Virus record (IMG/VR): IMGVR_UViG_3300036857_000138
Coordinates: 1 to 50,004 of that record
DNA: 50,004 nt
Origin: a virus
Direction: 5' to 3' (one strand)
Shown here: piece after piece, positions 1-50,004 of the stretch
Layout: every line of letters begins with the position of its first letter
Position numbering within the stretch: position 1 is the stretch's first letter
Made by a program: the position numbers and the translations under genes
The notes under the pieces: generated by a model
Seen by the model: the letters and a program-made list of their open reading frames with translations, nothing else
Told to the model about the DNA's origin: nothing
Database searches by the model: none

Positions 1-151
1 TCGCACCCCGTCGCAGGCCGCCGGGACGATCGGCTCGCCGAGGCCCGTCGCCCGGATCACGCGGGTCGTCTTGATCACGTCGCCGCCGTCGAGGGTGACG
101 CTCGACGAGTCGCAGGCCGTGACCCGGCGGCCGACGAGGACCTTCGCCGTC
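1..151. repeat. Terminal overlap copy, left
   Basis: Bases 1-151 match 49854-50004 except at 127 (G versus A) and 142 (C versus T). Both differences fall at third codon positions of the flavoprotein gene (CGC/CGT and AAG/AAA) and do not change the protein. This looks like a circular or circularly permuted genome whose ends overlap and that was assembled from a mixed population, rather than a functional repeat. Confidence 0.8.
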
Positions 152-666
152 ATCATCAGCGTCGCCCGGATCGAGAACGCGAGCGCCGAGTTCGGCTGAT
201 ACTCGTCGCCGCTCAAGTCGGCCGGTTGCACGACCGCCCCCGGCAGGACGTTCAAGGACTCGGCCCGCCCCGGTATCCCGAGGCCGCCCGGCCGGTTGCG
301 CGAGTTCAAGTAGAAGGTCGCCGAGCGGCTCGTCGCCAGCGCCCCCCCGACCCGATCGGTGGCCTCGATCACGAGCGGTTTCGGGTATCCCATCTTGGCC
401 CGAACCGCGCAGTAGATCGCCGCGTGCAGGCCGCCGCCTACGACGATTTCCGGGGCCGTCCTCGGGACCGTCGTCTCGGCCCAGCAGCGGTCAAGCTCGC
501 GGTCGAATCGCTCGGTGGCGACCGGGTCGATGGCGATCCCGGCGAGCTTCGCCGCGAGCGGCGTCTCGAACTCGGTCGCCCGCTCGGTCATCGCCTCGAC
601 GCTCGGCCGCTGGCTCAACGATGCGAGGACCGGACGCATCCGGTCGGGGGGTCTATTCTCTGACAT
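1..666 (-). CDS. FAD/NAD(P)-dependent oxidoreductase, N-terminal part (gene crosses the contig join)
   Basis: Read from ATG at 666 leftwards, the frame stays open to base 1 and continues at the right end of the window, giving about 450 residues in all. Residues 75-83 (VVGGGLHAA) followed by an acidic residue near 101 form the first Rossmann fold, expected to bind FAD. The second nucleotide-binding fold and the ATGY motif lie in the other part (49167-50004). The layout is that of flavin monooxygenase or ferredoxin-reductase-like proteins; the substrate cannot be told. It has its own leader with a GGAAGG ribosome site. Metabolic flavoenzymes are unusual phage cargo. The family call is sound, the reaction unknown. 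Confidence 0.8.
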   Translation of the reverse strand, partial: MSENRPPDRMRPVLASLSQRPSVEAMTERATEFETPLAAKLAGIAIDPVATERFDRELDRCWAETTVPRTAPEIVVGGGLHAAIYCAVRAKMGYPKPLVIEATDRVGGALATSRSATFYLNSRNRPGGLGIPGRAESLNVLPGAVVQPADLSGDEYQPNSALAFSIRATLMMTAKVLVGRRVTACDSSSVTLDGGDVIKTTRVIRATGLGEPIVPAACDGVR

Positions 667-701
667 GGCACTCGTTCCTTCCGTGGGTTCGTGGGTGCAG
701 C

Positions 702-734
702 GAGGGGGTTAGGGCGGTCCGGCCCGGCCCCCTC
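702..734 (-). other. Hairpin in the flavoprotein leader
   Basis: GAGGGGG at 702-708 pairs perfectly with CCCCCTC at 728-734, around a 19-base GC-rich loop. It lies in the untranslated leader between operator 761-776 and the ATG at 666. No T-run follows on the minus strand, so it is not a classical terminator. It could be an attenuator, an mRNA-stabilising structure or chance in GC-rich DNA. Confidence 0.4.
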
Positions 735-760
735 TTCGGTTTCCGATCGCAAACTAACAC

Positions 761-776
761 GTTGCCGACCGTTCAT
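761..776 (-). promoter_or_regulatory. Operator-like palindrome variant upstream of the flavoprotein gene
   Basis: GTTGCCGACCGTTCAT is a degenerate copy of the 16-bp palindrome found at eight other sites and is closest to the copy at 45322-45337. It overlaps the last codons of the upstream gene. A weak TGCGAT stands at the usual -10 distance on the minus strand. The conserved GTGATTGATCC start element is missing, so this is one of the weaker members. Confidence 0.45.
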
Positions 777-1147
777 GTTGGGCGTTCGCCTCGACTCTCG
801 AACCGCCATTGCGAGACGAGGTTCTCGTCCTTGACCTCGTGGGCGTGCAAGACGAACTCGTGGACGTTGACCCACCACGACTTCGGCGGGATCGGCAGGC
901 AGAACGGGACGCCCGGACGTAGCTCGTGAATGACCTCGGCGAAGACTGCCCACGGCGGCAGGTGCGTCTCGTTCGAGACTGAGACGTGCCAGCGCTCGTC
1001 GGGCACGTCGCGCTCGGCGGCGATGTTCTCGCGGTTGACGATCGCCCGGTACGTCTCACCGTCGATTTTCAACTCCCAGCAGCGGGCCTCGGGCATCGCC
1101 GCCCGGATGATCTCCGGCAGGGCCGCCGGACGCTTTCGCTGGATCAC
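773..1147 (-). CDS. Conserved phage protein, DUF7694-like
   Basis: 124 residues from ATG, overlapping the upstream gene by the 4 bases ATGA. The middle part (W-H-V-S-V-S, then P-P-W-A-V-F, then W-W-V-N-V-H-E-F-V-L-H-A) resembles a small actinophage domain I recall as DUF7694, which has no assigned activity. It is the last gene of a co-translated chain running from 3409 to 773. No signal peptide or membrane segment is visible. The family assignment is from memory of the pattern and is tentative. Confidence 0.7.
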   Translation of the reverse strand: MIQRKRPAALPEIIRAAMPEARCWELKIDGETYRAIVNRENIAAERDVPDERWHVSVSNETHLPPWAVFAEVIHELRPGVPFCLPIPPKSWWVNVHEFVLHAHEVKDENLVSQWRFESRGERPT

Positions 1148-1359
1148 TCGAACTCGCCCCTCACGTTGCCGACGAGCTTCGCCAGGTCACGGCCGAGGCC
1201 GTCCTCGTCGGATGACAGGACGATCGACTCGACCCGCGTCACGACCGCCAGCGCCCCTTCGGCGAAGGCCTCGCGCTCAAGCCTTGCGATGTTCGTCGCG
1301 GCCTGCGAGCGGCGGCGGCGCTGCTCGATCAATCGCCGGGTCTTCGGGTCCTCGTTCAT
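1144..1359 (-). CDS. Small helical protein, paralogue of the 8921-9127 product
   Basis: 71 residues; the ATG at 1359 is chosen because it makes an ATGA overlap with the upstream gene. A basic N-terminus (R-R-R-R) is followed by a helix with E-A-F-A-E-G-A-L-A-V-V. The protein at 8921-9127 has the matching E-A-A-A-F-E-R-G-A-L-A-V-I, so the two look like duplicates of one family. Function unknown. Its place in an accessory cluster suggests a small host- or DNA-interacting factor, but nothing in the sequence proves it. Confidence 0.7.
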   Translation of the reverse strand: MNEDPKTRRLIEQRRRRSQAATNIARLEREAFAEGALAVVTRVESIVLSSDEDGLGRDLAKLVGNVRGEFE

Positions 1360-1649
1360 GCCGACGTGATCTCGACGTTGAACGCCGTCAGCGGCCGGTT
1401 CGGCTTGCCGTCCCACGGCCGCCGAGGCTGGGTCTTCGAGACGAGCCGCCAGGTCCGATGCCAGGACTCGAACGAGTAGCGGGTCGCCTCGGCCTCGAAC
1501 GGCGTCGTGATCAGGTGGATACGGTGCGGCCCGAGCCGCTCGACGAGCAGGTCGCCGTCCGGCCGGTACTCGACGACGTACTCGCCGTCGAACGGGGTCG
1601 GCTGGCCGTTGGCGAAGCCGACGATTTTGGCGATCACCGGCCCGGTCAT
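1356..1649 (-). CDS. Hypothetical protein
   Basis: 97 residues from ATG, in 4-base overlap with genes on both sides. Alternating hydrophobic and polar stretches (EYVVEYRPDGDLLVERL, HRIHLITTPFEAEATRY) suggest an all-beta fold. No cysteine motif, signal peptide or membrane helix is present. I do not recognise the family. The tight coupling to both neighbours supports real translation. Confidence 0.7.
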   Translation of the reverse strand: MTGPVIAKIVGFANGQPTPFDGEYVVEYRPDGDLLVERLGPHRIHLITTPFEAEATRYSFESWHRTWRLVSKTQPRRPWDGKPNRPLTAFNVEITSA

Positions 1650-1867
1650 ATCCGTCGCCGCACGATCTCGACCGAGGCCGCCTCGCCTTTGCGGGTCAGC
1701 GCCGCGCAGTAGCCGCCGTCGCCATCGGGCGTAACGCGGCTGGCGAGGCCCCGGTTCCGCAGGCCGACGAGGGTCGCCTTGTACTCGGCCCGGACGATCC
1801 CGTCAGGATGCGCGTCGGCGAGGGCATCGACCATTCGGACCGATAGATGCTTGCCGCCGACGTTCAT
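1646..1867 (-). CDS. Small winged-helix-like protein
   Basis: 73 residues from ATG with ATGA overlaps at both ends. Residues 10-65 read like a winged helix: a helix (VRMVDALADAHPDGIV), a recognition-like helix (YKATLVGLRNRGLASRV) and a wing (TPDGDGGYCAALTRKG). That pattern is common in small phage DNA-binding proteins. The call rests on pattern only; no catalytic residues are seen. Confidence 0.65.
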   Translation of the reverse strand: MNVGGKHLSVRMVDALADAHPDGIVRAEYKATLVGLRNRGLASRVTPDGDGGYCAALTRKGEAASVEIVRRRI

Positions 1868-2160
1868 ACGCCGCGCTCGGTTCTCGCCTCGCGGACGGCG
1901 CGGTCGGCCCGCTCGCGGCGTTCGGCTTTATGCTCGCGGTCGATCCGCCGCTGCTCGGCGTGGAACGCGGCCCAGTCGAACCCGGCATCGTCGAGAATCG
2001 CCCGGCCTTCGGCGACGAGCGTCGATCTGATCCGGGTCGTGTAGGTCGTCGGCTTGGCCGGTGGCCCGCCAGGCCCCAGCAGCGCGTCCAGCGCCCAGCG
2101 TGCGAGCCGTTCTTCGGTCTTCCGGCCCCAGACCTGCCCCGGCGTCCCCTCGGCGCTCAC
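1864..2160 (-). CDS. Hypothetical basic protein
   Basis: 98 residues, ATG start, coupled to both neighbours by 4-base overlaps. The second half is strongly charged and helical (EQRRIDREHKAERRERADRA), suggesting a coiled coil or nucleic-acid contact. The first half includes G-P-G-G-P-P-A-K-P-T-T-Y. Family not recognised. Confidence 0.7.
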   Translation of the reverse strand: MSAEGTPGQVWGRKTEERLARWALDALLGPGGPPAKPTTYTTRIRSTLVAEGRAILDDAGFDWAAFHAEQRRIDREHKAERRERADRAVREARTERGV

Positions 2161-2792
2161 GGTAGCTCACACGCCTCGACGACGGCCTCTCTCGCCTCGT
2201 CGCGGACCTGCTCGGACCAGTCGGCGACGGCCTGCTCGTAGGCCTCGATGGCGGCGTCTTCGTCGTCCTCGTCCTCGAACTCGTCACGCTCCGGCGGGTC
2301 GGTGTAGGACGGTTCCCACGATTCAATATCGTCGGCCTGCCCTTCGATCGTTTCGCCTTTCTCGACCAGTTCTTCGGACTGATAGGTCGCGTTGCCGAAC
2401 CCCTCTTCGATGTTCTGGCCCGATTCGGTGTAGCCCTCGCCCGCCTCGCGGACGCCCTCGGCGGCCTGCTGGACGATCGCCGTGATCTCGTCGGCGAAGG
2501 TGTCCGCCGTCTCGACCTTGAACTCGGCGGCGTCGAGTTCGGCCAGGACCGTTTCTTCGGTCATCATCATCGCCTGAATATGGGGCGAGGTCGTCTGGTA
2601 CTCCCACGGCTTCGGAGCGCACCCCGGCTTCGTGCAGCGGTTGCGCCGGAATGACATGCGGCCCTGTTTGTTGGCCCACCAGATGTAGGGATCGCCCGGC
2701 TTGATCTTGTCGCCGCACGAGCCGCAGGTGAGGTTGCCGTCCTCGGTCTTCGAGGTCCCCCGGAACGAGGCGACGCGGTTGAGGCGAGCCAT
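2157..2792 (-). CDS. Zinc-ribbon protein with acidic C-terminal half
   Basis: 211 residues. Residues 20-60 hold a likely zinc site: C-G-S-C-G-D, then C-T-K-P-G-C after an aromatic, basic stretch (YIWWANKQGRMSFRR). From residue 80 on it is acidic and helical (D-E-F-E-D-E-D-D-E-D). An N-terminal ribbon with an acidic helical tail suggests binding to a nucleic acid or protein partner. Start ATG at 2792, sharing one base with the upstream stop. Function unknown. Confidence 0.75.
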   Translation of the reverse strand: MARLNRVASFRGTSKTEDGNLTCGSCGDKIKPGDPYIWWANKQGRMSFRRNRCTKPGCAPKPWEYQTTSPHIQAMMMTEETVLAELDAAEFKVETADTFADEITAIVQQAAEGVREAGEGYTESGQNIEEGFGNATYQSEELVEKGETIEGQADDIESWEPSYTDPPERDEFEDEDDEDAAIEAYEQAVADWSEQVRDEAREAVVEACELP

Positions 2793-3409
2793 CAGGCCCG
2801 CCCCCCCGCATCGACCTCGACCGTCCCGATCGGGGCCGGGTCAACCTCGGCCCGGACCTGCTCGGCCGCCTCGTCATCGGCGGCCTGCCGCTCGGTCGCG
2901 TCTGAGATCGCGTCGCTGACGGCCCCTTTGAGGCCGTAGCGGTCGATCGCCCACTCGTCTTCGAGCGCTTTCTGCTCCGAGTAGAGGGCCGACTGCTGCT
3001 CTTTCAGCGAGGTCATCTTGTCGAAGGCCTCGTCCGGCGTCTCCGGCTTGAAGGCGTCGGTCCGCCGCTCGATCTGCTCGGCCTGCTCGCGGCCGCGCCG
3101 GATCACTCGGGCCAGGACCGCGCCGGTCCCGGCGTGTATGCCGGTGGCGACCCCGTAGCTGCCGTCGCGGAGCCTGAACGGGACCTCGACCTTGACCTTG
3201 CGCTTCGCCAGGACGGTACGCGCCCGGCTCTTCGCCTCGTCGAGGGTGCCCTCGGCGGCGTAGCCGAGCCGCTCCGGTTCCCGGCGGCCGCCCTCTTGCG
3301 AGGTCGTGATTTCCCACGCCCCGCGAGCGTTCGCCAGGATTTCGACCTCGACCCCGGCGATCGTGTCGGTGCCGACGATCTGCATCTTGTTCGTTCCAGT
3401 CCTGCTCAT
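2792..3409 (-). CDS. Hypothetical protein
   Basis: 205 residues from ATG 3409. The N-terminal half is beta-rich (GVEVEILANARGAWEITTSQE) and the C-terminal half is helical and charged (TSLKEQQSALYSEQKALEDEW). It is preceded by GAGGAAGGGG and the element GTGATTGATC. That element opens a four-codon reading frame (MIDQ) whose stop overlaps this ATG as ATGA. It sits directly behind the ArdC-like gene and may be co-transcribed with it. Family not recognised. Confidence 0.7.
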   Translation of the reverse strand: MSRTGTNKMQIVGTDTIAGVEVEILANARGAWEITTSQEGGRREPERLGYAAEGTLDEAKSRARTVLAKRKVKVEVPFRLRDGSYGVATGIHAGTGAVLARVIRRGREQAEQIERRTDAFKPETPDEAFDKMTSLKEQQSALYSEQKALEDEWAIDRYGLKGAVSDAISDATERQAADDEAAEQVRAEVDPAPIGTVEVDAGGRA

Positions 3410-3434
3410 TGATCAATCACCCCTTCCTCGTTGC

Positions 3435-4373
3435 TTATGCCGCCAGCGGAGCCGCATCGCCGAAGGCGACCGCTTCGCTGGCCCGTTCTGCCTCGATCTC
3501 CGCTTCGGCTTCGGCCTGATCGGCGAAGGCCCGCCGGACGGCCTCTTCAAGCCGCCCGGCAAGCTCGTCGATTTTGCCGAGGTCGTGACGGAGGGTTTCG
3601 AGGCCCTTGTCATCCTTCGCCCATCCGGCGATGTACGGCAGGCTCGCCGCGCCGGTGTCGAAGCCGAAGGCGTCGAGCGCGACCGTCGTAGCGGCCTCGA
3701 CGATGACCTCGGCCCGCTCGCGGCCGAACTCGGCGTAGCCGACTCCGAGCGCGTGGGCGATCTCGTGGGTCAGGACCCGGACCTGCTCGTCGGCGCTGAC
3801 CTCCGAGCCGACGACGATCAGCTTGCGAGTCGGGTCGCAGTAGCCGCCGCAGGCCCGCTCGGAGAGGTCCTCGAACCGGACCTCGAACCCGATTTCGTCG
3901 GCGAGGCGAAGCAGTCCGGCCTTGCAGCCCTCGTGATCCTCACCGGCGATCGACCCCTGCTCGGGGGCCTCGGGAAGGGCCTCGCCCTCGGTCTGGGAAA
4001 CGTCGAAGACGCGGACGATCTTGAAGAAAATCCGATACTTCTCGTTGCCCTGCTCGTCGAGCTTGACCTTGCCGTCGTCGTCGCGGTCCTTGACCTTGAT
4101 CGGGGCGAAGATCGCAATGCCTTCGGCACCCTTGACGACCTGCCGGTCGAGCTTTTTCTGCCAGGTCTTGTACCCGGCGACCTGCGTCGCGTACTCGGCC
4201 GTCCGCTCGCCGTTGACTTTCGGCGGCTGGAACGCGATCAGGATTTGATTGTTGATCGAGTAGTCGTGGAACGCCTTGCGGGTACGGACCCAGCGGGCGA
4301 AGCCCTCGGTGTCCATGATCTCGCGGGTCGCGTTCTCTAGCTCTTCGATCTGCTGCTTGCGCTTCTCGGTCAT
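3435..4373 (-). CDS. ArdC-like antirestriction protein with zincin domain
   Basis: 312 residues from ATG 4373. The first half fits the ArdC N-terminal ssDNA-binding domain (ATREIMDTEGFARWVRTR, then YSINNQILI and GYKTWQKK). The second half carries H-E-I-A-H at about residues 203-207 and a downstream acidic helix (RERAEVIVEA), the metal site of a zincin-like metallopeptidase. Proteins of this family protect incoming DNA from restriction. An alternative GTG at 4406 lies in frame at the predicted transcript start and would add MIDPDSRKGTE. It has its own operator and promoter. Confidence 0.85.
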   Translation of the reverse strand: MTEKRKQQIEELENATREIMDTEGFARWVRTRKAFHDYSINNQILIAFQPPKVNGERTAEYATQVAGYKTWQKKLDRQVVKGAEGIAIFAPIKVKDRDDDGKVKLDEQGNEKYRIFFKIVRVFDVSQTEGEALPEAPEQGSIAGEDHEGCKAGLLRLADEIGFEVRFEDLSERACGGYCDPTRKLIVVGSEVSADEQVRVLTHEIAHALGVGYAEFGRERAEVIVEAATTVALDAFGFDTGAASLPYIAGWAKDDKGLETLRHDLGKIDELAGRLEEAVRRAFADQAEAEAEIEAERASEAVAFGDAAPLAA

Positions 4374-4403
4374 TTCGGTCCCCTTTCGGGAGTCGGGATC
4401 AAT

Positions 4404-4444
4404 CACTTCGAGAAGAGTAGCAGATTCAGTTGCCGATCGGCAAC
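4404..4444 (-). promoter_or_regulatory. Promoter A: palindromic operator, -10 box and GTG transcript start
   Basis: The perfect palindrome GTTGCCGATCGGCAAC (4429-4444) includes TTGCCG as -35. After 18 bases comes TACTCT (4414-4419), then 7 bases, then GTGATTGATCC with GTG at 4404-4406. The geometry places transcription start on or next to that GTG. It drives the ArdC-like gene. The same module is found at 6166-6206, 41553-41593 and 48799-48839. Confidence 0.75.
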
Positions 4445-4448
4445 CCGA

Positions 4449-4470
4449 GGCCCCGCCGGTTGGCGAGGCC
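4449..4470 (-). terminator. Probable intrinsic terminator or hairpin after the His-rich secreted gene
   Basis: GGCCCCGCC (4449-4457) pairs with GGCGAGGCC (4462-4470) around GGTT, with one G-T pair. It lies just past the stop of the secreted protein gene (4487) and just upstream of operator A. No U-run follows, which is common for actinobacterial terminators. Confidence 0.5.
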
Positions 4471-4486
4471 CCGAGCCGTCGATATT

Positions 4487-4924
4487 TCAGTCGCCCCGGC
4501 CACCGTGATAGTGGCCCGGCGTGACCGACCAGTAGTAGTAGCCGTATTCGTACGGCGACGGCCAGACCGTCACGTAGCCCCAGCCCGAGCAGCAGTCGGT
4601 CGCCCAGAAATACTCGTAGCGATACCGGCTGCCGATCCGCCTCTTGAAATCGAGGCTCTTGTAGTCGGCGTAGTTCCAATGACCGCCCTCGTAGCGGTGC
4701 AACGCCCGAGAGGCGATCCGTTTCATGTAGCCGTTCCCGCCGGACGCGGTCGCGGTCGCCGCCGACGAGCTTGCGCCGCCGACTGCCTTGTTGTCGCCGA
4801 CCCCGACGCCGCCGTTGCCGTGGCGATGCGGGTGCCGGTGATGATGGCCCGCCAGCGCCGCCGCCGGGACCGCCAGGGCCACGGTGACGACGAGCGCGAG
4901 CAGGACTGCTTTGATCGTGTTCAT
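4487..4924 (-). CDS. Secreted His- and Tyr-rich protein
   Basis: 145 residues with a clear Sec signal peptide: MNTIK, then a hydrophobic core (AVLLALVVTVALAV) and a likely cleavage site at A-A-A-L-A-G. The mature start is H-H-H-R-H-P-H-R-H, a potential metal site. The C-terminal half is rich in Tyr and Trp with a Cys-Cys pair (TDCCSGWGYV). It ends its transcript before a hairpin. A phage-made exported protein could act on the cell surface, for example in superinfection exclusion or metal binding, but no family is recognised. Leader GGAAGG gives the start. Confidence 0.75.
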   Translation of the reverse strand: MNTIKAVLLALVVTVALAVPAAALAGHHHRHPHRHGNGGVGVGDNKAVGGASSSAATATASGGNGYMKRIASRALHRYEGGHWNYADYKSLDFKRRIGSRYRYEYFWATDCCSGWGYVTVWPSPYEYGYYYWSVTPGHYHGGRGD

Positions 4925-4972
4925 GCTGCTTCCTTCCGTTGTTGGATCAGTCGTGATCGGTGGGTTGAAGAT

Positions 4973-5161
4973 TCAGCCTCGGCCGGTGCCGAGGACGAAG
5001 ACCGAGGTCGGGATCGGCCGGACCTTGATCCGGCTGACCCGCCGAGCTTCGAGGATGCGGGCGACCGCTTCGGCCACGTCGCCCGCGTCCCCTTCGACGT
5101 ACTCGGTCAGCGAGGCCGCCGCCGGTAGGTCGATCTGGATTTCGTAGTGGCGACCGTTCAC
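4973..5161 (-). CDS. Small hypothetical protein
   Basis: 62 residues starting at GTG 5161, which overlaps the upstream stop as GTGA. Sequence begins NGRHYEIQIDLP after the initiator and continues with a helix (DAGDVAEAVARILEARRV) and a strand (RIKVRPIPTSVFVLG), a compact alpha/beta arrangement. Family unknown. The overlap and codon use support it. Confidence 0.65.
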   Translation of the reverse strand: MNGRHYEIQIDLPAAASLTEYVEGDAGDVAEAVARILEARRVSRIKVRPIPTSVFVLGTGRG

Positions 5162-6138
5162 TCGGCCGCCACCTTCGGGGTCAGGACCGACGATTTTGTC
5201 GGCCGCTTGAAGAACCCGAACGCCTCGTCGTCGTCGGAGCGCTCGACCCGGCACGCGAACGTGACGATCGAGCCGACCGCCTCGTAGGCCTCGACGAGTT
5301 GAACGTCCTCGGCCCGGTAGGCCGCGTCGGCGGTGGAGACGATCGCTTCGCCGCCGTCCGGGTAGCGGAGCTTGACGCCGGGGTCGAGGATCGCGTCGGG
5401 GCAGGTGCCCCAGACCTTGAACCCGCGCTCGTCGCGGACGACCATCTTGTAGCTGCCGCCGAACTGCGAGTCGCGCCACTTGACCGAGAGGACCTCGCCC
5501 TTGATCACGGCGCGGTCGTTGAGGACCTCGGCCGGGATCGGTGAAGCAGCGGCGTCTTCCTCGGCCCGCTTCGCCTCGAACTCGGCCTGCCGGGCGATGA
5601 TCTTCTCGACGGCCGCCGTCTGCTTCTCGGTCAGGTAGCCGTAGCGGATCATCTTCGCCCGCAGGTCGAGCAGGAAGTCGGCGGTCCGGCCGACGTTGAT
5701 CTCGCCTTCGTACACGCCCTCAAGGAACGCGACGACCTTCGGGTTCGCGGCGGTGTATTCCTCGACGATCCGGCGGGTCGCTTCGGCTTCGCGCTCGGCC
5801 CGGACCCGCTTCGCGGCGAGCATCGCCTGCCGCGTCTCGAACGTCGCCTTTTCGGCGCAGTCGATGCCGAGGACGATGACCTCGCCGGTCGCCTCGTGCA
5901 GGTAGAAGTAGCGGTGGCGAAGCGGACGGTGCCCGCACATATCGCAACCGCCGGGGTGAATCTCGTTGACCCGGTCGGTCGGGACCGGGGCCTCGCCCTC
6001 GTCGAGTCGGCGGAACATCGGGCCGTCCGAGAGGGGCGGAACTGCGGAGTCGCCGTCGTCGGTGTAGCCGACCCAGCGGTAGTCGGCCGGGTTGAACTCG
6101 CTCGGCCGGTGAACGTCGGTGCGCGTCTGCTGCTGCAT
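5158..6138 (-). CDS. Zinc-binding accessory protein
   Basis: 326 residues from ATG 6138. Residues 60-100 hold C-D-M-C-G-H-R-P, then Y-F-Y-L-H and I-D-C-A-E-K, a zinc-binding knuckle I have seen in large phage proteins of unknown role. A helical region follows (RVRAEREAEATRRIVEEY), then a beta-rich C-terminal domain (VIKGEVLSVKWRDSQFGG). It heads a transcript made by promoter B. A GTG at 6168 in frame would add MIDPTKKEAA. No enzyme motif seen. Confidence 0.75.
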   Translation of the reverse strand: MQQQTRTDVHRPSEFNPADYRWVGYTDDGDSAVPPLSDGPMFRRLDEGEAPVPTDRVNEIHPGGCDMCGHRPLRHRYFYLHEATGEVIVLGIDCAEKATFETRQAMLAAKRVRAEREAEATRRIVEEYTAANPKVVAFLEGVYEGEINVGRTADFLLDLRAKMIRYGYLTEKQTAAVEKIIARQAEFEAKRAEEDAAASPIPAEVLNDRAVIKGEVLSVKWRDSQFGGSYKMVVRDERGFKVWGTCPDAILDPGVKLRYPDGGEAIVSTADAAYRAEDVQLVEAYEAVGSIVTFACRVERSDDDEAFGFFKRPTKSSVLTPKVAAE

Positions 6139-6165
6139 AGCTGCCTCTTTCTTCGTGGGATCAAT

Positions 6166-6206
6166 CACTACGGGAAATGTAGCAGAAACGGTTGCCGATC
6201 GGCAAC
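6166..6206 (-). promoter_or_regulatory. Promoter B: palindromic operator, -10 box and GTG transcript start
   Basis: The palindrome at 6191-6206 is perfect. TACATT at 6176-6181 is the -10 box, 18 bases from TTGCCG. The GTG of GTGATTGATCC (6166-6168) follows 7 bases later. This is the best-looking -10 box of the full-module set. It serves the zinc-binding protein gene and probably the genes to 4487. Confidence 0.75.
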
Positions 6207-6224
6207 TCGGGGGGCGAGGCGGCT

Positions 6225-6237
6225 CGGGGAAACCCCG
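6225..6237 (-). terminator. Short hairpin at the end of the recombination operon
   Basis: CGGGG AAA CCCCG lies between the end of the RusA-like gene (6344) and operator B. The stem is only 5 bp, so the call is weak. I see nothing else in 6238-6343. Confidence 0.35.
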
Positions 6238-6343
6238 GCGATCAACCCGGCGTCGTGCCCTGTTTTCGCCGCCCGCGATCGCTGCTCAAGCCGACCGCGT
6301 TTCGCCCTCCACCTATACCGGCACCGGATCGGGCCGGACTGGC

Positions 6344-6844
6344 TCAGAGGGCGGTCAGTTCGACGATCGCCCGCTCGGCTTCGCCCGGCAGGCCGAACCG
6401 CTTGACCCCGAGCCAGGAGACGACGCGGGCGTCATTCGTCACGGCGACGCCGGTGATCCCGTCCCAAATTGCGCGGTCGAGCTTGTCGCCATCGGCCCGG
6501 AATATCGGATAGCGCGGTGCCCCCTTACGGGGTGTCCGGCCATCGACCTTGAGTTCGGAGTCGTGGCGGGCGAAGACGTAGATCACGGCGAGGAAGACGG
6601 GGCCGTCGATCGGCTCGGTCAGCCAGTCCGGCAGTTGCTCGCGGGCCTGATCGGCGACGGCTTTGCGCCAGCGCCGGAGCGCGGTCGCGTTCGAGGCCTT
6701 CACTTTCGCCCGGCCGTCGCGGCGGTCGATGAACGGCACCATCGACCCCTGCGGTTCGGGGTGCCCGAGGACCTCGAACCGCCAGGTCGGGCCGCAGGTG
6801 ATCTCGCCGGGGTCCGGCGTCTCTAAGAGGGCGGTCTGCATCAT
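6344..6844 (-). CDS. rusA: RusA-like Holliday junction resolvase
   Basis: 166 residues from ATG 6844 (a second ATG follows directly). The family cleaves four-way junctions during recombination and replication. The C-terminal half shows the RusA pattern: R-A-D-G-D-K-L-D-R-A-I-W-D-G-I-T-G-V, with Asp 118 and 120, and a second acidic site N-D-A-R-V-V near 138. The substrate-side residues P-Q-G-S-M (31-35) and the N-terminal strand (WRFEVLG) also fit. It lies with RecT and a PD-(D/E)XK nuclease, a coherent recombination set. Confidence 0.8.
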   Translation of the reverse strand: MMQTALLETPDPGEITCGPTWRFEVLGHPEPQGSMVPFIDRRDGRAKVKASNATALRRWRKAVADQAREQLPDWLTEPIDGPVFLAVIYVFARHDSELKVDGRTPRKGAPRYPIFRADGDKLDRAIWDGITGVAVTNDARVVSWLGVKRFGLPGEAERAIVELTAL

Positions 6845-6882
6845 CGCCAGGATGACGCGCCGACCGGCGGCAAACCGGACGG

Positions 6883-7089
6883 CTACAGGGGATTCGCATC
6901 TACGGCGACGATTACCCCTTCGCTCGTCTCGTCCAAACCGACCAGCGGCCCGCCGCGCTCGGTCCAGTCGGCGGGCAGGGTCAGGACCCCGGCTTTCGTC
7001 CATTTTCCACCGCCGTTCTCGGTGGCGAAGACCTCGGCGAACGCGAGGTCGTTGTTGCGGCCTTCGAGCCGCAGTTTCAAGAGCCTCAC
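6883..7089 (-). CDS. Small hypothetical protein
   Basis: 68 residues, ATG start overlapping the upstream gene by ATGA. Basic N-terminus (MRLLKLRLEGR), then a beta-type segment (AFAEVFATENGGGKWTKAG) and an acidic end. Family unknown. A 38-base gap separates it from the RusA-like gene, with no promoter visible there. Confidence 0.65.
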   Translation of the reverse strand: MRLLKLRLEGRNNDLAFAEVFATENGGGKWTKAGVLTLPADWTERGGPLVGLDETSEGVIVAVDANPL

Positions 7090-7397
7090 GATGCCGGGTT
7101 CTCGCCGCTCGGCTCGGCCGCGCCGGGACCCTCGCGGGCGACCTCCCAGATTCGCATCGTCTTCGCCTTGAGCGATCGCATCTGCCAGTAGGAGACGGGG
7201 ACGGCGACGAGGGTCAGGGTGTCGCCGGGGATCGTGTCGGCGGCCTGCTCGACGGCGTCGTTCGGGTTGCCCGCCTCGAAGTCGCCGACCACGTCGTAGG
7301 TCATCCGTTGATCGCCCTCGCCGAAGGCCTCGGCGCTCGGCGGGATCGGCCGCAGGACCCGGTAGATCGTCGGTTTCTTCGTCGATTTTTCAGCCAT
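7086..7397 (-). CDS. Hypothetical protein
   Basis: 103 residues from ATG 7397, preceded by ACGGAAGGGAGTC, the standard ribosome site of this phage. The middle part (YDVVGDFEAGNPNDAVEQAA, then DTLTLVAVPVSYWQMR) looks like a compact alpha/beta domain. The start overlaps the previous gene's stop by 8 bases. No family recognised. Confidence 0.7.
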   Translation of the reverse strand: MAEKSTKKPTIYRVLRPIPPSAEAFGEGDQRMTYDVVGDFEAGNPNDAVEQAADTIPGDTLTLVAVPVSYWQMRSLKAKTMRIWEVAREGPGAAEPSGENPAS

Positions 7398-7680
7398 TGC
7401 TAGGACTCCCTTCCGTGGGGTAGAGGCCATCGGTGACGGCCCTGATCGCCGCCCGAGTCTCGGGGTCGCCGAGGTCGATCGGTTTGCGCTTGCGGGGGAT
7501 CGCCCCCCGCTCGACGAGTTTCAGTTCCTCCATGCAGCCATTGCAGACGACGACGCCGGTCCGCTGGCGCAGGGCGATCGTGTTCGTGCCGCCCTGCTCG
7601 CGGTCCTGATCCCAGCCCCGGACCCGGTGCCAGGCCGTCTTCGGGTAGAGGATCGGCTCGCTGCATCGGTCGCACTTCAC
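7390..7680 (-). CDS. Zinc-ribbon protein
   Basis: 96 residues from GTG 7680, in a GTGA overlap with the nuclease gene. C-D-R-C-S near the N-terminus and C-N-G-C-M at about 50 form a two-knuckle zinc ribbon. The C-terminal part is basic, then acidic (RKRKPIDLGDPETRAAIRAV). Likely a small nucleic-acid- or protein-binding partner within the recombination operon. Exact role unknown. Confidence 0.7.
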   Translation of the reverse strand: MKCDRCSEPILYPKTAWHRVRGWDQDREQGGTNTIALRQRTGVVVCNGCMEELKLVERGAIPRKRKPIDLGDPETRAAIRAVTDGLYPTEGSPSNG

Positions 7681-8924
7681 TTCGGGCCGACCTTCACTTT
7701 CTCGAAGCCGACCCCCTCGGTCCGCTTGTAGAAGTCGGCGGGGTTGACCTCGTCGCCGCCGAGCTTGGCCGCCTCGATCGCCTCGAAGAGGCCGGTCTTG
7801 TCGAGTTCCTCGCGCTGGGTCGGGACGAAGACGTAGGCGAGGTCGCGGCCGATCCGCACGCCCTTCTCGCCGTCGCCGAGGTCGAGGGCCTCGGGGTCGG
7901 ACTCGGCCAGCCGTTCGGCGGCTTTCTTGACTCGGCGTTTCAGGACTTTCGCCCGCTCGCCCATGAACCACGCCGACGCGGCCGCCCGCTCAAGGGCCTC
8001 GATCGAGTCAAGCTGGGCATGTTGGGCCTCGGGCCGCAGGATGCGCGGCAACGGGCAGGCGAACTCGGCCGGGCATTCGCGGCAATGCGATCCCGGCGTC
8101 GGTTGCCACTTGCCTTCGCCGAGGTTCACGTCGGTCAGCCGTTGCAGTTGCGATTCGAGGTCGAGCTTGAAGTCGAGCAGTTGCGCTCGGGTGATCACCG
8201 CGACCCGGTCGAGCAGCGACCCGGCCCGTAGGTGCCGAGGGAACGCGAGCCGGAGCTTGAACCGCTCGAAGCCGTCGCCGAGGGTCATCCCATCGGGGAA
8301 GGTCCCGAAGGCGACGAGCAGGGCGTATATCTGGGTCTGAAAGTTCCCGGCGAAGAACGGGCGGCCCTCGGGGTCGAAGGCCTGCGTCTTGAAATCGTCG
8401 GGCGGGGCGAACGAGGTTTTGTAGTCGGTGATCTCGATCGTGCCGCCGCCCACGTCCTCGGCCCGGTCGGGATGGCCTTCGATCACGTAGCCCCCGACCT
8501 CTAGCGAGATCGGCGTCTCGATGGCGATCACGGCCTCGGGGTCGAAATACTCGCCGACCGCCCAGTTGCTCACCATGTAGCGGCAGGCGTCGCGCTCGGC
8601 GGCGCTCAGTTGAAGGTTCGGGTGTTCGCGCAGGTAGTCGAGTAGCTCGTCCTTTGCGATCTCGGGCGAGTCGAGCCGCCCTTCGCCATGCTCGACCGCG
8701 AGCCGGGTCAGCCGGGCGATGACCTCGTGAACGATCGCCCCCCGGTTTAGCTCGTGGGACCCGGCCCCGGCGGCGTAGTTCAAGTAGAGCATCGCCGCCC
8801 GGTCGCATCGGTCGTGGGTCCGTAGGAACGTCTGGCTCGGTTGCCATCCCGGCGTGATCAGCGGCCGTTCGGCCTCGTCCACCGGCGGCAGGTCGCGCCA
8901 GTCGATCGTCGTCGTCTCGGTCAT
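7677..8924 (-). CDS. PD-(D/E)XK exonuclease of the Cas4/AddB type with Fe-S cysteines
   Basis: 415 residues. The nuclease core shows G-A-I-V-H-E-V (His 66), E-G-H-P-D-R (Asp 153), E-I-T-D-Y-K-T (Asp 167, Lys 169) and Q-T-Q-I-Y (Gln 196 to Tyr 200), the order seen in RecB-like and Cas4 nucleases. One early cysteine (C40) and three late ones (C281, C284, C290) match the 1+3 cysteine set that holds a 4Fe-4S cluster in Cas4, AddB and Dna2. With RecT next to it, it probably makes 3' single strands for annealing. ATG start, ATGA overlap with the gene upstream. Confidence 0.85.
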   Translation of the reverse strand: MTETTTIDWRDLPPVDEAERPLITPGWQPSQTFLRTHDRCDRAAMLYLNYAAGAGSHELNRGAIVHEVIARLTRLAVEHGEGRLDSPEIAKDELLDYLREHPNLQLSAAERDACRYMVSNWAVGEYFDPEAVIAIETPISLEVGGYVIEGHPDRAEDVGGGTIEITDYKTSFAPPDDFKTQAFDPEGRPFFAGNFQTQIYALLVAFGTFPDGMTLGDGFERFKLRLAFPRHLRAGSLLDRVAVITRAQLLDFKLDLESQLQRLTDVNLGEGKWQPTPGSHCRECPAEFACPLPRILRPEAQHAQLDSIEALERAAASAWFMGERAKVLKRRVKKAAERLAESDPEALDLGDGEKGVRIGRDLAYVFVPTQREELDKTGLFEAIEAAKLGGDEVNPADFYKRTEGVGFEKVKVGPK

Positions 8925-9127
8925 CGTGTCTCGATCCCCTCTCGCAGTCGCTCTTCGACTAGCTGGCCCTTGACGATGGCGATCGCGTTGAGCGGTGGCA
9001 CGCCGTCTGAGATCGCCGCCTCGACCGTCTCGATCACCGCCAGCGCCCCGCGCTCGAACGCCGCCGCCTCGACTTCGTGAATCGTCGCCATCAGGCCCCG
9101 GTACACCTTCGCCCTATTCGCTTTCAT
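8921..9127 (-). CDS. Small helical protein, paralogue of the 1144-1359 product
   Basis: 68 residues from ATG. The core E-V-E-A-A-A-F-E-R-G-A-L-A-V-I-E-T-V-E-A matches the family core of the 71-residue product at 1144-1359, so the phage keeps two copies in separate operons. No known motif. It lies between the nuclease and RecT genes and overlaps both neighbours. Confidence 0.7.
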   Translation of the reverse strand: MKANRAKVYRGLMATIHEVEAAAFERGALAVIETVEAAISDGVPPLNAIAIVKGQLVEERLREGIETR

Positions 9128-9305
9128 GCTCGTCCTCTCGCTCGAACTCGACCTCGACGCCGTCGCGCCTCGCGGCCGCGACCCAGTCGTCGGGTAGCCA
9201 GATACCCCCTGCGAAGGCCCAGCGCTTCCCGGCCGGGTAGGTGACGATCAGGTGATGCCCTCGGGGCGGCACTTCGACCCGGAGCCGGAGCCTAGCCGCC
9301 GCCAT
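9114..9305 (-). CDS. Small hypothetical protein
   Basis: 63 residues. Beta-type N-terminal half (ARLRLRVEVPPRGHHLIVTY) with W-A-F-A-G-G-I-W-L-P and an acidic tail (EFEREDEHESE). It overlaps both flanking genes by 14 bases. Family unknown. Confidence 0.6.
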   Translation of the reverse strand: MAAARLRLRVEVPPRGHHLIVTYPAGKRWAFAGGIWLPDDWVAAARRDGVEVEFEREDEHESE

Positions 9306-9528
9306 GCTGGGCCTCGCGCTCGGCCATCCGGGCCTCTAGTTCCTGCGCGATCGCCTCGGCCATCTGCCGCAGGGCGAAGCCCGCCTGCCGTCCGGTGAAG
9401 ACGTGATCGGCCTGTTCCTCGAAGGCCGACGCGCAGGACTCGATAGCGATCTTGACCGAGTCGAGGGCGATCTCGAAGACCGTCTCGTCGCGGCCGCCGT
9501 TACTCGGCTGGCTCGGCATCCTCGTCAC
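9292..9528 (-). CDS. Small helical protein after RecT
   Basis: Up to 78 residues. The ATG at 9528 lies 29 bases inside the RecT gene; an internal ATG at 9519 is an equally good start. Mostly one amphipathic helical domain (IALDSVKIAIESCASAFEEQ, then FALRQMAEAIAQELEARMAE). Likely a small helical bundle. Possible RecT partner by position only. Confidence 0.6.
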   Translation of the reverse strand: MTRMPSQPSNGGRDETVFEIALDSVKIAIESCASAFEEQADHVFTGRQAGFALRQMAEAIAQELEARMAEREAQHGGG

Positions 9529-10495
9529 CCCCCTCGTCCTCGCCGGTGGCGGCCTCGAAGTCGCCGATCATGCCGGAGTAGAACTCGATCCGCTCACGGT
9601 TCGACGTGAACCGCTCACCCCGCGCCACCGTCGATTTGAGATCGGCCTCGTCGAGGCGTTCGGCGAGTTCACCTTCAAGCTCGACGACCCGGCGCTCGGA
9701 CCGGAGCAGGTCGGTCATCGACGCGAGGACCGAGCGAAGGTTCGCGTGCGAGTGTTCGGCCTCCCTGATCCGGGTTTCGAGCAGCGGCCGGGCCATCCGT
9801 TTACCGCGCTTGATCACCGGGTCGAGGCCGTTGAGTTCCTCGAAGACGACCCTGATCCGCTCGCGCAGTTGCTCGGCCTCGTCGTCGGTCAACGGCGAGG
9901 GTTTGGGACCGGCGACGGCTTCGCGGAGTTCGCTCGGCTCGAACTCGGCCTCGGTGTAGAGAGGCTGCCCGACGAGAATCTCGGGGAAGTGAATGCGGGT
10001 TCCCTCGACGAGCGCCCGCCAGGTCAACATCTCGCGGGGGAACTTGACCCAGTTGTCCTTGCCGGTCAGGCCCGCCCGTTTCGCGTCCTCGATCGTCCAG
10101 TCGATCACCGGCTCAAGATCGACGCCGTCGCGGACGAAGGTGATCGACACCTTCTCGGGGGTCCGCTCGTCGATCCGGTAGTCGTAGCCGTCGCGGGATT
10201 TGATCAGCGCCGCGAGCAGCTTGCCTTCGATCACGAAGACGGTCCGCGCCCCTTCGTTGAAGGCGTGAATCCCGAGCAGGCTCGCGGTCGGCGAGAGGCC
10301 GAGGTCCATCCCGACCATCACGCGGACGGCGGCCTGCGCCGGGTCGCGGGCGTCCTCGAAGTAGCCGGAGCGGGCGAGTACGTGGCCTAGCTCGATCGCC
10401 TGCACGTAGTTCCGGCTCGGCTGGACACCGGGGGGCAGGGCTACGTCGGCCTCGGCCGGGATCGTGGCGACCTCGGCCGCCGGTGGCTCGGTCAT
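9500..10495 (-). CDS. recT: RecT-family single-strand annealing protein
   Basis: 331 residues. The N-terminal 200 residues follow the RecT pattern: an early helix (SRNYVQAIELGHVLARSGYF), then A-A-V-R-V-M-V-G-M-D-L-G-L-S-P, G-K-L-L-A-A-L-I-K and T-W-R-A-L-V-E-G-T-R-I-H-F-P. These proteins pair complementary single strands and act with an exonuclease, here probably 7677-8924. The C-terminal 130 residues are charged and coiled-coil-like, ending in an acidic tail (DEGGDEDAEPAE). ATG start with leader GGAG. Confidence 0.85.
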   Translation of the reverse strand: MTEPPAAEVATIPAEADVALPPGVQPSRNYVQAIELGHVLARSGYFEDARDPAQAAVRVMVGMDLGLSPTASLLGIHAFNEGARTVFVIEGKLLAALIKSRDGYDYRIDERTPEKVSITFVRDGVDLEPVIDWTIEDAKRAGLTGKDNWVKFPREMLTWRALVEGTRIHFPEILVGQPLYTEAEFEPSELREAVAGPKPSPLTDDEAEQLRERIRVVFEELNGLDPVIKRGKRMARPLLETRIREAEHSHANLRSVLASMTDLLRSERRVVELEGELAERLDEADLKSTVARGERFTSNRERIEFYSGMIGDFEAATGEDEGGDEDAEPAE

Positions 10496-10559
10496 ATCGA
10501 CTCCATTCAGTTGCGGATCAGAACTCCAACGGGGCGAGCCTATCGGCTCGGCCGGACGG

Positions 10560-10712
10560 CTACCCGACCGCGATGATCGCCGCGATCGTCAGGAAGACCG
10601 AGAGGATCGCCAGGGCGACGAGGGTCACGACGATCGCCGTCACCCCGACCCGGAAGGCCAGCCGGTAGAAGTCGCCGTCACGCTCGTCGTCTGGGATCAC
10701 CGGCCCCGCCAT
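10560..10712 (-). CDS. Small single-span membrane protein
   Basis: 50 residues from ATG 10712: an acidic head (IPDDERDGDFYRL), then one long hydrophobic segment (VTAIVVTLVALAILSVFLTI). It overlaps another tiny membrane protein gene (10697-10771) by 16 bases. The two resemble a phage membrane pair. They are far from the lysis genes, so a holin role is only a guess. Confidence 0.6.
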   Translation of the reverse strand: MAGPVIPDDERDGDFYRLAFRVGVTAIVVTLVALAILSVFLTIAAIIAVG

Positions 10713-10771
10713 GCCGCCCAGACTATGTAACCGAGGACGAAGGTCAACGCCGCCAGCAGGACCCAGACCAC
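10697..10771 (-). CDS. 24-residue membrane microprotein
   Basis: GTG at 10771 overlaps the upstream stop in the string TAGTG. After the initiator the product is almost all hydrophobic (VWVLLAALTFVLGYIVWAAW) and ends in a basic G-R, a minimal single-span membrane peptide. The position between two genes with overlapping ends, and the lack of another reading of this stretch, support it. Confidence 0.5.
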   Translation of the reverse strand: MVWVLLAALTFVLGYIVWAAWRGR

Positions 10772-11244
10772 TAACGGCCCTTGCCGTTCCGACGTTTCTT
10801 GAACAGGGCCGGGTCGCGCCAGCCATCGGTGAACTCGCGCTTGAACGTCCGCCGGGTCAGGTGGGCGGCCTGCCGACTGCCGCGAGGGGCGGCTTTGGCG
10901 ACGAGGTCGGTGACGCGGACCCGCTGGGACTCGCTCAAGTCGGCGAGGGTCTGCTGCACCCCTTTCGCCAGCGCCCGGCCGAGGACGAGGTCGGTCCCGG
11001 TCGGGTTGAGCCGCCAGTACAACTGCCCCTCGAAAACGCCTTTTTCGACGAGGCCGTAGCGGTAGGACCACGCGCACCGCGAGCCGACGCATTGATTTGC
11101 GAAGGCGTCGGCCGTCTCAACGTCGAGGCCGATCTGCTTGGCGATCTCTTCCGAGGTCGCCCAGCCGTCGTCGTCACCGGCGTCGTTCATCGCGTGCAGG
11201 AACTCGAAGTCGCTCATAGATTCGAGCGTCACGTTCGACGGCAT
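10771..11244 (-). CDS. Winged-helix-like DNA-associated protein
   Basis: 157 residues. Residues 25-60 (DGWATSEEIAKQIGLDVETADAFANQCV) read as a helix-turn-helix, followed by a wing-like strand pair (GQLYWRLNPTG). The C-terminal third is basic (RRTFKREFTDGWRDPALFKKRR). Encoded directly behind another wHTH protein (11244-11672). Probably a transcription factor or replication accessory; no closer family. Confidence 0.65.
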   Translation of the reverse strand: MPSNVTLESMSDFEFLHAMNDAGDDDGWATSEEIAKQIGLDVETADAFANQCVGSRCAWSYRYGLVEKGVFEGQLYWRLNPTGTDLVLGRALAKGVQQTLADLSESQRVRVTDLVAKAAPRGSRQAAHLTRRTFKREFTDGWRDPALFKKRRNGKGR

Positions 11245-11672
11245 CAGGACGCCTCGACGGCCCGGTAGTAGTTCGCCTGCCCGCGTTTGCCGACGAGCCG
11301 GACCTCGCCCGTCTCACGTAGCCGGACGATCGCTTTGTTGGCGGTCGCTTCGGCGACCCCCATCGCCTCGCGCAAGTCGGCGTTGCGGAACTCGTCGTCG
11401 CGCAGGGCCGGGGTCGTCTCGATCGCCTCGCGTGCGCGGTCGAGCATTTCCTCGCTGATCGAGCCGGGGTCTTTCCCGGTCCTCGGCTTCGAGCCGTTCG
11501 TCTTCGCCTCGGGCCGCTCGATCAGGCCGCCGTCGATCAGCAGCTTCTCGACGATTTTGCGCTCTTGCTTCGCCTCGGCGAGTTCCTCTTCGAGGTCGGA
11601 GACGATGCCGTCCATCTTCTCTTTCTCGTCGAGCAGCGGTTGCAGGGTTCGGCGGATCAGGTCCGTCGTCAT
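11244..11672 (-). CDS. Coiled-coil plus winged-helix regulator
   Basis: 142 residues. The first 45 form a coiled coil (DEKEKMDGIVSDLEEELAEA, then KQERKIVEKLL). A linker follows, then a winged helix at 75-140: D-D-E-F-R-N-A-D-L-R-E-A-M-G-V-A-E-A-T-A-N-K-A-I, then a wing ending Y-Y-R-A. A dimeric DNA-binding protein is likely, and it is a candidate for the factor that reads the 16-bp palindromes. Its own promoter carries a variant of that palindrome (11727-11742). Confidence 0.7.
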   Translation of the reverse strand: MTTDLIRRTLQPLLDEKEKMDGIVSDLEEELAEAKQERKIVEKLLIDGGLIERPEAKTNGSKPRTGKDPGSISEEMLDRAREAIETTPALRDDEFRNADLREAMGVAEATANKAIVRLRETGEVRLVGKRGQANYYRAVEAS

Positions 11673-11694
11673 TTTCTAGCCTCCATATTTCGGA

Positions 11695-12162
11695 TCAGAT
11701 ACCAACGTGCAGCAGACTACCTTTTCGTTGCCGGTCGTCACCCCCTGCCTCGCTCGGGAACCGATCGTCTAGCTGGGACTCTAAGCCCCAGTCCCCGGCC
11801 CACTCGACCGCCGAGGCCGGGGCCAGGTGGCGGGGGATGACCAGCGAGGGCGTCAGGTGCCGGTCAAATCGTCGGTGATGGCCCTCGCATCCGGGGATCG
11901 CCAGCCGGGGGTCCCACGCCGCGAGGTCGAGTAGCTCGTCGTCACGGTCCGGCAGCAGGGCATAGAGGGCGTTGCGGACCCGCTGCTCGTTGACCGCGTG
12001 ACAGATTTCGAGCCGCCCCTCGCAGGGCCGCCGGAGCGGGTCGTAGCGGCCCAGCCAGCAGGCCGAGCCGCGCCGCCCGACATGTTGCGCCCGTTCGATC
12101 CCAGCGGCGTAGAACGAGGCGTAGAGGTCGGTCAGCCAGACGACCCGCGAGCGCCGCGTCAC
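11695..12162 (-). CDS. HNH-like endonuclease
   Basis: 155 residues from GTG 12162. The pattern is C-W-L-G-R, C-E-G-R-L-E-I-C-H, N-A-L and then P-G-C-E-G-H-H-R-R-F-D: cysteine pairs for a structural zinc around a His/Asn/His core, as in actinophage HNH nucleases. The start is preceded by a 15-codon frame ending in the overlap GTGA. HNH proteins near terminases help packaging, but this one lies in the accessory region, so a homing or recombination role is also possible. Confidence 0.65.
   Translation of the reverse strand: MTRRSRVVWLTDLYASFYAAGIERAQHVGRRGSACWLGRYDPLRRPCEGRLEICHAVNEQRVRNALYALLPDRDDELLDLAAWDPRLAIPGCEGHHRRFDRHLTPSLVIPRHLAPASAVEWAGDWGLESQLDDRFPSEAGGDDRQRKGSLLHVGI
11714..11742 (-). 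promoter_or_regulatory. Promoter J: operator variant and -10 box for the coiled-coil regulator
   Basis: GTTGCCGGTCGTCACC (11727-11742, read on plus) is a variant of the operator, overlapping the 3' end of the HNH-like gene. TAGTCT (11714-11719) is the probable -10 box, 16 bases from GTGACG on the minus strand. A degenerate start element (ATCTGATCC) follows before GGAGG and the ATG at 11672. It may mediate feedback on the regulator gene. Confidence 0.5.
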
Positions 12163-12206
12163 CGCCGGAACCCCGGCCGCAGGACGTGCAGCAGGAACCG
12201 GGTCAC
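12159..12206 (-). CDS. 15-codon micro-ORF between two GTGA overlaps
   Basis: GTG at 12206 overlaps the previous stop, and its own TGA overlaps the GTG of the HNH-like gene. The product would be MTRFLLHVLRPGFRR. Both junctions have the same 4-base overlap used throughout this phage, so ribosomes finishing the upstream gene could pass through it. It may serve only as a translational bridge. Confidence 0.35.
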   Translation of the reverse strand: MTRFLLHVLRPGFRR

Positions 12207-12298
12207 GGACACCGGCCACCGATCACGAGCGAGCCGATCAGGATGCCGGGGGCGACTCCGAAGAGGAACCCGAGGGCGAAGAGTTCCGCCGTCCTCAA
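12203..12298 (-). CDS. 31-residue membrane microprotein with TTG start
   Basis: TTG at 12298 overlaps the stop of the upstream gene as TTGA, the same junction as at 38358 and 46130. After MRTAEL comes a hydrophobic span (FALGFLFGVAPGILIGSLVI), then a polar end with one Cys. Single-span membrane peptide. Function unknown. Confidence 0.5.
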   Translation of the reverse strand: MRTAELFALGFLFGVAPGILIGSLVIGGRCP

Positions 12299-12579
12299 GG
12301 CCCGGCCCCGAGGTCGGTCCCGGTCCGGGCCGCGAAGGCCCGCGCCGCCGCGAGGAAGAGGTCGAGGCTCGTCTCGGCGATCACGTAGCGGGGCGAGCCG
12401 CCGACCGTCCCGAGGTCGAGGCCGATCGCTATCGAGGCCTTGCCCGACTGCATCCCGCCCTCGACGAGGGCGACCTTGATCGGCGGGGCGTCGGCCCCCA
12501 GATGGATCAGGTCCTTGCCCTCGACCTCGTCGGTGAAGGCCCGGTCCGGCTCAAGGACGATCGTCATCACCGGGGTCAT
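12295..12579 (-). CDS. Hypothetical protein
   Basis: 94 residues; two possible ATG starts four codons apart. Beta-rich N-terminal part (MTIVLEPDRAFTDEVEGKDL) and helical C-terminal part (SLDLFLAAARAFAARTG). Followed by a tiny membrane protein through a TTGA overlap. Not recognised. Confidence 0.65.
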   Translation of the reverse strand: MTPVMTIVLEPDRAFTDEVEGKDLIHLGADAPPIKVALVEGGMQSGKASIAIGLDLGTVGGSPRYVIAETSLDLFLAAARAFAARTGTDLGAGP

Positions 12580-12833
12580 CCGTCTTCGCCCTCGATCGGG
12601 ACGTGACGGCGCGGGACCTTGCCGCCCGTATGCTCGGCCTCGATCACTTCGATCTGTGGGTTGATCTCGCCGATCACTTCGCAGACCTCGCGGATCGCCC
12701 GCCGGGTGTCGGTCACGTCGCGGTGAGACTCGCCCGAGGCGATGATCGCGCCGTTGCGAGCCTTGAGTCGCCAGCGCCAGGGTTCGCCGCTGCCGGACTC
12801 GTCGTTGTAGATGACGAACTTGCCCCTCACCAT
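12576..12833 (-). CDS. DUF1508 (YegP-like) domain protein
   Basis: 85 residues. Residues 3-50 match the small YegP/HVO_2922 fold: G-K-F-V-I-Y-N-D-E-S-G, then W-R-W-R-L-K-A-R-N-G-A-I-I-A-S-G-E-S, then a helix (RRAIREVCEVIGEI). Such domains occur alone in bacteria and archaea and have no firmly known function. Finding one in an accessory operon of a phage is unusual but the match is good. Confidence 0.75.
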   Translation of the reverse strand: MVRGKFVIYNDESGSGEPWRWRLKARNGAIIASGESHRDVTDTRRAIREVCEVIGEINPQIEVIEAEHTGGKVPRRHVPIEGEDG

Positions 12834-13027
12834 GTCACCGCCTCGGGGACGGTCTGGGCCTCGGCCTCGACGACCTCCCAGTTCTCGCCGGGGATCGCGC
12901 TGACCCGTTCCGCCGAGGCCCGAGCGATGACGATCGCTTCGCTCGCGTCGAGCGCGAGGATTTCGTCGTAGCTCAGTTTGAGCGCGGCGTGTCGGAGTCG
13001 GACCCGGAAGAGTTGCCGGTCGGTCAT
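12827..13027 (-). CDS. Small hypothetical protein
   Basis: 66 residues from ATG 13027 (ATGA overlap with the Cys-rich gene). Pattern of strand (QLFRVRLRHAALKLSYDEIL), helix (ASEAIVIARASAERV) and W-E-V-V-E-A-E-A. Family unknown. Confidence 0.65.
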   Translation of the reverse strand: MTDRQLFRVRLRHAALKLSYDEILALDASEAIVIARASAERVSAIPGENWEVVEAEAQTVPEAVTW

Positions 13028-13287
13028 CGGCCCATCCTCCCGGCGTAGTGATCCTCGTCCTGCTCGGTGCCCCAGCCGACTTCGTCGCCGTACTGGTCGT
13101 ACTCGACGCAGGTGCAGCCCTCTTCGTGGCATTCGGACTCGTGCAGGGTGACGCCGGGGCCGGGCATCGCCTCGTCGTCTTGGTAGTGCTGATCGGCTTC
13201 GTGGCCGCAGTTGCCGCACGACGGGTAGCCGACGATCTCCGGCTCGTTGCCCGTAACGCCGGGCGGGTAGTTGCTTAGACCTGCCAT
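13024..13287 (-). CDS. Cysteine-rich zinc-binding protein
   Basis: 87 residues. C-G-N-C-G-H and C-H-E-E-G-C-T-C, with several His residues, suggest one or two zinc sites. The protein is acidic. First gene after promoter C; its ATG lies inside a 14-codon leader ORF that starts at the predicted transcript start. It is followed by several small genes down to 11695. Confidence 0.7.
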   Translation of the reverse strand: MAGLSNYPPGVTGNEPEIVGYPSCGNCGHEADQHYQDDEAMPGPGVTLHESECHEEGCTCVEYDQYGDEVGWGTEQDEDHYAGRMGR

Positions 13288-13319
13288 CTGCTTTGCCTCC
13301 TAGTTCGTGGGTCAATCAC
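13275..13319 (-). CDS. Leader mini-ORF C (MIDP type, 14 codons)
   Basis: GTG ATT GAC CCA at 13319 opens MIDPRTRRQSRWQV, which ends 10 codons-worth of overlap past the upstream region, 13 bases into the Cys-rich gene in another frame. The GTG sits 8 bases after TATACT (13328-13333), so a leaderless transcript would begin at or beside it. Its stop past the downstream ATG would let ribosomes move back a few bases and restart. Confidence 0.4.
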   Translation of the reverse strand: MIDPRTRRQSRWQV

Positions 13320-13358
13320 CGGCCGAGAGTATAGACGACCGAGTTGCCGTTGAGCAAC
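13317..13358 (-). promoter_or_regulatory. Promoter C: operator variant, TATACT -10 box and GTG transcript start
   Basis: GTTGCCGTTGAGCAAC (13343-13358) keeps both palindrome arms with a changed centre. TATACT (13328-13333) is the best -10 match in the set. GTGATTGACCC begins 8 bases later. It drives the operon from 13287 leftwards. Confidence 0.7.
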
Positions 13359-13381
13359 CCGGCCGCCTACCTTGCGATCCG

Positions 13382-13699
13382 CTACTGCCCGGCCGACTCT
13401 AGCGCGGCGAAGCAGGCCCGGAAGATCGAGCCTCGCCCCTGATAGTGCCGCCAGCGGTCGTCGTCGGGGGCGAACCGCCGGGCCAGCGCTTCGGCGGCCT
13501 GCCAGCCGTTGAAGAGCCGCTCGGCCGGGTCGGCTTGCAGGTGCCCGCCGAGGCCTCGGGCCTTGATCATCCCGACGATTTCCTCGGGCGTATGGGTCAG
13601 GACTCCGCTCGTGTCGAACTCGCACTCGTCGAGCATCTTCGCGTCGTAGATGCCGTGTGAGTCGAGGTCGATCAGGAACGCGGTCGGTTGCTTATACAT
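13382..13699 (-). CDS. Hypothetical protein
   Basis: 105 residues from ATG 13699. Starts MYKQPTAFLIDLDSHGIY, a strand ending in acidic residues, then helical segments (HTPEEIVGMIKARGLGG, AAEALARRFA). An HAD-like start (DLDSHG) came to mind but the rest of that motif set is missing. Start preceded by GAAAGGTG. Family unknown. Confidence 0.65.
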   Translation of the reverse strand: MYKQPTAFLIDLDSHGIYDAKMLDECEFDTSGVLTHTPEEIVGMIKARGLGGHLQADPAERLFNGWQAAEALARRFAPDDDRWRHYQGRGSIFRACFAALESAGQ

Positions 13700-13868
13700 G
13701 GTCAGTCACCTTTCGTTCGAGTCGGGCGGCGGCCTTCGCCGCCCCCGCCTTCGACCGGTACCCGTACTGGACGCACCGATCGAAAGTCTGGCCGGGTCGC
13801 CGCTGGCGGTCGCAGACGACCCAGTAGTTCATCGCCTCTAGGTAGTGGGGGTAGAACCGGCCGGTCAC
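13692..13868 (-). CDS. Small hypothetical protein
   Basis: 58 residues from GTG 13868 in a GTGA overlap. Aromatic-rich (RFYPHYLEAMNYWVVCDR), with two cysteines and a basic, Ala-rich C-terminal helix (SKAGAAKAAARLERK). Not recognised. Confidence 0.6.
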   Translation of the reverse strand: MTGRFYPHYLEAMNYWVVCDRQRRPGQTFDRCVQYGYRSKAGAAKAAARLERKVTDHV

Positions 13869-14092
13869 GCGGCCGCCCTCCGACTCCGCTGTTGCGCTCC
13901 GAGCAGACGCCGAGCGCAGGCCGTCAGGTCTGGGTCGCGGACGGGTTCGTCGTCGCGGTAGAACCTCCACCGGCCGAGTCGGTAGTACACCCCGACCTCT
14001 TCGTCGAGGTCACGGTCGAGGACGCGGGCGAGTCTGTACCCGCGCTGTTCTACACGGACGCCGCGATAGCGCTGCTGCTTCCTGCGTTTCAT
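13865..14092 (-). CDS. Small basic protein
   Basis: 75 residues, very Arg-rich (MKRRKQQRYRGVRVEQRGYR), with Y-Y-R-L-G-R-W-R-F-Y in the middle and a helical end. Likely to contact nucleic acid. Its ATG overlaps the stop of a 10-codon leader ORF as ATGA, which implies translational coupling. Confidence 0.65.
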   Translation of the reverse strand: MKRRKQQRYRGVRVEQRGYRLARVLDRDLDEEVGVYYRLGRWRFYRDDEPVRDPDLTACARRLLGAQQRSRRAAA

Positions 14093-14121
14093 ACTGTTTC
14101 ACCTTCCGTTGGATCAATCAC
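14089..14121 (-). CDS. Leader mini-ORF D (MIDPTEGETV)
   Basis: GTG ATT GAT CCA ACG GAA GGT GAA ACA GTA TGA. The TGA overlaps the ATG of the next gene by the same ATGA used between full genes in this phage. The internal GGAAGGTGA doubles as the ribosome site for that ATG. This is the clearest case for translation of the MIDP frame as a separate peptide. Confidence 0.45.
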   Translation of the reverse strand: MIDPTEGETV

Positions 14122-14170
14122 TTCACACTTCACACTTACACACACATTCTATCGAACGGGTCAAACCGGA

Positions 14171-14186
14171 CTTGCCGATCGGCAAC
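14171..14186 (-). promoter_or_regulatory. Operator D
   Basis: CTTGCCGATCGGCAAC differs from the perfect palindrome in one base. Unlike the other sites, about 50 bases with GTGTGAAGTGTGAA-type repeats lie between it and GTGATTGATCC (14121). No good -10 box stands at the usual place; TTGACC about 12 bases further on may supply an alternative -35. Confidence 0.5.
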
Positions 14187-14220
14187 CCGTCAGGCACGAA
14201 CTACGAAAAGTGAAGTGTGT

Positions 14221-14259
14221 GTTTTGCGGGGAGTTCGTTCTTAACAATTCCCCGAAAAC
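14221..14259. terminator. Long imperfect hairpin between lysis genes and operator D
   Basis: GTTTTGCGGGGA pairs with TCCCCGAAAAC, with a one-base asymmetry and a partly paired AT-rich loop. It is nearly symmetric, so it could work on both strands. It marks the end of the minus-strand late operon after 14266. Confidence 0.5.
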
Positions 14260-14265
14260 GTACTG

Positions 14266-14463
14266 TCAGCTTTTCGGCTTGTGAAGACCCCGTCCGGCCC
14301 CGTTGCGGGCAACGCCGAGGACGCCGGACCCACCGGCCACCGCGCCGAGTGCGACGAGCGCTTGGTCGATCGTCAGCGCCCCGGTGATCAGCGAGACGAC
14401 GATGCAGATGATCCCGGCGATCGTCGTCAGGGTCGCCATCGGTACTTCGTCGAGGATGCCCAT
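14266..14463 (-). CDS. Putative holin, two membrane spans
   Basis: 65 residues. Two hydrophobic stretches, TLTTIAGIICIVVSLITGAL and ALVALGAVAGGSGVLGVA, are joined by a short turn with T-I-D-Q and followed by a basic tail. Size, topology and the place right after two peptidoglycan hydrolases fit a small holin that releases them through the membrane. Last gene of the late operon. The assignment is by topology and context only. Confidence 0.6.
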   Translation of the reverse strand: MGILDEVPMATLTTIAGIICIVVSLITGALTIDQALVALGAVAGGSGVLGVARNGAGRGLHKPKS

Positions 14464-14473
14464 CTTGTCTCTC

Positions 14474-14926
14474 CTAGCTGGCGACGCGGCGAGCCTCTAG
14501 TTCGCCGAGGGTGTTCGGTCGCCGGTCGTGCTGAATATCGTCGAGGACCTGCTCAAGAACGGTGTCGCGGCCCGGCGCGTCCTCGTGGCCGGTGCCCCAG
14601 TCGGATTCGATGATCGCGTCGAGAGTCGCCCACGCCGGAGCGTTGAGACGAAGCCGCCGTCTGATCTTCGGGTAGCCGTGAGCGTTTTCCTTGAGGGTGC
14701 GGATCGTCGCGGTGACGCCGTCGTCGATCGAGCGGTACTCCTGCACCCCGGCGATATTGCCGGGCAGGGTCCGCGAGTTCGGCATATGCAGCGTCGTATT
14801 GAGCGGGTTGAAGTCGGCCGAGCCGCCCTCGGCTTGAAGCCAGGCCTGCATCGCCCGGCGAGTATGGGTCGTCAGCGGCGCTCCGATCCCTTCGAGGACT
14901 CGTTTAGCGAACTCGCCCCGCGTCAT
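14474..14926 (-). CDS. Lysozyme-like peptidoglycan hydrolase
   Basis: 150 residues from ATG 14926. The N-terminal 75 residues follow a lysozyme-fold pattern I know from actinophage lysins and virion muramidases: a helix ending A-W-L-Q-A-E-G-G with a Glu, then F-N-P-L-N-T-T, G-N-I-A-G-V-Q-E-Y and D-D-G-V-T-A-T-I-R-T-L. It is expected to cut glycan strands. Encoded in an ATGA overlap after the NlpC/P60-like endolysin, giving two different wall-cutting activities. Confidence 0.65.
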   Translation of the reverse strand: MTRGEFAKRVLEGIGAPLTTHTRRAMQAWLQAEGGSADFNPLNTTLHMPNSRTLPGNIAGVQEYRSIDDGVTATIRTLKENAHGYPKIRRRLRLNAPAWATLDAIIESDWGTGHEDAPGRDTVLEQVLDDIQHDRRPNTLGELEARRVAS

Positions 14927-15765
14927 CCGTCGTAGATGTAGCAGGTGTAGTCGCCGTCACCGAAGAGGTTGATCACCCCGAAGTCAACCGGCGGCGAGCC
15001 GTGTCCGGCGGTGCGATCGCCGGGGCCGATATAGGCCTCGGTGTGATGGCCGACGCCGCCGCCGTACACGACGTAGCCCCAGCCGACCTTCTTCATATGC
15101 TCGACCGAGACTCGTTTCCAGGGTCCGGCCGCCGTCTTGAGGGTGCCGGTGAACCCGGCCCGGAAGTCTTCGCCGTTGGGGTCCGGCAGGTCGGCCGAGT
15201 AGGCGAGGCCGGTGACGTAGGAAGAGCAGTCGGAGCGCTCGCCGTAGCTCGGCCCCGGCTCGATCTCGTGGAATACGTCCCACGATCCGTACTGCGAGTA
15301 GAAGTTGCGCCGGTGTCCGTTCGAGCAGTTGGCGACCGAGGCCAGGGCGGCCGCCCGCCAGCGCTGCTCGGGCGTCCCGCCGACGACCTTGTTGCCCTGA
15401 ATCGTCGGGCCGTGTTCTCGGAGCCATTTCTGCAACTCGTGTTCGACCTCGTCCTTGCGGACCGAGAGCCGATGTTGGTCGGCCTTGAGTTTCTTGATCC
15501 GGCCCCGCCAGTAGATCGCCTTGTCGTGCGAGCGGTCGGCGCGATGCTGGCAACGGGCGGCCTTGTTGTCGTGGCGACCGGCCTTGAACGGTTCGTCGTG
15601 TTTGCGAGCGGCGTCGGCCTTTTTCTCGTGTTCGATCTGTTCCTCGTGATTGCGGACGGTCCGCTCGTGGAACTTCTTGTAGCGCTTCACCGCTTTGCGG
15701 GTCGCGGCCTCGGTCCGGCCGATCCGGGCGTTGAGGCGGTCGAGAAGATGGCGCAGTTTGCCCAC
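14923..15765 (-). CDS. Endolysin with NlpC/P60- or CHAP-like peptidase domain
   Basis: 280 residues. Residues 1-115 form a very charged coiled coil (KAVKRYKKFHERTVRNHEEQ). The C-terminal half holds a papain-like site: Cys 180 in S-D-C-S-S-Y-V, His 240 or 241 in G-V-G-H-H-T-E-A-Y-I-G. This should cut the peptide part of the cell wall. There is no signal peptide, so release needs a holin (14266-14463 or 15797-16099). ATG start. Confidence 0.8.
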   Translation of the reverse strand: MGKLRHLLDRLNARIGRTEAATRKAVKRYKKFHERTVRNHEEQIEHEKKADAARKHDEPFKAGRHDNKAARCQHRADRSHDKAIYWRGRIKKLKADQHRLSVRKDEVEHELQKWLREHGPTIQGNKVVGGTPEQRWRAAALASVANCSNGHRRNFYSQYGSWDVFHEIEPGPSYGERSDCSSYVTGLAYSADLPDPNGEDFRAGFTGTLKTAAGPWKRVSVEHMKKVGWGYVVYGGGVGHHTEAYIGPGDRTAGHGSPPVDFGVINLFGDGDYTCYIYDG

Positions 15766-15796
15766 GGCTCGAACCTACGCCGAGCGGCAACCCCCC

Positions 15797-16099
15797 CTAG
15801 CAGACCGGACCGTCGATCAATTCCTCGACCCGCTGGATCGTCGCTTTGTTGCCGACCGCCAGCGCCGCGATCGCCTCACGGTTGCGGTTGACGCCGTCGC
15901 AGAGTTCGTCGCGGGCTTCGCCGCCGGATGCGACCCGAGAGGCGTCGAGGGCGAGGACGATCAGCAGCAGGCCCCCCACGGCGATCAGGGCGATCACCGC
16001 CAGCCGTTCGCCCTCGGGCACTTTCTGCAAGAACCCGATCAGCGAGACGCCGACCCCGAGCAGGGCGACGGCCGAAATGATCAGGCCTAGAACCTCGAT
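15797..16099 (-). CDS. Two-span membrane protein of the lysis region
   Basis: About 100 residues, with membrane spans V-L-G-L-I-I-S-A-V-A-L-L-G-V-G-V-S-L-I-G and R-L-A-V-I-A-L-I-A-V-G-G-L-L-L-I-V-L-A, a short loop (QKVPEGE), and a soluble helical tail with two Cys. The upstream half of the frame has no ATG, GTG or TTG. I place the start at the ATC 16099 after GGAGCGGGG, but this is uncertain. A second holin or antiholin is possible. Confidence 0.55.
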   Translation of the reverse strand: MEVLGLIISAVALLGVGVSLIGFLQKVPEGERLAVIALIAVGGLLLIVLALDASRVASGGEARDELCDGVNRNREAIAALAVGNKATIQRVEELIDGPVC

Positions 16100-16137
16100 T
16101 GTCCCCGCTCCGAGCGGCGCATACGTGACCGAGGGTA

Positions 16138-16173
16138 TTGCCGGGCGGAACCCCCGCCGGGCAGAATCGGGCC
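16138..16173 (+). promoter_or_regulatory. Plus-strand leaderless promoter
   Basis: TTGCCG (16138-16143), 18 bases, CAGAAT (16162-16167), 6 bases, GTG 16174. The -35, spacing and initiation at a GTG match the minus-strand promoters. The 16 bases around the -35 (ATTGCCGGGCGGAACC) look like a degenerate operator. No ribosome site precedes the GTG, as expected for a leaderless mRNA. Confidence 0.6.
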
Positions 16174-16572
16174 GTGTTCGCCAGCGAGGGCCTCGACCGC
16201 CTACTCGCCCGTCTCGACGAGTCTGAGCCGGGCGGCCGTAGGGTCGCCGACGAAGTCGTCCGGCTGACCTTGCAGGGCGGCAAGCGGCGCGGCTGGCCCT
16301 TCGACGAGGCATGGCGATCGGCCCGCGAGCGGTTGCAGCCGCCGAACCGCAACGGCCTCTCGGTCAACGACGCCTTGACCCGCGACCTGCTTGAGCAGCG
16401 AGCGCTACTCGACGAGCTTGAACCGGCGTTCCGGGCGGCCTACGAAGACCGGCCGCTGACCCCGATCGACCGCGAGCGTCTCGCCTTCCTCGCCGCCCCC
16501 CGACTGACCGGCGAGTTCCGCATCCCGACGACCCTGCCGCCGGTCGCCGAACCCGAGCCGATCGCCGCTTAG
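16174..16572 (+). CDS. Lone plus-strand gene, hypothetical helical protein
   Basis: 132 residues from GTG 16174. Sequence is plausible throughout: F-A-S-E-G-L-D-R-L-L-A-R-L-D-E, then V-A-D-E-V-V-R-L-T-L-Q-G-G-K-R-R-G-W-P-F-D-E-A-W and P-L-T-P-I-D-R-E-R-L-A-F-L. Codon third positions are GC-rich as in neighbours. The stop overlaps the stop of the convergent tail gene (16569). It stands alone between tail and lysis genes with its own promoter, a position typical of independently expressed cargo (morons). Function unknown. Confidence 0.7.
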   Translation: MFASEGLDRLLARLDESEPGGRRVADEVVRLTLQGGKRRGWPFDEAWRSARERLQPPNRNGLSVNDALTRDLLEQRALLDELEPAFRAAYEDRPLTPIDRERLAFLAAPRLTGEFRIPTTLPPVAEPEPIAA

Positions 16573-17207
16573 GGTTCGTGTATCCGCAGTTCTTTCCAAG
16601 TCGTGAAGTTTTCCCGCGCTTTGAGCCAGGTCGGCGATGACGGCGTCGAGGACGTGCGGACTTCGAGCCAGGTCCAGACCGACCGTTTGTTGAAGAACAA
16701 GACGATCCCGATCGGCTTTTGTTCGCGTCGCAGGGCGTCTTCGATCGCCGCCTGATCCGGCGTCTCGCCGCTGATCGTTTCGATCCGCAGTCGCCAGGGG
16801 AACCCGCCGTAGCGTTCGGTGATGATCACCGTCTGAGTCCCGGTCAGGTAGCGCTTGACGAGGGCTTCGATCGCCCCCACGGTGCCCCGTAGGAACGCCT
16901 CGGGGGCCGCTATCGCCGCCCGCTGCTGTTCGACGGTCATCCCCGGCGTGAACCGAGCGCCGACGTACTGGGCCAGGTAGGGCAGGCAGACGGCCGGGCA
17001 GTTGAGCGGGTCGAAGAGGACCTGCCAGGGCACCCCGTCTTCGTCCTCGGTCGTGACGAGTTCGTGGATCAGGTCGAGGTCGGCGGCGACGAGGGCCTCG
17101 CAGAACCGGAGCGCCGCCCATTCGTTGTCGTCGTCGTACTGGGTGAACGCCGGTTCGAGTGCCTCGTAGAGTTCGAGCGCCGCCTCGCTGGCTTCGGGTT
17201 TCAGCAT
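16569..17207 (-). CDS. Tail protein I-like baseplate protein
   Basis: 212 residues, immediately after the baseplate J-like gene, as P2 gpI follows gpJ. Shows L-P-Y-L-A-Q-Y-V-G-A-R-F near residue 75, the landmark of the tail protein I family (the first helix of the baseplate wedge), and a beta-rich end (GIVLFFNKRSVWTWLEVRT). It should help join tail fibres to the baseplate. ATG start, 4 bases after the previous stop. Confidence 0.7.
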   Translation of the reverse strand: MLKPEASEAALELYEALEPAFTQYDDDNEWAALRFCEALVAADLDLIHELVTTEDEDGVPWQVLFDPLNCPAVCLPYLAQYVGARFTPGMTVEQQRAAIAAPEAFLRGTVGAIEALVKRYLTGTQTVIITERYGGFPWRLRIETISGETPDQAAIEDALRREQKPIGIVLFFNKRSVWTWLEVRTSSTPSSPTWLKARENFTTWKELRIHEP

Positions 17208-17211
17208 CGGC

Positions 17212-18387
17212 CTACGGTGCCGTGATCGTCATCGTCCCCGGTTCGACCAGCGGGGCCGGGCCTTCGAGGGTTATGTCCGCCGTCCCGAAGCTGCCGCCCG
17301 ATTTCCGCATTTCGAGTTTCGAGGCGTAGTTGACACCCTGCACGTTGTTGACCGCCGTCACGAGGTCTTGGTAGCGGAGTTTCGTGAAGCTGGCAATGTC
17401 CCAGCTAGTGTCATCGCCGGGCGGTGACTGCCCCCAGTTCGCCGGTGAGAGGAACGCTTCGACCGCCGCTTTCACCGCCGCCGCCACCGTCGCTTTGTCG
17501 AAGCCAGCGTTGGGTACGAGTTCGGCCGTTACGTCGATTTTGTTGTACTTGTATTTCGCCTTATTCGTGATGACGTAGAAGTTGAAGTTGACCTCGCGGC
17601 GGGCTTTGAGAACGGCCAGGATTTCTTCCGCGACTTTGGCCGTCACCGGCTGCCCGGACGAGTCGAGCGGGTACACCGAGAGGGTCTTTTCGAGGCTGCC
17701 GGTTTCGGTTTCGCCGTTGTAGTTGTCGAGGACCCCGACCCGCTGGACCCCGGCGATATTGCGGACGAGGATCGCCACGTCTTCGGCGGTGACTGGACGC
17801 GGTGCCAGGGTCCGCATCGTGTCGGCCAGACGGTCGAGGTAGTCGGCCGGTTCCTCGGCGGTCGAGCCGCCGGACGGGGTGCCTTCGAGTTCGACCGAGG
17901 TCACGTAGGAGATCGCATCGACGAGCGAGGCCGGGCCGGGGATGCCGTTCGCCTCTTCGCCCTCTTCGATCGCTTCGAGCAGGACTTCTTTCGCTTCGCT
18001 CGAACCTTCGGCGACCGGCGCGGCGCTGACGACGACGAAGCCGAGCGATTCATCGCCGCTGACCGCTACGTCAACCTGCGTCCCGGCGGGGATCGTATAG
18101 CCCGCCGTGTCCTGCACTTTCCATTTCGATTTGACGGTCGCGGCGAGCGCCGGATGCGGGGGGACGTTGACGATCAGTTCGCCGAAGCGGGCGAAGGCTT
18201 CCTCGCCCATTTCCGCCGCGAGTTCGGCCAGCGGCACGATCAGCCGGACGGCGATCGCCCGGATCAGCCACGTCTCGGGGTTGCCCGCCCTCGGTTCCCA
18301 GCCGGGAAACTGGGCGACCATGTCGTCGAAGGTTTCTTCGATCAGGGCCTCGGCGTTGATCTCGATCGGTAGCTCGACGAAGCTCAC
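17212..18387 (-). CDS. Baseplate J-like protein (Mu gp47 / P2 gpJ family)
   Basis: 391 residues. The family pattern is visible: N-terminal helices with G-N-P-E-T-W-L-I-R-A-I-A, an A-G-T-Q-V-D-V-A-V strand, G-I-P-G-P-A-S-L, E-P-A-D-Y-L-D-R-L-A-D-T, and R-P-V-T-A-E-D-V-A-I-L-V-R-N-I-A-G-V-Q-R. This is a wedge component of contractile tails. Overlaps the gp25-like gene upstream by 4 bases. Length fits. Confidence 0.85.
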   Translation of the reverse strand: MSFVELPIEINAEALIEETFDDMVAQFPGWEPRAGNPETWLIRAIAVRLIVPLAELAAEMGEEAFARFGELIVNVPPHPALAATVKSKWKVQDTAGYTIPAGTQVDVAVSGDESLGFVVVSAAPVAEGSSEAKEVLLEAIEEGEEANGIPGPASLVDAISYVTSVELEGTPSGGSTAEEPADYLDRLADTMRTLAPRPVTAEDVAILVRNIAGVQRVGVLDNYNGETETGSLEKTLSVYPLDSSGQPVTAKVAEEILAVLKARREVNFNFYVITNKAKYKYNKIDVTAELVPNAGFDKATVAAAVKAAVEAFLSPANWGQSPPGDDTSWDIASFTKLRYQDLVTAVNNVQGVNYASKLEMRKSGGSFGTADITLEGPAPLVEPGTMTITAP

Positions 18388-18686
18388 GGTGTTTCGATCA
18401 CCCCGATCTTGATCAGTTCGGCTTCAAGGTCCTGCGCCGTCACGACTTCGGCTCGCGGCTCGAACTGGTCGATCTGGGCGAGCCATTCGTCGAGGTCGAG
18501 CGGCAGGGCCTCGAAAGTCGGGTCCTCGACGCCGTAGTCGGGTTCCTCGATTCGGCTGCCGCGTTCGGTAGCGATCAGCGCGTACACGCAGGCCGCGATC
18601 TCGTCGTCGGAGTCCTGCTCGACGGCCCGCAGGCCGAACGTGCCGAACTCGATCGGGACACGAAGTTTGGGCGTCGTCAGGGCCAC
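18384..18686 (-). CDS. gp25-like baseplate wedge protein (GPW family)
   Basis: 100 residues. Typical order: P-I-E-F-G-T-F-G-L-R, D-D-E-I-A-A-C-V-Y-A-L-I-A-T-E-R-G-S-R, then P-D-Y-G-V-E-D-P-T-F-E-A and a C-terminal helix. The E-R-G-S-R and Y-G pattern marks the T4 gp25 / P2 gpW family, which joins sheath and baseplate in contractile particles. ATG start. Confidence 0.85.
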   Translation of the reverse strand: MALTTPKLRVPIEFGTFGLRAVEQDSDDEIAACVYALIATERGSRIEEPDYGVEDPTFEALPLDLDEWLAQIDQFEPRAEVVTAQDLEAELIKIGVIETP

Positions 18687-18715
18687 GAGGTCAGCCTACG
18701 GTCGGCGCTCACCCC

Positions 18716-19852
18716 CTAGCCGACCCTCACCGGATCGACGATCAGGCGACGCCGGATGAACGCCATCGTGATCGCGTTCGATTCGGACCTGATCTTCTCT
18801 TCGATTAGCTCGCTCGCCGCCCGCCCGGTCTGCCGCATCATGCAAGAGACATTCGCGGAAACGCGAATCGGGGACGTTCCGGCTTCGTCGAAGATCATCA
18901 CCGCCGCCCATTCGTTATTCGCGGCGGTCGCCCCCATCGTGTAGGAAATCCGCCCGACCGCCTGATTCGCCTGCGTCGCACCGGACCCGACCGATGCCTC
19001 GATCCGAATGTCATAGTCACCTTTGAGCGGCAGGGTGATTTTCAGCGGTTCGGTCGGCGAGACGTAGGCTTCGCTCGCGGTCGTCCGTTCGACGTTGGAC
19101 TGCTGCAAAAGGGCCGGGCCGCCGATCTTCGCCCACGGATACGTTTCTTCGCCGGTATAGACGAGGTCCCAGTACACCCCCGCCGCCGCTTTGTAGGTGC
19201 AACGGTCACCGATCGCCGGGGCCGGGGAGGTCGGTAGCGCTTCGACGACGCCGTAGTCCTTGCCGCCCCATTTCACCCCCGACGCCGAGCCGGAGTCCGC
19301 GACGAGCCGGGCGAAGTTCCCACCGACCCCGAGCCGCGCCGGTGTCGATGCAGCGGTCGCGGCGATCAGGTCGCCCTTCGTCGTCAGCAGCGCTTTGAGG
19401 ATCGCCAGCGATTCGAGTTCGGCTTTCGAGACTTCACCTGCCGGACCTTTCGGGCCTTCGGGTCCGGCCCCGGACATGACGACGACGGTGTACTGATTCG
19501 TCGTCGGCGCTTCGTCGAAGGTGAGTTTGATCTGACTAGTCGAGATCGCTTCGTGATCGAAGCCGCCCCATACCTGCTGATACGGCGAGGCGGCCTGCCG
19601 GACGCCGACGAAGACCGCTCGGGTCCCGAGTTTGTGTTCGATCGTGAACGTCGTCGTCGTGCCGTCGCCGATCGTCTGAGTGAACGCCCCGCCGATCGTC
19701 GGTTCGCCGCCCCCTTTGGCGCTGACCCATTCGGTCCCGTTCCAGAAGTAGAGGGTGTTCGTCGCGGTGTCGTAGTGAAGCTGGCCCGCGACCGGCGAGG
19801 CGGGTTTCCCCGAGGACTTCGGTGCGACGAACTTGCCGAGTTGCTCGGCCAT
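18716..19852 (-). CDS. Tail fibre protein with collagen-like linker
   Basis: 378 residues. N-terminal module with S-P-V-A-G-Q-L-H-Y-D-T-A-T-N-T-L-Y-F-W, shared with the 19853-21058 product. Then a repeated beta module with I-E-H-K-L-G-T-R-A-V-F-V, a short collagen-like G-P-E-G-P-K-G-P-A-G, a coiled segment, and a C-terminal beta domain likely to bind the host. It directly follows the other fibre gene. Receptor-binding role is inferred from architecture and position. Confidence 0.7.
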   Translation of the reverse strand: MAEQLGKFVAPKSSGKPASPVAGQLHYDTATNTLYFWNGTEWVSAKGGGEPTIGGAFTQTIGDGTTTTFTIEHKLGTRAVFVGVRQAASPYQQVWGGFDHEAISTSQIKLTFDEAPTTNQYTVVVMSGAGPEGPKGPAGEVSKAELESLAILKALLTTKGDLIAATAASTPARLGVGGNFARLVADSGSASGVKWGGKDYGVVEALPTSPAPAIGDRCTYKAAAGVYWDLVYTGEETYPWAKIGGPALLQQSNVERTTASEAYVSPTEPLKITLPLKGDYDIRIEASVGSGATQANQAVGRISYTMGATAANNEWAAVMIFDEAGTSPIRVSANVSCMMRQTGRAASELIEEKIRSESNAITMAFIRRRLIVDPVRVG

Positions 19853-21058
19853 CTAGGACCTGACGATCACTCGGTACTGTTCGGTCGTCGGCGCGACGTT
19901 GAACCGGAGCGTGACCGCGTTCACACTCGTCCGCTCGACGGTCGGCTCGACGGTGTCCCACGGCGTCGAGTTGCGATAGACCTCGACGATCACGTCGCGG
20001 GTCCCGAGGTTGTGGGTGACTTCGATCGCGGTCAGCGAGCCGTTACCGATGTTCTGGGTGAACTTCCCGGTCCGTTCTTCGACGAAGGCTTTGGTCGCAA
20101 TGACCGCCGTATTGACGCTGAGGCCGTCGCCTTCCTGCGTCAGCCCGGTCCCCGCTTCGACGAAGAGGGTGCTACCGGCGAGGCCGATCCCGCCCCCAGC
20201 GGTGAGTCCCGCCGCGCCGGTGAACTGAGTCCAAGTGTTCGCCGTGACGCCGACCGTGACGGGGCCGGTCGGTTCGGAAATGACCCAGCCGGTGTCGGCG
20301 TTGGTACCGCCCGCCTCGACGAAGGTGAACGATCCGCCCGAGAGGTCGAAGGGTGCGGATTCGGCGTCAGCGTCGGCAGTCCGTTTCAGTTTGTATTTTT
20401 CCGCCCCGCCGCCTTTCGAGAGAACTTCGTAGATGCCGTTTTTGATCCCGAGCGGCTCGTTCTTGACGAGGACGCGATCGCCCACGGTGAGGGCCTGCCC
20501 GTCGATTTTCAGTTCGCCGACCGCTTCGCCGACGAGTTCTTTTCCGCTGACGGTGCTAGTCGGTGAGAGGGCCGCCGCCGTGGCGAACCTGACCGAGTTC
20601 TTCACGTCCAGCCCTTGAGCGACGGCGTCGGCGTAGCCGGTCGTGGCGAGCTTCGTCCCGGTGCCTTCGGTCTGCGGGGTCAGTACGTCGCCGACGATTT
20701 TGAGGAAGGTGCCATCGACGTTCACCTTCAAGGCTTCGGCCCCGCCGCCGCCCAACCCTTCACCGGCCGCCGCCGCCGCGATCCTGATCAGGTCCGAGAC
20801 GACCTCTAGGCCCGTCCCCGGCGCAACGTCGAGGGTGTCCCCGGTACGGGTCAGGGCGTTCCCGGCGATGATCTGCGACGAGTCGGTCGGGACCCATGCC
20901 GTCCCGTTGTAGAAGTAGAGACGGTTCGCGGTCGTGTCGTAGTACAACTGCCCGGCGACCGGCGAGCCGGGGGCCGAGGCGAGCTTGTGGACGAGGGCGT
21001 TCTGCAACTCCGACGACTTGCCGAAGTCAAGGTGGGTAAGGATTTTGCGTTCGGCCAT
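19853..21058 (-). CDS. Tail fibre protein
   Basis: 401 residues. Shares with its neighbour an N-terminal S-P-V-A-G-Q-L-Y-Y-D-T and Y-F-Y-N-G-T-A-W-V, and a C-terminal domain with V-T-H-N-L-G-T-R-D-V-I-V. The middle is Gly-rich and beta-type (GDVLTPQTEGTGTKLATTG), as in trimeric fibre shafts. Stop and next start abut exactly. Probably a trimeric adhesin or its adaptor. Confidence 0.7.
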   Translation of the reverse strand: MAERKILTHLDFGKSSELQNALVHKLASAPGSPVAGQLYYDTTANRLYFYNGTAWVPTDSSQIIAGNALTRTGDTLDVAPGTGLEVVSDLIRIAAAAAGEGLGGGGAEALKVNVDGTFLKIVGDVLTPQTEGTGTKLATTGYADAVAQGLDVKNSVRFATAAALSPTSTVSGKELVGEAVGELKIDGQALTVGDRVLVKNEPLGIKNGIYEVLSKGGGAEKYKLKRTADADAESAPFDLSGGSFTFVEAGGTNADTGWVISEPTGPVTVGVTANTWTQFTGAAGLTAGGGIGLAGSTLFVEAGTGLTQEGDGLSVNTAVIATKAFVEERTGKFTQNIGNGSLTAIEVTHNLGTRDVIVEVYRNSTPWDTVEPTVERTSVNAVTLRFNVAPTTEQYRVIVRS

Positions 21059-21571
21059 TTAGTTCATCACCGCTTTCCCCGACGATTCGGCGTTGAAGAG
21101 CAGTTTGAGTTCGTTCGAGTTGAGGACTTCGACCTGCGGCTCGATCTGCCGCCCGAGGCCGTCGAAGGCGATCACGCAGGGGGTCTTGCCGAGATTGTGT
21201 TTCACCGTCCAGGCTTTCGCCGCGACGCCCTGTTCGTGCAGGTAGGTCTTGTCGCCGGTGCCTTCGCCGCCTTTGATCGGGGTGTCACCCCCGGCGGGCC
21301 ACCACGCCGCGACCCACGGCTCTTGTTGGTCATCGACGACGACGAGGACCTCGTCACCGACCGCCGGGATCGTCGTCGCCCGCGACTGCCAGCGGCGAAT
21401 CTCGTAGGCGTGCATTTCGGCAGGCCGGGCCGAGTCCTGCTGATCGTCGAACTCGGGGACGACGACTTGGAACGGTTGGCCGAGCGCGGCCGGGGCCTTC
21501 GAGACGAAGCCGTGGCGGGCCTCGCGGGTCGGCGAGGTCGGGGCGACCGGCGATCGGGCAAGCTCGGTCAT
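21059..21571 (-). CDS. Baseplate spike/gpV-like protein with fibre-type C-terminal domain
   Basis: 170 residues from ATG 21571. The first 100 have an OB-fold-like core (HAYEIRRWQSRATTIPAVGD, then EVLVVVDDQQEPWVAAWWP), as in gpV or phage gp5-like spike bases. The last 50 carry W-T-V-K-H-N-L-G-K-T-P-C-V-I-A, the module found in both fibre proteins. It probably connects the hub to the spike or fibres. The gpV call is by order and fold pattern. Confidence 0.6.
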   Translation of the reverse strand: MTELARSPVAPTSPTREARHGFVSKAPAALGQPFQVVVPEFDDQQDSARPAEMHAYEIRRWQSRATTIPAVGDEVLVVVDDQQEPWVAAWWPAGGDTPIKGGEGTGDKTYLHEQGVAAKAWTVKHNLGKTPCVIAFDGLGRQIEPQVEVLNSNELKLLFNAESSGKAVMN

Positions 21572-23454
21572 AGGCCGTGGGGGTGTCGAGTGACGAAGCC
21601 GGAGTGCGAGCGCCCCGAGGACCAGCCGCCACCGCCGGGGTTCGAGCCTTGACTGCCCCCGGCTTGGAACGTGCGCCAGCCCGAGGCGGTGCGGATCACG
21701 CCGAAGACGTGTTCGACGTTCGAGTAGATCGTGACCCACTCGCCGGGTCCCGAGTCGCCGAAGCTCATAAGCGCCGGTGAGGCCTCCGGGGTCGAGAGGT
21801 AGCCGCCCGCGTGCAGTACCGACGAGACGAAGCCGGAGCAGTCGCAGGGCGTACTCGGCGAGGCGAACGTCGAGCCGTGGCCGCCGCCCCAGTCGTAGGG
21901 GTTGTTGGCCTTGTCGAAGGCTTCGATCATCGAGATCATCGCCTCGACCGGACGCGGAGCGTTGCCGTCCGCACCGAACTTCGAGGCCCCCGCTTTCGGG
22001 CGGCCGGTCGAGGATTTCACCGCCTTCGGGGCAGGCTCGGGCAACGGTTCGGTCGGCCGCTTGAGGGTGATCGTCACGACCGAGTCGCGTTTCGCCAGCG
22101 GCGCGGAAATCGTCGAGACGATGTAGCTGCCGTCCGCCGGGCCGTGATTGTTGACCCACGCCCGCGAGCCGGGCGGCGCGGCCCACGACTTCGCCAGCGC
22201 CGAGACGGTGACGGTCTGGACTTCCTTGCCGAGGTCGTAGTCGAAGCTCGTGTCGAGGACCCCCGGCGTCGAGTCCGAGATCGTCATCCGCCGCATCGAC
22301 CGGAGCAGGTCCGACTCGGCGATGAAATAGACCCAGCCCGCCGACTCGAAGAATCGCCAGTTGACCTCTTTCCCGAGCCGCGAGCCGCAGGCCCAGCCGT
22401 CTTCTTTCGCTTTCTGCTCGAAGGCGTAGCGCTGGAACCGGGTCGGGCCTTCGCCGCCGCCTTCGATTTCGCCGCCGCCGAACGATTCGACCCATTCGAG
22501 CGCTTCGGATTCGACCGCCCCGTAGTTGGCGCGGCCGTGGGACGAGAGGCCCGCCCCCGAGGCCTGCACGTCCTGCGCGATTTCGTACGGTTTCGCGTTC
22601 GGGTGGCGGGCGAAGTTGCCGAGCGCCCCGCCCTTCTCGGTCGTCCAGTTCTTGCCGGTCAGGAACCCGACGATTTGCTCGACGTGATCGAGGCCCGCGA
22701 GCGGGGTGCCGGGCAGGCCTTGCAGAATGTTCGAGGAAAGCTCGCCGAGGTTCGACTCGACGAGCAGGGCCTCCATCAGCGCCACCATCACGCGGGTCGG
22801 GGCCTTGTGCGACTCGGCGATGCGAAGGGCGAGGTCGCCGAGCTTGCGTTGCGCGGGGGACGCCTCGCCGCCTTCCTTCTCCGGCAGGTGTGAATCCCCG
22901 TCTAGACCCTTCCCACGCCGTAGGTTCGCGTCTGAGCGCGTCTCGTGGGCCTGTACGGCCGATTTGATCGGCTGGATCGTTTCCAGTTGCGGGCAGACGA
23001 ACCGGATCGGCGGACCCTGCGCGGCGCGAATGATCCGCAGGACGAACTCGGCCCGCGTCACCTTGTCGCGGAACGCCTTGCGCGGACCCTTGACGGCCCG
23101 GATCAAGGCGACGACTTCCGGCTCGTACACGAGGGTCAGCGGCGCTTCGCTCGACTGCTGGCTGACCTTCGTGAAGAGGAAGTTGATCCCGTCGAGCGTG
23201 ACCCGGTGCCGTTCGAGCAGCAGCGGCGATTGCAGCAGGTGCCGGTTCGGGTCGAGGATCGAGAGGTTGAGGGTCGAGGCCCCGGCGATCGTCCGTTCGA
23301 GGGTGCCTTCGATCAGGGCGTCGCCGATGATCGCTTTCATCGAATCGCCCCGCAGGAAGAGATCGTCGAGATCGGACGTGATCCCCTGCAAGCGGGTAAA
23401 GAGCCGGTTCTTTTTCGAGTCGGCCCGGATGCGATTTTGCAGCTTCGTCGTCAT
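21568..23454 (-). CDS. Baseplate hub protein with NlpC/P60 tail lysin domain
   Basis: 628 residues from ATG 23454 (ATGA overlap). The first 500 residues resemble gpD/XkdQ-type hub proteins, with an inserted helical region near 200-330. The C-terminal 110 hold an NlpC/P60 peptidase: Y-D-W-G-G-G-H, Cys 539 in C-D-C-S-G-F, and His 582 in V-E-H-V-F-G-V. It would cut wall peptides during DNA entry. A third peptidoglycan enzyme besides the two lysis proteins. Confidence 0.8.
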   Translation of the reverse strand: MTTKLQNRIRADSKKNRLFTRLQGITSDLDDLFLRGDSMKAIIGDALIEGTLERTIAGASTLNLSILDPNRHLLQSPLLLERHRVTLDGINFLFTKVSQQSSEAPLTLVYEPEVVALIRAVKGPRKAFRDKVTRAEFVLRIIRAAQGPPIRFVCPQLETIQPIKSAVQAHETRSDANLRRGKGLDGDSHLPEKEGGEASPAQRKLGDLALRIAESHKAPTRVMVALMEALLVESNLGELSSNILQGLPGTPLAGLDHVEQIVGFLTGKNWTTEKGGALGNFARHPNAKPYEIAQDVQASGAGLSSHGRANYGAVESEALEWVESFGGGEIEGGGEGPTRFQRYAFEQKAKEDGWACGSRLGKEVNWRFFESAGWVYFIAESDLLRSMRRMTISDSTPGVLDTSFDYDLGKEVQTVTVSALAKSWAAPPGSRAWVNNHGPADGSYIVSTISAPLAKRDSVVTITLKRPTEPLPEPAPKAVKSSTGRPKAGASKFGADGNAPRPVEAMISMIEAFDKANNPYDWGGGHGSTFASPSTPCDCSGFVSSVLHAGGYLSTPEASPALMSFGDSGPGEWVTIYSNVEHVFGVIRTASGWRTFQAGGSQGSNPGGGGWSSGRSHSGFVTRHPHGL

Positions 23455-24089
23455 CGCGGCAGGCTCAGTCGGCGGCCCGCTTGCAGCTTGCGCCGGGTGT
23501 CGTTGATCCCGTTCAACTTGGCAATCTCTCCGGCCCGATTCGGGTTGCCGTACATGCGGGTCGAGACGCGCAGGAGCGTTTCGCCGTCGTGCAGGACCGT
23601 CGTCTGCACCGGCTTCCCCTTGCCGACCCCCATCCGATTTATCCGCCGGAACCGAACCGTGTCGGGGTCGATGAACTGCAAGAGCTTGAGGGTCAGTTCT
23701 TGGCGGACGAGTTCGCCGCCCCGGCCCCGGAACGGTGCCGAGCGAAGGCCGTCGCCCCACTCCGGCAGTTCCATCACGAACCGCGTCCCCGAGTAGGGGA
23801 TCGGCCCCGAGGCCGTGAAGTCGGGCGGCCGCTGGCCCTCGCGGCCCCGGCAGAGCTTGAGTATCTGTTCGACCTCGTCCTCGACCGAGTCGTGCGGCCA
23901 GCCGTCGAGCAGGACCGGCACGTCAACCCGGATCAAGGTCTGGCCCCGGTAGTCGGTCATCGCTACCCGGTTCGAGCGGGCGACTTCTTCCCAGTTCGGC
24001 GAGCCGCCCGAGAGGACCGCCGGACCGGCACCGAGGGGAACGGTGAAATCGAACTTGCCCCGCGAGAAGAGTCGGACCTCGGGTTTCAT
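23451..24089 (-). CDS. LysM-containing tail protein next to the tape measure
   Basis: 212 residues. C-terminal 50 residues form a LysM motif (DGETLLRVSTRMYGNPN, I-A-K-L-N-G-I-N, L-Q-A-G-R-R-L-S-L-P). The N-terminal part (RGQTLIRVDVPVLLDGW) fits the tail proteins of the XkdP or gpX/gpU zone that link the tape measure and baseplate hub. LysM may hold the tail to peptidoglycan or to other tail parts. ATG start. Confidence 0.75.
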   Translation of the reverse strand: MKPEVRLFSRGKFDFTVPLGAGPAVLSGGSPNWEEVARSNRVAMTDYRGQTLIRVDVPVLLDGWPHDSVEDEVEQILKLCRGREGQRPPDFTASGPIPYSGTRFVMELPEWGDGLRSAPFRGRGGELVRQELTLKLLQFIDPDTVRFRRINRMGVGKGKPVQTTVLHDGETLLRVSTRMYGNPNRAGEIAKLNGINDTRRKLQAGRRLSLPR

Positions 24090-25855
24090 TGCCTCGCGTC
24101 CGCGTCGTCTTGGATAGCGATCACCGTCTCGGTCAGGACCCGGCCGTCGAGGTTCAACTGCACCGGCTGCCTGATCTCACGGCGCGGCCGCCGGAACTGT
24201 TCACCGCCGAAGACGACCCGCTTCGACTCGCGGTTGGGGATCACGTCGGTTCCTCGGGGTAGGGAAACAAGCTCGGGTCCGGCCTCGCCGACGACCGCCA
24301 GGCCACCGGGAAAGCTCCGAATACCGTGTTGCCCGCCGGGGATCAGGCTGCCCGCGAACCCCGCCACGTCGCCCGCCGCGCCGAGGACCTTGCCGACGAC
24401 GCCGCCGGTGAGCTTGTCCTTGACTTCGTTGATCTTGTCGATGACCGCCTTCACCTTTTCCCATGCCCAGATGAACGGCGCGGCGATTTTCTTACCGACT
24501 CCGGCGAGCGCCCCGGCGATCTTGCCCGGCAGGCCCTTGAAGAACCCGACGACGGCGTTGAAGGCCCCGACGATCGCATCCTTCATTGCGAAGACGACGC
24601 CCTTGATCCGGCCGACGTTGGCCTTGATCACTTTGTAGATCGTGATCCAGACGACGAGGATCGGCGAGATCGGGATGATCAAGACCTGCCAGTTCTTCTT
24701 GACGAACGAGAAGATCGCATCGACCCCGTTGCGGAACCACTTGATCTTTTTGTAGGCGATGAAGAACGCGACCCCGAGGGCGATCACCGCGAGCATGATC
24801 AGGGTCACCGGTGAGGCCGCGATCGCCAGCGCCGTAGTCGCCACGGTGAGCGCGGTCGTCGCCACCGTCCAAGCGACGTAGGCCGCGACGACGGCCTCGA
24901 TCACTTCGGGGTGTTTGACGAGCCAGACGACGACGTTCTTGATCGCCTCGGCGAGCGGCTTGAGGGCCTGAAACACGTCGTGAATCGGGCCTTTGCCTTT
25001 GCGCCATTCCCTGATCCAGCGGCCGACGATATTGATCCCTTTCAGCAGCCAGGGCACGACCTTTTCCGAGAAGACGATCTGGAACCCGATCATCGCCAGT
25101 TCCATTCGGCGCTGGGCGGTGACGAAGTCGCCCATGTTTTTCGCCCCGGTCGCGGTCAGGACGGCACCGAACGATTTGGCTTCGGCGATGTTTTCGTGCA
25201 GCGCTTGCCGCCCTTCGCGGAAGAGCGGGAAGACCTGCGCGTAGCCTTTGCCGAACAGTTTTGACGCGAGGGCCTGCCGGGTCGTGCCTTTGGCGGTGTT
25301 CTCGAACCCTTCGGATATGTCGCCGAGCAACTGCCCGAAGTGATGCGACCCGACTTCGACCTCTTTCTGACTGATCCCGAGCTTGCGGAACGCACCCTCG
25401 GCAGTCGTCGATCCGGTCGCCGCCGCTTTCGCTTGTTTGGCGATCGTGTTCATCGCCATCCCGAACTTCGTCGCGTCGGCCCCGCGCACTTTCGCCAGCG
25501 AGAGCAGCGCCGATCCCTGTTCGACCCCGAGGCCGAGGTTTTCCCGCAGGCCGATCGTCGCCTTCGCCAGGTCGGCGGTGTTCGAGATCGCGTGTTTGCC
25601 CCAGATGCCGACCGCGATCGCACCCCCGGCGAGGCCGACTGCCGCGACTTTGGCGATCCGTTTGATCCCCGACCAGGCCCCCCGGAGTTTCGACGTGATC
25701 CCGGCCATCCGGCCGCCCGCCGCCCGCGACGCGGCGCTCGCCTCGACGCTGGCGGTGCCGACCCCTTTGATCTCGGTCGAGACGAGTTTCGCTTCGGCGG
25801 CCGCCTCTTTCCCGCCGGATAGCCGGATGCGGATCGAGACGATCTCGTCAGCCAC
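24086..25855 (-). CDS. Tape measure protein
   Basis: 589 residues, the longest tail protein after the hub. Helical, Ala-rich start (TEIKGVGTASVEASAASRAA), Gly-rich hinge (GAWSGIKRIAKVAAVGLAG), several hydrophobic segments in the middle (VTLIMLAVIALGVAFFIAY) and a beta-type end. Position between the tail chaperones and baseplate genes is diagnostic. It sets tail length and may enter the membrane at infection. Short for a myovirus, so a short tail is expected. Confidence 0.85.
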   Translation of the reverse strand: MADEIVSIRIRLSGGKEAAAEAKLVSTEIKGVGTASVEASAASRAAGGRMAGITSKLRGAWSGIKRIAKVAAVGLAGGAIAVGIWGKHAISNTADLAKATIGLRENLGLGVEQGSALLSLAKVRGADATKFGMAMNTIAKQAKAAATGSTTAEGAFRKLGISQKEVEVGSHHFGQLLGDISEGFENTAKGTTRQALASKLFGKGYAQVFPLFREGRQALHENIAEAKSFGAVLTATGAKNMGDFVTAQRRMELAMIGFQIVFSEKVVPWLLKGINIVGRWIREWRKGKGPIHDVFQALKPLAEAIKNVVVWLVKHPEVIEAVVAAYVAWTVATTALTVATTALAIAASPVTLIMLAVIALGVAFFIAYKKIKWFRNGVDAIFSFVKKNWQVLIIPISPILVVWITIYKVIKANVGRIKGVVFAMKDAIVGAFNAVVGFFKGLPGKIAGALAGVGKKIAAPFIWAWEKVKAVIDKINEVKDKLTGGVVGKVLGAAGDVAGFAGSLIPGGQHGIRSFPGGLAVVGEAGPELVSLPRGTDVIPNRESKRVVFGGEQFRRPRREIRQPVQLNLDGRVLTETVIAIQDDADARQ

Positions 25856-25864
25856 GAGGCCCCC

Positions 25865-26080
25865 TTATTTGATCCGGCTCGCTACCTCGTTGGCGATGTA
25901 GATCGCCAGCCGCCGCAGTCGGTCGTCGGTGATCTCGTCGATCTCGGCCGCCAGCGCGAGCATGATCCCGACCTCGTCCGGCCAGCGGGTGTCGAGGAAC
26001 GCCGGGCCGAGTCCGGCCAGGGCAAGGACGGCGAGCGGCCGTAGCTGCCCGTCCTCGCGCAGGGCGGCTAGGTAGGAGGG
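25865..26080 (-). CDS. Tail assembly chaperone extension reached by -1 frameshift
   Basis: This frame has good coding character from about 26080 down to 25865 (SYLAALREDGQLRPLAVLAL, then AEIDEITDDRLRRLAIYIAN) but no ATG, GTG or TTG before an internal ATG at about 25967. It is in the -1 frame relative to 26068-26667, immediately before the tape measure gene, exactly where the second tail chaperone normally arises by frameshift. A CCT slip on C CCT (26077-26080) would join the frames. No canonical X XXY YYZ heptamer is seen, so the site is a guess. Confidence 0.6.
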   Translation of the reverse strand, partial: PSYLAALREDGQLRPLAVLALAGLGPAFLDTRWPDEVGIMLALAAEIDEITDDRLRRLAIYIANEVASRIK

Positions 26081-26667
26081 ACCGCACCCTCTTCCTCGTC
26101 GTCGGACGCGATGGCCTCTTTCAGCCAGCCGTCGAGGGTGACGAAGTGATCGTTGAGCGCCGCCGGGTTCTTGAAGACGAGACGGCATATCGACTGGGCG
26201 GTGCCGGGGATCGGGTCGAGGCCGACCGCCTGCGCCAGCCGGTCGTCGTAGCGGACCGGCTCACCGCCGCGCCAGGCCGGATTCGTCTCGGCCATCGGCA
26301 TAAGCTCGGACGAGTCGCTCGGGCGGTAGAGGATCGTCTCGCAACATTGCACGATCGTCGCCGCCGCGAACTGCAACTCGGCCTCTTCGTTGCCGCCCCG
26401 GCGGAACGCCCGCTCGGCCCGCTTGCGGTAGTCGGCCCACGGCCCCGGCTTGTAGCGGGCGGCGAGGTTGCCCGAGAACCGGCCGGGGGCGATGGCGATC
26501 GTGATCCGGCGTTCCTCGGTCGCCTCTTGGTAGGCCTCGCGTAGCTCGTCGAAGACCGACGCTGGCTCGACCGGTGACTCGTCGGTCGGGTGTTCAAGCG
26601 TCGGGTCCTCGGGGACCTCTTCGAGCGTCGGGTCCTCGTGCAGGTCTGCCCCCGTATCCGGGTTCAT
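26068..26667 (-). CDS. Tail assembly chaperone
   Basis: 199 residues, ATG 26667 preceded by AACGGAAGGGAGTCACT. Acidic N-terminus (HEDPTLEEVPEDPTLEHPTD, with a D-P-T-L-E repeat), helical core with W-A-D-Y-R-K-R-A-E-R-A-F-R, and an acidic end. Lies between tail tube and tape measure, the standard chaperone position. Assists polymerisation of the tube around the tape measure and is not part of the mature virion. Call is by position. Confidence 0.7.
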   Translation of the reverse strand: MNPDTGADLHEDPTLEEVPEDPTLEHPTDESPVEPASVFDELREAYQEATEERRITIAIAPGRFSGNLAARYKPGPWADYRKRAERAFRRGGNEEAELQFAAATIVQCCETILYRPSDSSELMPMAETNPAWRGGEPVRYDDRLAQAVGLDPIPGTAQSICRLVFKNPAALNDHFVTLDGWLKEAIASDDEEEGAVPPT

Positions 26668-26705
26668 AGTGACTCCCTTCCGTTCGTGATCGAGGCCGAG
26701 CGTGC

Positions 26706-27128
26706 CTACGTGATCGGCTCGTCGGCCGAGACTTCGAGCGCGACCATCTTCTTATCCGAAGAGTTCGAGTCGTGATCGGGATGGACGAAGCCGGTCAGCG
26801 TGCCGGTGAAAGTGAGCGGATCGCCGGTCGGCGACCGATCGGTTTTCAGCATCACGCGCTTCGCGGTCACGGTTCCGATCCCGACCATGCGGTCGAGTTT
26901 CTTCGCGTAGGGGTGATCTCGCTCTAGCTTGTAGAGGCGTTGCAGGGTGAAGTCGTCGCGGGACACCGGGCCGCCGAGCGATTCCTCGGGACCCATCCCG
27001 CCGGGGCGGTGCTTCGTTGACTCGGCTTTCGCCGCGCCGCCCTCGAACATGTCGAAGACGCCGAGCGCCAGCGTTTCGCCGTTCCCTTCGATCGTGACGG
27101 TGACTCTCTCTTGATCGGTGCGGCTCAT
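26706..27128 (-). CDS. Tail tube protein
   Basis: 140 residues directly after the sheath gene with an ATGA overlap, the usual sheath-tube pair of contractile tails. Beta-rich with ERVTVTIEGNGETLALGVFD, a V-S-R-D-D-F-T-L-Q-R-L-Y motif as in several small tube proteins, and D-P-L-T-F-T-G-T-L-T-G-F-V. It builds the inner tube through which DNA passes. Family call by order and fold pattern. Confidence 0.75.
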   Translation of the reverse strand: MSRTDQERVTVTIEGNGETLALGVFDMFEGGAAKAESTKHRPGGMGPEESLGGPVSRDDFTLQRLYKLERDHPYAKKLDRMVGIGTVTAKRVMLKTDRSPTGDPLTFTGTLTGFVHPDHDSNSSDKKMVALEVSADEPIT

Positions 27129-28570
27129 TGCGCGATCGCTTCCGTTGTCGGGACCTTGACGATTTCGACGGTGAGGACTTCGCCGGTGCGCGAAGTTCGG
27201 ATGGCGATCTGGGCCTTGATTTCTTCGCGGGCGATGCTTTCCGGCGTGTTCACGTCAGGGCCGGTATTGACGTTGAAGGCTTCGTCGGGGGTCTGGCCGT
27301 AGAGGGCGTTCGCCATGTAGAACGGCAGGCAGGCCCGGCCCGAGAGGTCGGCTTCGAGGTCCTTGAAGATGTAGCCGTGGCCGTCGATCTGGGCGAAGTC
27401 GTAGTCCTCCATCACGAGGTCGGCGGCGGCCGCGACGGCCATCACGACCCGGCTCGCGGCGAAGCTCGCCCAGTCGCCATCGGTCGTCGGGTTGACGAGG
27501 GTCCGGTTGCCGTAGGTCATCGGTATCCCGCGCTTGAGGATCGCCACGGTGACGCCGGAGTTGTTGAGCGTTTCGCGTTCGGCGTCGGTGTACTGGACCG
27601 AGAGGTTGGTCGCGTAGCGACAGGCCCCGCGCTTACCGGCGGCGGCCTCGCCCGGCGAGTGCCCTTCGCCCTCCGAGCGAGCGATCAGGCCCATCTGGAT
27701 CGCCGACCAGGGGACCGTCCGGGTCGTGCCTTTGGTCAGCCCCGGTATCACCGCGTGAGCCGCCAGGAGAGCGCCGTAGCGGGCACCGGTGACGGATCGG
27801 AGGGCAACCCCTCGCGTCGTCAATTCGCCGCTCGCATCGGACGCGAGATCGAGCAGCGCCCGACGATTGTTTTCGTTGCAATGGGCGAGGATCGCTTTGT
27901 GCATCGCTTCGGTCTGGAACCCCGGCGCGGCGATCTGGCCGGGGCCGAGATCGCGGGTGAAGAGTTTGAGCGCGGCTTCGACCTGCGCTTGTTCGACTTT
28001 CGAGTTTTTGTCTTCGCCGCCGGTCAGTTCGACGGTCTGCGCTTTCGGGATCGCTTCCCCGGCTTCGCCGACTTCGGCGTTGACGTACTGCGAGGTCTGA
28101 TTCGCCCAGTTGACGATCTGTTCGATCGTCGTCAGTTCGGCAACCGACTCGACGACGACGCCGCTCAGTTCGACGATGATCGTCGCTTTGCCGCCCGCGA
28201 CTTCGACTTTGACTTTGAGTTTGTTGCCCCATTCACCGGCCGACTCGGCTTTCAATTTGACGACTTTTTTGCCGCCGGTGTCGGCGAGTTCGGCGGCCGC
28301 CTGTTTCGCCCCTTCCCCGATCGCCCGGCCGATGTAGATGCGCGAGGCCCCCTCGCGGAAGGCCGCATCGACGCAGTCGTAGAGCAGCGGGAACCCGGTC
28401 ACGCGCCCCCCGTACCGGGCCACGAAATCGGCCAGCGAGACGACCGCGAGCGCTTTGTTGGTCGGGCCTCGTTCGCTGACCCCGACTAGAAACCCGTTGG
28501 CGGTCGAGCCAGCCGAAGTCGGGGCGGCGGCTCGTTCGCCGATTAGTACGGTGTGGCCCGGCAGCGGCAT
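27125..28570 (-). CDS. Contractile tail sheath protein
   Basis: 481 residues. N-terminus P-L-P-G-H-T-V-L-I-G-E-R, then G-V-S-E-R-G-P and D-F-V-A-R-Y-G-G-R, and a C-terminal domain with R-G-A-C-R-Y-A-T-N, G-D-W-A-S-F-A-A-S-R-V-V-M-A-V and a final beta strand (GEVLTVEIVKVPTTEAI): the landmarks of phage sheath proteins. This defines the phage as a myovirus. ATG start. Confidence 0.9.
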   Translation of the reverse strand: MPLPGHTVLIGERAAAPTSAGSTANGFLVGVSERGPTNKALAVVSLADFVARYGGRVTGFPLLYDCVDAAFREGASRIYIGRAIGEGAKQAAAELADTGGKKVVKLKAESAGEWGNKLKVKVEVAGGKATIIVELSGVVVESVAELTTIEQIVNWANQTSQYVNAEVGEAGEAIPKAQTVELTGGEDKNSKVEQAQVEAALKLFTRDLGPGQIAAPGFQTEAMHKAILAHCNENNRRALLDLASDASGELTTRGVALRSVTGARYGALLAAHAVIPGLTKGTTRTVPWSAIQMGLIARSEGEGHSPGEAAAGKRGACRYATNLSVQYTDAERETLNNSGVTVAILKRGIPMTYGNRTLVNPTTDGDWASFAASRVVMAVAAAADLVMEDYDFAQIDGHGYIFKDLEADLSGRACLPFYMANALYGQTPDEAFNVNTGPDVNTPESIAREEIKAQIAIRTSRTGEVLTVEIVKVPTTEAIAQ

Positions 28571-28603
28571 CTAGCGCCAGGCTACGCAGGTTCGGCACCC
28601 CCC

Positions 28604-29233
28604 CTAGCCGGGCAGGTCCTCGACGATCTCGACCGTGACCTCGCTCGATTTGACGGTGCCCCACGGCGGCTGTTCTTCGGTACTCGGCGCTTGCGGCCCT
28701 TCGTCCCGATCGAGGACGGCGGCGGCCTCGATCTCATAGGTCGCCGAGACGGCCATCAGGTTTCGCTCAACATCGACCCCCTGCACGACCGGGTAGTTGC
28801 GCTCGTCAACCCAGCGGGTCCCGAGCGCGAAGCCGCCGAGGTCTTCGTGCTGGACGATCGCCGCCTTCGCCGCCGAGGCATAGACCCGCGTCAGGGCCTT
28901 CGTGTTCGCCATCGTGTCGGCCCCGGCGATCGCCGCCAGGCCGACCGCGTATTTGGCGCTGACCTCGCCGTCGCCGTGATACTCGGGCGGTTCGGTCAGC
29001 CCCGGCGAGTAGGCGAGAATCATCGGGATTTGGTCTTCGGGCCACTTCTCTTCGGCGGCGTGGACGACGGTGAAGCTCCGCACCGGCTCGACCCCGTCCG
29101 GCCATAGCTCGCCGTCCGGGTCCTTTTGCCGGACGACCTCGGCGATGTAGGTCGGCAGCCAGAGTTCAAGGTGGGCGAGCAGGGCGGCCTCAACGTCGGC
29201 CGCGTCGAGGATCGGTCCGAAGCGGTTGGTCAC
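28604..29233 (-). CDS. Tail completion/terminator-like protein
   Basis: 209 residues between the virion morphogenesis protein and the sheath, the place of neck or tail terminator genes. N-terminal helix (ADVEAALLAHLELWLPTYIA), central beta region (ERNLMAVSATYEIEAAAVLD), acidic end. It would cap the tail and join it to the head. ATG start with ATGA overlap. Identity is by position. Confidence 0.6.
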   Translation of the reverse strand: MTNRFGPILDAADVEAALLAHLELWLPTYIAEVVRQKDPDGELWPDGVEPVRSFTVVHAAEEKWPEDQIPMILAYSPGLTEPPEYHGDGEVSAKYAVGLAAIAGADTMANTKALTRVYASAAKAAIVQHEDLGGFALGTRWVDERNYPVVQGVDVERNLMAVSATYEIEAAAVLDRDEGPQAPSTEEQPPWGTVKSSEVTVEIVEDLPG

Positions 29234-29721
29234 GCGATCCCGCCGAACTCGGGGACCCCGAACATCGCCCGCTCTTGGGCGACCATGTAGCGCTGGACCT
29301 CCTTTGTGATCCGCCGCCGCAGGGACTCGTCAACGAGCAGCGGGTCGCGCTTCGGCATGAACCGGGTCCCGGTCTTGTGGAACTTCGCGTACTCGACCGA
29401 GGTCCCGAAGTAGAGGGTGTCGTCGGTGATGACCTCGAAGCCGCCGGAGCCGTGGCGGGTCAGAGATCGGAACATCGCTTCGGTCGCTTTCAGAATGTCG
29501 AGCGGCTGCCCGAGCGCCCGCTTGCGTTCGATCGTCGATTCTTTCAGCGGTGCCCATGCGTCCTCAGTCTCGAACAGTTTTAGCTCCGAGAGCCGGAGCA
29601 TGTCGGCGATCGCGTGCAGGACCGGACTCGCATCGTCGAGGCGGTCCCCCATGCCGAGCATCTTGTAGGCAACGTCGTCCTCACCGAACGCCTTGAAATC
29701 GACGGAGAACGGCACCGTCAA
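29230..29721 (-). CDS. Virion morphogenesis protein (Mu gpG / HK97 gp10-like)
   Basis: 163 residues. Pattern: S-P-V-L-H-A-I-A-D-M-L, then W-A-P-L-K-E-S-T-I-E-R-K, and V-E-Y-A-K-F-H-K-T-G-T-R-F-M-P-K-R-D-P, a signature of the tail completion family of Mu gpG and P2 gpS. It takes part in head-tail joining. Overlaps both neighbours by 4 bases. Confidence 0.8.
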   Translation of the reverse strand: MTVPFSVDFKAFGEDDVAYKMLGMGDRLDDASPVLHAIADMLRLSELKLFETEDAWAPLKESTIERKRALGQPLDILKATEAMFRSLTRHGSGGFEVITDDTLYFGTSVEYAKFHKTGTRFMPKRDPLLVDESLRRRITKEVQRYMVAQERAMFGVPEFGGIA

Positions 29722-30194
29722 AGCTCTTTCGAGGACGGGCCGATCACTTCGCGGAGGTCGGTGTAGGCCGCCGGGGTGAGGATCGCTTTGCCGTCAGCGC
29801 CGCCCCCTTCGCCACCGGCCGCGCCCCCGCACTCGCGGGCGACTTCCTCGTCGAGGACTTTGATCTGGCCTTCCCACAGTTTCATCAGCGAGTTGAAGCT
29901 CGACCCCGTCGCCGTCGTCTGCTCGGGGAAGTAGGACTGCTCGATCAGCATCGCGGTATAGAGGGCCGCCGCCGCCCCGGCGTCTTCGCGTAGCTCTTCG
30001 GTGCAGGGGTCGCCGACCTGCGTCATCACGCGCCGGACGCCTTTCGAGATCAGCCGTTCGACCTCTTCGCCGGTCGGCCGGGTCGTCGCGTCGAAGGTGC
30101 CGACCTCTTTCCCCGCCGGGTTCTTCGTCCGCGCCCGGATATGGGCCGCTACGTCCTCGACGCTCGGGGTCCATTCGGGCGGTTCGGCGGGCAT
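29718..30194 (-). CDS. Head-tail connector/adaptor protein
   Basis: 158 residues directly after the major capsid gene. Helical N-terminal two thirds (SVEDVAAHIRARTKNPAG, then AGAAAALYTAMLIEQSYFPE), Gly-rich linker and a short beta end, like gp6-type connectors that bind the portal. Preceded by a 41-base gap without a hairpin. Assigned by order and helical pattern. Confidence 0.65.
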   Translation of the reverse strand: MPAEPPEWTPSVEDVAAHIRARTKNPAGKEVGTFDATTRPTGEEVERLISKGVRRVMTQVGDPCTEELREDAGAAAALYTAMLIEQSYFPEQTTATGSSFNSLMKLWEGQIKVLDEEVARECGGAAGGEGGGADGKAILTPAAYTDLREVIGPSSKEL

Positions 30195-30235
30195 GGACCC
30201 AGTCTCGCGGTCCCGCTCACCCCCCCGTCAGCGGG

Positions 30236-31177
30236 CTATTCGTTGATCCCGGTTAGCTGCCAGACGGCGGCGGGTTCGTTGAGGACGACGACCGGCCGGA
30301 CCTCGATGATGTACACGTCGGTTTTGCGACGTGCGACCCGTTCCTGCTCTTGGCTGACCGGCTGCTCGAAGAGCAAGGCCCCGAGTTGACCGGCCTTGAC
30401 GAAGAGCGGCGCACCTTTGGTAGCGAGAACGGTGCGGACGATGTTCGTGATCCCGAAGTCACCGAGCATCGCTTTGACGCCGCCCGGCTGGGCCAGGCCG
30501 CCGACCGTCGAGTAGGTGACGATCAACGTCTGCCAGTCGTCGGGGTGAATGATCAGCGTGTCGGGGAAGACCCCGGCTTTGTCGGCGATGAACTTGTTTT
30601 CGATCCGGGCGAAGTCGGCGAAGGGAAGTTTGGTCGGGTCCGAGGCCTGAATCCCCGAGGCGTGAGCTTCGGTCCAGTTGATCGGCGAGTTGACGGTCCG
30701 CGACTGGGCGGTGACGAACGCCGCGAGGGCGGTGATCACGGTCGTCTGAATGTTGTTGGCGATCGTGTTCGCGGCGCGGGTGAACTGATTTGCGACGGCG
30801 ATCGCGTCGTTGCGAGCGCGGGCCTCGTCGGTGACCTCGATCGAGCCGGACCAGCTTTCGGGCCGCGAGACTGCCGGTTCGCCCCGTTCCGCACCGAGCC
30901 TCGGGGCCTCGGCACCGGGGGCACGAGGGGCGAGCGACTGATCGGCGGGCAGGAAGAGGTCGGTCGGTTTCAGGATTTCGTAGAGGACCGCCCCGCCCTG
31001 CACTTTGATACCGGGCGTCGAGAGAATCTGCTCGGCGAAGTAGCCCATGTTCGAGGCGACGAGGGCGGCGATCCGGGCCGGGATTTTCGTCGGCGGGTTG
31101 ACGTAGCTGTCAACGGTGACGAGGGTCCCCGATACGGTTGCCCCTCCAAGCGGTTGTGCGATCGGATTCTGCGGCAT
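30236..31177 (-). CDS. Major capsid protein
   Basis: 313 residues. A Gly-rich start, then a spine-helix-like region with IAVANQFTRAANTIANNIQT and a C-terminal beta domain ending VYIIEVRPVVVLNEPAAVWQ. P-D-T-L-I-I-H-P-D-D-W fits the A-domain pattern of HK97-fold capsids. It follows a protease/scaffold gene and a decoration protein, as in many phage heads. ATG start one base after the decoration stop. Confidence 0.85.
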   Translation of the reverse strand: MPQNPIAQPLGGATVSGTLVTVDSYVNPPTKIPARIAALVASNMGYFAEQILSTPGIKVQGGAVLYEILKPTDLFLPADQSLAPRAPGAEAPRLGAERGEPAVSRPESWSGSIEVTDEARARNDAIAVANQFTRAANTIANNIQTTVITALAAFVTAQSRTVNSPINWTEAHASGIQASDPTKLPFADFARIENKFIADKAGVFPDTLIIHPDDWQTLIVTYSTVGGLAQPGGVKAMLGDFGITNIVRTVLATKGAPLFVKAGQLGALLFEQPVSQEQERVARRKTDVYIIEVRPVVVLNEPAAVWQLTGINE

Positions 31178-31178
31178 A

Positions 31179-31631
31179 TCAGAGCCTTAGCTGGACCTCG
31201 ACGTAGTTTCCGGTTGTGGCCGTGGAGAGCGCGACGCCTAGCTCTTTCCCGGCTTCCGCTTTCATCGCCTGACCGTTGGCGGCGGCCATCACGGTTTCGC
31301 CGACTTTGATTTCTTCTTTCGCCTGCACGCGGGCGACGCCGCCGCCGGACATGACCTCGACGAGGCGATCGACCGAGGACGCGGGCGAGCCTTCCGAGGC
31401 CGACCGCTGGGTGACCCCGAGGACCGTGAACGGGGCGGCTTTTTCCCCGGCGTGTTCGACTTCGACGTTCCCGGCCGCCGTTCGGCCGACGATTTTGACG
31501 AAGCGACCGGCTTCGACCGAGGTTTTCGCGTAGGCCGTGAGGTTCTCGCCCGGCTTGTAGCGGCCGATCTGCTCGGCCATAAGGACCGCGAGGCCGAGGG
31601 CGAACCCGGCGCGTAGAAGGGTGCGGATCAC
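31179..31631 (-). CDS. Capsid decoration protein, DUF2190-like
   Basis: 150 residues from GTG 31631, preceded by GAGGGAG and overlapping the protease stop as GTGA. An alternative ATG at 31580 would remove 17 hydrophobic residues but lacks a ribosome site. From there on (YKPGENLTAYAKTSVEAGRF, V-K-I-V-G-R, V-L-G-V-T-Q) it matches the beta-tulip cement proteins found between protease and capsid genes. It would stabilise the shell. The extra N-terminal span is unusual. Confidence 0.75.
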   Translation of the reverse strand: MIRTLLRAGFALGLAVLMAEQIGRYKPGENLTAYAKTSVEAGRFVKIVGRTAAGNVEVEHAGEKAAPFTVLGVTQRSASEGSPASSVDRLVEVMSGGGVARVQAKEEIKVGETVMAAANGQAMKAEAGKELGVALSTATTGNYVEVQLRL

Positions 31632-33460
31632 GATGACTCCCTCGGTCGGTAGGCGACGCCGAAGAGGTCCTGCATTTCCTGATCGGTGACGGCCGTCGCG
31701 GACATGTTCGCCGGGTCACGGCTTGAGCCGCGCTCGTCGAGCGGCACGAGGCCCGGCTCAAGGTCGTTGATCAACTGCTCGGTCCCCTCGGGGTCCGACT
31801 CGTGAAGCTGGCGGTAGTGCGCGGCCCGCGCCGGGGCGAACTTGCCGTCCTCGACCGCTTTGGCGATCAGCGCGTCGCGGCCCGCTTTCACCTGCTCGCG
31901 GCGGGCCTCGGCCCCCGCTTTCGCGTCGTTGCGGGTCTGCTGCCAAGTCTCGGCGTCAACGGTGACGGTGCCTTTCGCGGCCGCCCCCTCGCCCTCGGTG
32001 CCCTCGCCCTCGGCCGGAGTCTCGGTTTCTTCCTCGGATTCGGAAGGCTGCTCGCCCTCGGCCGGAGTGCCCTCGGCGGGCGTCTCACCGGACTCGCCGT
32101 TGCCGTTGCCCTCGGTACCCGTCTCGCCCTCTTCGTCGCCCTCGCGGGCGGCGAGCGCGGCTTTGACTTCGTCGTCGGATGCGCTCGCTTCGAGGCCGAG
32201 AACTTTGCGGAGTTCGGCTGCCGGGTCCATCGCCGATTTTGTAGCGGAACTCCGCACCCCCCCCTTCGCGGTGATCGAGTCGGGGGGTTCCTCGCCGAGC
32301 GCTTTGTAGGCCGCACGTAGCTTTGCGGCCCCGGATTTCTTCGCCGCGTCGCAGGCCTGCACCGATCCGAACCGCCCGGCGGCGGCGTGGACGGCGTTGC
32401 GATTCAGTTCACCGTTCGGCTCTTTTATCGGCAGGCTGCACCGCTGTTTCGGGGCGAGGTCGCCTTCGCCGCAGAGTTTGCGGTCGATCACGCACGAGGC
32501 TTCGTACTGCTCGTCGGTGAACCGCGCCGGTGATCCGTCCCATGCCGCGTCGGAGATCGCCGCCGGGACCGGCCGGGCGGGTGACTCGGCGCGGTGTCCG
32601 AAGCGAACGGCCGGGGCCTCGCGGTAGCCGTCAACGAAGCGGGCGATCGCCGGTTCCGGCGCAGGCTCGAAGGTCTGCATCACCTGACGCGGCTCGCCGA
32701 ATGACACTTCCTGCTCGGAGTTCGAGTCGAACGGGATCGCCCAAAGGTTCCCCTCGTTATCGTCGGCGATGATCTCGTTCGGTTCGGTCCAGACCCCGGC
32801 GGGCCACCACCAGTAGCGATCGCCGGATGCGTACTCGGCGCAGAAGAGGTCGATGACGCGGTCAATGTCGGCCGAGGCTTTGATCGGTGGCACGCCCTCC
32901 GGTGTAGCCGAAGTCGTCACCCCCTCGCCCGAGGTCAGGAACCCTTCGAGGTCCTCAAGGTTGAGGATCGCCGGGCGGGCCACGCCGAGCAGCGAGACGG
33001 CGGTGATCACGAGCGAGTAGGTCTTGCCGCCGGGAGTGCGAACGTCCCACGTCCCCTTCGGTTCACCGGCGGGGCCGTCCTCGATCGAGTAGCTGCCCTC
33101 CATCGACCGGCTCGGGTAGGCCGAGGGCATCGCCTCGGCGAGCCAGGCCGGGACGTTGACGTAGTCGCCGACGAGGACCGCGCCGTCGTTGACGAGCCGC
33201 AGGTTGCGGACCTGACCGACCGCAGGCTCACCGTCGAACTCGGCCTCGAAGGGATCGTGATCGTTGCGATCCTCGGAGTTGAAGCGGGGGTCGGTATGGC
33301 CGATCTTGAGCCGGGGCGGCTGGACGTGGGGGTCTTCGTTCGCCGCCGTCACCGCGTCTTCAAGGTGTTCGAGCCGGATCGTGATCGGGCCGTTGGCGGT
33401 CGGCCACTCCATCCCGGCCGAGGCGATCTCGACGTTGGGAATCGTCAGGTACTCGGGCAC
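31628..33460 (-). CDS. Capsid maturation protease with scaffold domain (Mu gpI-like)
   Basis: 610 residues. Residues 1-180 fit the Mu-type head protease: I-R-L-E-H-L-E-D-A, P-R-L-K-I-G-H-T-D-P, Y-P-S-R-S-M-E-G-S-Y and I-T-A-V-S-L-L-G-V-A-R-P-A. A central region with two Trp-rich parts and a Cys-containing segment follows. The last 200 residues are acidic, low-complexity and helical, as in scaffolds. Both functions in one chain is common. The middle insert (about 190-400) is not recognised. Confidence 0.8.
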   Translation of the reverse strand: MPEYLTIPNVEIASAGMEWPTANGPITIRLEHLEDAVTAANEDPHVQPPRLKIGHTDPRFNSEDRNDHDPFEAEFDGEPAVGQVRNLRLVNDGAVLVGDYVNVPAWLAEAMPSAYPSRSMEGSYSIEDGPAGEPKGTWDVRTPGGKTYSLVITAVSLLGVARPAILNLEDLEGFLTSGEGVTTSATPEGVPPIKASADIDRVIDLFCAEYASGDRYWWWPAGVWTEPNEIIADDNEGNLWAIPFDSNSEQEVSFGEPRQVMQTFEPAPEPAIARFVDGYREAPAVRFGHRAESPARPVPAAISDAAWDGSPARFTDEQYEASCVIDRKLCGEGDLAPKQRCSLPIKEPNGELNRNAVHAAAGRFGSVQACDAAKKSGAAKLRAAYKALGEEPPDSITAKGGVRSSATKSAMDPAAELRKVLGLEASASDDEVKAALAAREGDEEGETGTEGNGNGESGETPAEGTPAEGEQPSESEEETETPAEGEGTEGEGAAAKGTVTVDAETWQQTRNDAKAGAEARREQVKAGRDALIAKAVEDGKFAPARAAHYRQLHESDPEGTEQLINDLEPGLVPLDERGSSRDPANMSATAVTDQEMQDLFGVAYRPRESS

Positions 33461-33490
33461 GCCCCCGGTTCTACCGAGGCGCGTGACCCC

Positions 33491-33730
33491 CTACTTCGAC
33501 TCGGCCTCGGCCTCTTCCTCGGTGCCGGTTGCTTCGGCCTCGGCGATCGACTCGGGGCCTACCTGCGGCCGGTCGTGATCGAACGCTCGGCCCGACGCCT
33601 CACCCTGCACGTCGCCGAGCTTCGCCCCCGATTTGCCGATCTTGACCTCGACCGACTGCCCGGACTCAAGCTGGACCCGTTCGTCGCCTTCGTCGATGAC
33701 GGTTACGCCGCCCTCGTTTCTGATCTCCAT
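33491..33730 (-). CDS. Small acidic protein before the protease
   Basis: 79 residues. Strands N-E-G-G-V-T-V-I-D-E-G-D-E-R-V and S-V-E-V-K-I-G-K-S-G, ending in a very acidic tail (EAEATGTEEEAEAESK). Between the minor head and protease genes. Perhaps a small head accessory or a second scaffold. Not recognised. Confidence 0.65.
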   Translation of the reverse strand: MEIRNEGGVTVIDEGDERVQLESGQSVEVKIGKSGAKLGDVQGEASGRAFDHDRPQVGPESIAEAEATGTEEEAEAESK

Positions 33731-33760
33731 GCCCGCCCTTCTACCCGATCGGGCGACCCC

Positions 33761-33943
33761 CTACAACGGGGCGGTCGTCGAGCCGTCGCGCTCGGTCCGC
33801 TCGAAAGCGACGAAGAGGCTCGCGTCCATCGGCGAATACCCGTACTGCTCGATCAGCTTTTGGGTGAACAGTTGAACGTCGATCGGGTCTTTCAAGGCCC
33901 GCGCTTCCTCGGCCAGTTTTTCGATCTCGGCGGTTTCCATCAC
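33761..33943 (-). CDS. Small helical protein after the minor head gene
   Basis: 60 residues; GTG 33943 (GTGA overlap) and ATG 33940 are both possible starts. Helices E-I-E-K-L-A-E-E-A-R-A-L and V-Q-L-F-T-Q-K-L-I-E-Q-Y with a Y-S-P-M-D turn. A head-region protein of unknown role. Confidence 0.6.
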   Translation of the reverse strand: MMETAEIEKLAEEARALKDPIDVQLFTQKLIEQYGYSPMDASLFVAFERTERDGSTTAPL

Positions 33944-35796
33944 TCGCCTTTCCAGATGCCATTCGCCTTCAAGAGCGCGACCATTTTCTCACGGATCGGT
34001 GCCCATTCCTCGTCGGTCCAGTTGTACATGCCGGGTTTGTGATTGCGGTGTACGGCGCGGACCCGTTCGAGGCCTAGCTCGCGGGCGATGAAATGCTCGA
34101 AGACGCGGGCGAACTGCTCGGAGCCTTCGAGCAGGTAGTTGCGGTAGCCCTGCGACCAGACCGCCGACCAGCCCTCATTGATCACCTTCGGCTGGGAGAG
34201 GAACCGGATCGGGGCCGAGTTGCCGACCTCGGCCATCAGGTCGGCCAACTCCGGCGAGGCCTGCGCGATCTTCGCCGGGTCACTCCACTCGGTCAGGAAG
34301 ACCTCGCCCGAGGGCCGGATCGTCGGGTGCTTGAGGGCGAGCAGATTGTCGAGCCGGTGGCCTAGCTCGTGACTGGTCGCCGTCCGCCAGTAGGCCGCGT
34401 CGGCGAGCGCTTCGTTCGCCGCCACGTCGTAGTAGAGGCGGGCGGCTCGCGTCTCGTTGCCAGCCCCGAGCGCGGCGACCGCCCCTTTTGCCTGACCGAG
34501 CGGCGGCGCATCCTCAAGCGCGACGACGCCCTCGTCGGCGGGGAAGGCGAGCAGCTTGTCCATATCCTCTAGGGCCTGTTCGGCCCCCGGCTTCGCGTAT
34601 TTGAGGCCGAACTCGCCGTGTATCCGATCGCTCGGGCGGATCGAGCGGGTCATTTCCTCCCAGCGCCGGACGTGACCGGCGACGGCGTCTTTCGCCACTT
34701 CGGCGGCGCTCGCGGTCGGCCCGGCCGGGACTGGCGGCTCGGGGATCGGGACCGGCGGTTGCGCCGGTGGCGGTGCCCCCGCCCGGCCGTACACGGCGAC
34801 GAGGGTGCCCCGGCACCGCAGGCCGCCTTCGCATTCGACGTAGCCCCCGGTCGGATAGTCCTCTTCGGCTTCGGCCAGGGTGTCGTATTCGGTTCCGTCA
34901 ATATCCGCGCAGGGGCCGCAGGTGTTTTCGTCCATGACCTCGCTCGCGTAGATCGCCATCCTCACCGCCCCGCCGGGGTCGGCGCGGGCGATGATCGGCT
35001 CGACCGGCGGTTCTTCCTGCGCCCGCATGAACGCCTTACGCCCGGCGTTGTAGGCCTGCATCGTCGCCCCCCCGAGTTGCAGTTCAAGCTCGGCGTCGGA
35101 GAGTTCGAGCAGGTAGGAACGGACGGCCTGACCGGCGGCGGTCGCTTCGAGGGTCGAGACGGCGGCGGCTTTTTTTGCGGCGGCGGTCGAGAGGCCGTTC
35201 GCCAGGTTGACGACGACGGCCCCGGCCCGCTCGTTGGCCTGTTCGTTGACGGCGCTCGGATCGACCTGCACCGGCTCGATATCGCCGATCTGCGATACGA
35301 ACTCCGACCGGGCCGAGGTCGCACCGGCGGCGGCCGCGTCCTGTAGGTGCCCGGCGACGAGCAGCGGTTCGACCGGCTGGACCGTGATCCGGGCCAGGTT
35401 GACGGCGTTCCCGGCGGCGGCTTCGGTGGCCTCGACCGCTTCCTCGATCTGGTCGAGTTGAGCGCGTTTGTAGTCGGCCAGCAGCGACGCCCGCTGGCGC
35501 TGATAGACCTGCTCCATGTCGGCGAAGTCAGCCCCCGAGGCGACCTCGTGATCGAGTAGCTCACGCCGGAGTTCGCGGTTCGGCAGTTGATGCCCGGCGG
35601 TCAGGGCGAGGGTGCCGTCAGGGTGCCGATGCAGGACCCCGGCGTCGAGCAGTTCGTCCCGAGCGCGGCGTGCAGTCCCGTTTTTCGGGTCGGTGCCAAT
35701 GGCGCGTGCCAACTGCGGCCAGGTCCGCCGCTGGCCCGCCGCCTCGGTTATCCGCGCCGCGACCTCCCGGCGGACTGAGCCGTCGCGGCTTGCACT
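33940..35796 (-). CDS. Mu F-like minor head protein with C-terminal zincin, probably made as a portal fusion
   Basis: The frame is open through the portal end and reads A-S-R-D-G-S-V-R-R-E-V-A-A-R-I-T-E-A-A-G, a winged-helix-like start, without ATG, GTG or TTG until the TTG at 35712. From 35796 a -1 frameshift in the portal mRNA joins it with 488 portal residues (618 more follow). The middle resembles Mu gpF/SPP1 gp7 (helical, with C-G-P-C-A-D-I-D-G and C-R-G-T-L). At about residue 448, counted from the TTG, comes T-S-H-E-L-G-H-R-L-D, a zincin metal motif. It probably acts inside the head or is injected. Confidence 0.75.
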   Translation of the reverse strand, partial: SASRDGSVRREVAARITEAAGQRRTWPQLARAIGTDPKNGTARRARDELLDAGVLHRHPDGTLALTAGHQLPNRELRRELLDHEVASGADFADMEQVYQRQRASLLADYKRAQLDQIEEAVEATEAAAGNAVNLARITVQPVEPLLVAGHLQDAAAAGATSARSEFVSQIGDIEPVQVDPSAVNEQANERAGAVVVNLANGLSTAAAKKAAAVSTLEATAAGQAVRSYLLELSDAELELQLGGATMQAYNAGRKAFMRAQEEPPVEPIIARADPGGAVRMAIYASEVMDENTCGPCADIDGTEYDTLAEAEEDYPTGGYVECEGGLRCRGTLVAVYGRAGAPPPAQPPVPIPEPPVPAGPTASAAEVAKDAVAGHVRRWEEMTRSIRPSDRIHGEFGLKYAKPGAEQALEDMDKLLAFPADEGVVALEDAPPLGQAKGAVAALGAGNETRAARLYYDVAANEALADAAYWRTATSHELGHRLDNLLALKHPTIRPSGEVFLTEWSDPAKIAQASPELADLMAEVGNSAPIRFLSQPKVINEGWSAVWSQGYRNYLLEGSEQFARVFEHFIARELGLERVRAVHRNHKPGMYNWTDEEWAPIREKMVALLKANGIWKGE

Positions 35797-37259
35797 TTTG
35801 GGGGTGCGGTCGGCGGCGATCGTTCGTGTTCGCGGACCGGCACCCCTTCGGCGTTGGGATCGAGCGGCGGCGGCACCGCTGCTTCGCCTTCGCCTTCCGG
35901 GGCAGGTTCACCTTCGGCACTATCACCGCCCGGTTCACCGGAGGGCGGGGCAGGCGTTTCGTCCTCCGGCTCGGGCGGCCTCGGCACGCCGAACCGGTCG
36001 GCGAGCAGGACTCGAAGCTCGGGGGTCGCCGCGATCAGCCCCGATTCGACGGCGGTTTTGAGATCGGCGATCGAGAGGGCGGCGTCCTCGACGCGGGTGT
36101 AGGTCAGCCGGGGCGGCGTCTCGTCCGGCCCCCAGTTGAGTTCGACTTCGTCTTCGATCTGGTAGGCCTGCGTCGTCGCCGCGTACCAGTCTGCGATCGC
36201 CGTCTGGGCCTGCGAGTACCAGTCGATGAACTCCGAGCCGAGTGCCCGCGACCCCGTCTCGGTCGTGCCGAGGTTGAAGAACAAGAGCAGGAACGCCTTG
36301 CTCATCTGCTCGTCGTGATAGCGGACCGAGCCGATCGTGTCGGGCAGGATGCCTTCGACCCCGGCGATTCTGAGACGGCCCTGACCGGCCCCGCCGACGT
36401 ATTCCCCGGCCCTGATTTCGGCGGCGATTTTCGCTAGCTCTTGGACCTGTTTGTCGTTGCCGTCTTCGACCTCGAACCAGGGGATACCCATGCTGTTTCG
36501 CTCGTGCTTGGTCGCGTCGAGCCGCAGTAGCCGGTCCTTGATCGCCCAGTTCGGATGACAGGATCGGAGCATCGACCGGCCGACCCAGTCGGCGTCGTCC
36601 TCGGGTTCCCAGATGTAGCCGAGCAGCCGCTCGATCCCCAGCGTCCGGCCGGTCAGCGTCTCGACCCCGAGCGCCGAGCCGTTGCCGTTGCTCGACGGGG
36701 CACCGAGGACCTGCTGCTGGATCGCCCGGAGCGCCCCGTTGTCTTCGAGGACGAAGTTCGAGATCGTCCGGGGCGGGCGGGTGCCGAGCTTTTTCAGGTG
36801 GACGAGGCCGTCGTCGCCGATCTCGTACACCTGCTCGAAGTAGTAGTGGCCGTAGCCGAGGGCCTGTAGCGCGTGGGCCAGGTGGCGGTCGTGATTGAAC
36901 CGGCCCCGCTGGCGGATCGTCGTCTGGTCTTCGCCCCGGATCGGCAGGTTGAGCGAGGCCGCGACGTGTTTCGTGACCGAGGCTTTGGCCCCGTTCGGGT
37001 CGAGTTCCCAGCGGTAGCGGCGGATCGGCAACGTCGTCGCCAGCAGCAGCCCTTTGACCTGCGCGTCGGCCTGCATCCGGCGGTAGGTGTCCGACGATTT
37101 CGGCCAGGTGAGATCGGGGGCCGTCTCGCGCTCGTCGATGAACGTTGACCACGGCAGGACCGAGCCGAGGCCCGCGATCGGCGTGCCAATGTCCGCCGGT
37201 GCGCCGACCTCGCGGGTCGGGGCCTGCTCGCCGCTCGGTGCTTTGGCGGTGTCGGCCAT
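35748..37259 (-). CDS. Portal protein (Mu gp29-like)
   Basis: 503 residues from ATG 37259 in the zero frame. Core motifs D-A-Q-V-K-G-L-L-L-A-T-T-L-P-I, then G-Y-G-H-Y-Y-F-E-Q-V-Y and P-P-R-T-I-S-N-F, and L-G-S-E-F-I-D-W-Y-S-Q-A-Q match gp29-like portals (DUF935). It forms the dodecameric DNA gate and terminase dock. The last 60 residues are Pro-rich, low-complexity. A -1 frameshift signal near codon 488 would replace the last 15 residues by the minor head protein. Confidence 0.85.
   Translation of the reverse strand: MADTAKAPSGEQAPTREVGAPADIGTPIAGLGSVLPWSTFIDERETAPDLTWPKSSDTYRRMQADAQVKGLLLATTLPIRRYRWELDPNGAKASVTKHVAASLNLPIRGEDQTTIRQRGRFNHDRHLAHALQALGYGHYYFEQVYEIGDDGLVHLKKLGTRPPRTISNFVLEDNGALRAIQQQVLGAPSSNGNGSALGVETLTGRTLGIERLLGYIWEPEDDADWVGRSMLRSCHPNWAIKDRLLRLDATKHERNSMGIPWFEVEDGNDKQVQELAKIAAEIRAGEYVGGAGQGRLRIAGVEGILPDTIGSVRYHDEQMSKAFLLLFFNLGTTETGSRALGSEFIDWYSQAQTAIADWYAATTQAYQIEDEVELNWGPDETPPRLTYTRVEDAALSIADLKTAVESGLIAATPELRVLLADRFGVPRPPEPEDETPAPPSGEPGGDSAEGEPAPEGEGEAAVPPPLDPNAEGVPVREHERSPPTAPPKVQAATAQSAGRSRRG
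35756..35802 (-). promoter_or_regulatory. Programmed -1 ribosomal frameshift signal
   Basis: On the minus strand: slippery C CCA AAA (35802-35796, CCA and AAA in the portal frame), spacer GTGCAA (35795-35790), then stem GCCGCGAC (35789-35782) pairing perfectly with GTCGCGGC (35763-35756) over an 18-base loop. Slippery class, spacing of 6 and stem position are all as in established signals. After slippage the frame is that of the minor head gene. Confidence 0.8.
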
Positions 37260-37263
37260 CGGC

Positions 37264-37980
37264 TTACGGCGCAGACTCGCGGGTCCAGGCCGTGAGCCGC
37301 CGTTCCTTGATCGTCACCGTCTGCCCGGCTTCCTTGATCATCAGCCGGACCCCGATTTCGTATTCGCCTTCGGCCAGGCCCCGGATGCAAAGGACGCCGC
37401 CTCGGCCCGCTTCGTCGGCTTTGCCGCGTTCGTTGCCGACGCTGAACGCGAACCGTTCGCCCGCCGCCCGGCCGACCGGCTGCTGATGGACCCCGCTCGC
37501 CATCCCGGTAGTGACGGTCGTCTGATCGCCGGACCCGGCGTACATGCCGATCAGCCCGGTCGCGGGGTCGGTGATCAACGGCGTCCATTTCCCGGCGGTG
37601 CCAGCGGGGATCGCCGCGCCGATGTTCTGCGGTGCGCCCCCGGCGGCCGCCGTGACCGCCGCTTTCAGTTGATTCGCGCCGATGAATATCGCCGCCCGCC
37701 CGGCGTCGAGCGCCGACTCTTTCCAAAGCGCTTCGTAGTGGACGAAGATCAGGCCGCCCGCGAGGACTTTGAGTTTGCCGAGCTTGTCGGCGGTTTCTTG
37801 ATAGGTGCCCGCGCCGGTCGAGATCGCCTGTTCACCGGTGTTCTGTTTCTGTAGTAGCTGGCCCCCTCGTAGGAGGAACTTCTCGACCAGTTCGTCGAGC
37901 GCTTTGATCTGCGCCGGGGCGTTCGGCGCGTCGGCATCGACGGGGTACGGGAGTTTGAGCCGAGTAGTTTCGCCGGGCAC
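37264..37980 (-). CDS. Virion structural or fibre-like protein between terminase and portal
   Basis: 238 residues. N-terminal T-T-R-L-K-L-P-Y-P-V-D-A-D-A-P-N followed by a helix and a beta-rich Gly/Ala-containing body with V-L-A-G-G-L-I-F-V-H-Y-E-A-L-W-K-E-S. Similar N-termini occur in fibre or surface proteins of actinobacterial phages, and the body resembles the C-terminal domain of the 378-residue fibre. Finding it between terminase and portal genes is odd. Function uncertain. Confidence 0.65.
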   Translation of the reverse strand: MPGETTRLKLPYPVDADAPNAPAQIKALDELVEKFLLRGGQLLQKQNTGEQAISTGAGTYQETADKLGKLKVLAGGLIFVHYEALWKESALDAGRAAIFIGANQLKAAVTAAAGGAPQNIGAAIPAGTAGKWTPLITDPATGLIGMYAGSGDQTTVTTGMASGVHQQPVGRAAGERFAFSVGNERGKADEAGRGGVLCIRGLAEGEYEIGVRLMIKEAGQTVTIKERRLTAWTRESAP

Positions 37981-37989
37981 GAGACGAGC

Positions 37990-38178
37990 CTAGCTAGCGC
38001 GTCGGCCCCCCTGTTCGATCTCCGAGCGGACGGTCGCCGCGACCTCGTAAAGCATCCGAGTTATCTCGGCGCAGGTGAACTCGGCGTCGGGATCGGCCTC
38101 CGAGAACGTCGCCGCGACCCCCCGTATCGCCCGCTCGGCGATCTTCGCCGCGAACTCGATCCGGTCGTCGTCGGTCAT
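37990..38178 (-). CDS. Small helical protein
   Basis: 62 residues from ATG, all helical (TDDDRIEFAAKIAERAIRGV, then CAEITRMLYEVAATVRSEIE). Between terminase and structural genes. Could be a packaging accessory or head-tail joining factor. Not recognised. Confidence 0.65.
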   Translation of the reverse strand: MTDDDRIEFAAKIAERAIRGVAATFSEADPDAEFTCAEITRMLYEVAATVRSEIEQGGRRAS

Positions 38179-38223
38179 AGGTGCGAGCGACGGACGGAAG
38201 GGACCGCCGCCCGCCCGCCGAAC

Positions 38224-38358
38224 CTAGCCAGGGCGAGGACCCCCCACGTTGGCCGCCAGGACGAGCAGGGCGAGGACGAGGAAGAGCAGCGCCGCGAAGC
38301 GGAACCCGAGCAGGGCGAGGACGAGCGCCCCGAGCAGCAGGATCGCCGCAGGCCTCAA
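38224..38358 (-). CDS. 44-residue membrane protein with TTG start
   Basis: TTG 38358 overlaps the large terminase stop as TTGA. Product: M-R-P-A-A, then two adjacent hydrophobic stretches (ILLLGALVLALLGF, AALLFLVLALLVLAANV) and a Pro/Gly tail, a hairpin-like membrane peptide. Holin-like in form but coupled to packaging genes. I favour a real gene because the same TTGA coupling recurs at 12298 and 46130. Confidence 0.55.
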   Translation of the reverse strand: MRPAAILLLGALVLALLGFRFAALLFLVLALLVLAANVGGPRPG

Positions 38359-39743
38359 AGCTCGCGGTCGAGCAGGTCGGACGTGATCCCGGTCCCCGGC
38401 TGGCTGATCACGACGGGGCGGACGGCGGCGTCGATCAGCAGGTCGGTGAAACTCCAAACGAGGGCGTCGAGCCGATTCGGCGAGGCTTCGCCGGTGCCGG
38501 GCACGTAGGTCGTCAACTCGGACTCAAGCTCGGCGAACGCGCCGACGTGATGGACCCTGCCCTTCTCGTAGAGAGCGGCCACCGGCTCGGCCCGGACCTG
38601 CTTGCCCCGGCTCGCCCAGACCGATTTGTAGGGCACGTTCGGATCGACCTGCCGCAGGACCGACTCGACCATGTCGCCGCCGAAGTTGCGCTCGCCGACG
38701 ATCCGGTCAGCCCCGAGTTCGCGGTACAACTCGATCGCCGCCGTCGCCCAGCCGGTCGGGGTGTAGTTGCCGGAACGGTCGGCCAGGACGTAGCCCTCGC
38801 CGGTGTGATCGGTTGACGCGGCAACTATCCCCGTCTCGTCGCCTTCGACCGAACCGGCGGGGTCGATCGCCACCACGACCCGGCGCTCGATCCGCTCGGG
38901 GTCGGCCTCGACCCGGTTGCGCTCGATCAGGTCGAGCGTCCATAGGGCACCGGCCACGTCTTCGAGGATCACCCCGCCTAGCTCTTGCAGTCCGAGCCGC
39001 GTCCCGCCCCAGCGCCGTTCCCAGTCCTCGACGACGGCAGGCTCAAGGTTGGCGCGGTTCGCTTCGAGCGTCGGATGCGTGAAGCAGACCCGGCCCGCCG
39101 GTTCTTCGAGCAGGATCGCCACGACGCCTTTGCGCCCCTTCGGCGTGCCGGTGGCGATGATCAGCGCCGGGGCCTCGCGGACCGCGAACTCGATCGACTC
39201 GATCCAGGCTTTGACCCCGCCGGTCGGTTCGCCCTGCTTGCCGAGCTTGACCCCGCGCCATAGCCCGACCTCGTCGCACCACGCCCCCTTGAGTTCTTTC
39301 CCCTGAATCCGCTCGCCGCCTTCGTTCGCACCGTCCGCGAATATCGTCGCGCCGTTCGAGACGTGAAGCTCGCCGATCGAGCGGTTCCAGTTGAGGACGG
39401 CAGGCCCGAGGACTTTGAGCAGACCCGAGCGGCGATGCTCGACCATCGTGTCGCGGGCGTCGCCGTAGGTCGGGCCGACGACGGCCCAGTCGCCCGGCGG
39501 GTTGGTCAGGACAAGCTCGGCGAGCGTCTCTGCGCCGGTGCGCGTCTTGCCCGAGCCTCGCGCCCCCTGCACGAACCAGACGCGCCGCCAGCGGCCCGAG
39601 GGCGGCGTCTGGCCGGGGTTAGCGCCGCGCCGCCAGCGATCGCCTTCAAGCCTGCCCAGCAGCCGCAGACGATCCGTTACCGGCCACGTCCGCCAGTTGC
39701 GAGGCAAGCCGATCGACTTCCCCGAGTGCGGAGTCGAGGGCAT
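38355..39743 (-). CDS. terL: Terminase large subunit
   Basis: 462 residues. ATPase: Walker A G-A-R-G-S-G-K-T (60-67), Walker B G-A-W-C-D-E-V-G (Asp 157, Glu 158), coupling motif I-I-A-T-G-T-P (near 195-201). Nuclease: V-V-A-I-D-P-A-G-S (Asp 294), G-E-R-N-F-G-G-D (Glu 351) and N-R-L-D-A-L-V-W-S (Asp 426). It packages DNA into the head and cuts it. The start lies 98 bases inside the small subunit gene; a later start would cost N-terminal residues before the Walker A motif. Confidence 0.9.
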   Translation of the reverse strand: MPSTPHSGKSIGLPRNWRTWPVTDRLRLLGRLEGDRWRRGANPGQTPPSGRWRRVWFVQGARGSGKTRTGAETLAELVLTNPPGDWAVVGPTYGDARDTMVEHRRSGLLKVLGPAVLNWNRSIGELHVSNGATIFADGANEGGERIQGKELKGAWCDEVGLWRGVKLGKQGEPTGGVKAWIESIEFAVREAPALIIATGTPKGRKGVVAILLEEPAGRVCFTHPTLEANRANLEPAVVEDWERRWGGTRLGLQELGGVILEDVAGALWTLDLIERNRVEADPERIERRVVVAIDPAGSVEGDETGIVAASTDHTGEGYVLADRSGNYTPTGWATAAIELYRELGADRIVGERNFGGDMVESVLRQVDPNVPYKSVWASRGKQVRAEPVAALYEKGRVHHVGAFAELESELTTYVPGTGEASPNRLDALVWSFTDLLIDAAVRPVVISQPGTGITSDLLDREL

Positions 39744-40092
39744 CGTTGATCCCTTGCTCGTGCGAGTGCGTCACCGTCCCGCCGTGTTCGACGTACTGCG
39801 ATTCTCGATAGACCTCCGGCCGCCGAGCCTTGAGCAGGAAGATCACGAGCGTCGTGTCGCCGTCGCGTGCCCGCTTGTAGGCGACCTGCTCAAGTTCCTC
39901 GGTTGACCACTCTTCGACCTCGGCCCAGCGGGCGGCGAAGTCTTCGTCCTCGGCCCGGTGTCGGTACACCGTCGCCTTCGACACCCCGGCCGCCTTCGCT
40001 GCCTCGGTGACGATGCCGGAGTCCTCGAAGACCTTGAGAAACCGATCGTGCCAGGCGTCTTTTTTTCGCGTCTCGGTCGGCTCGGCGGTCAC
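39646..40092 (-). CDS. terS: Terminase small subunit
   Basis: 148 residues. N-terminal helix-turn-helix (GIVTEAAKAAGVSKATVYRH) as in many small subunits, then a helical region (EELEQVAYKRARDG), and the common D-T-T-L-V-I-F-L-L-K-A-R-R-P-E-V-Y-R motif. Binds phage DNA and directs the large subunit. Overlaps the next gene by 98 bases and the HNH gene upstream by 4. Confidence 0.85.
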   Translation of the reverse strand: MTAEPTETRKKDAWHDRFLKVFEDSGIVTEAAKAAGVSKATVYRHRAEDEDFAARWAEVEEWSTEELEQVAYKRARDGDTTLVIFLLKARRPEVYRESQYVEHGGTVTHSHEQGINDALDSALGEVDRLASQLADVAGNGSSAAAGQA

Positions 40093-40667
40093 GCCTTGAT
40101 CCTACGGCGGCGTTTCACCCCCGGCCGGTTGAGGTCGGCGAGATTCGCGCTCGGTGCGCGGGTCGGCAGACCGGCCGCTTCGAGCGCCGCGTTCCAGGTG
40201 CCGAAGACTCGCGTCACCGTTCGAGCGGGCGGGCGATGCTTCTCCCAGTTCCGAGCGCTGGGCGGCTCACCCCTTCGCCTCGTAGCGTCCCGTAGGGCCG
40301 CGATGATCGCCCTCTTCGTCCAGACCGGAACCGCAATGCCTCCCCCGTCTGCGGATAGGTCACGTTGCAGGCCTCGGTAGTGATCGCTGGAAAGCGGGGC
40401 GTCGGGATAGCGGCCTCGGTACTCGGCCGCCGTGACGCCGTGGCGAAGTTCAAGGTGCCGACCGGCGACGACATGCAGGGCCGCCCCGCAGATTCGGCAG
40501 GCGACCGTCCCGCTCGCCGGTGCGCCGTAGGCCTCGCGGGCCGCCTCGTTGTTGCAGTCTCGACACCGATCTCGCCGACCGTCTGGGCGATACCGGTGAG
40601 GCCCGAACTCGTCGAGCGGTTTCCGTCTGCCGCAACGCGAGCAGCGTTTCAGTTTCCGATCAGCCAC
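40089..40667 (-). CDS. HNH-like zinc protein with MucR-like finger and homing-associated repeat
   Basis: 192 residues from GTG 40667, which follows TACAAT by 6 bases, so a leaderless start is likely. Three parts: C-S-R-C-G-R-R-K-P-L-D-E-F-G then C-R-D-C-N-N (zinc knuckles of a small HNH-type module), C-R-I-C-G-A with H-L-E-L-R-H-G-V-T-A-A-E-Y (Ros/MucR-like finger), and R-G-E-P-P-S-A-R-N-W with F-G-T-W-N-A-A-L-E-A-A-G-L (homing-endonuclease-associated repeat). The His of a complete HNH site is not obvious, so it may only bind DNA. Confidence 0.7.
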   Translation of the reverse strand: MADRKLKRCSRCGRRKPLDEFGPHRYRPDGRRDRCRDCNNEAAREAYGAPASGTVACRICGAALHVVAGRHLELRHGVTAAEYRGRYPDAPLSSDHYRGLQRDLSADGGGIAVPVWTKRAIIAALRDATRRRGEPPSARNWEKHRPPARTVTRVFGTWNAALEAAGLPTRAPSANLADLNRPGVKRRRRIKA

Positions 40668-40673
40668 TCGGGC

Positions 40674-40679
40674 ATTGTA
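40674..40679 (-). promoter_or_regulatory. -10 box of the packaging operon
   Basis: TACAAT on the minus strand ends 6 bases before GTG 40667. No TTG-type -35 is seen at 17-18 bases and no operator palindrome is near, unlike the regulon promoters. Probably the late promoter for terminase and head genes, possibly needing an activator. Confidence 0.5.
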
Positions 40680-40707
40680 CGCCGCCGGGCCGGGTAGGTT
40701 GGGGGCC

Positions 40708-40821
40708 ATGATCCCCGTCGCCGCCTACGGCATCGTCGGCCTGCTGATCACGATCGTCGTCATCGTCCTCGTCGTCTATCTGATCATCGTCCTGCTCAAC
40801 GCCCTGCGGGGCGGGGCCTAG
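40708..40821 (+). CDS. 37-residue membrane protein on the plus strand
   Basis: MIPVAAYGIV, then one long hydrophobic stretch rich in Ile and Val (LLITIVVIVLVVYLIIVLL) and a basic end (NALRGG). Starts 7 bases after TAGGTT, a possible -10 box for a leaderless mRNA. It diverges from the HNH gene region and ends in TAG 10 bases before a hairpin. Single-span membrane peptide, unknown function. Confidence 0.55.
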   Translation: MIPVAAYGIVGLLITIVVIVLVVYLIIVLLNALRGGA

Positions 40822-40830
40822 ATACACGAA

Positions 40831-40850
40831 GGCCGCCTCGGTGGGCGGCC
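40831..40850. terminator. Bidirectional terminator, conserved family copy 1
   Basis: GGCCGCC (40831-40837), loop TCGGTG, GGCGGCC (40844-40850). On the minus strand the tail is TTCGTGTATCT. A second copy with the same arms and tail lies at 47986-48006. It separates convergent genes 40708-40821 (plus) and 40884-41522 (minus). Confidence 0.65.
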
Positions 40851-40883
40851 CTCGGGTTGCGGTGCGGTGATTCGGTCTGGCTC

Positions 40884-41522
40884 TTAGCGGGTGACGACTA
40901 GGACCTCGCCGATCGGCGCTTCGTCGCCCTCGTCGTCTTCGCGGTTGAGCGCGATCGACTGCCGATGGCCCGGCTTGGCGACCTTGCCGTCTTCGGCGGC
41001 GCTGGCGAGCGTCTCGAAGAGCGAGGCGAGGACTTCCTCGCGCTCGCCGGTGTACTCGATCTCGATCGTGATCGTCTCGGCCTTCGCCGGGTAGCTCGGG
41101 GCCTGCGCGGCGGCGGCCTTCGCCTCGTCCTCGGTCGCGTGATCGCTCAGAACCTCGAACGTCTGGTCGGGCCGGTTGCGCCGGACCTGCCAGGGCCGCG
41201 AGTCGTTTTCGCGGCTCGTGAGCCGGACGTAGGGATGGCCCTGACTGGCTCGCAGGGCCTCGGTCATTCCGTTGTCGTCGCCGCGCTCGAAGCGCCGTTC
41301 TTCCTCACCCTCGCGGACGAGGTCGGTGACGATGCCGTTCTGGGCGATCGCCAGCAGGACCGTTTCGGTTTCCTCGCGGCAGAGCCGGTAGCGGCCCTCG
41401 GTCAGTTCGCTATGACCCTTGAGCGCGTCGAGCATCTGCTCGTAGGTCGTCTCGGCCGGGAAGGCCATCGGAATATCGTCGGGCGTGTAGATGACGAACG
41501 GACTCGTCGGCTGCTGATTCAT
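40884..41522 (-). CDS. Hypothetical acidic protein under operator E
   Basis: 212 residues from ATG 41522; a GTG 41555 in frame at the predicted transcript start would add MIDPTTPRGND. Starts NQQPTSPFVIYTPDDIPMAF and contains E-T-T-Y-E-Q-M-L-D-A-L-K-G and a repeat-like region with D-H-A-T-E-D-E-A-K-A-A-A-A. Alone on its transcript, between operator E and a terminator, so it may be needed at a distinct time. Not recognised. Confidence 0.75.
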   Translation of the reverse strand: MNQQPTSPFVIYTPDDIPMAFPAETTYEQMLDALKGHSELTEGRYRLCREETETVLLAIAQNGIVTDLVREGEEERRFERGDDNGMTEALRASQGHPYVRLTSRENDSRPWQVRRNRPDQTFEVLSDHATEDEAKAAAAQAPSYPAKAETITIEIEYTGEREEVLASLFETLASAAEDGKVAKPGHRQSIALNREDDEGDEAPIGEVLVVTR

Positions 41523-41552
41523 GTCGTTCCCCCTCGGGGTCGTAGGATCAAT

Positions 41553-41593
41553 CACGCCCCGTAGGTTAGCAGACTCGGTTGCTGATCGGCAAC
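41553..41593 (-). promoter_or_regulatory. Promoter E: palindromic operator, -10 box and GTG transcript start
   Basis: GTTGCTGATCGGCAAC (41578-41593) overlaps the stop of the ParB-like gene. TAACCT (41563-41568) is the -10 box, and the GTG of GTGATTGATCC (41553-41555) comes 7 bases later. The element differs from the perfect palindrome at one base. Confidence 0.7.
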
Positions 41594-42510
41594 TAGGCCG
41601 GGGCCTGCAAGACGCCCAGTACCGAGAGCGCCTCGTCGGTGTAGGGCCAACCGTCGATCAGCGGCACCTTGCTCGGCGAGGACCCGCCCGCCCGCCAGTT
41701 GAACCGGGTCGGCGTCTCGCCCGCCCGCCAGGCGTTCCAGGCCAGGATGATGATCTGCATCGCCTCTTTCAGCGAGAGGTCATCCCGACGATTCTTCGAG
41801 GCGATCGAGCGCAAGAGCCGATCGCGTACGACGAGCCGGGGATCGCCCGTAGCTGGCGCGGCCTCGTCGTCGGTGCCGGTCGTCAAGACGGCGAGGAAGG
41901 CCCGAGCGTCGTCGTTGTCGATGTAGTTGAGGACGTAGGAGAGGGTGCAGGACTGCGACGGGGTCAGCGCCGGGACCTGTAGGGCGTGAGTGTGATCCTG
42001 CATCCCCGGATGGCGATCGAGAACGTCGGCGGCCTCGCGGTAGGTGAACTGCCGGGTCTGAGCGCCCATCCCCCCGGCGAGGATGCCCCGCGTCTCAAGA
42101 ATCCATATCGAGCGGGCCATCGCCGCGATCGACTTCGCGTTCGGGACCTCGTGCAGGTAGAAAATGTCGGCGATCGTCCGGTAGATGCCCCGATCCCCTA
42201 CGTCGCTGGCGACCGCCGGGACGCCCTCGACGATCAGGAACGGGACCGTCCGCCCGGACCGCAGGACGGCGGCGAGCCGGTGCTGCCCGTTGCGGAGCGT
42301 GCCCTCGTCGTCGATGGCGATCGCGTCCCAGCTAAGGTCCCAGCGCCCGGCGTCCATTTCGGCGGCGTAGGCCGCGACCTTGCTATCGCGTTGCGAGCGA
42401 TTCTCGGAGTTGCGCCGGAGCAACTCGGCGGCTTTCTTCGGCGTGACCTGCGCGATGCGGACCTTCGGCGCGGAGCCTTTTCGCCCGTTTCCTGCCGTAC
42501 CGTTTCCCAT
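41593..42510 (-). CDS. ParB-like nuclease-domain protein
   Basis: 305 residues. The ParB/Srx-like core is present: R-I-A-Q-V-T-P-K-K-A-A-E-L-L, then A-I-A-I-D-D-E-G-T-L-R-N-G-Q-H-R-L-A-A-V-L, the N-G-Q-H-R box that binds the substrate phosphate. A helical C-terminal part follows (NAKSIAAMARSIWILETRG). Phage members of this family are suspected nucleases, NTPases or regulators, and activity varies. ATG start, no overlap upstream. Confidence 0.8.
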   Translation of the reverse strand: MGNGTAGNGRKGSAPKVRIAQVTPKKAAELLRRNSENRSQRDSKVAAYAAEMDAGRWDLSWDAIAIDDEGTLRNGQHRLAAVLRSGRTVPFLIVEGVPAVASDVGDRGIYRTIADIFYLHEVPNAKSIAAMARSIWILETRGILAGGMGAQTRQFTYREAADVLDRHPGMQDHTHALQVPALTPSQSCTLSYVLNYIDNDDARAFLAVLTTGTDDEAAPATGDPRLVVRDRLLRSIASKNRRDDLSLKEAMQIIILAWNAWRAGETPTRFNWRAGGSSPSKVPLIDGWPYTDEALSVLGVLQAPA

Positions 42511-42611
42511 CGTTGACCTCCTATGTAGGTCTTCCGACCCCCGGCCGTTGGTGGCGGTGCGGGGGTCATTTTGTTTCCGCTCGGCATCCTAGCGCCGAGC
42601 GCGGCGGTTGG

Positions 42612-42863
42612 CTAGGCCGGTTCGCCGACCTCGGGTTCGACCCCGGCAGAATCGTCGGCTTTGGCCTCGGCCTCGGCTTTCTTCGGCCGCCCGCCGGGCC
42701 GCCGGTCGTTGCGTTCGTGCGCTTCAAGGTGCCGCCGCCGGTAGTCCTGCTGGCGCGGGTCGATCAGGATCGCCGCTCCGCATTGCTTGCAGATGACGAG
42801 GCCGACTCGCGCCCCCTCGGCGCTGAATGCGATCCCCGGCTCGAAGGCGTGTTCGAGGTTCAT
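42612..42863 (-). CDS. Zinc-finger-like small protein
   Basis: 83 residues from ATG 42863, preceded by AACGGAAGGGAGTCACG. C-K-Q-C-G-A-A-I-L-I-D then H-L-E-A-H-E form a C2H2-type finger. A basic P-G-G-R-P-K-K AT-hook-like element and an acidic tail follow. DNA-binding role likely. Confidence 0.7.
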   Translation of the reverse strand: MNLEHAFEPGIAFSAEGARVGLVICKQCGAAILIDPRQQDYRRRHLEAHERNDRRPGGRPKKAEAEAKADDSAGVEPEVGEPA

Positions 42864-42882
42864 CGTGACTCCCTTCCGTTGG

Positions 42883-43089
42883 CTATTGCTCGGACCCGGC
42901 CGCCTCGCGGATCGGTTTCCAATGCTCGGTCCGTTCGAGCTTTCGCAGGTAGGCGTCCGTCTGATCGCGGGGATCGACCGGCGTCTGATTTGCGACTTCC
43001 TGCTCGGCCCCCTCGGCTCGCGCTCGGTCCCGGCGTGCCAACTCGTCGGCGGCGGGGATCGAGGCGTTCGAGCGGTTCCGTTCGGTCAT
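42883..43089 (-). CDS. Small hypothetical protein
   Basis: 68 residues from ATG 43089 (ATGA overlap). Charged, helical (AADELARRDRARAEGAEQEV, then TDAYLRKLERTEHWKPI). No motif recognised. Confidence 0.65.
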   Translation of the reverse strand: MTERNRSNASIPAADELARRDRARAEGAEQEVANQTPVDPRDQTDAYLRKLERTEHWKPIREAAGSEQ

Positions 43090-43289
43090 CGGCCTACACG
43101 GTATTCGAGCCGCGCTCGTCGTGCCGGGGCCAGGTGGCCGGGGCACTCGTTGATCGAGAGGCCGATGATCGCCTCGGCGCTCAGTCCGCAGACTTCGCAG
43201 AACTGGGTCCGGGCATCGAACTCGTGCCGGTGTTCGGGCGTCCTCGTCGGCGGCTTCGGTGCCCGCTGCATCGCCCGACGAGTTCGCAT
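43086..43289 (-). CDS. Small zinc-binding protein
   Basis: 67 residues. H-R-H-E-F-D, C-E-V-C-G and C-P-G-H form a likely zinc site. Basic N- and C-termini (MRTRRAMQRAPKPP, RARLEYRVG). Resembles small actinophage proteins with a C-x-x-C finger. Role unknown. Confidence 0.65.
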   Translation of the reverse strand: MRTRRAMQRAPKPPTRTPEHRHEFDARTQFCEVCGLSAEAIIGLSINECPGHLAPARRARLEYRVGR

Positions 43290-43294
43290 TCGTC

Positions 43295-43771
43295 CTACCC
43301 CTCTAGCGACGCCGCCAGCCGTTCAAGGTGTTCGTCGAAGCCCTCGATCGCGCCGGTGATCACGGTCAGCCGGTCGAGGTCGGGGTTCTGGTCGGCGATC
43401 GCTTCGGCGATGGCGCGAGCGGTCGGCTCACCGTCCCAGAACGGCCAGGGTCCATGCTCGGCGCATATCTCGCGCACCCCCTCGAAGGTCACGGCGGCGA
43501 GCTTTCGTTCGACCGCGAGGTACTCGTTGAAGCCAGCCTCGGCCGCCGTCGCCGCGAGATCGACGAACGGCCTCGGAACGGTGTCAAGGGCGAAGCGGTG
43601 GGCAACCTCGGGCAGGCTGGCATCGACCGATGCGCCGTGATCGGCGGCGATCCGGTGCGGCCCGGCCTCGGCCGCGTAGAGGAACGTCCGCTCGGCGACC
43701 TTCGCCCCCTCGCGCTCGATTCGGGTGCCGCGACTGAGCCGGATGATCTGCGCGTGTAGATCGCCGGTCAC
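43295..43771 (-). CDS. Hypothetical protein
   Basis: 158 residues. Helical with E-A-G-P-H-R-I-A-A-D-H, D-L-A-A-T-A-A-E-A-G-F-N-E-Y and a C-terminal helix (AIEGFDEHLERLAASLEG). Two cysteine-free halves, family unknown. Coupled to the wHTH gene upstream by 4 bases. Confidence 0.65.
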   Translation of the reverse strand: MTGDLHAQIIRLSRGTRIEREGAKVAERTFLYAAEAGPHRIAADHGASVDASLPEVAHRFALDTVPRPFVDLAATAAEAGFNEYLAVERKLAAVTFEGVREICAEHGPWPFWDGEPTARAIAEAIADQNPDLDRLTVITGAIEGFDEHLERLAASLEG

Positions 43772-44007
43772 GACCCCGAGGCTACGCTCGGGTCCGACCC
43801 CCCGAGCAGGTCGGTTTGCTTGAGCGCGTAGCGCGGTGGCGACCCCCGCACGAGTTCGACATTCTCCGAGGCGATCAGCCGGGTCAGGCCCGAGATCGTC
43901 CGAGCGTAGGAGAGGCCCGAGGCCTGCATGATCTCGACGACCGCATGTTGGCCCCGGTGCAGGACCTTGACGATCGCTTCCTCGTCACCCTTGCTTGTCA
44001 CCGGCAT
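43768..44007 (-). CDS. Small winged-helix protein
   Basis: 79 residues from ATG 44007. E-A-I-V-K-V-L, then Q-H-A-V-V-E-I-M-Q-A-S-G-L-S-Y-A-R-T-I-S-G-L-T-R-L and a wing N-V-E-L-V-R-G-S-P-P-R-Y-A-L: a winged helix-turn-helix. Likely a transcription regulator, and another candidate for binding the phage operators. Confidence 0.7.
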   Translation of the reverse strand: MPVTSKGDEEAIVKVLHRGQHAVVEIMQASGLSYARTISGLTRLIASENVELVRGSPPRYALKQTDLLGGSDPSVASGS

Positions 44008-44296
44008 CGTCGTCTGCCTCCATGTCCGCCGCCAGTTGCCCGGCGGCGAGGACGTAGTCGCCGATATGGCTCTTGCAGCGCACGTCGAAATCGTCGTCGG
44101 ACTCGCCCGGCCCCGTTCGCACGACGACCGTAACGTCGTGGAACGGGTGCCCCGAAATCCCTTGCTTGCGCCGGTCCCGATCGCAGACCGAGCAGCGCCA
44201 GCCCGCCGCCCGCTTGATCCGGTAGTTCCGAATCCGGGCGTGCCGCAGGACTTCACGCCGCTCGGCCTCGATCTCGGCTTTCGTCTTCGCGCTCAG
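43985..44296 (-). CDS. Zinc-binding protein with probable CTG start
   Basis: 103 residues. The frame has no ATG, GTG or TTG after the upstream stop; CTG 44296 overlaps that stop as CTGA, like the TTGA junctions elsewhere. Basic helix (AEIEAERREVLRHARIRNYR) then C-S-V-C-D-R-D and a later Cys with His residues (GHPFHDV, VRCKSHIG). Likely DNA- or RNA-binding. The start is inferred. Confidence 0.55.
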   Translation of the reverse strand: MSAKTKAEIEAERREVLRHARIRNYRIKRAAGWRCSVCDRDRRKQGISGHPFHDVTVVVRTGPGESDDDFDVRCKSHIGDYVLAAGQLAADMEADDDAGDKQG

Positions 44297-44634
44297 ACGC
44301 CTAGTTTCTCGCGGACCCGGCCCTTGAACGTCCGCAGGGCGGGGATGCCGTGAGGACGGCGGCCGTTGCCGTTCGCGTGGCCGTTGCCGTTCGCGTGGCC
44401 GTTGACGGCGACCGGCGTCGGCTCGGACGGCGTCGGGTCCGTGATCGTGATCGGCGTCCCCGGCGGCTGCTGGGTCGGCGCATCGTGGGGGACCGGCTCG
44501 AACTGCGAGGGCGAGATTTCCTGCTGGCGCTCGCCGACGTACACGTTGCCGCAACCCGCCGAGTAGGCCGTCACGGTGACGACCTCGCCGGTCTGCTTGT
44601 GCCGGATGCGGTCGCCTACTTGAACCTGCTGCAT
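44293..44634 (-). CDS. Beta-barrel-like protein with N-G-H-A-N-G repeat linker
   Basis: 113 residues from ATG 44634. N-terminal domain V-G-D-R-I-R-H-K-Q-T-G-E-V-V-T-V-T-A-Y is SH3- or OB-like. Then a Pro-rich stretch and a low-complexity A-N-G-N-G-H-A-N-G-N-G linker encoded by near-identical 18-base repeats (about 44350-44410). A basic C-terminal tail ends the protein. Function unknown. Confidence 0.7.
   Translation of the reverse strand: MQQVQVGDRIRHKQTGEVVTVTAYSAGCGNVYVGERQQEISPSQFEPVPHDAPTQQPPGTPITITDPTPSEPTPVAVNGHANGNGHANGNGRRPHGIPALRTFKGRVREKLGV
44350..44410. repeat. Short tandem repeat inside a coding region
   Basis: Units of 18 bases (GTTGCCGTTCGCGTGGCC) occur twice in full and partly a third time, encoding an Asn/Gly/His linker. 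Such repeats can change copy number between relatives. Confidence 0.6.
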
Positions 44635-44661
44635 ATCTGCTTCCTTCCGTTGATTTTTGGG

Positions 44662-44817
44662 TCAGTCGATCGCGTAGTCGAAGGGTCGGTGGCGGTAGCC
44701 GTTGCCGAAGCTCGGGAACCGCCAGGGCAGGGGCCAGGGGCGAAGCCAGGACGCCGGGGGGCGGGGCCGGAGCGCCCGGCGCTGATCGAGTTCGCCGGTG
44801 ACGGCCGCCCGCCCCAT
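44662..44817 (-). CDS. Small Pro/Trp/Arg-rich protein
   Basis: 51 residues from ATG 44817: M-G-R-A-A-V-T-G-E-L-D, then R-P-R-P-P-A-S-W-L-R-P-W-P-L-P-W-R-F and N-G-Y-R-H-R-P-F-D-Y-A-I. The composition recalls proline-rich antimicrobial or ribosome-binding peptides, but no relation is claimed. Fits exactly between neighbours. Modest confidence. Confidence 0.5.
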   Translation of the reverse strand: MGRAAVTGELDQRRALRPRPPASWLRPWPLPWRFPSFGNGYRHRPFDYAID

Positions 44818-44830
44818 ATGCGCCCACGTT

Positions 44831-45106
44831 CTAGGCATCCGGCAACCCGAGGGCGTCGGCGAGGGTCAGGACCTCTTCGAGCGCGGCGGCCCGCTCGGCC
44901 TCGTCGAGGGCCATCACCCCGGCGCTCGCCTGCCGCTCGACCTGCTCGCCGATCCGCCGCAGGGTACCGGCGAGGATCGTCTCGCCCTTGCCTTGCTCGG
45001 CGAGTTCGCGGGCGAAGCGGTTGACGGTGACGGCGGCGATATGGGCCTCGGCGATCGTCAGTTGCAACGGGATCGGTCGGTCAGCGAGATCACGCCGCTC
45101 AGTCAC
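44831..45106 (-). CDS. Small helical protein
   Basis: 91 residues. Helical throughout (IAEAHIAAVTVNRFARELAE, then LDEAERAAALEEVLTLADAL). Its start overlaps the AlpA-like gene by 8 bases. Perhaps a partner of that regulator. Not recognised. Confidence 0.65.
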   Translation of the reverse strand: MTERRDLADRPIPLQLTIAEAHIAAVTVNRFARELAEQGKGETILAGTLRRIGEQVERQASAGVMALDEAERAAALEEVLTLADALGLPDA

Positions 45107-45299
45107 GCCGGGTTTCCCGGTAGCGGATCACGTCGGCACGTCGCCAGACGGGTTTCCGATCGTCGTCGTCGAGTACGTCGATCGGACGCGGGAAACCGGG
45201 CCGGTCCTCGATCTTGAAGACGGCCTGCTTGCTTACGTCCAGTAGCGATGCGATGCCCCGGCGGCTTACCAGCGTGCCGGGGCGGATCAGTTTCTTCAC
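45099..45299 (-). CDS. AlpA/excisionase-like helix-turn-helix regulator
   Basis: 66 residues from GTG 45299. S-R-R-G-I-A-S-L-L-D-V-S-K-Q-A-V-F-K-I is a MerR/AlpA-type HTH, then F-P-R-P-I-D-V-L and W-R-R-A-D-V-I-R-Y complete the winged form seen in excisionases and small phage regulators. The GTG comes 7 bases after TATCCT, so the message is leaderless, and the promoter lies within an operator. Autoregulation is likely. Confidence 0.75.
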   Translation of the reverse strand: MKKLIRPGTLVSRRGIASLLDVSKQAVFKIEDRPGFPRPIDVLDDDDRKPVWRRADVIRYRETRRD

Positions 45300-45337
45300 G
45301 CCTACGAGGATACCTGATCGCGTTGCCGACCGTCAAC
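45297..45337 (-). promoter_or_regulatory. Promoter M: operator inside the mIHF gene and leaderless start of the HTH regulator
   Basis: GTTGACGGTCGGCAAC (minus; 45322-45337) holds TTGACG, close to the ideal -35. After 18 bases comes TATCCT (45307-45312), then 7 bases, then GTG 45299, the start codon of the HTH gene. The operator is part of the last codons of mIHF (V-D-G-R-Q-R). This is the site that best shows that the GTG after the -10 box is a working start codon. Confidence 0.75.
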
Positions 45338-45616
45338 TTGCTCGACCCCGAGGATCAGCAGCGCCCGTTGCCGGTCGGTCAGCCGTTCGACCCGAATCCC
45401 CATCTGAATCCCGGCGCGGGAAAAGAGTAGGCGAGTACGAGTCGGCCCCCATTGCGGCATCGCCTGCACGAGCGTCCCGACCGGCATCCTCGCCGCCCGC
45501 TCGTCCTTGAACGCTGCCCTGATCCCCAGCCCGGCTCGTAGCTCTTCCCGCAGGGCGTGATGCGCCGCCCTGACGCGGTTCGCTTTGCGTAGTGCTTCCT
45601 GCTGCTGGGTCGCCAT
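45302..45616 (-). CDS. Actinobacterial-type integration host factor (mIHF)
   Basis: 104 residues from ATG 45616. The S13-like H2TH core is plain: R-M-P-V-G-T-L-V-Q-A-M-P-Q-W-G-P-T-R-T-R-L-L-F-S-R-A-G-I and V-E-R-L-T-D-R-Q-R-A-L-L-I, matching mIHF (V-S-T-L-L-E-A-L-P-G-V-G, R-G-L-G-x-R-Q-R). mIHF bends DNA and is confined to Actinobacteria, where it is also needed for phage integration. A phage copy could shape its own DNA or displace the host factor. The last part overlaps another long frame (45333-46130). Confidence 0.8.
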   Translation of the reverse strand: MATQQQEALRKANRVRAAHHALREELRAGLGIRAAFKDERAARMPVGTLVQAMPQWGPTRTRLLFSRAGIQMGIRVERLTDRQRALLILGVEQVDGRQRDQVSS

Positions 45617-46130
45617 CCTTCGGTATCGGTGCGCGGTTGCAGAAATCCTCGAACTTGTCGGCCGACGCGAAGATCGACGACGGGTACCCACTCCAAGAGT
45701 CGTAGCGTTTCGTCGATCCGTTCTTCCGGGTCGTACTGTAGGGGTCGAACGCGGCCCCTGCTATCGCCCGCCGGATCATGTCCTCGCCGTACTGATCGTT
45801 TTCGAGGAACGGCAGCGCCGCCCAGAACCGATCGGCGGTGAAGGCCGAGCGCGGGTGCCCGGTCGCCGCCCGCCACTCGTAGAAGAGCGCCCGGACGCGG
45901 TCGAAGAGTGGGTGCCGCCGGGCCTCGGCGGCTTTGTCGCGCTTGAGGTTCTCGAACCGCAGATGCTCGGCCTTCACGTCGCGGGTCAGCCCGGCGATAA
46001 CGTCGTTGAGTTCCTGCACGACCGTCTCGAACTCGCCGACGACCTCGCCGCTCGGGCCGATCACTCGCAGGCCCGCAGTCGGCGGCGGATCGACCGGCCG
46101 CAGGTGGCGGGGTGCAGGCTCGGCGCTCAA
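45333..46130 (-). CDS. Possible replication-associated protein; C-terminal third overlaps mIHF in another frame
   Basis: 265 residues from TTG 46130 (TTGA overlap). Residues 1-165 look like a folded conserved protein (VVQELNDVIAGLTRDVKAEH, P-L-F-D-R-V-R-A-L-F-Y-E-W-R, F-W-A-A-L-P-F-L, K-R-Y-D-S-W, K-F-E-D-F-C-N-R-A-P). This resembles an actinophage family of unknown function; position near regulators suggests replication or control. The last 94 residues lie in the mIHF gene and are low-complexity. The true end is as read, since no stop comes earlier. Confidence 0.6.
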   Translation of the reverse strand: MSAEPAPRHLRPVDPPPTAGLRVIGPSGEVVGEFETVVQELNDVIAGLTRDVKAEHLRFENLKRDKAAEARRHPLFDRVRALFYEWRAATGHPRSAFTADRFWAALPFLENDQYGEDMIRRAIAGAAFDPYSTTRKNGSTKRYDSWSGYPSSIFASADKFEDFCNRAPIPKDGDPAAGSTTQSEPRQGGASRPAGRATSRAGDQGSVQGRAGGEDAGRDARAGDAAMGADSYSPTLFPRRDSDGDSGRTADRPATGAADPRGRAS

Positions 46131-46378
46131 TGCCAGTCCTCGGAGTCGGGGCAGGTCGCGTGATGCGGGACGAAGCGCGGGAACGGGTCGGCGAAGAGCG
46201 ACGCGGTCGGTGCCAGCGGCACGTAGCGGGCGAGCTTCACCGGGCGGCCTTCCTCGTCGGTCGCCTCGTCGAGGGTCCAGCGGCCTTCGGGGTGCGGTTT
46301 CACGTCGAACGGTTGCCGTCTGCCCTTCTCGGTGACGGCCCAGACGATCTCGGCCCCGCAGGATCGGCACGCGCTCAC
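46127..46378 (-). CDS. Zinc-binding protein, tandem paralogue 2
   Basis: 83 residues from GTG 46378 (GTGA overlap). C-R-S-C-G-A-E-I-V-W-A-V, P-F-D-V-K-P-H-P-E-G-R-W-T-L and F-V-P-H-H-A-T-C-P match the neighbour at 46375-46653 position by position, so the pair arose by duplication. Probably binds one zinc through C-x-x-C, H and C. Confidence 0.7.
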   Translation of the reverse strand: MSACRSCGAEIVWAVTEKGRRQPFDVKPHPEGRWTLDEATDEEGRPVKLARYVPLAPTASLFADPFPRFVPHHATCPDSEDWH

Positions 46379-46653
46379 GATGCCTTCGCCGCCTGCCGTC
46401 GTTTCCATTGCGCCCCGTAGCCGCCGGTGGCCGGGCAGGTGGCCGAGTGCGGTATGTAGCGGGGCCGAACATCGCGGCCGCGAATATCGTCGCGGGGCGG
46501 CGAGTAGCGGGCCTGTAGGAACCGCGTGCGAGCGCCGAGGTCGATCAGGACGAAGTCGCCTTCGGGGTCGGGCAGGGCGTCGAACCGCATCAGTTTCCCG
46601 GCCGCGTTGACGACGTAGATCGTCCGAGCGCCGCAGTCGAGGCAGACGGGCAT
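46375..46653 (-). CDS. Zinc-binding protein, tandem paralogue 1
   Basis: 92 residues. C-L-D-C-G-A-R-T-I-Y-V-V, R-F-D-A-L-P-D-P-E-G-D-F-V-L-I and Y-I-P-H-S-A-T-C-P align with the next gene's product. C-terminal basic tail (QWKRRQAAK). Start ATG 46653, sharing one base with the upstream stop. Confidence 0.7.
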   Translation of the reverse strand: MPVCLDCGARTIYVVNAAGKLMRFDALPDPEGDFVLIDLGARTRFLQARYSPPRDDIRGRDVRPRYIPHSATCPATGGYGAQWKRRQAAKAS

Positions 46654-46934
46654 CAGGCCGCCCTCGAAACCCAGACCCGCATGATCTGCCCGAGCCGGGA
46701 GAGGTCCGCCGTCCCCGATAGCGATTCGATGATCCCCTGCTGATCGTCGATCACGATCCGTTGCCGTTCGATCGTCCGCCGTTGATCCTCGATCCGCTCT
46801 TCGGCCTCGATCAATCGCATCCCGGCCTCGATCTCGTCGGCGTCGGATCGTTCGACGGCCTGCGCCAGCCGGTCGAGTTCGCGCCGGGCGAACCGGAGCC
46901 GAGTGCGGTGATCGTCGCGTTTTAGGAGACTCAC
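46653..46934 (-). CDS. Coiled-coil protein
   Basis: 93 residues from GTG 46934, after GGGGTAGGGC. Nearly all one coiled coil (RLIEAEERIEDQRRTIERQR, then IVIDDQQGIIESL). Probably dimerises. First gene of the set that leads to mIHF. The 235 bases upstream (46935-47169) have no gene I can support; an AT-richer patch near 47030-47050 is the only visible feature. Confidence 0.7.
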   Translation of the reverse strand: MSLLKRDDHRTRLRFARRELDRLAQAVERSDADEIEAGMRLIEAEERIEDQRRTIERQRIVIDDQQGIIESLSGTADLSRLGQIMRVWVSRAA

Positions 46935-47169
46935 GCCCTACCCCGCCCGCTCGCGGTGGCGACGGCTCGGCGAGAGTCGCCTCGCCGATCGGAGCGGTTT
47001 CGGGTCAAGCCCGCACGCCCCCCTGATAGGTGCCCTCCGCTCAAAATGCTCGGCCCTCACTCCCAGACGCGCAGGCCCATCCGCCGCCAGGCCCCTTCAA
47101 GATCGTGCGTCGCTTGACCGGCCCCTCTAACGGGCGAGCGACCGGCCCTAGTGCGCGACATGTCATCGG

Positions 47170-47394
47170 TCAGCGCGGGTCGGCGGCGACGAGGTCTTCG
47201 TCGTCTTCCCCGGCTTCGACGACGCGCTCGTCGGCGTCATTCTTGACCGGCTGCATCGGCCCGATAGCGAGCCGCTGCTCAAGTTCGGATCGGCGGCGCG
47301 TGGCCTCGCGCTCGTGCGCTTTGCCCATGTCCTTGAGCCGACCTCGAAGATCATCCGGGCCGGTTCCGCCGCTTGTTTCGGTAGCCTTCGCCAT
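47170..47394 (-). CDS. Small charged protein
   Basis: 74 residues from ATG 47394. Helical, charged (RGRLKDMGKAHEREATRRRS), with an acidic end (NDADERVVEAGEDDEDLVAA). Preceded by a strong hairpin 26 bases upstream, so it probably has its own promoter in the AT-rich stretch with TTGACG near the start. Not recognised. Confidence 0.65.
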   Translation of the reverse strand: MAKATETSGGTGPDDLRGRLKDMGKAHEREATRRRSELEQRLAIGPMQPVKNDADERVVEAGEDDEDLVAADPR

Positions 47395-47419
47395 AGAACT
47401 ATTCGTCAAGTTCCAGACT

Positions 47420-47445
47420 AACGCCGGGGTCGCCACCCCGGCGTT
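47420..47445. terminator. Strong hairpin terminator
   Basis: AACGCCGGGGT (47420-47430), loop CGCC, ACCCCGGCGTT (47435-47445): a perfect 11-bp stem. It lies after the stop of 47470-47814 on the minus strand. The next bases are not T-rich. On the plus strand TTTGTCG follows. Confidence 0.65.
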
Positions 47446-47469
47446 TGTCGTTCCCGCTCTTTCCGCGAA

Positions 47470-47814
47470 CTACTGATCGACCCGCTCGACCCAGACGGGC
47501 CGAAGCAGGTGGCGGCGCTCGACTTCGACGACCTCGCCGGTCTTCGGGTCGTGCTTATCGACGAAGTGAACCTCGTCGCATCGGACGCGGACGGCCAGGT
47601 TGATCACCTGACCCTTGTCGTACTGGCCGACCGGGACCCGGATCGAGCCGCCGATCAGCTTCACCGTCGCCGCGTTCACCGGCGACCCCCCGCAGTCGAG
47701 CGTCAACTGCTGGCCGAGGCCCTCGACCTCGACGTGCGGAATGATCTCGGGTTGCTCGTCGGCAGCCTCGCCCGGATGATCGGCGACGGGCGGGTCCAAC
47801 GTTCCAGACTCCAT
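47470..47814 (-). CDS. Conserved beta-rich hypothetical protein
   Basis: 114 residues. Acidic N-terminal 30 residues, then a beta domain: Q-L-T-L-D-C-G-G, V-K-L-I-G-G-S-I-R-V-P, V-I-N-L-A-V-R-V-R-C-D-E-V-H-F-V-D-K. I have seen similar proteins in early regions of actinophages, without assigned function. Preceded by a 12-codon leader frame starting GTG ACT GAT CCG. Confidence 0.7.
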   Translation of the reverse strand: MESGTLDPPVADHPGEAADEQPEIIPHVEVEGLGQQLTLDCGGSPVNAATVKLIGGSIRVPVGQYDKGQVINLAVRVRCDEVHFVDKHDPKTGEVVEVERRHLLRPVWVERVDQ

Positions 47815-47819
47815 ACGCT

Positions 47820-47858
47820 CTATCCCTTCCTCGGTAGAATCGGTTGCGGATCAGTCAC
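47820..47858 (-). CDS. Leader mini-ORF L (MTDPQPILPRKG)
   Basis: GTG ACT GAT CCG at 47858 opens 12 codons that end 5 bases before the ATG of the next gene. It contains GAGGAAGGGA, the ribosome site of that gene. Similar to the MIDP frames, but no operator and only a poor -10 (GATGAT) precede it. Confidence 0.3.
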   Translation of the reverse strand: MTDPQPILPRKG

Positions 47859-47884
47859 CGTCCGCATCATCGCGGACCGCTCGG

Positions 47885-47911
47885 ACGCCGCGCCTACTGC
47901 TTGCGCGGCGT
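47885..47911. terminator. Hairpin upstream of leader L
   Basis: ACGCCGCGC (47885-47893), 9-base loop, GCGCGGCGT (47903-47911). It stands between the conserved terminator at 47986 and the leader at 47858 and may add to termination or cover the promoter. Confidence 0.4.
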
Positions 47912-47985
47912 TCGTCGTTGAGGGGATCGGGTAGAGGCAAGAGCCTCGGCAGTCCTGCGCCGATGCCCGGTCCCAGATACGCGAA

Positions 47986-48006
47986 GACCGCCTGCGCTGG
48001 GCGGTC
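47986..48006. terminator. Bidirectional terminator, conserved family copy 2
   Basis: GACCGCC (47986-47992), loop, GG-CGGTC (48000-48006). The minus-strand tail TTCGCGTATCT matches copy 1 (40831-40850) closely. It ends the transcript of genes 48204-48771. I see no gene in 48007-48203. Confidence 0.6.
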
Positions 48007-48203
48007 CTCGCCGGGGCCGGGCGACACGGCATATAGCCGGGCCTTCCCCCCCGTTGCCTAGTGAGGGTCGTGAGCCGTCCGGCGGTTCTGACAGGATCGT
48101 CGGGCGGCGGTGACGATGACGCCTCGGCTCGAAGCGCCTCCCGAGCATCCCGAGTCGAGTCCGAAGCCGGTCCTACCGACCCGATCCGGGGACCGGCCTC
48201 TCG

Positions 48204-48386
48204 TCAGCGGGGATCGGGGTCGCCGCCGCGCCGCTCGTTCATATCGTCGGCGACGGCCTCGGCTTCGGCCTTCGTCTCGAAGACGTGGGGCAGCAGCGAG
48301 CAGCCGCCGTAGCGGTGGCGGGACCGGGGCCATTCGACCCCGATCCGCCAGCCGCCATCGAACCCTTGCCGGGCCGTGAACTTCAC
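48204..48386 (-). CDS. Small Arg/Gly-containing protein
   Basis: 60 residues from GTG 48386 (GTGA overlap). V-K-F-T-A-R-Q-G-F-D-G-G-W-R-I-G-V-E-W, then a helix (ETKAEAEAVADDMNERR): beta-beta-alpha, like small phage DNA-binding or anti-host factors. Unknown. Confidence 0.6.
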   Translation of the reverse strand: MKFTARQGFDGGWRIGVEWPRSRHRYGGCSLLPHVFETKAEAEAVADDMNERRGGDPDPR

Positions 48387-48658
48387 TCGGCCCACCGATC
48401 CTTCGTCGTCTCGAAGTCGGCGACACCGGCAGCCCGGTAGTCGTCGCCTTCGCGGACCTCGATCACGATCCGGTACCGGCCATTCGTCGTCAGCCGGAGC
48501 AGGTCGTCGAGCTTGCGAGCGGCCCGGATCACGCGGGAGACGTGCGGGGCCGGATCGCGGCTCGTGCCGAGTTCGTTCCGAATGTCGGCCTTGATCCGCC
48601 GCCGGTCGGTCCGGCTCGCGGGCCTCGGCCCCTCGGTCTTGATCATCGCGCCGGTCAT
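48383..48658 (-). CDS. Small hypothetical protein
   Basis: 91 residues. Basic helix (RTDRRRIKADIRNELG), helix (HVSRVIRAARKLDDLLRL) and a beta pair (GRYRIVIEVREGDDYRAAG). Coupled by ATGA upstream and GTGA downstream. Family unknown. Confidence 0.65.
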   Translation of the reverse strand: MTGAMIKTEGPRPASRTDRRRIKADIRNELGTSRDPAPHVSRVIRAARKLDDLLRLTTNGRYRIVIEVREGDDYRAAGVADFETTKDRWAE

Positions 48659-48771
48659 CGGGCCAACGTCTTACGACGGCGAAGCTCGGCGGCCGCTTCG
48701 GCGGCGAGCTTCACGTTGCGGGACCGCACCGCCAGCATCAGCCGGTGAGCGGTCATCGTGCGGACGTTCAT
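48655..48771 (-). CDS. 38-residue basic protein
   Basis: M-N-V-R-T-M-T-A-H-R-L, then an Ala-rich basic helix (SRNVKLAAEAAAELRRRKTL). First gene behind promoter F; the GTG 48801 in frame would add MIDPREKGSS. Its small size and basic charge fit a host-interaction or nucleic-acid-binding peptide, which is a guess. Confidence 0.55.
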   Translation of the reverse strand: MNVRTMTAHRLMLAVRSRNVKLAAEAAAELRRRKTLAR

Positions 48772-48798
48772 GCTGCTTCCCTTCTCTCGTGGATCAAT

Positions 48799-48839
48799 CA
48801 CTTCGGGAAGAGTAGCAGGTCCGGTTGCCGACCGGCAAC
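48799..48839 (-). promoter_or_regulatory. Promoter F: palindromic operator, -10 box and GTG transcript start
   Basis: GTTGCCGACCGGCAAC (48824-48839) touches the stop of the next gene. TACTCT (48809-48814) is the -10 box; the GTG of GTGATTGATCC (48799-48801) is 7 bases on. Nearly identical in full to promoter A. Confidence 0.75.
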
Positions 48840-49090
48840 TAGAAGGGTGCCTCGTCGCCGAACTTCGAGCCGTCACCGGTGGCCTTGATCTTGGCCTTCG
48901 TCTGACGCCCTGAGAGGCCCATAGCGACGATGTAGGCCCGTTCGATGCTGCCGGTCACGATCACCGACCGATGGACGCCTACGACCTTGTAGTCGCCTCC
49001 CTTGAGGCGTTCGACGATCGCCCCGTTCTTGAACCGGCAGACGCCGTCGTGGCGGGCGAGTTCCTGCCGCAGCCCGACGATCTTCGCCAC
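48839..49090 (-). CDS. Small hypothetical protein
   Basis: 83 residues from GTG 49090, after GGCGGGGTCCC. Strand-rich (RFKNGAIVERLKGGDYKVVG, V-I-V-T-G-S-I-E-R-A-Y-I-V-A-M-G), then basic R-Q-T-K-A-K-I-K. It follows the flavoprotein gene on the same strand and may share its transcript. Unknown. Confidence 0.65.
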   Translation of the reverse strand: MAKIVGLRQELARHDGVCRFKNGAIVERLKGGDYKVVGVHRSVIVTGSIERAYIVAMGLSGRQTKAKIKATGDGSKFGDEAPF

Positions 49091-49166
49091 CGGGACCCCG
49101 CCGCCCCGCCGGGGCGTTCCCTCTTGCCCCGGCGGGTTGGCGGTAGTGATTGATCCCCCCCGTTCC

Positions 49167-50004
49167 TCAGAACGGGAAGTCGTTGCGGATCGCGGCCTCG
49201 GTCCGGCGCGGCCTCGGCTTCGCCCTCGGGAGATCAAGCGAGGGCAGGTGCATCGCCAGCGCCGCCGTCCGGTCGGCGTAGCGGAAGACCGCCGCCGTGT
49301 TCTCGGGGACCGCTTCGGCGGCGACGAGGTTCTGCTCGTTCGCCGGTGCGAGTTGCGCCGCCGGGCCGACGTAGAGGACCCCCGACTCGCGCATCCGGGC
49401 GACCCCCCGGCCGCCGACCTCGTAGGTCGGTAGCTCGGCGATCCCTTCCTCGGGTTTGTAGCCGGTCGCCCAGATGACGCGGTCGTAGCGAGCGCCATCG
49501 ACGTAGGCCCCGTCGTAGCCGACCGCCGGGGCCGAGGCCCGCCGCGAGATCGGGTTGATCCGGCCCGCGCCGTTGCCGTTGCGGGGTAGCTCGCGGCCGA
49601 TCCCTTTGTAGCGCGAGCGGTTCGAGCTTTCCCAGTTGCCCGCCCCGAGGCAGGATTCGGGCACCCCGTACCAGTCGATCTTCGCCACGTAGTCGAGGCT
49701 CGTCGCCGTCCAGCCCATCGCCGGACCCTGACCGATCAGGGCCTCGACCGCCGTCTTGCCCGAGTCCCCGGCCCCGACGACCGCGACGCTCGTCAGGCCC
49801 CGGAGCGGGAACGGGTCGTCGAGCGAGGCGACGAACTGCTCGTAGTGCTGCATTCGCACCCCGTCGCAGGCCGCCGGGACGATCGGCTCGCCGAGGCCCG
49901 TCGCCCGGATCACGCGGGTCGTCTTGATCACGTCGCCGCCGTCGAGGGTGACGCTCGACGAGTCGCAGGCCGTGACCCGACGGCCGACGAGGACTTTCGC
50001 CGTC
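49167..50004 (-). CDS. FAD/NAD(P)-dependent oxidoreductase, C-terminal part (gene crosses the contig join)
   Basis: Continues the gene begun at 1-666. Numbered on the joined protein, residues 247-256 (V-V-G-A-G-D-S-G-K-T) form the NAD(P)H site, and A-T-G-Y at 351-354 is the motif that closes the FAD site in flavin monooxygenase-like enzymes. The end (F-R-Y-A-D-R-T-A-A-L-A-M) may form the usual lid helix. With both nucleotide sites intact an active enzyme is likely. Stop at 49167. Confidence 0.8.
   Translation of the reverse strand, partial: TAKVLVGRRVTACDSSSVTLDGGDVIKTTRVIRATGLGEPIVPAACDGVRMQHYEQFVASLDDPFPLRGLTSVAVVGAGDSGKTAVEALIGQGPAMGWTATSLDYVAKIDWYGVPESCLGAGNWESSNRSRYKGIGRELPRNGNGAGRINPISRRASAPAVGYDGAYVDGARYDRVIWATGYKPEEGIAELPTYEVGGRGVARMRESGVLYVGPAAQLAPANEQNLVAAEAVPENTAAVFRYADRTAALAMHLPSLDLPRAKPRPRRTEAAIRNDFPF
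49854..50004. repeat. Terminal overlap copy, right
   Basis: Second copy of bases 1-151, with differences at 49980 and 49995, both synonymous in the flavoprotein. Removing one copy gives a closed molecule of about 49,853 bp. Confidence 0.8.

Follow-up and report, generated by a model that had tools for sequence, protein, structure and literature searches.

A candidate −1 frameshift joining the portal and MuF genes of a phage lineage related to single-gene portal–MuF fusions

Results

The window, that is, the whole stretch of 50,004 bases analyzed here, comes from a GC-rich phage held as an IMG/VR virus record. The phage has a contractile tail, with the tail sheath at 27125–28570, and its late genes run leftward in the order terminase, a 238-amino acid gene, portal, MuF, protease, and major head protein. 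The portal gene, which contains a Mu-type portal domain, ends at a TAA codon (35750–35748), and the features of the portal–MuF junction are collected in Table 1. The MuF frame is the −1 frame relative to portal and is open from 35907 to 33940; within it, no ATG, GTG, or TTG occurs from 35907 until the TTG at 35712, which lies 36 nucleotides beyond the portal stop. The first-pass annotation had described this arrangement, with the minor head frame open across the overlap and lacking a start codon before the TTG, and our reading of the sequence agrees. Elsewhere in the MuF gene, an A AAA AAA run is found in frame at 35176 on the minus strand.

Table 1. Features of the portal–MuF junction in the window
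Feature	Position	Strand	Evidence
Portal gene, Portal_Mu family, 0-frame product of 503 amino acids	35748..37259	-	PF06074, E 1.1e-33; PF21919, E 5e-14; phrog_113, E 1e-49
Slippery heptamer C CCA AAA, in portal frame	35796..35802	-	Sequence; same in L002
Spacer GTGCAA, 6 nt	35790..35795	-	Sequence
Perfect 8-bp stem, GCCGCGAC/GTCGCGGC, with 18-nt loop	35756..35789	-	
−1 frame product after the predicted slip, 618 residues: winged helix, MuF domain, C-terminal domain	33940..35799	-	Homology to fused relatives; codon usage; model
Winged-helix domain	35602..35793	-	AlphaFold model; IclR 1mkm and GntR matches
MuF domain, conserved NTCxxC...DG...CxGGLRCRG motif	34792..35601	-	Homology to fused relatives; phrog_595, E 1.4e-9
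C-terminal domain of 280 amino acids with HELGH motif (putative zincin)	33940..34785	-	Window and L002 only

The heptamer sits in the portal frame in the context ACC GCA CCC CCA AAA GTG and is followed, after the spacer, by a stem with arms at 35789–35782 and 35763–35756; the positions that the annotation gave for heptamer, spacer, and stem are exact. A −1 slip here would yield a portal–MuF fusion of 1106 amino acids (488 + 618), the product size predicted earlier. In-frame heptamers of the X_XXA_AAN or X_XXT_TTN type are rare in the late genes of the window (3 in 6998 codon pairs), and one of the three is at the portal–MuF junction. By chance, 0.49% of positions are followed by a perfect stem of 8 bp or more with a spacing of 5–9 and a loop of 3–25. 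In 33 fused relatives, 11 A/T-type heptamers occur in 25188 codon pairs, none of them (0/11) with such a stem, and the other relatives are fused in frame without the heptamer–stem signal. The related site C_CCA_AAG is strongly shift-prone in Escherichia coli (PMC5009743); the window heptamer differs from this proven site in its last base, which is A rather than G.

The structural part of the signal is less distinctive. The minimum free energy of the 45 nucleotides at the stem (−21.7) ranks among the lowest 2.6% of values for late-gene segments of this phage, but compared with shuffles of its own GC-rich sequence the stem reaches a z-score of only −0.7 to −1.0, which is not significant, and an 81-nucleotide fold favors a different pairing over the 8-bp stem. 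Fold energy was therefore dropped as proof of the stem because the shuffle test was not significant. Within the loop, GTCCGCC (35775–35769) can pair with GGCGGAC (35729–35723), giving a possible pseudoknot, although 7.7% of shuffles match such pairing. A likely pair of tail assembly chaperone genes, offset by −1, precedes the tape measure gene of the window (26667–26068 and 26188–25865, minus strand), and the overlap of this pair contains no canonical XXXYYYZ heptamer.

Several observations place coding sequence in the MuF frame ahead of the TTG at 35712. Between heptamer and TTG lie 29 residues that can be aligned with fused relatives, where they are conserved; in an AlphaFold model (mean pLDDT 87) they make up helix 1 and the first part of helix 2 in a winged-helix domain, with helices at residues 3–20, 27–33, and 41–53 and strands at 56–58 and 64–66 in the numbering of the −1 product. 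A Foldseek search matched IclR (1mkm) over 58 columns at 1.7 Å, along with GntR regulators, bearing out the annotation's guess of a winged helix; E-values are weak over the whole model, but superposition is good over the 58-residue winged-helix domain. The TTG encodes residue 30 of the −1 product, within helix 2, and because the residues before it are conserved in fused relatives and form helix 1, a start there would cut a domain. The model thus shows a folded domain that starts ahead of any start codon. The frame favored by codon usage is that of portal upstream and that of MuF downstream of a bracket at 35823–35763, which includes the heptamer and precedes the TTG. A separate MuF gene initiated at the TTG is rejected, since coding signal, homology, and helix 1 all come before it.

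The change point of highest likelihood in codon usage is at 35823, 21 nucleotides upstream of the heptamer, so codon usage only brackets the shift. This position would suit a MuF protein that is left unfused and is initiated separately, ahead of the winged helix, from a non-standard codon near 35820 (ATC or ACG, for example). Initiation at such codons is very rare, however, no in-frame ATG, GTG, or TTG is available from 35907 to 35712, and the other separate MuF genes found with a portal begin at an ATG or GTG located between −20 and +8 relative to the portal stop. We regard independent initiation of this kind as very improbable.

Relatives were sought both by portal and by MuF, and non-redundant loci were counted. 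Portal and MuF lie in one continuous ORF at 43 related loci (among them L005, L006, L045, and L091–L097); the annotation had remarked that single-gene fusions are known in some phages. Every relative having the winged-helix segment and a portal on the contig is a single ORF. In the portal tree, the window nests with a second contig, L002, inside a fused clade (support 100/100, then 96/90) whose other 10 members are all single ORFs. Since the tree puts this pair inside the fused clade, the frame break is derived from a fusion, and, judged from these sequences, the single-gene fusion is the ancestral state in the clade. A first scan of genome contigs returned no relatives; a second gave five distant actinobacterial loci, and where the portal was present it was fused to MuF or the two were ordinary separate genes. 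Three in-frame fusions carry a heptamer in or at the edge of the portal–MuF linker, with a −1 stop 5–7 codons on: CCCTTTC at codon 499 of L062, followed by a −29 kcal/mol structure, CCCAAAG at codon 441 of L047, and CCCAAAC at codon 497 of L049. A dnaX-like frameshift at these sites could release portal without MuF.

L002 (IMGVR_UViG_3300044526_000010) is a contig of a different assembly, and both it and the window are metagenome contigs. Over 13.5 kb their identity is about 98%, their portal and MuF genes show 100 differences, and the frame break is exactly the same in both. Among the loci found, only this pair has MuF in the −1 frame without a start near the portal stop, and a DNA-pattern search for further strains returned L002 alone. 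The heptamer site is a C5A4 run, and homopolymer runs draw indel errors; with all close relatives being single ORFs, the break could in principle be an error of sequencing or assembly in what is truly one ORF. Yet the exact break is shared by two assemblies that differ at about 2% of sites, and the downstream stem would not be expected from an error. The sole other broken gene seen, at L063 about 6400, has a 20-bp deletion that breaks the MuF domain compared with L057, the contigs being otherwise identical, and is not a homopolymer error. An artifact is therefore unlikely.

Substitutions between the window and L002 indicate that both reading frames are under constraint. In portal, 16 changes are synonymous and 12 non-synonymous (pN/pS about 0.26), compared with 40 and 28 in MuF (pN/pS about 0.24), where 45 of the 68 differences fall at third codon positions; read in the portal frame, the MuF region gives a pN/pS of 1.9. 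With values near 0.25 in each, both genes are maintained, and the similarity of the MuF value to that of portal argues that MuF is expressed despite the break. The heptamer–stem region lies in 223 nucleotides that are identical between the two, but a second identical block of 311 nucleotides lies nearby and divergence is mosaic, so conservation of the signal does not follow from this identity. Patchy divergence of over 10% at 35903–35844 and 35620–35160 stands next to identical blocks, suggesting recombination within the portal–MuF genes.

This mosaic pattern would also fit a genuine, recent indel that split or silenced the fused gene, with MuF lost or poorly made through re-initiation at TTG 35712 and the identical block perhaps spread by recombination. 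Loss might be tolerated, as the MuF protein of SPP1, gp7, is dispensable for assembly (PMC6316719). But MuF and its C-terminal domain are under purifying selection like portal, re-initiation at the TTG would remove helix 1 of a conserved domain, and it would be a coincidence that a stem and an in-frame heptamer are found where the frame breaks. We consider a natural disruption of this sort unlikely.

The MuF domain of the window is 28–50% identical to fused MuF domains, and a Pfam search with it gave no match. Beyond it the window encodes 282 further amino acids containing the HEXXH motif HELGH. The annotation had called this region a metallopeptidase domain; the motif is present and is the sole basis for the label, which we keep as putative, since the domain has no Pfam profile and no PDB sequence match, its fold model is poor (pLDDT 49.7), and no relatives of it were found beyond L002. 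A role in packaging or processing may be envisaged. Long extensions of this kind are associated with gene arrangement: 42 of the 43 in-frame fusions end within 21 amino acids of the MuF domain, the exception being the distant L148 (173 amino acids), whereas all five separate-gene MuF proteins with a portal on the locus have C-terminal extensions (140–352 amino acids; Fisher p 3.5e-6, not corrected for relatedness). The window has an extension of a length missing from almost every in-frame fusion, so a frameshift would make fusion and cargo compatible.

Discussion

A programmed −1 frameshift at C CCA AAA probably restores the portal–MuF fusion in a lineage descended from a single-gene fusion. 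All the evidence that can be computed from the sequences fits this reading and supports it. Counted against it are a stem that is unexceptional among shuffles and is rearranged in a longer fold, a tail chaperone pair without the canonical heptamer, a codon-usage change point upstream of the site, and the proneness of C5A4 runs to real or false indels. In the ancestor, portal and MuF domains would have formed one polypeptide, and a one-base break would then have arisen in the linker within the window lineage. We infer that ribosomes on CCA AAA, pausing at the stem or pseudoknot, shift by −1 in a minority of cases and continue through the winged helix, MuF, and C-terminal domain to make an 1106-amino acid portal–winged helix–MuF–HEXXH protein, with the majority stopping 15 codons after the heptamer to give the 503-amino acid portal. 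Both forms would then occur in the 12-subunit portal ring, and a few subunits would bring the cargo domain into the head together with MuF and the winged helix. Cargo on an all-fused portal would mean 12 copies in the head, a number that frameshifting would reduce. We are evenly divided on the broader proposal that programmed frameshifting sets the count of portal subunits covalently bearing a MuF-plus-enzyme cargo and arose from an all-fused portal upon addition of the cargo domain.

The elements of this arrangement have counterparts in other phages. Single-gene portal–MuF fusions have been described in Microbacterium phages of subclusters EA3, EA5, and EA8 and cluster EB (PMC7302621). Single-gene fusions have the same two domains in the same order as the window, and those of the clade studied here also have the same linker and winged helix. 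Unlike the window, they are one continuous ORF, so MuF is expected on every portal subunit, and they have no C-terminal cargo domain. In Arthrobacter phages Brent, Klevey, and Colucci, portal and MuF are separate genes with their own starts, unlike in the window. SPP1 gp7 is present in few copies and is carried to the procapsid by the portal (PMC6316719), much as proposed here; gp6 and gp7, however, are products of separate genes and bind non-covalently. In polyvalent proteins (PMC5512222), MuF is likewise followed by an enzyme-like domain, a C-terminal effector or peptidase, but the domain in the window matches no described family and would be joined to portal via the predicted frameshift.

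Frameshifting itself also has precedent in phage structural genes. In gene 10 of T7 and T3, Lactobacillus phage A2, Listeria phages A118 and A500, and lambda G/GT, a structural gene has a shift site close to its end, and a minority of the protein is extended at the C terminus, as predicted for the window. In those systems major capsid proteins, tail proteins, or chaperones are extended, whereas in the window it would be the portal, and by a whole minor head protein. One and the same extension can result, depending on the phage, from a −1 shift, a +1 shift, or decoding in frame, and extensions of this kind switch from the frameshifted to the in-frame state and back (Atkins et al. 2016, PMC5009743). 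Our literature search found no paper reporting a portal–MuF frameshift. The authors of PRFect speculated that gene pairs fused elsewhere, MuF-like genes being named, might use frameshifting when split (PMC10885494), and the window provides a concrete, testable case of this idea with comparative support.

Portal rings are treated as homo-dodecamers, and little is understood about how a few copies of MuF come to be recruited to the portal. With a portal–MuF protein made by frameshifting, the ring would be deliberately mixed and a set number of cargo proteins could be loaded covalently. If true, the composition of the portal ring would be under translational control, and this lineage would be an example of a phage gene that changes between fusion in frame and recoding.
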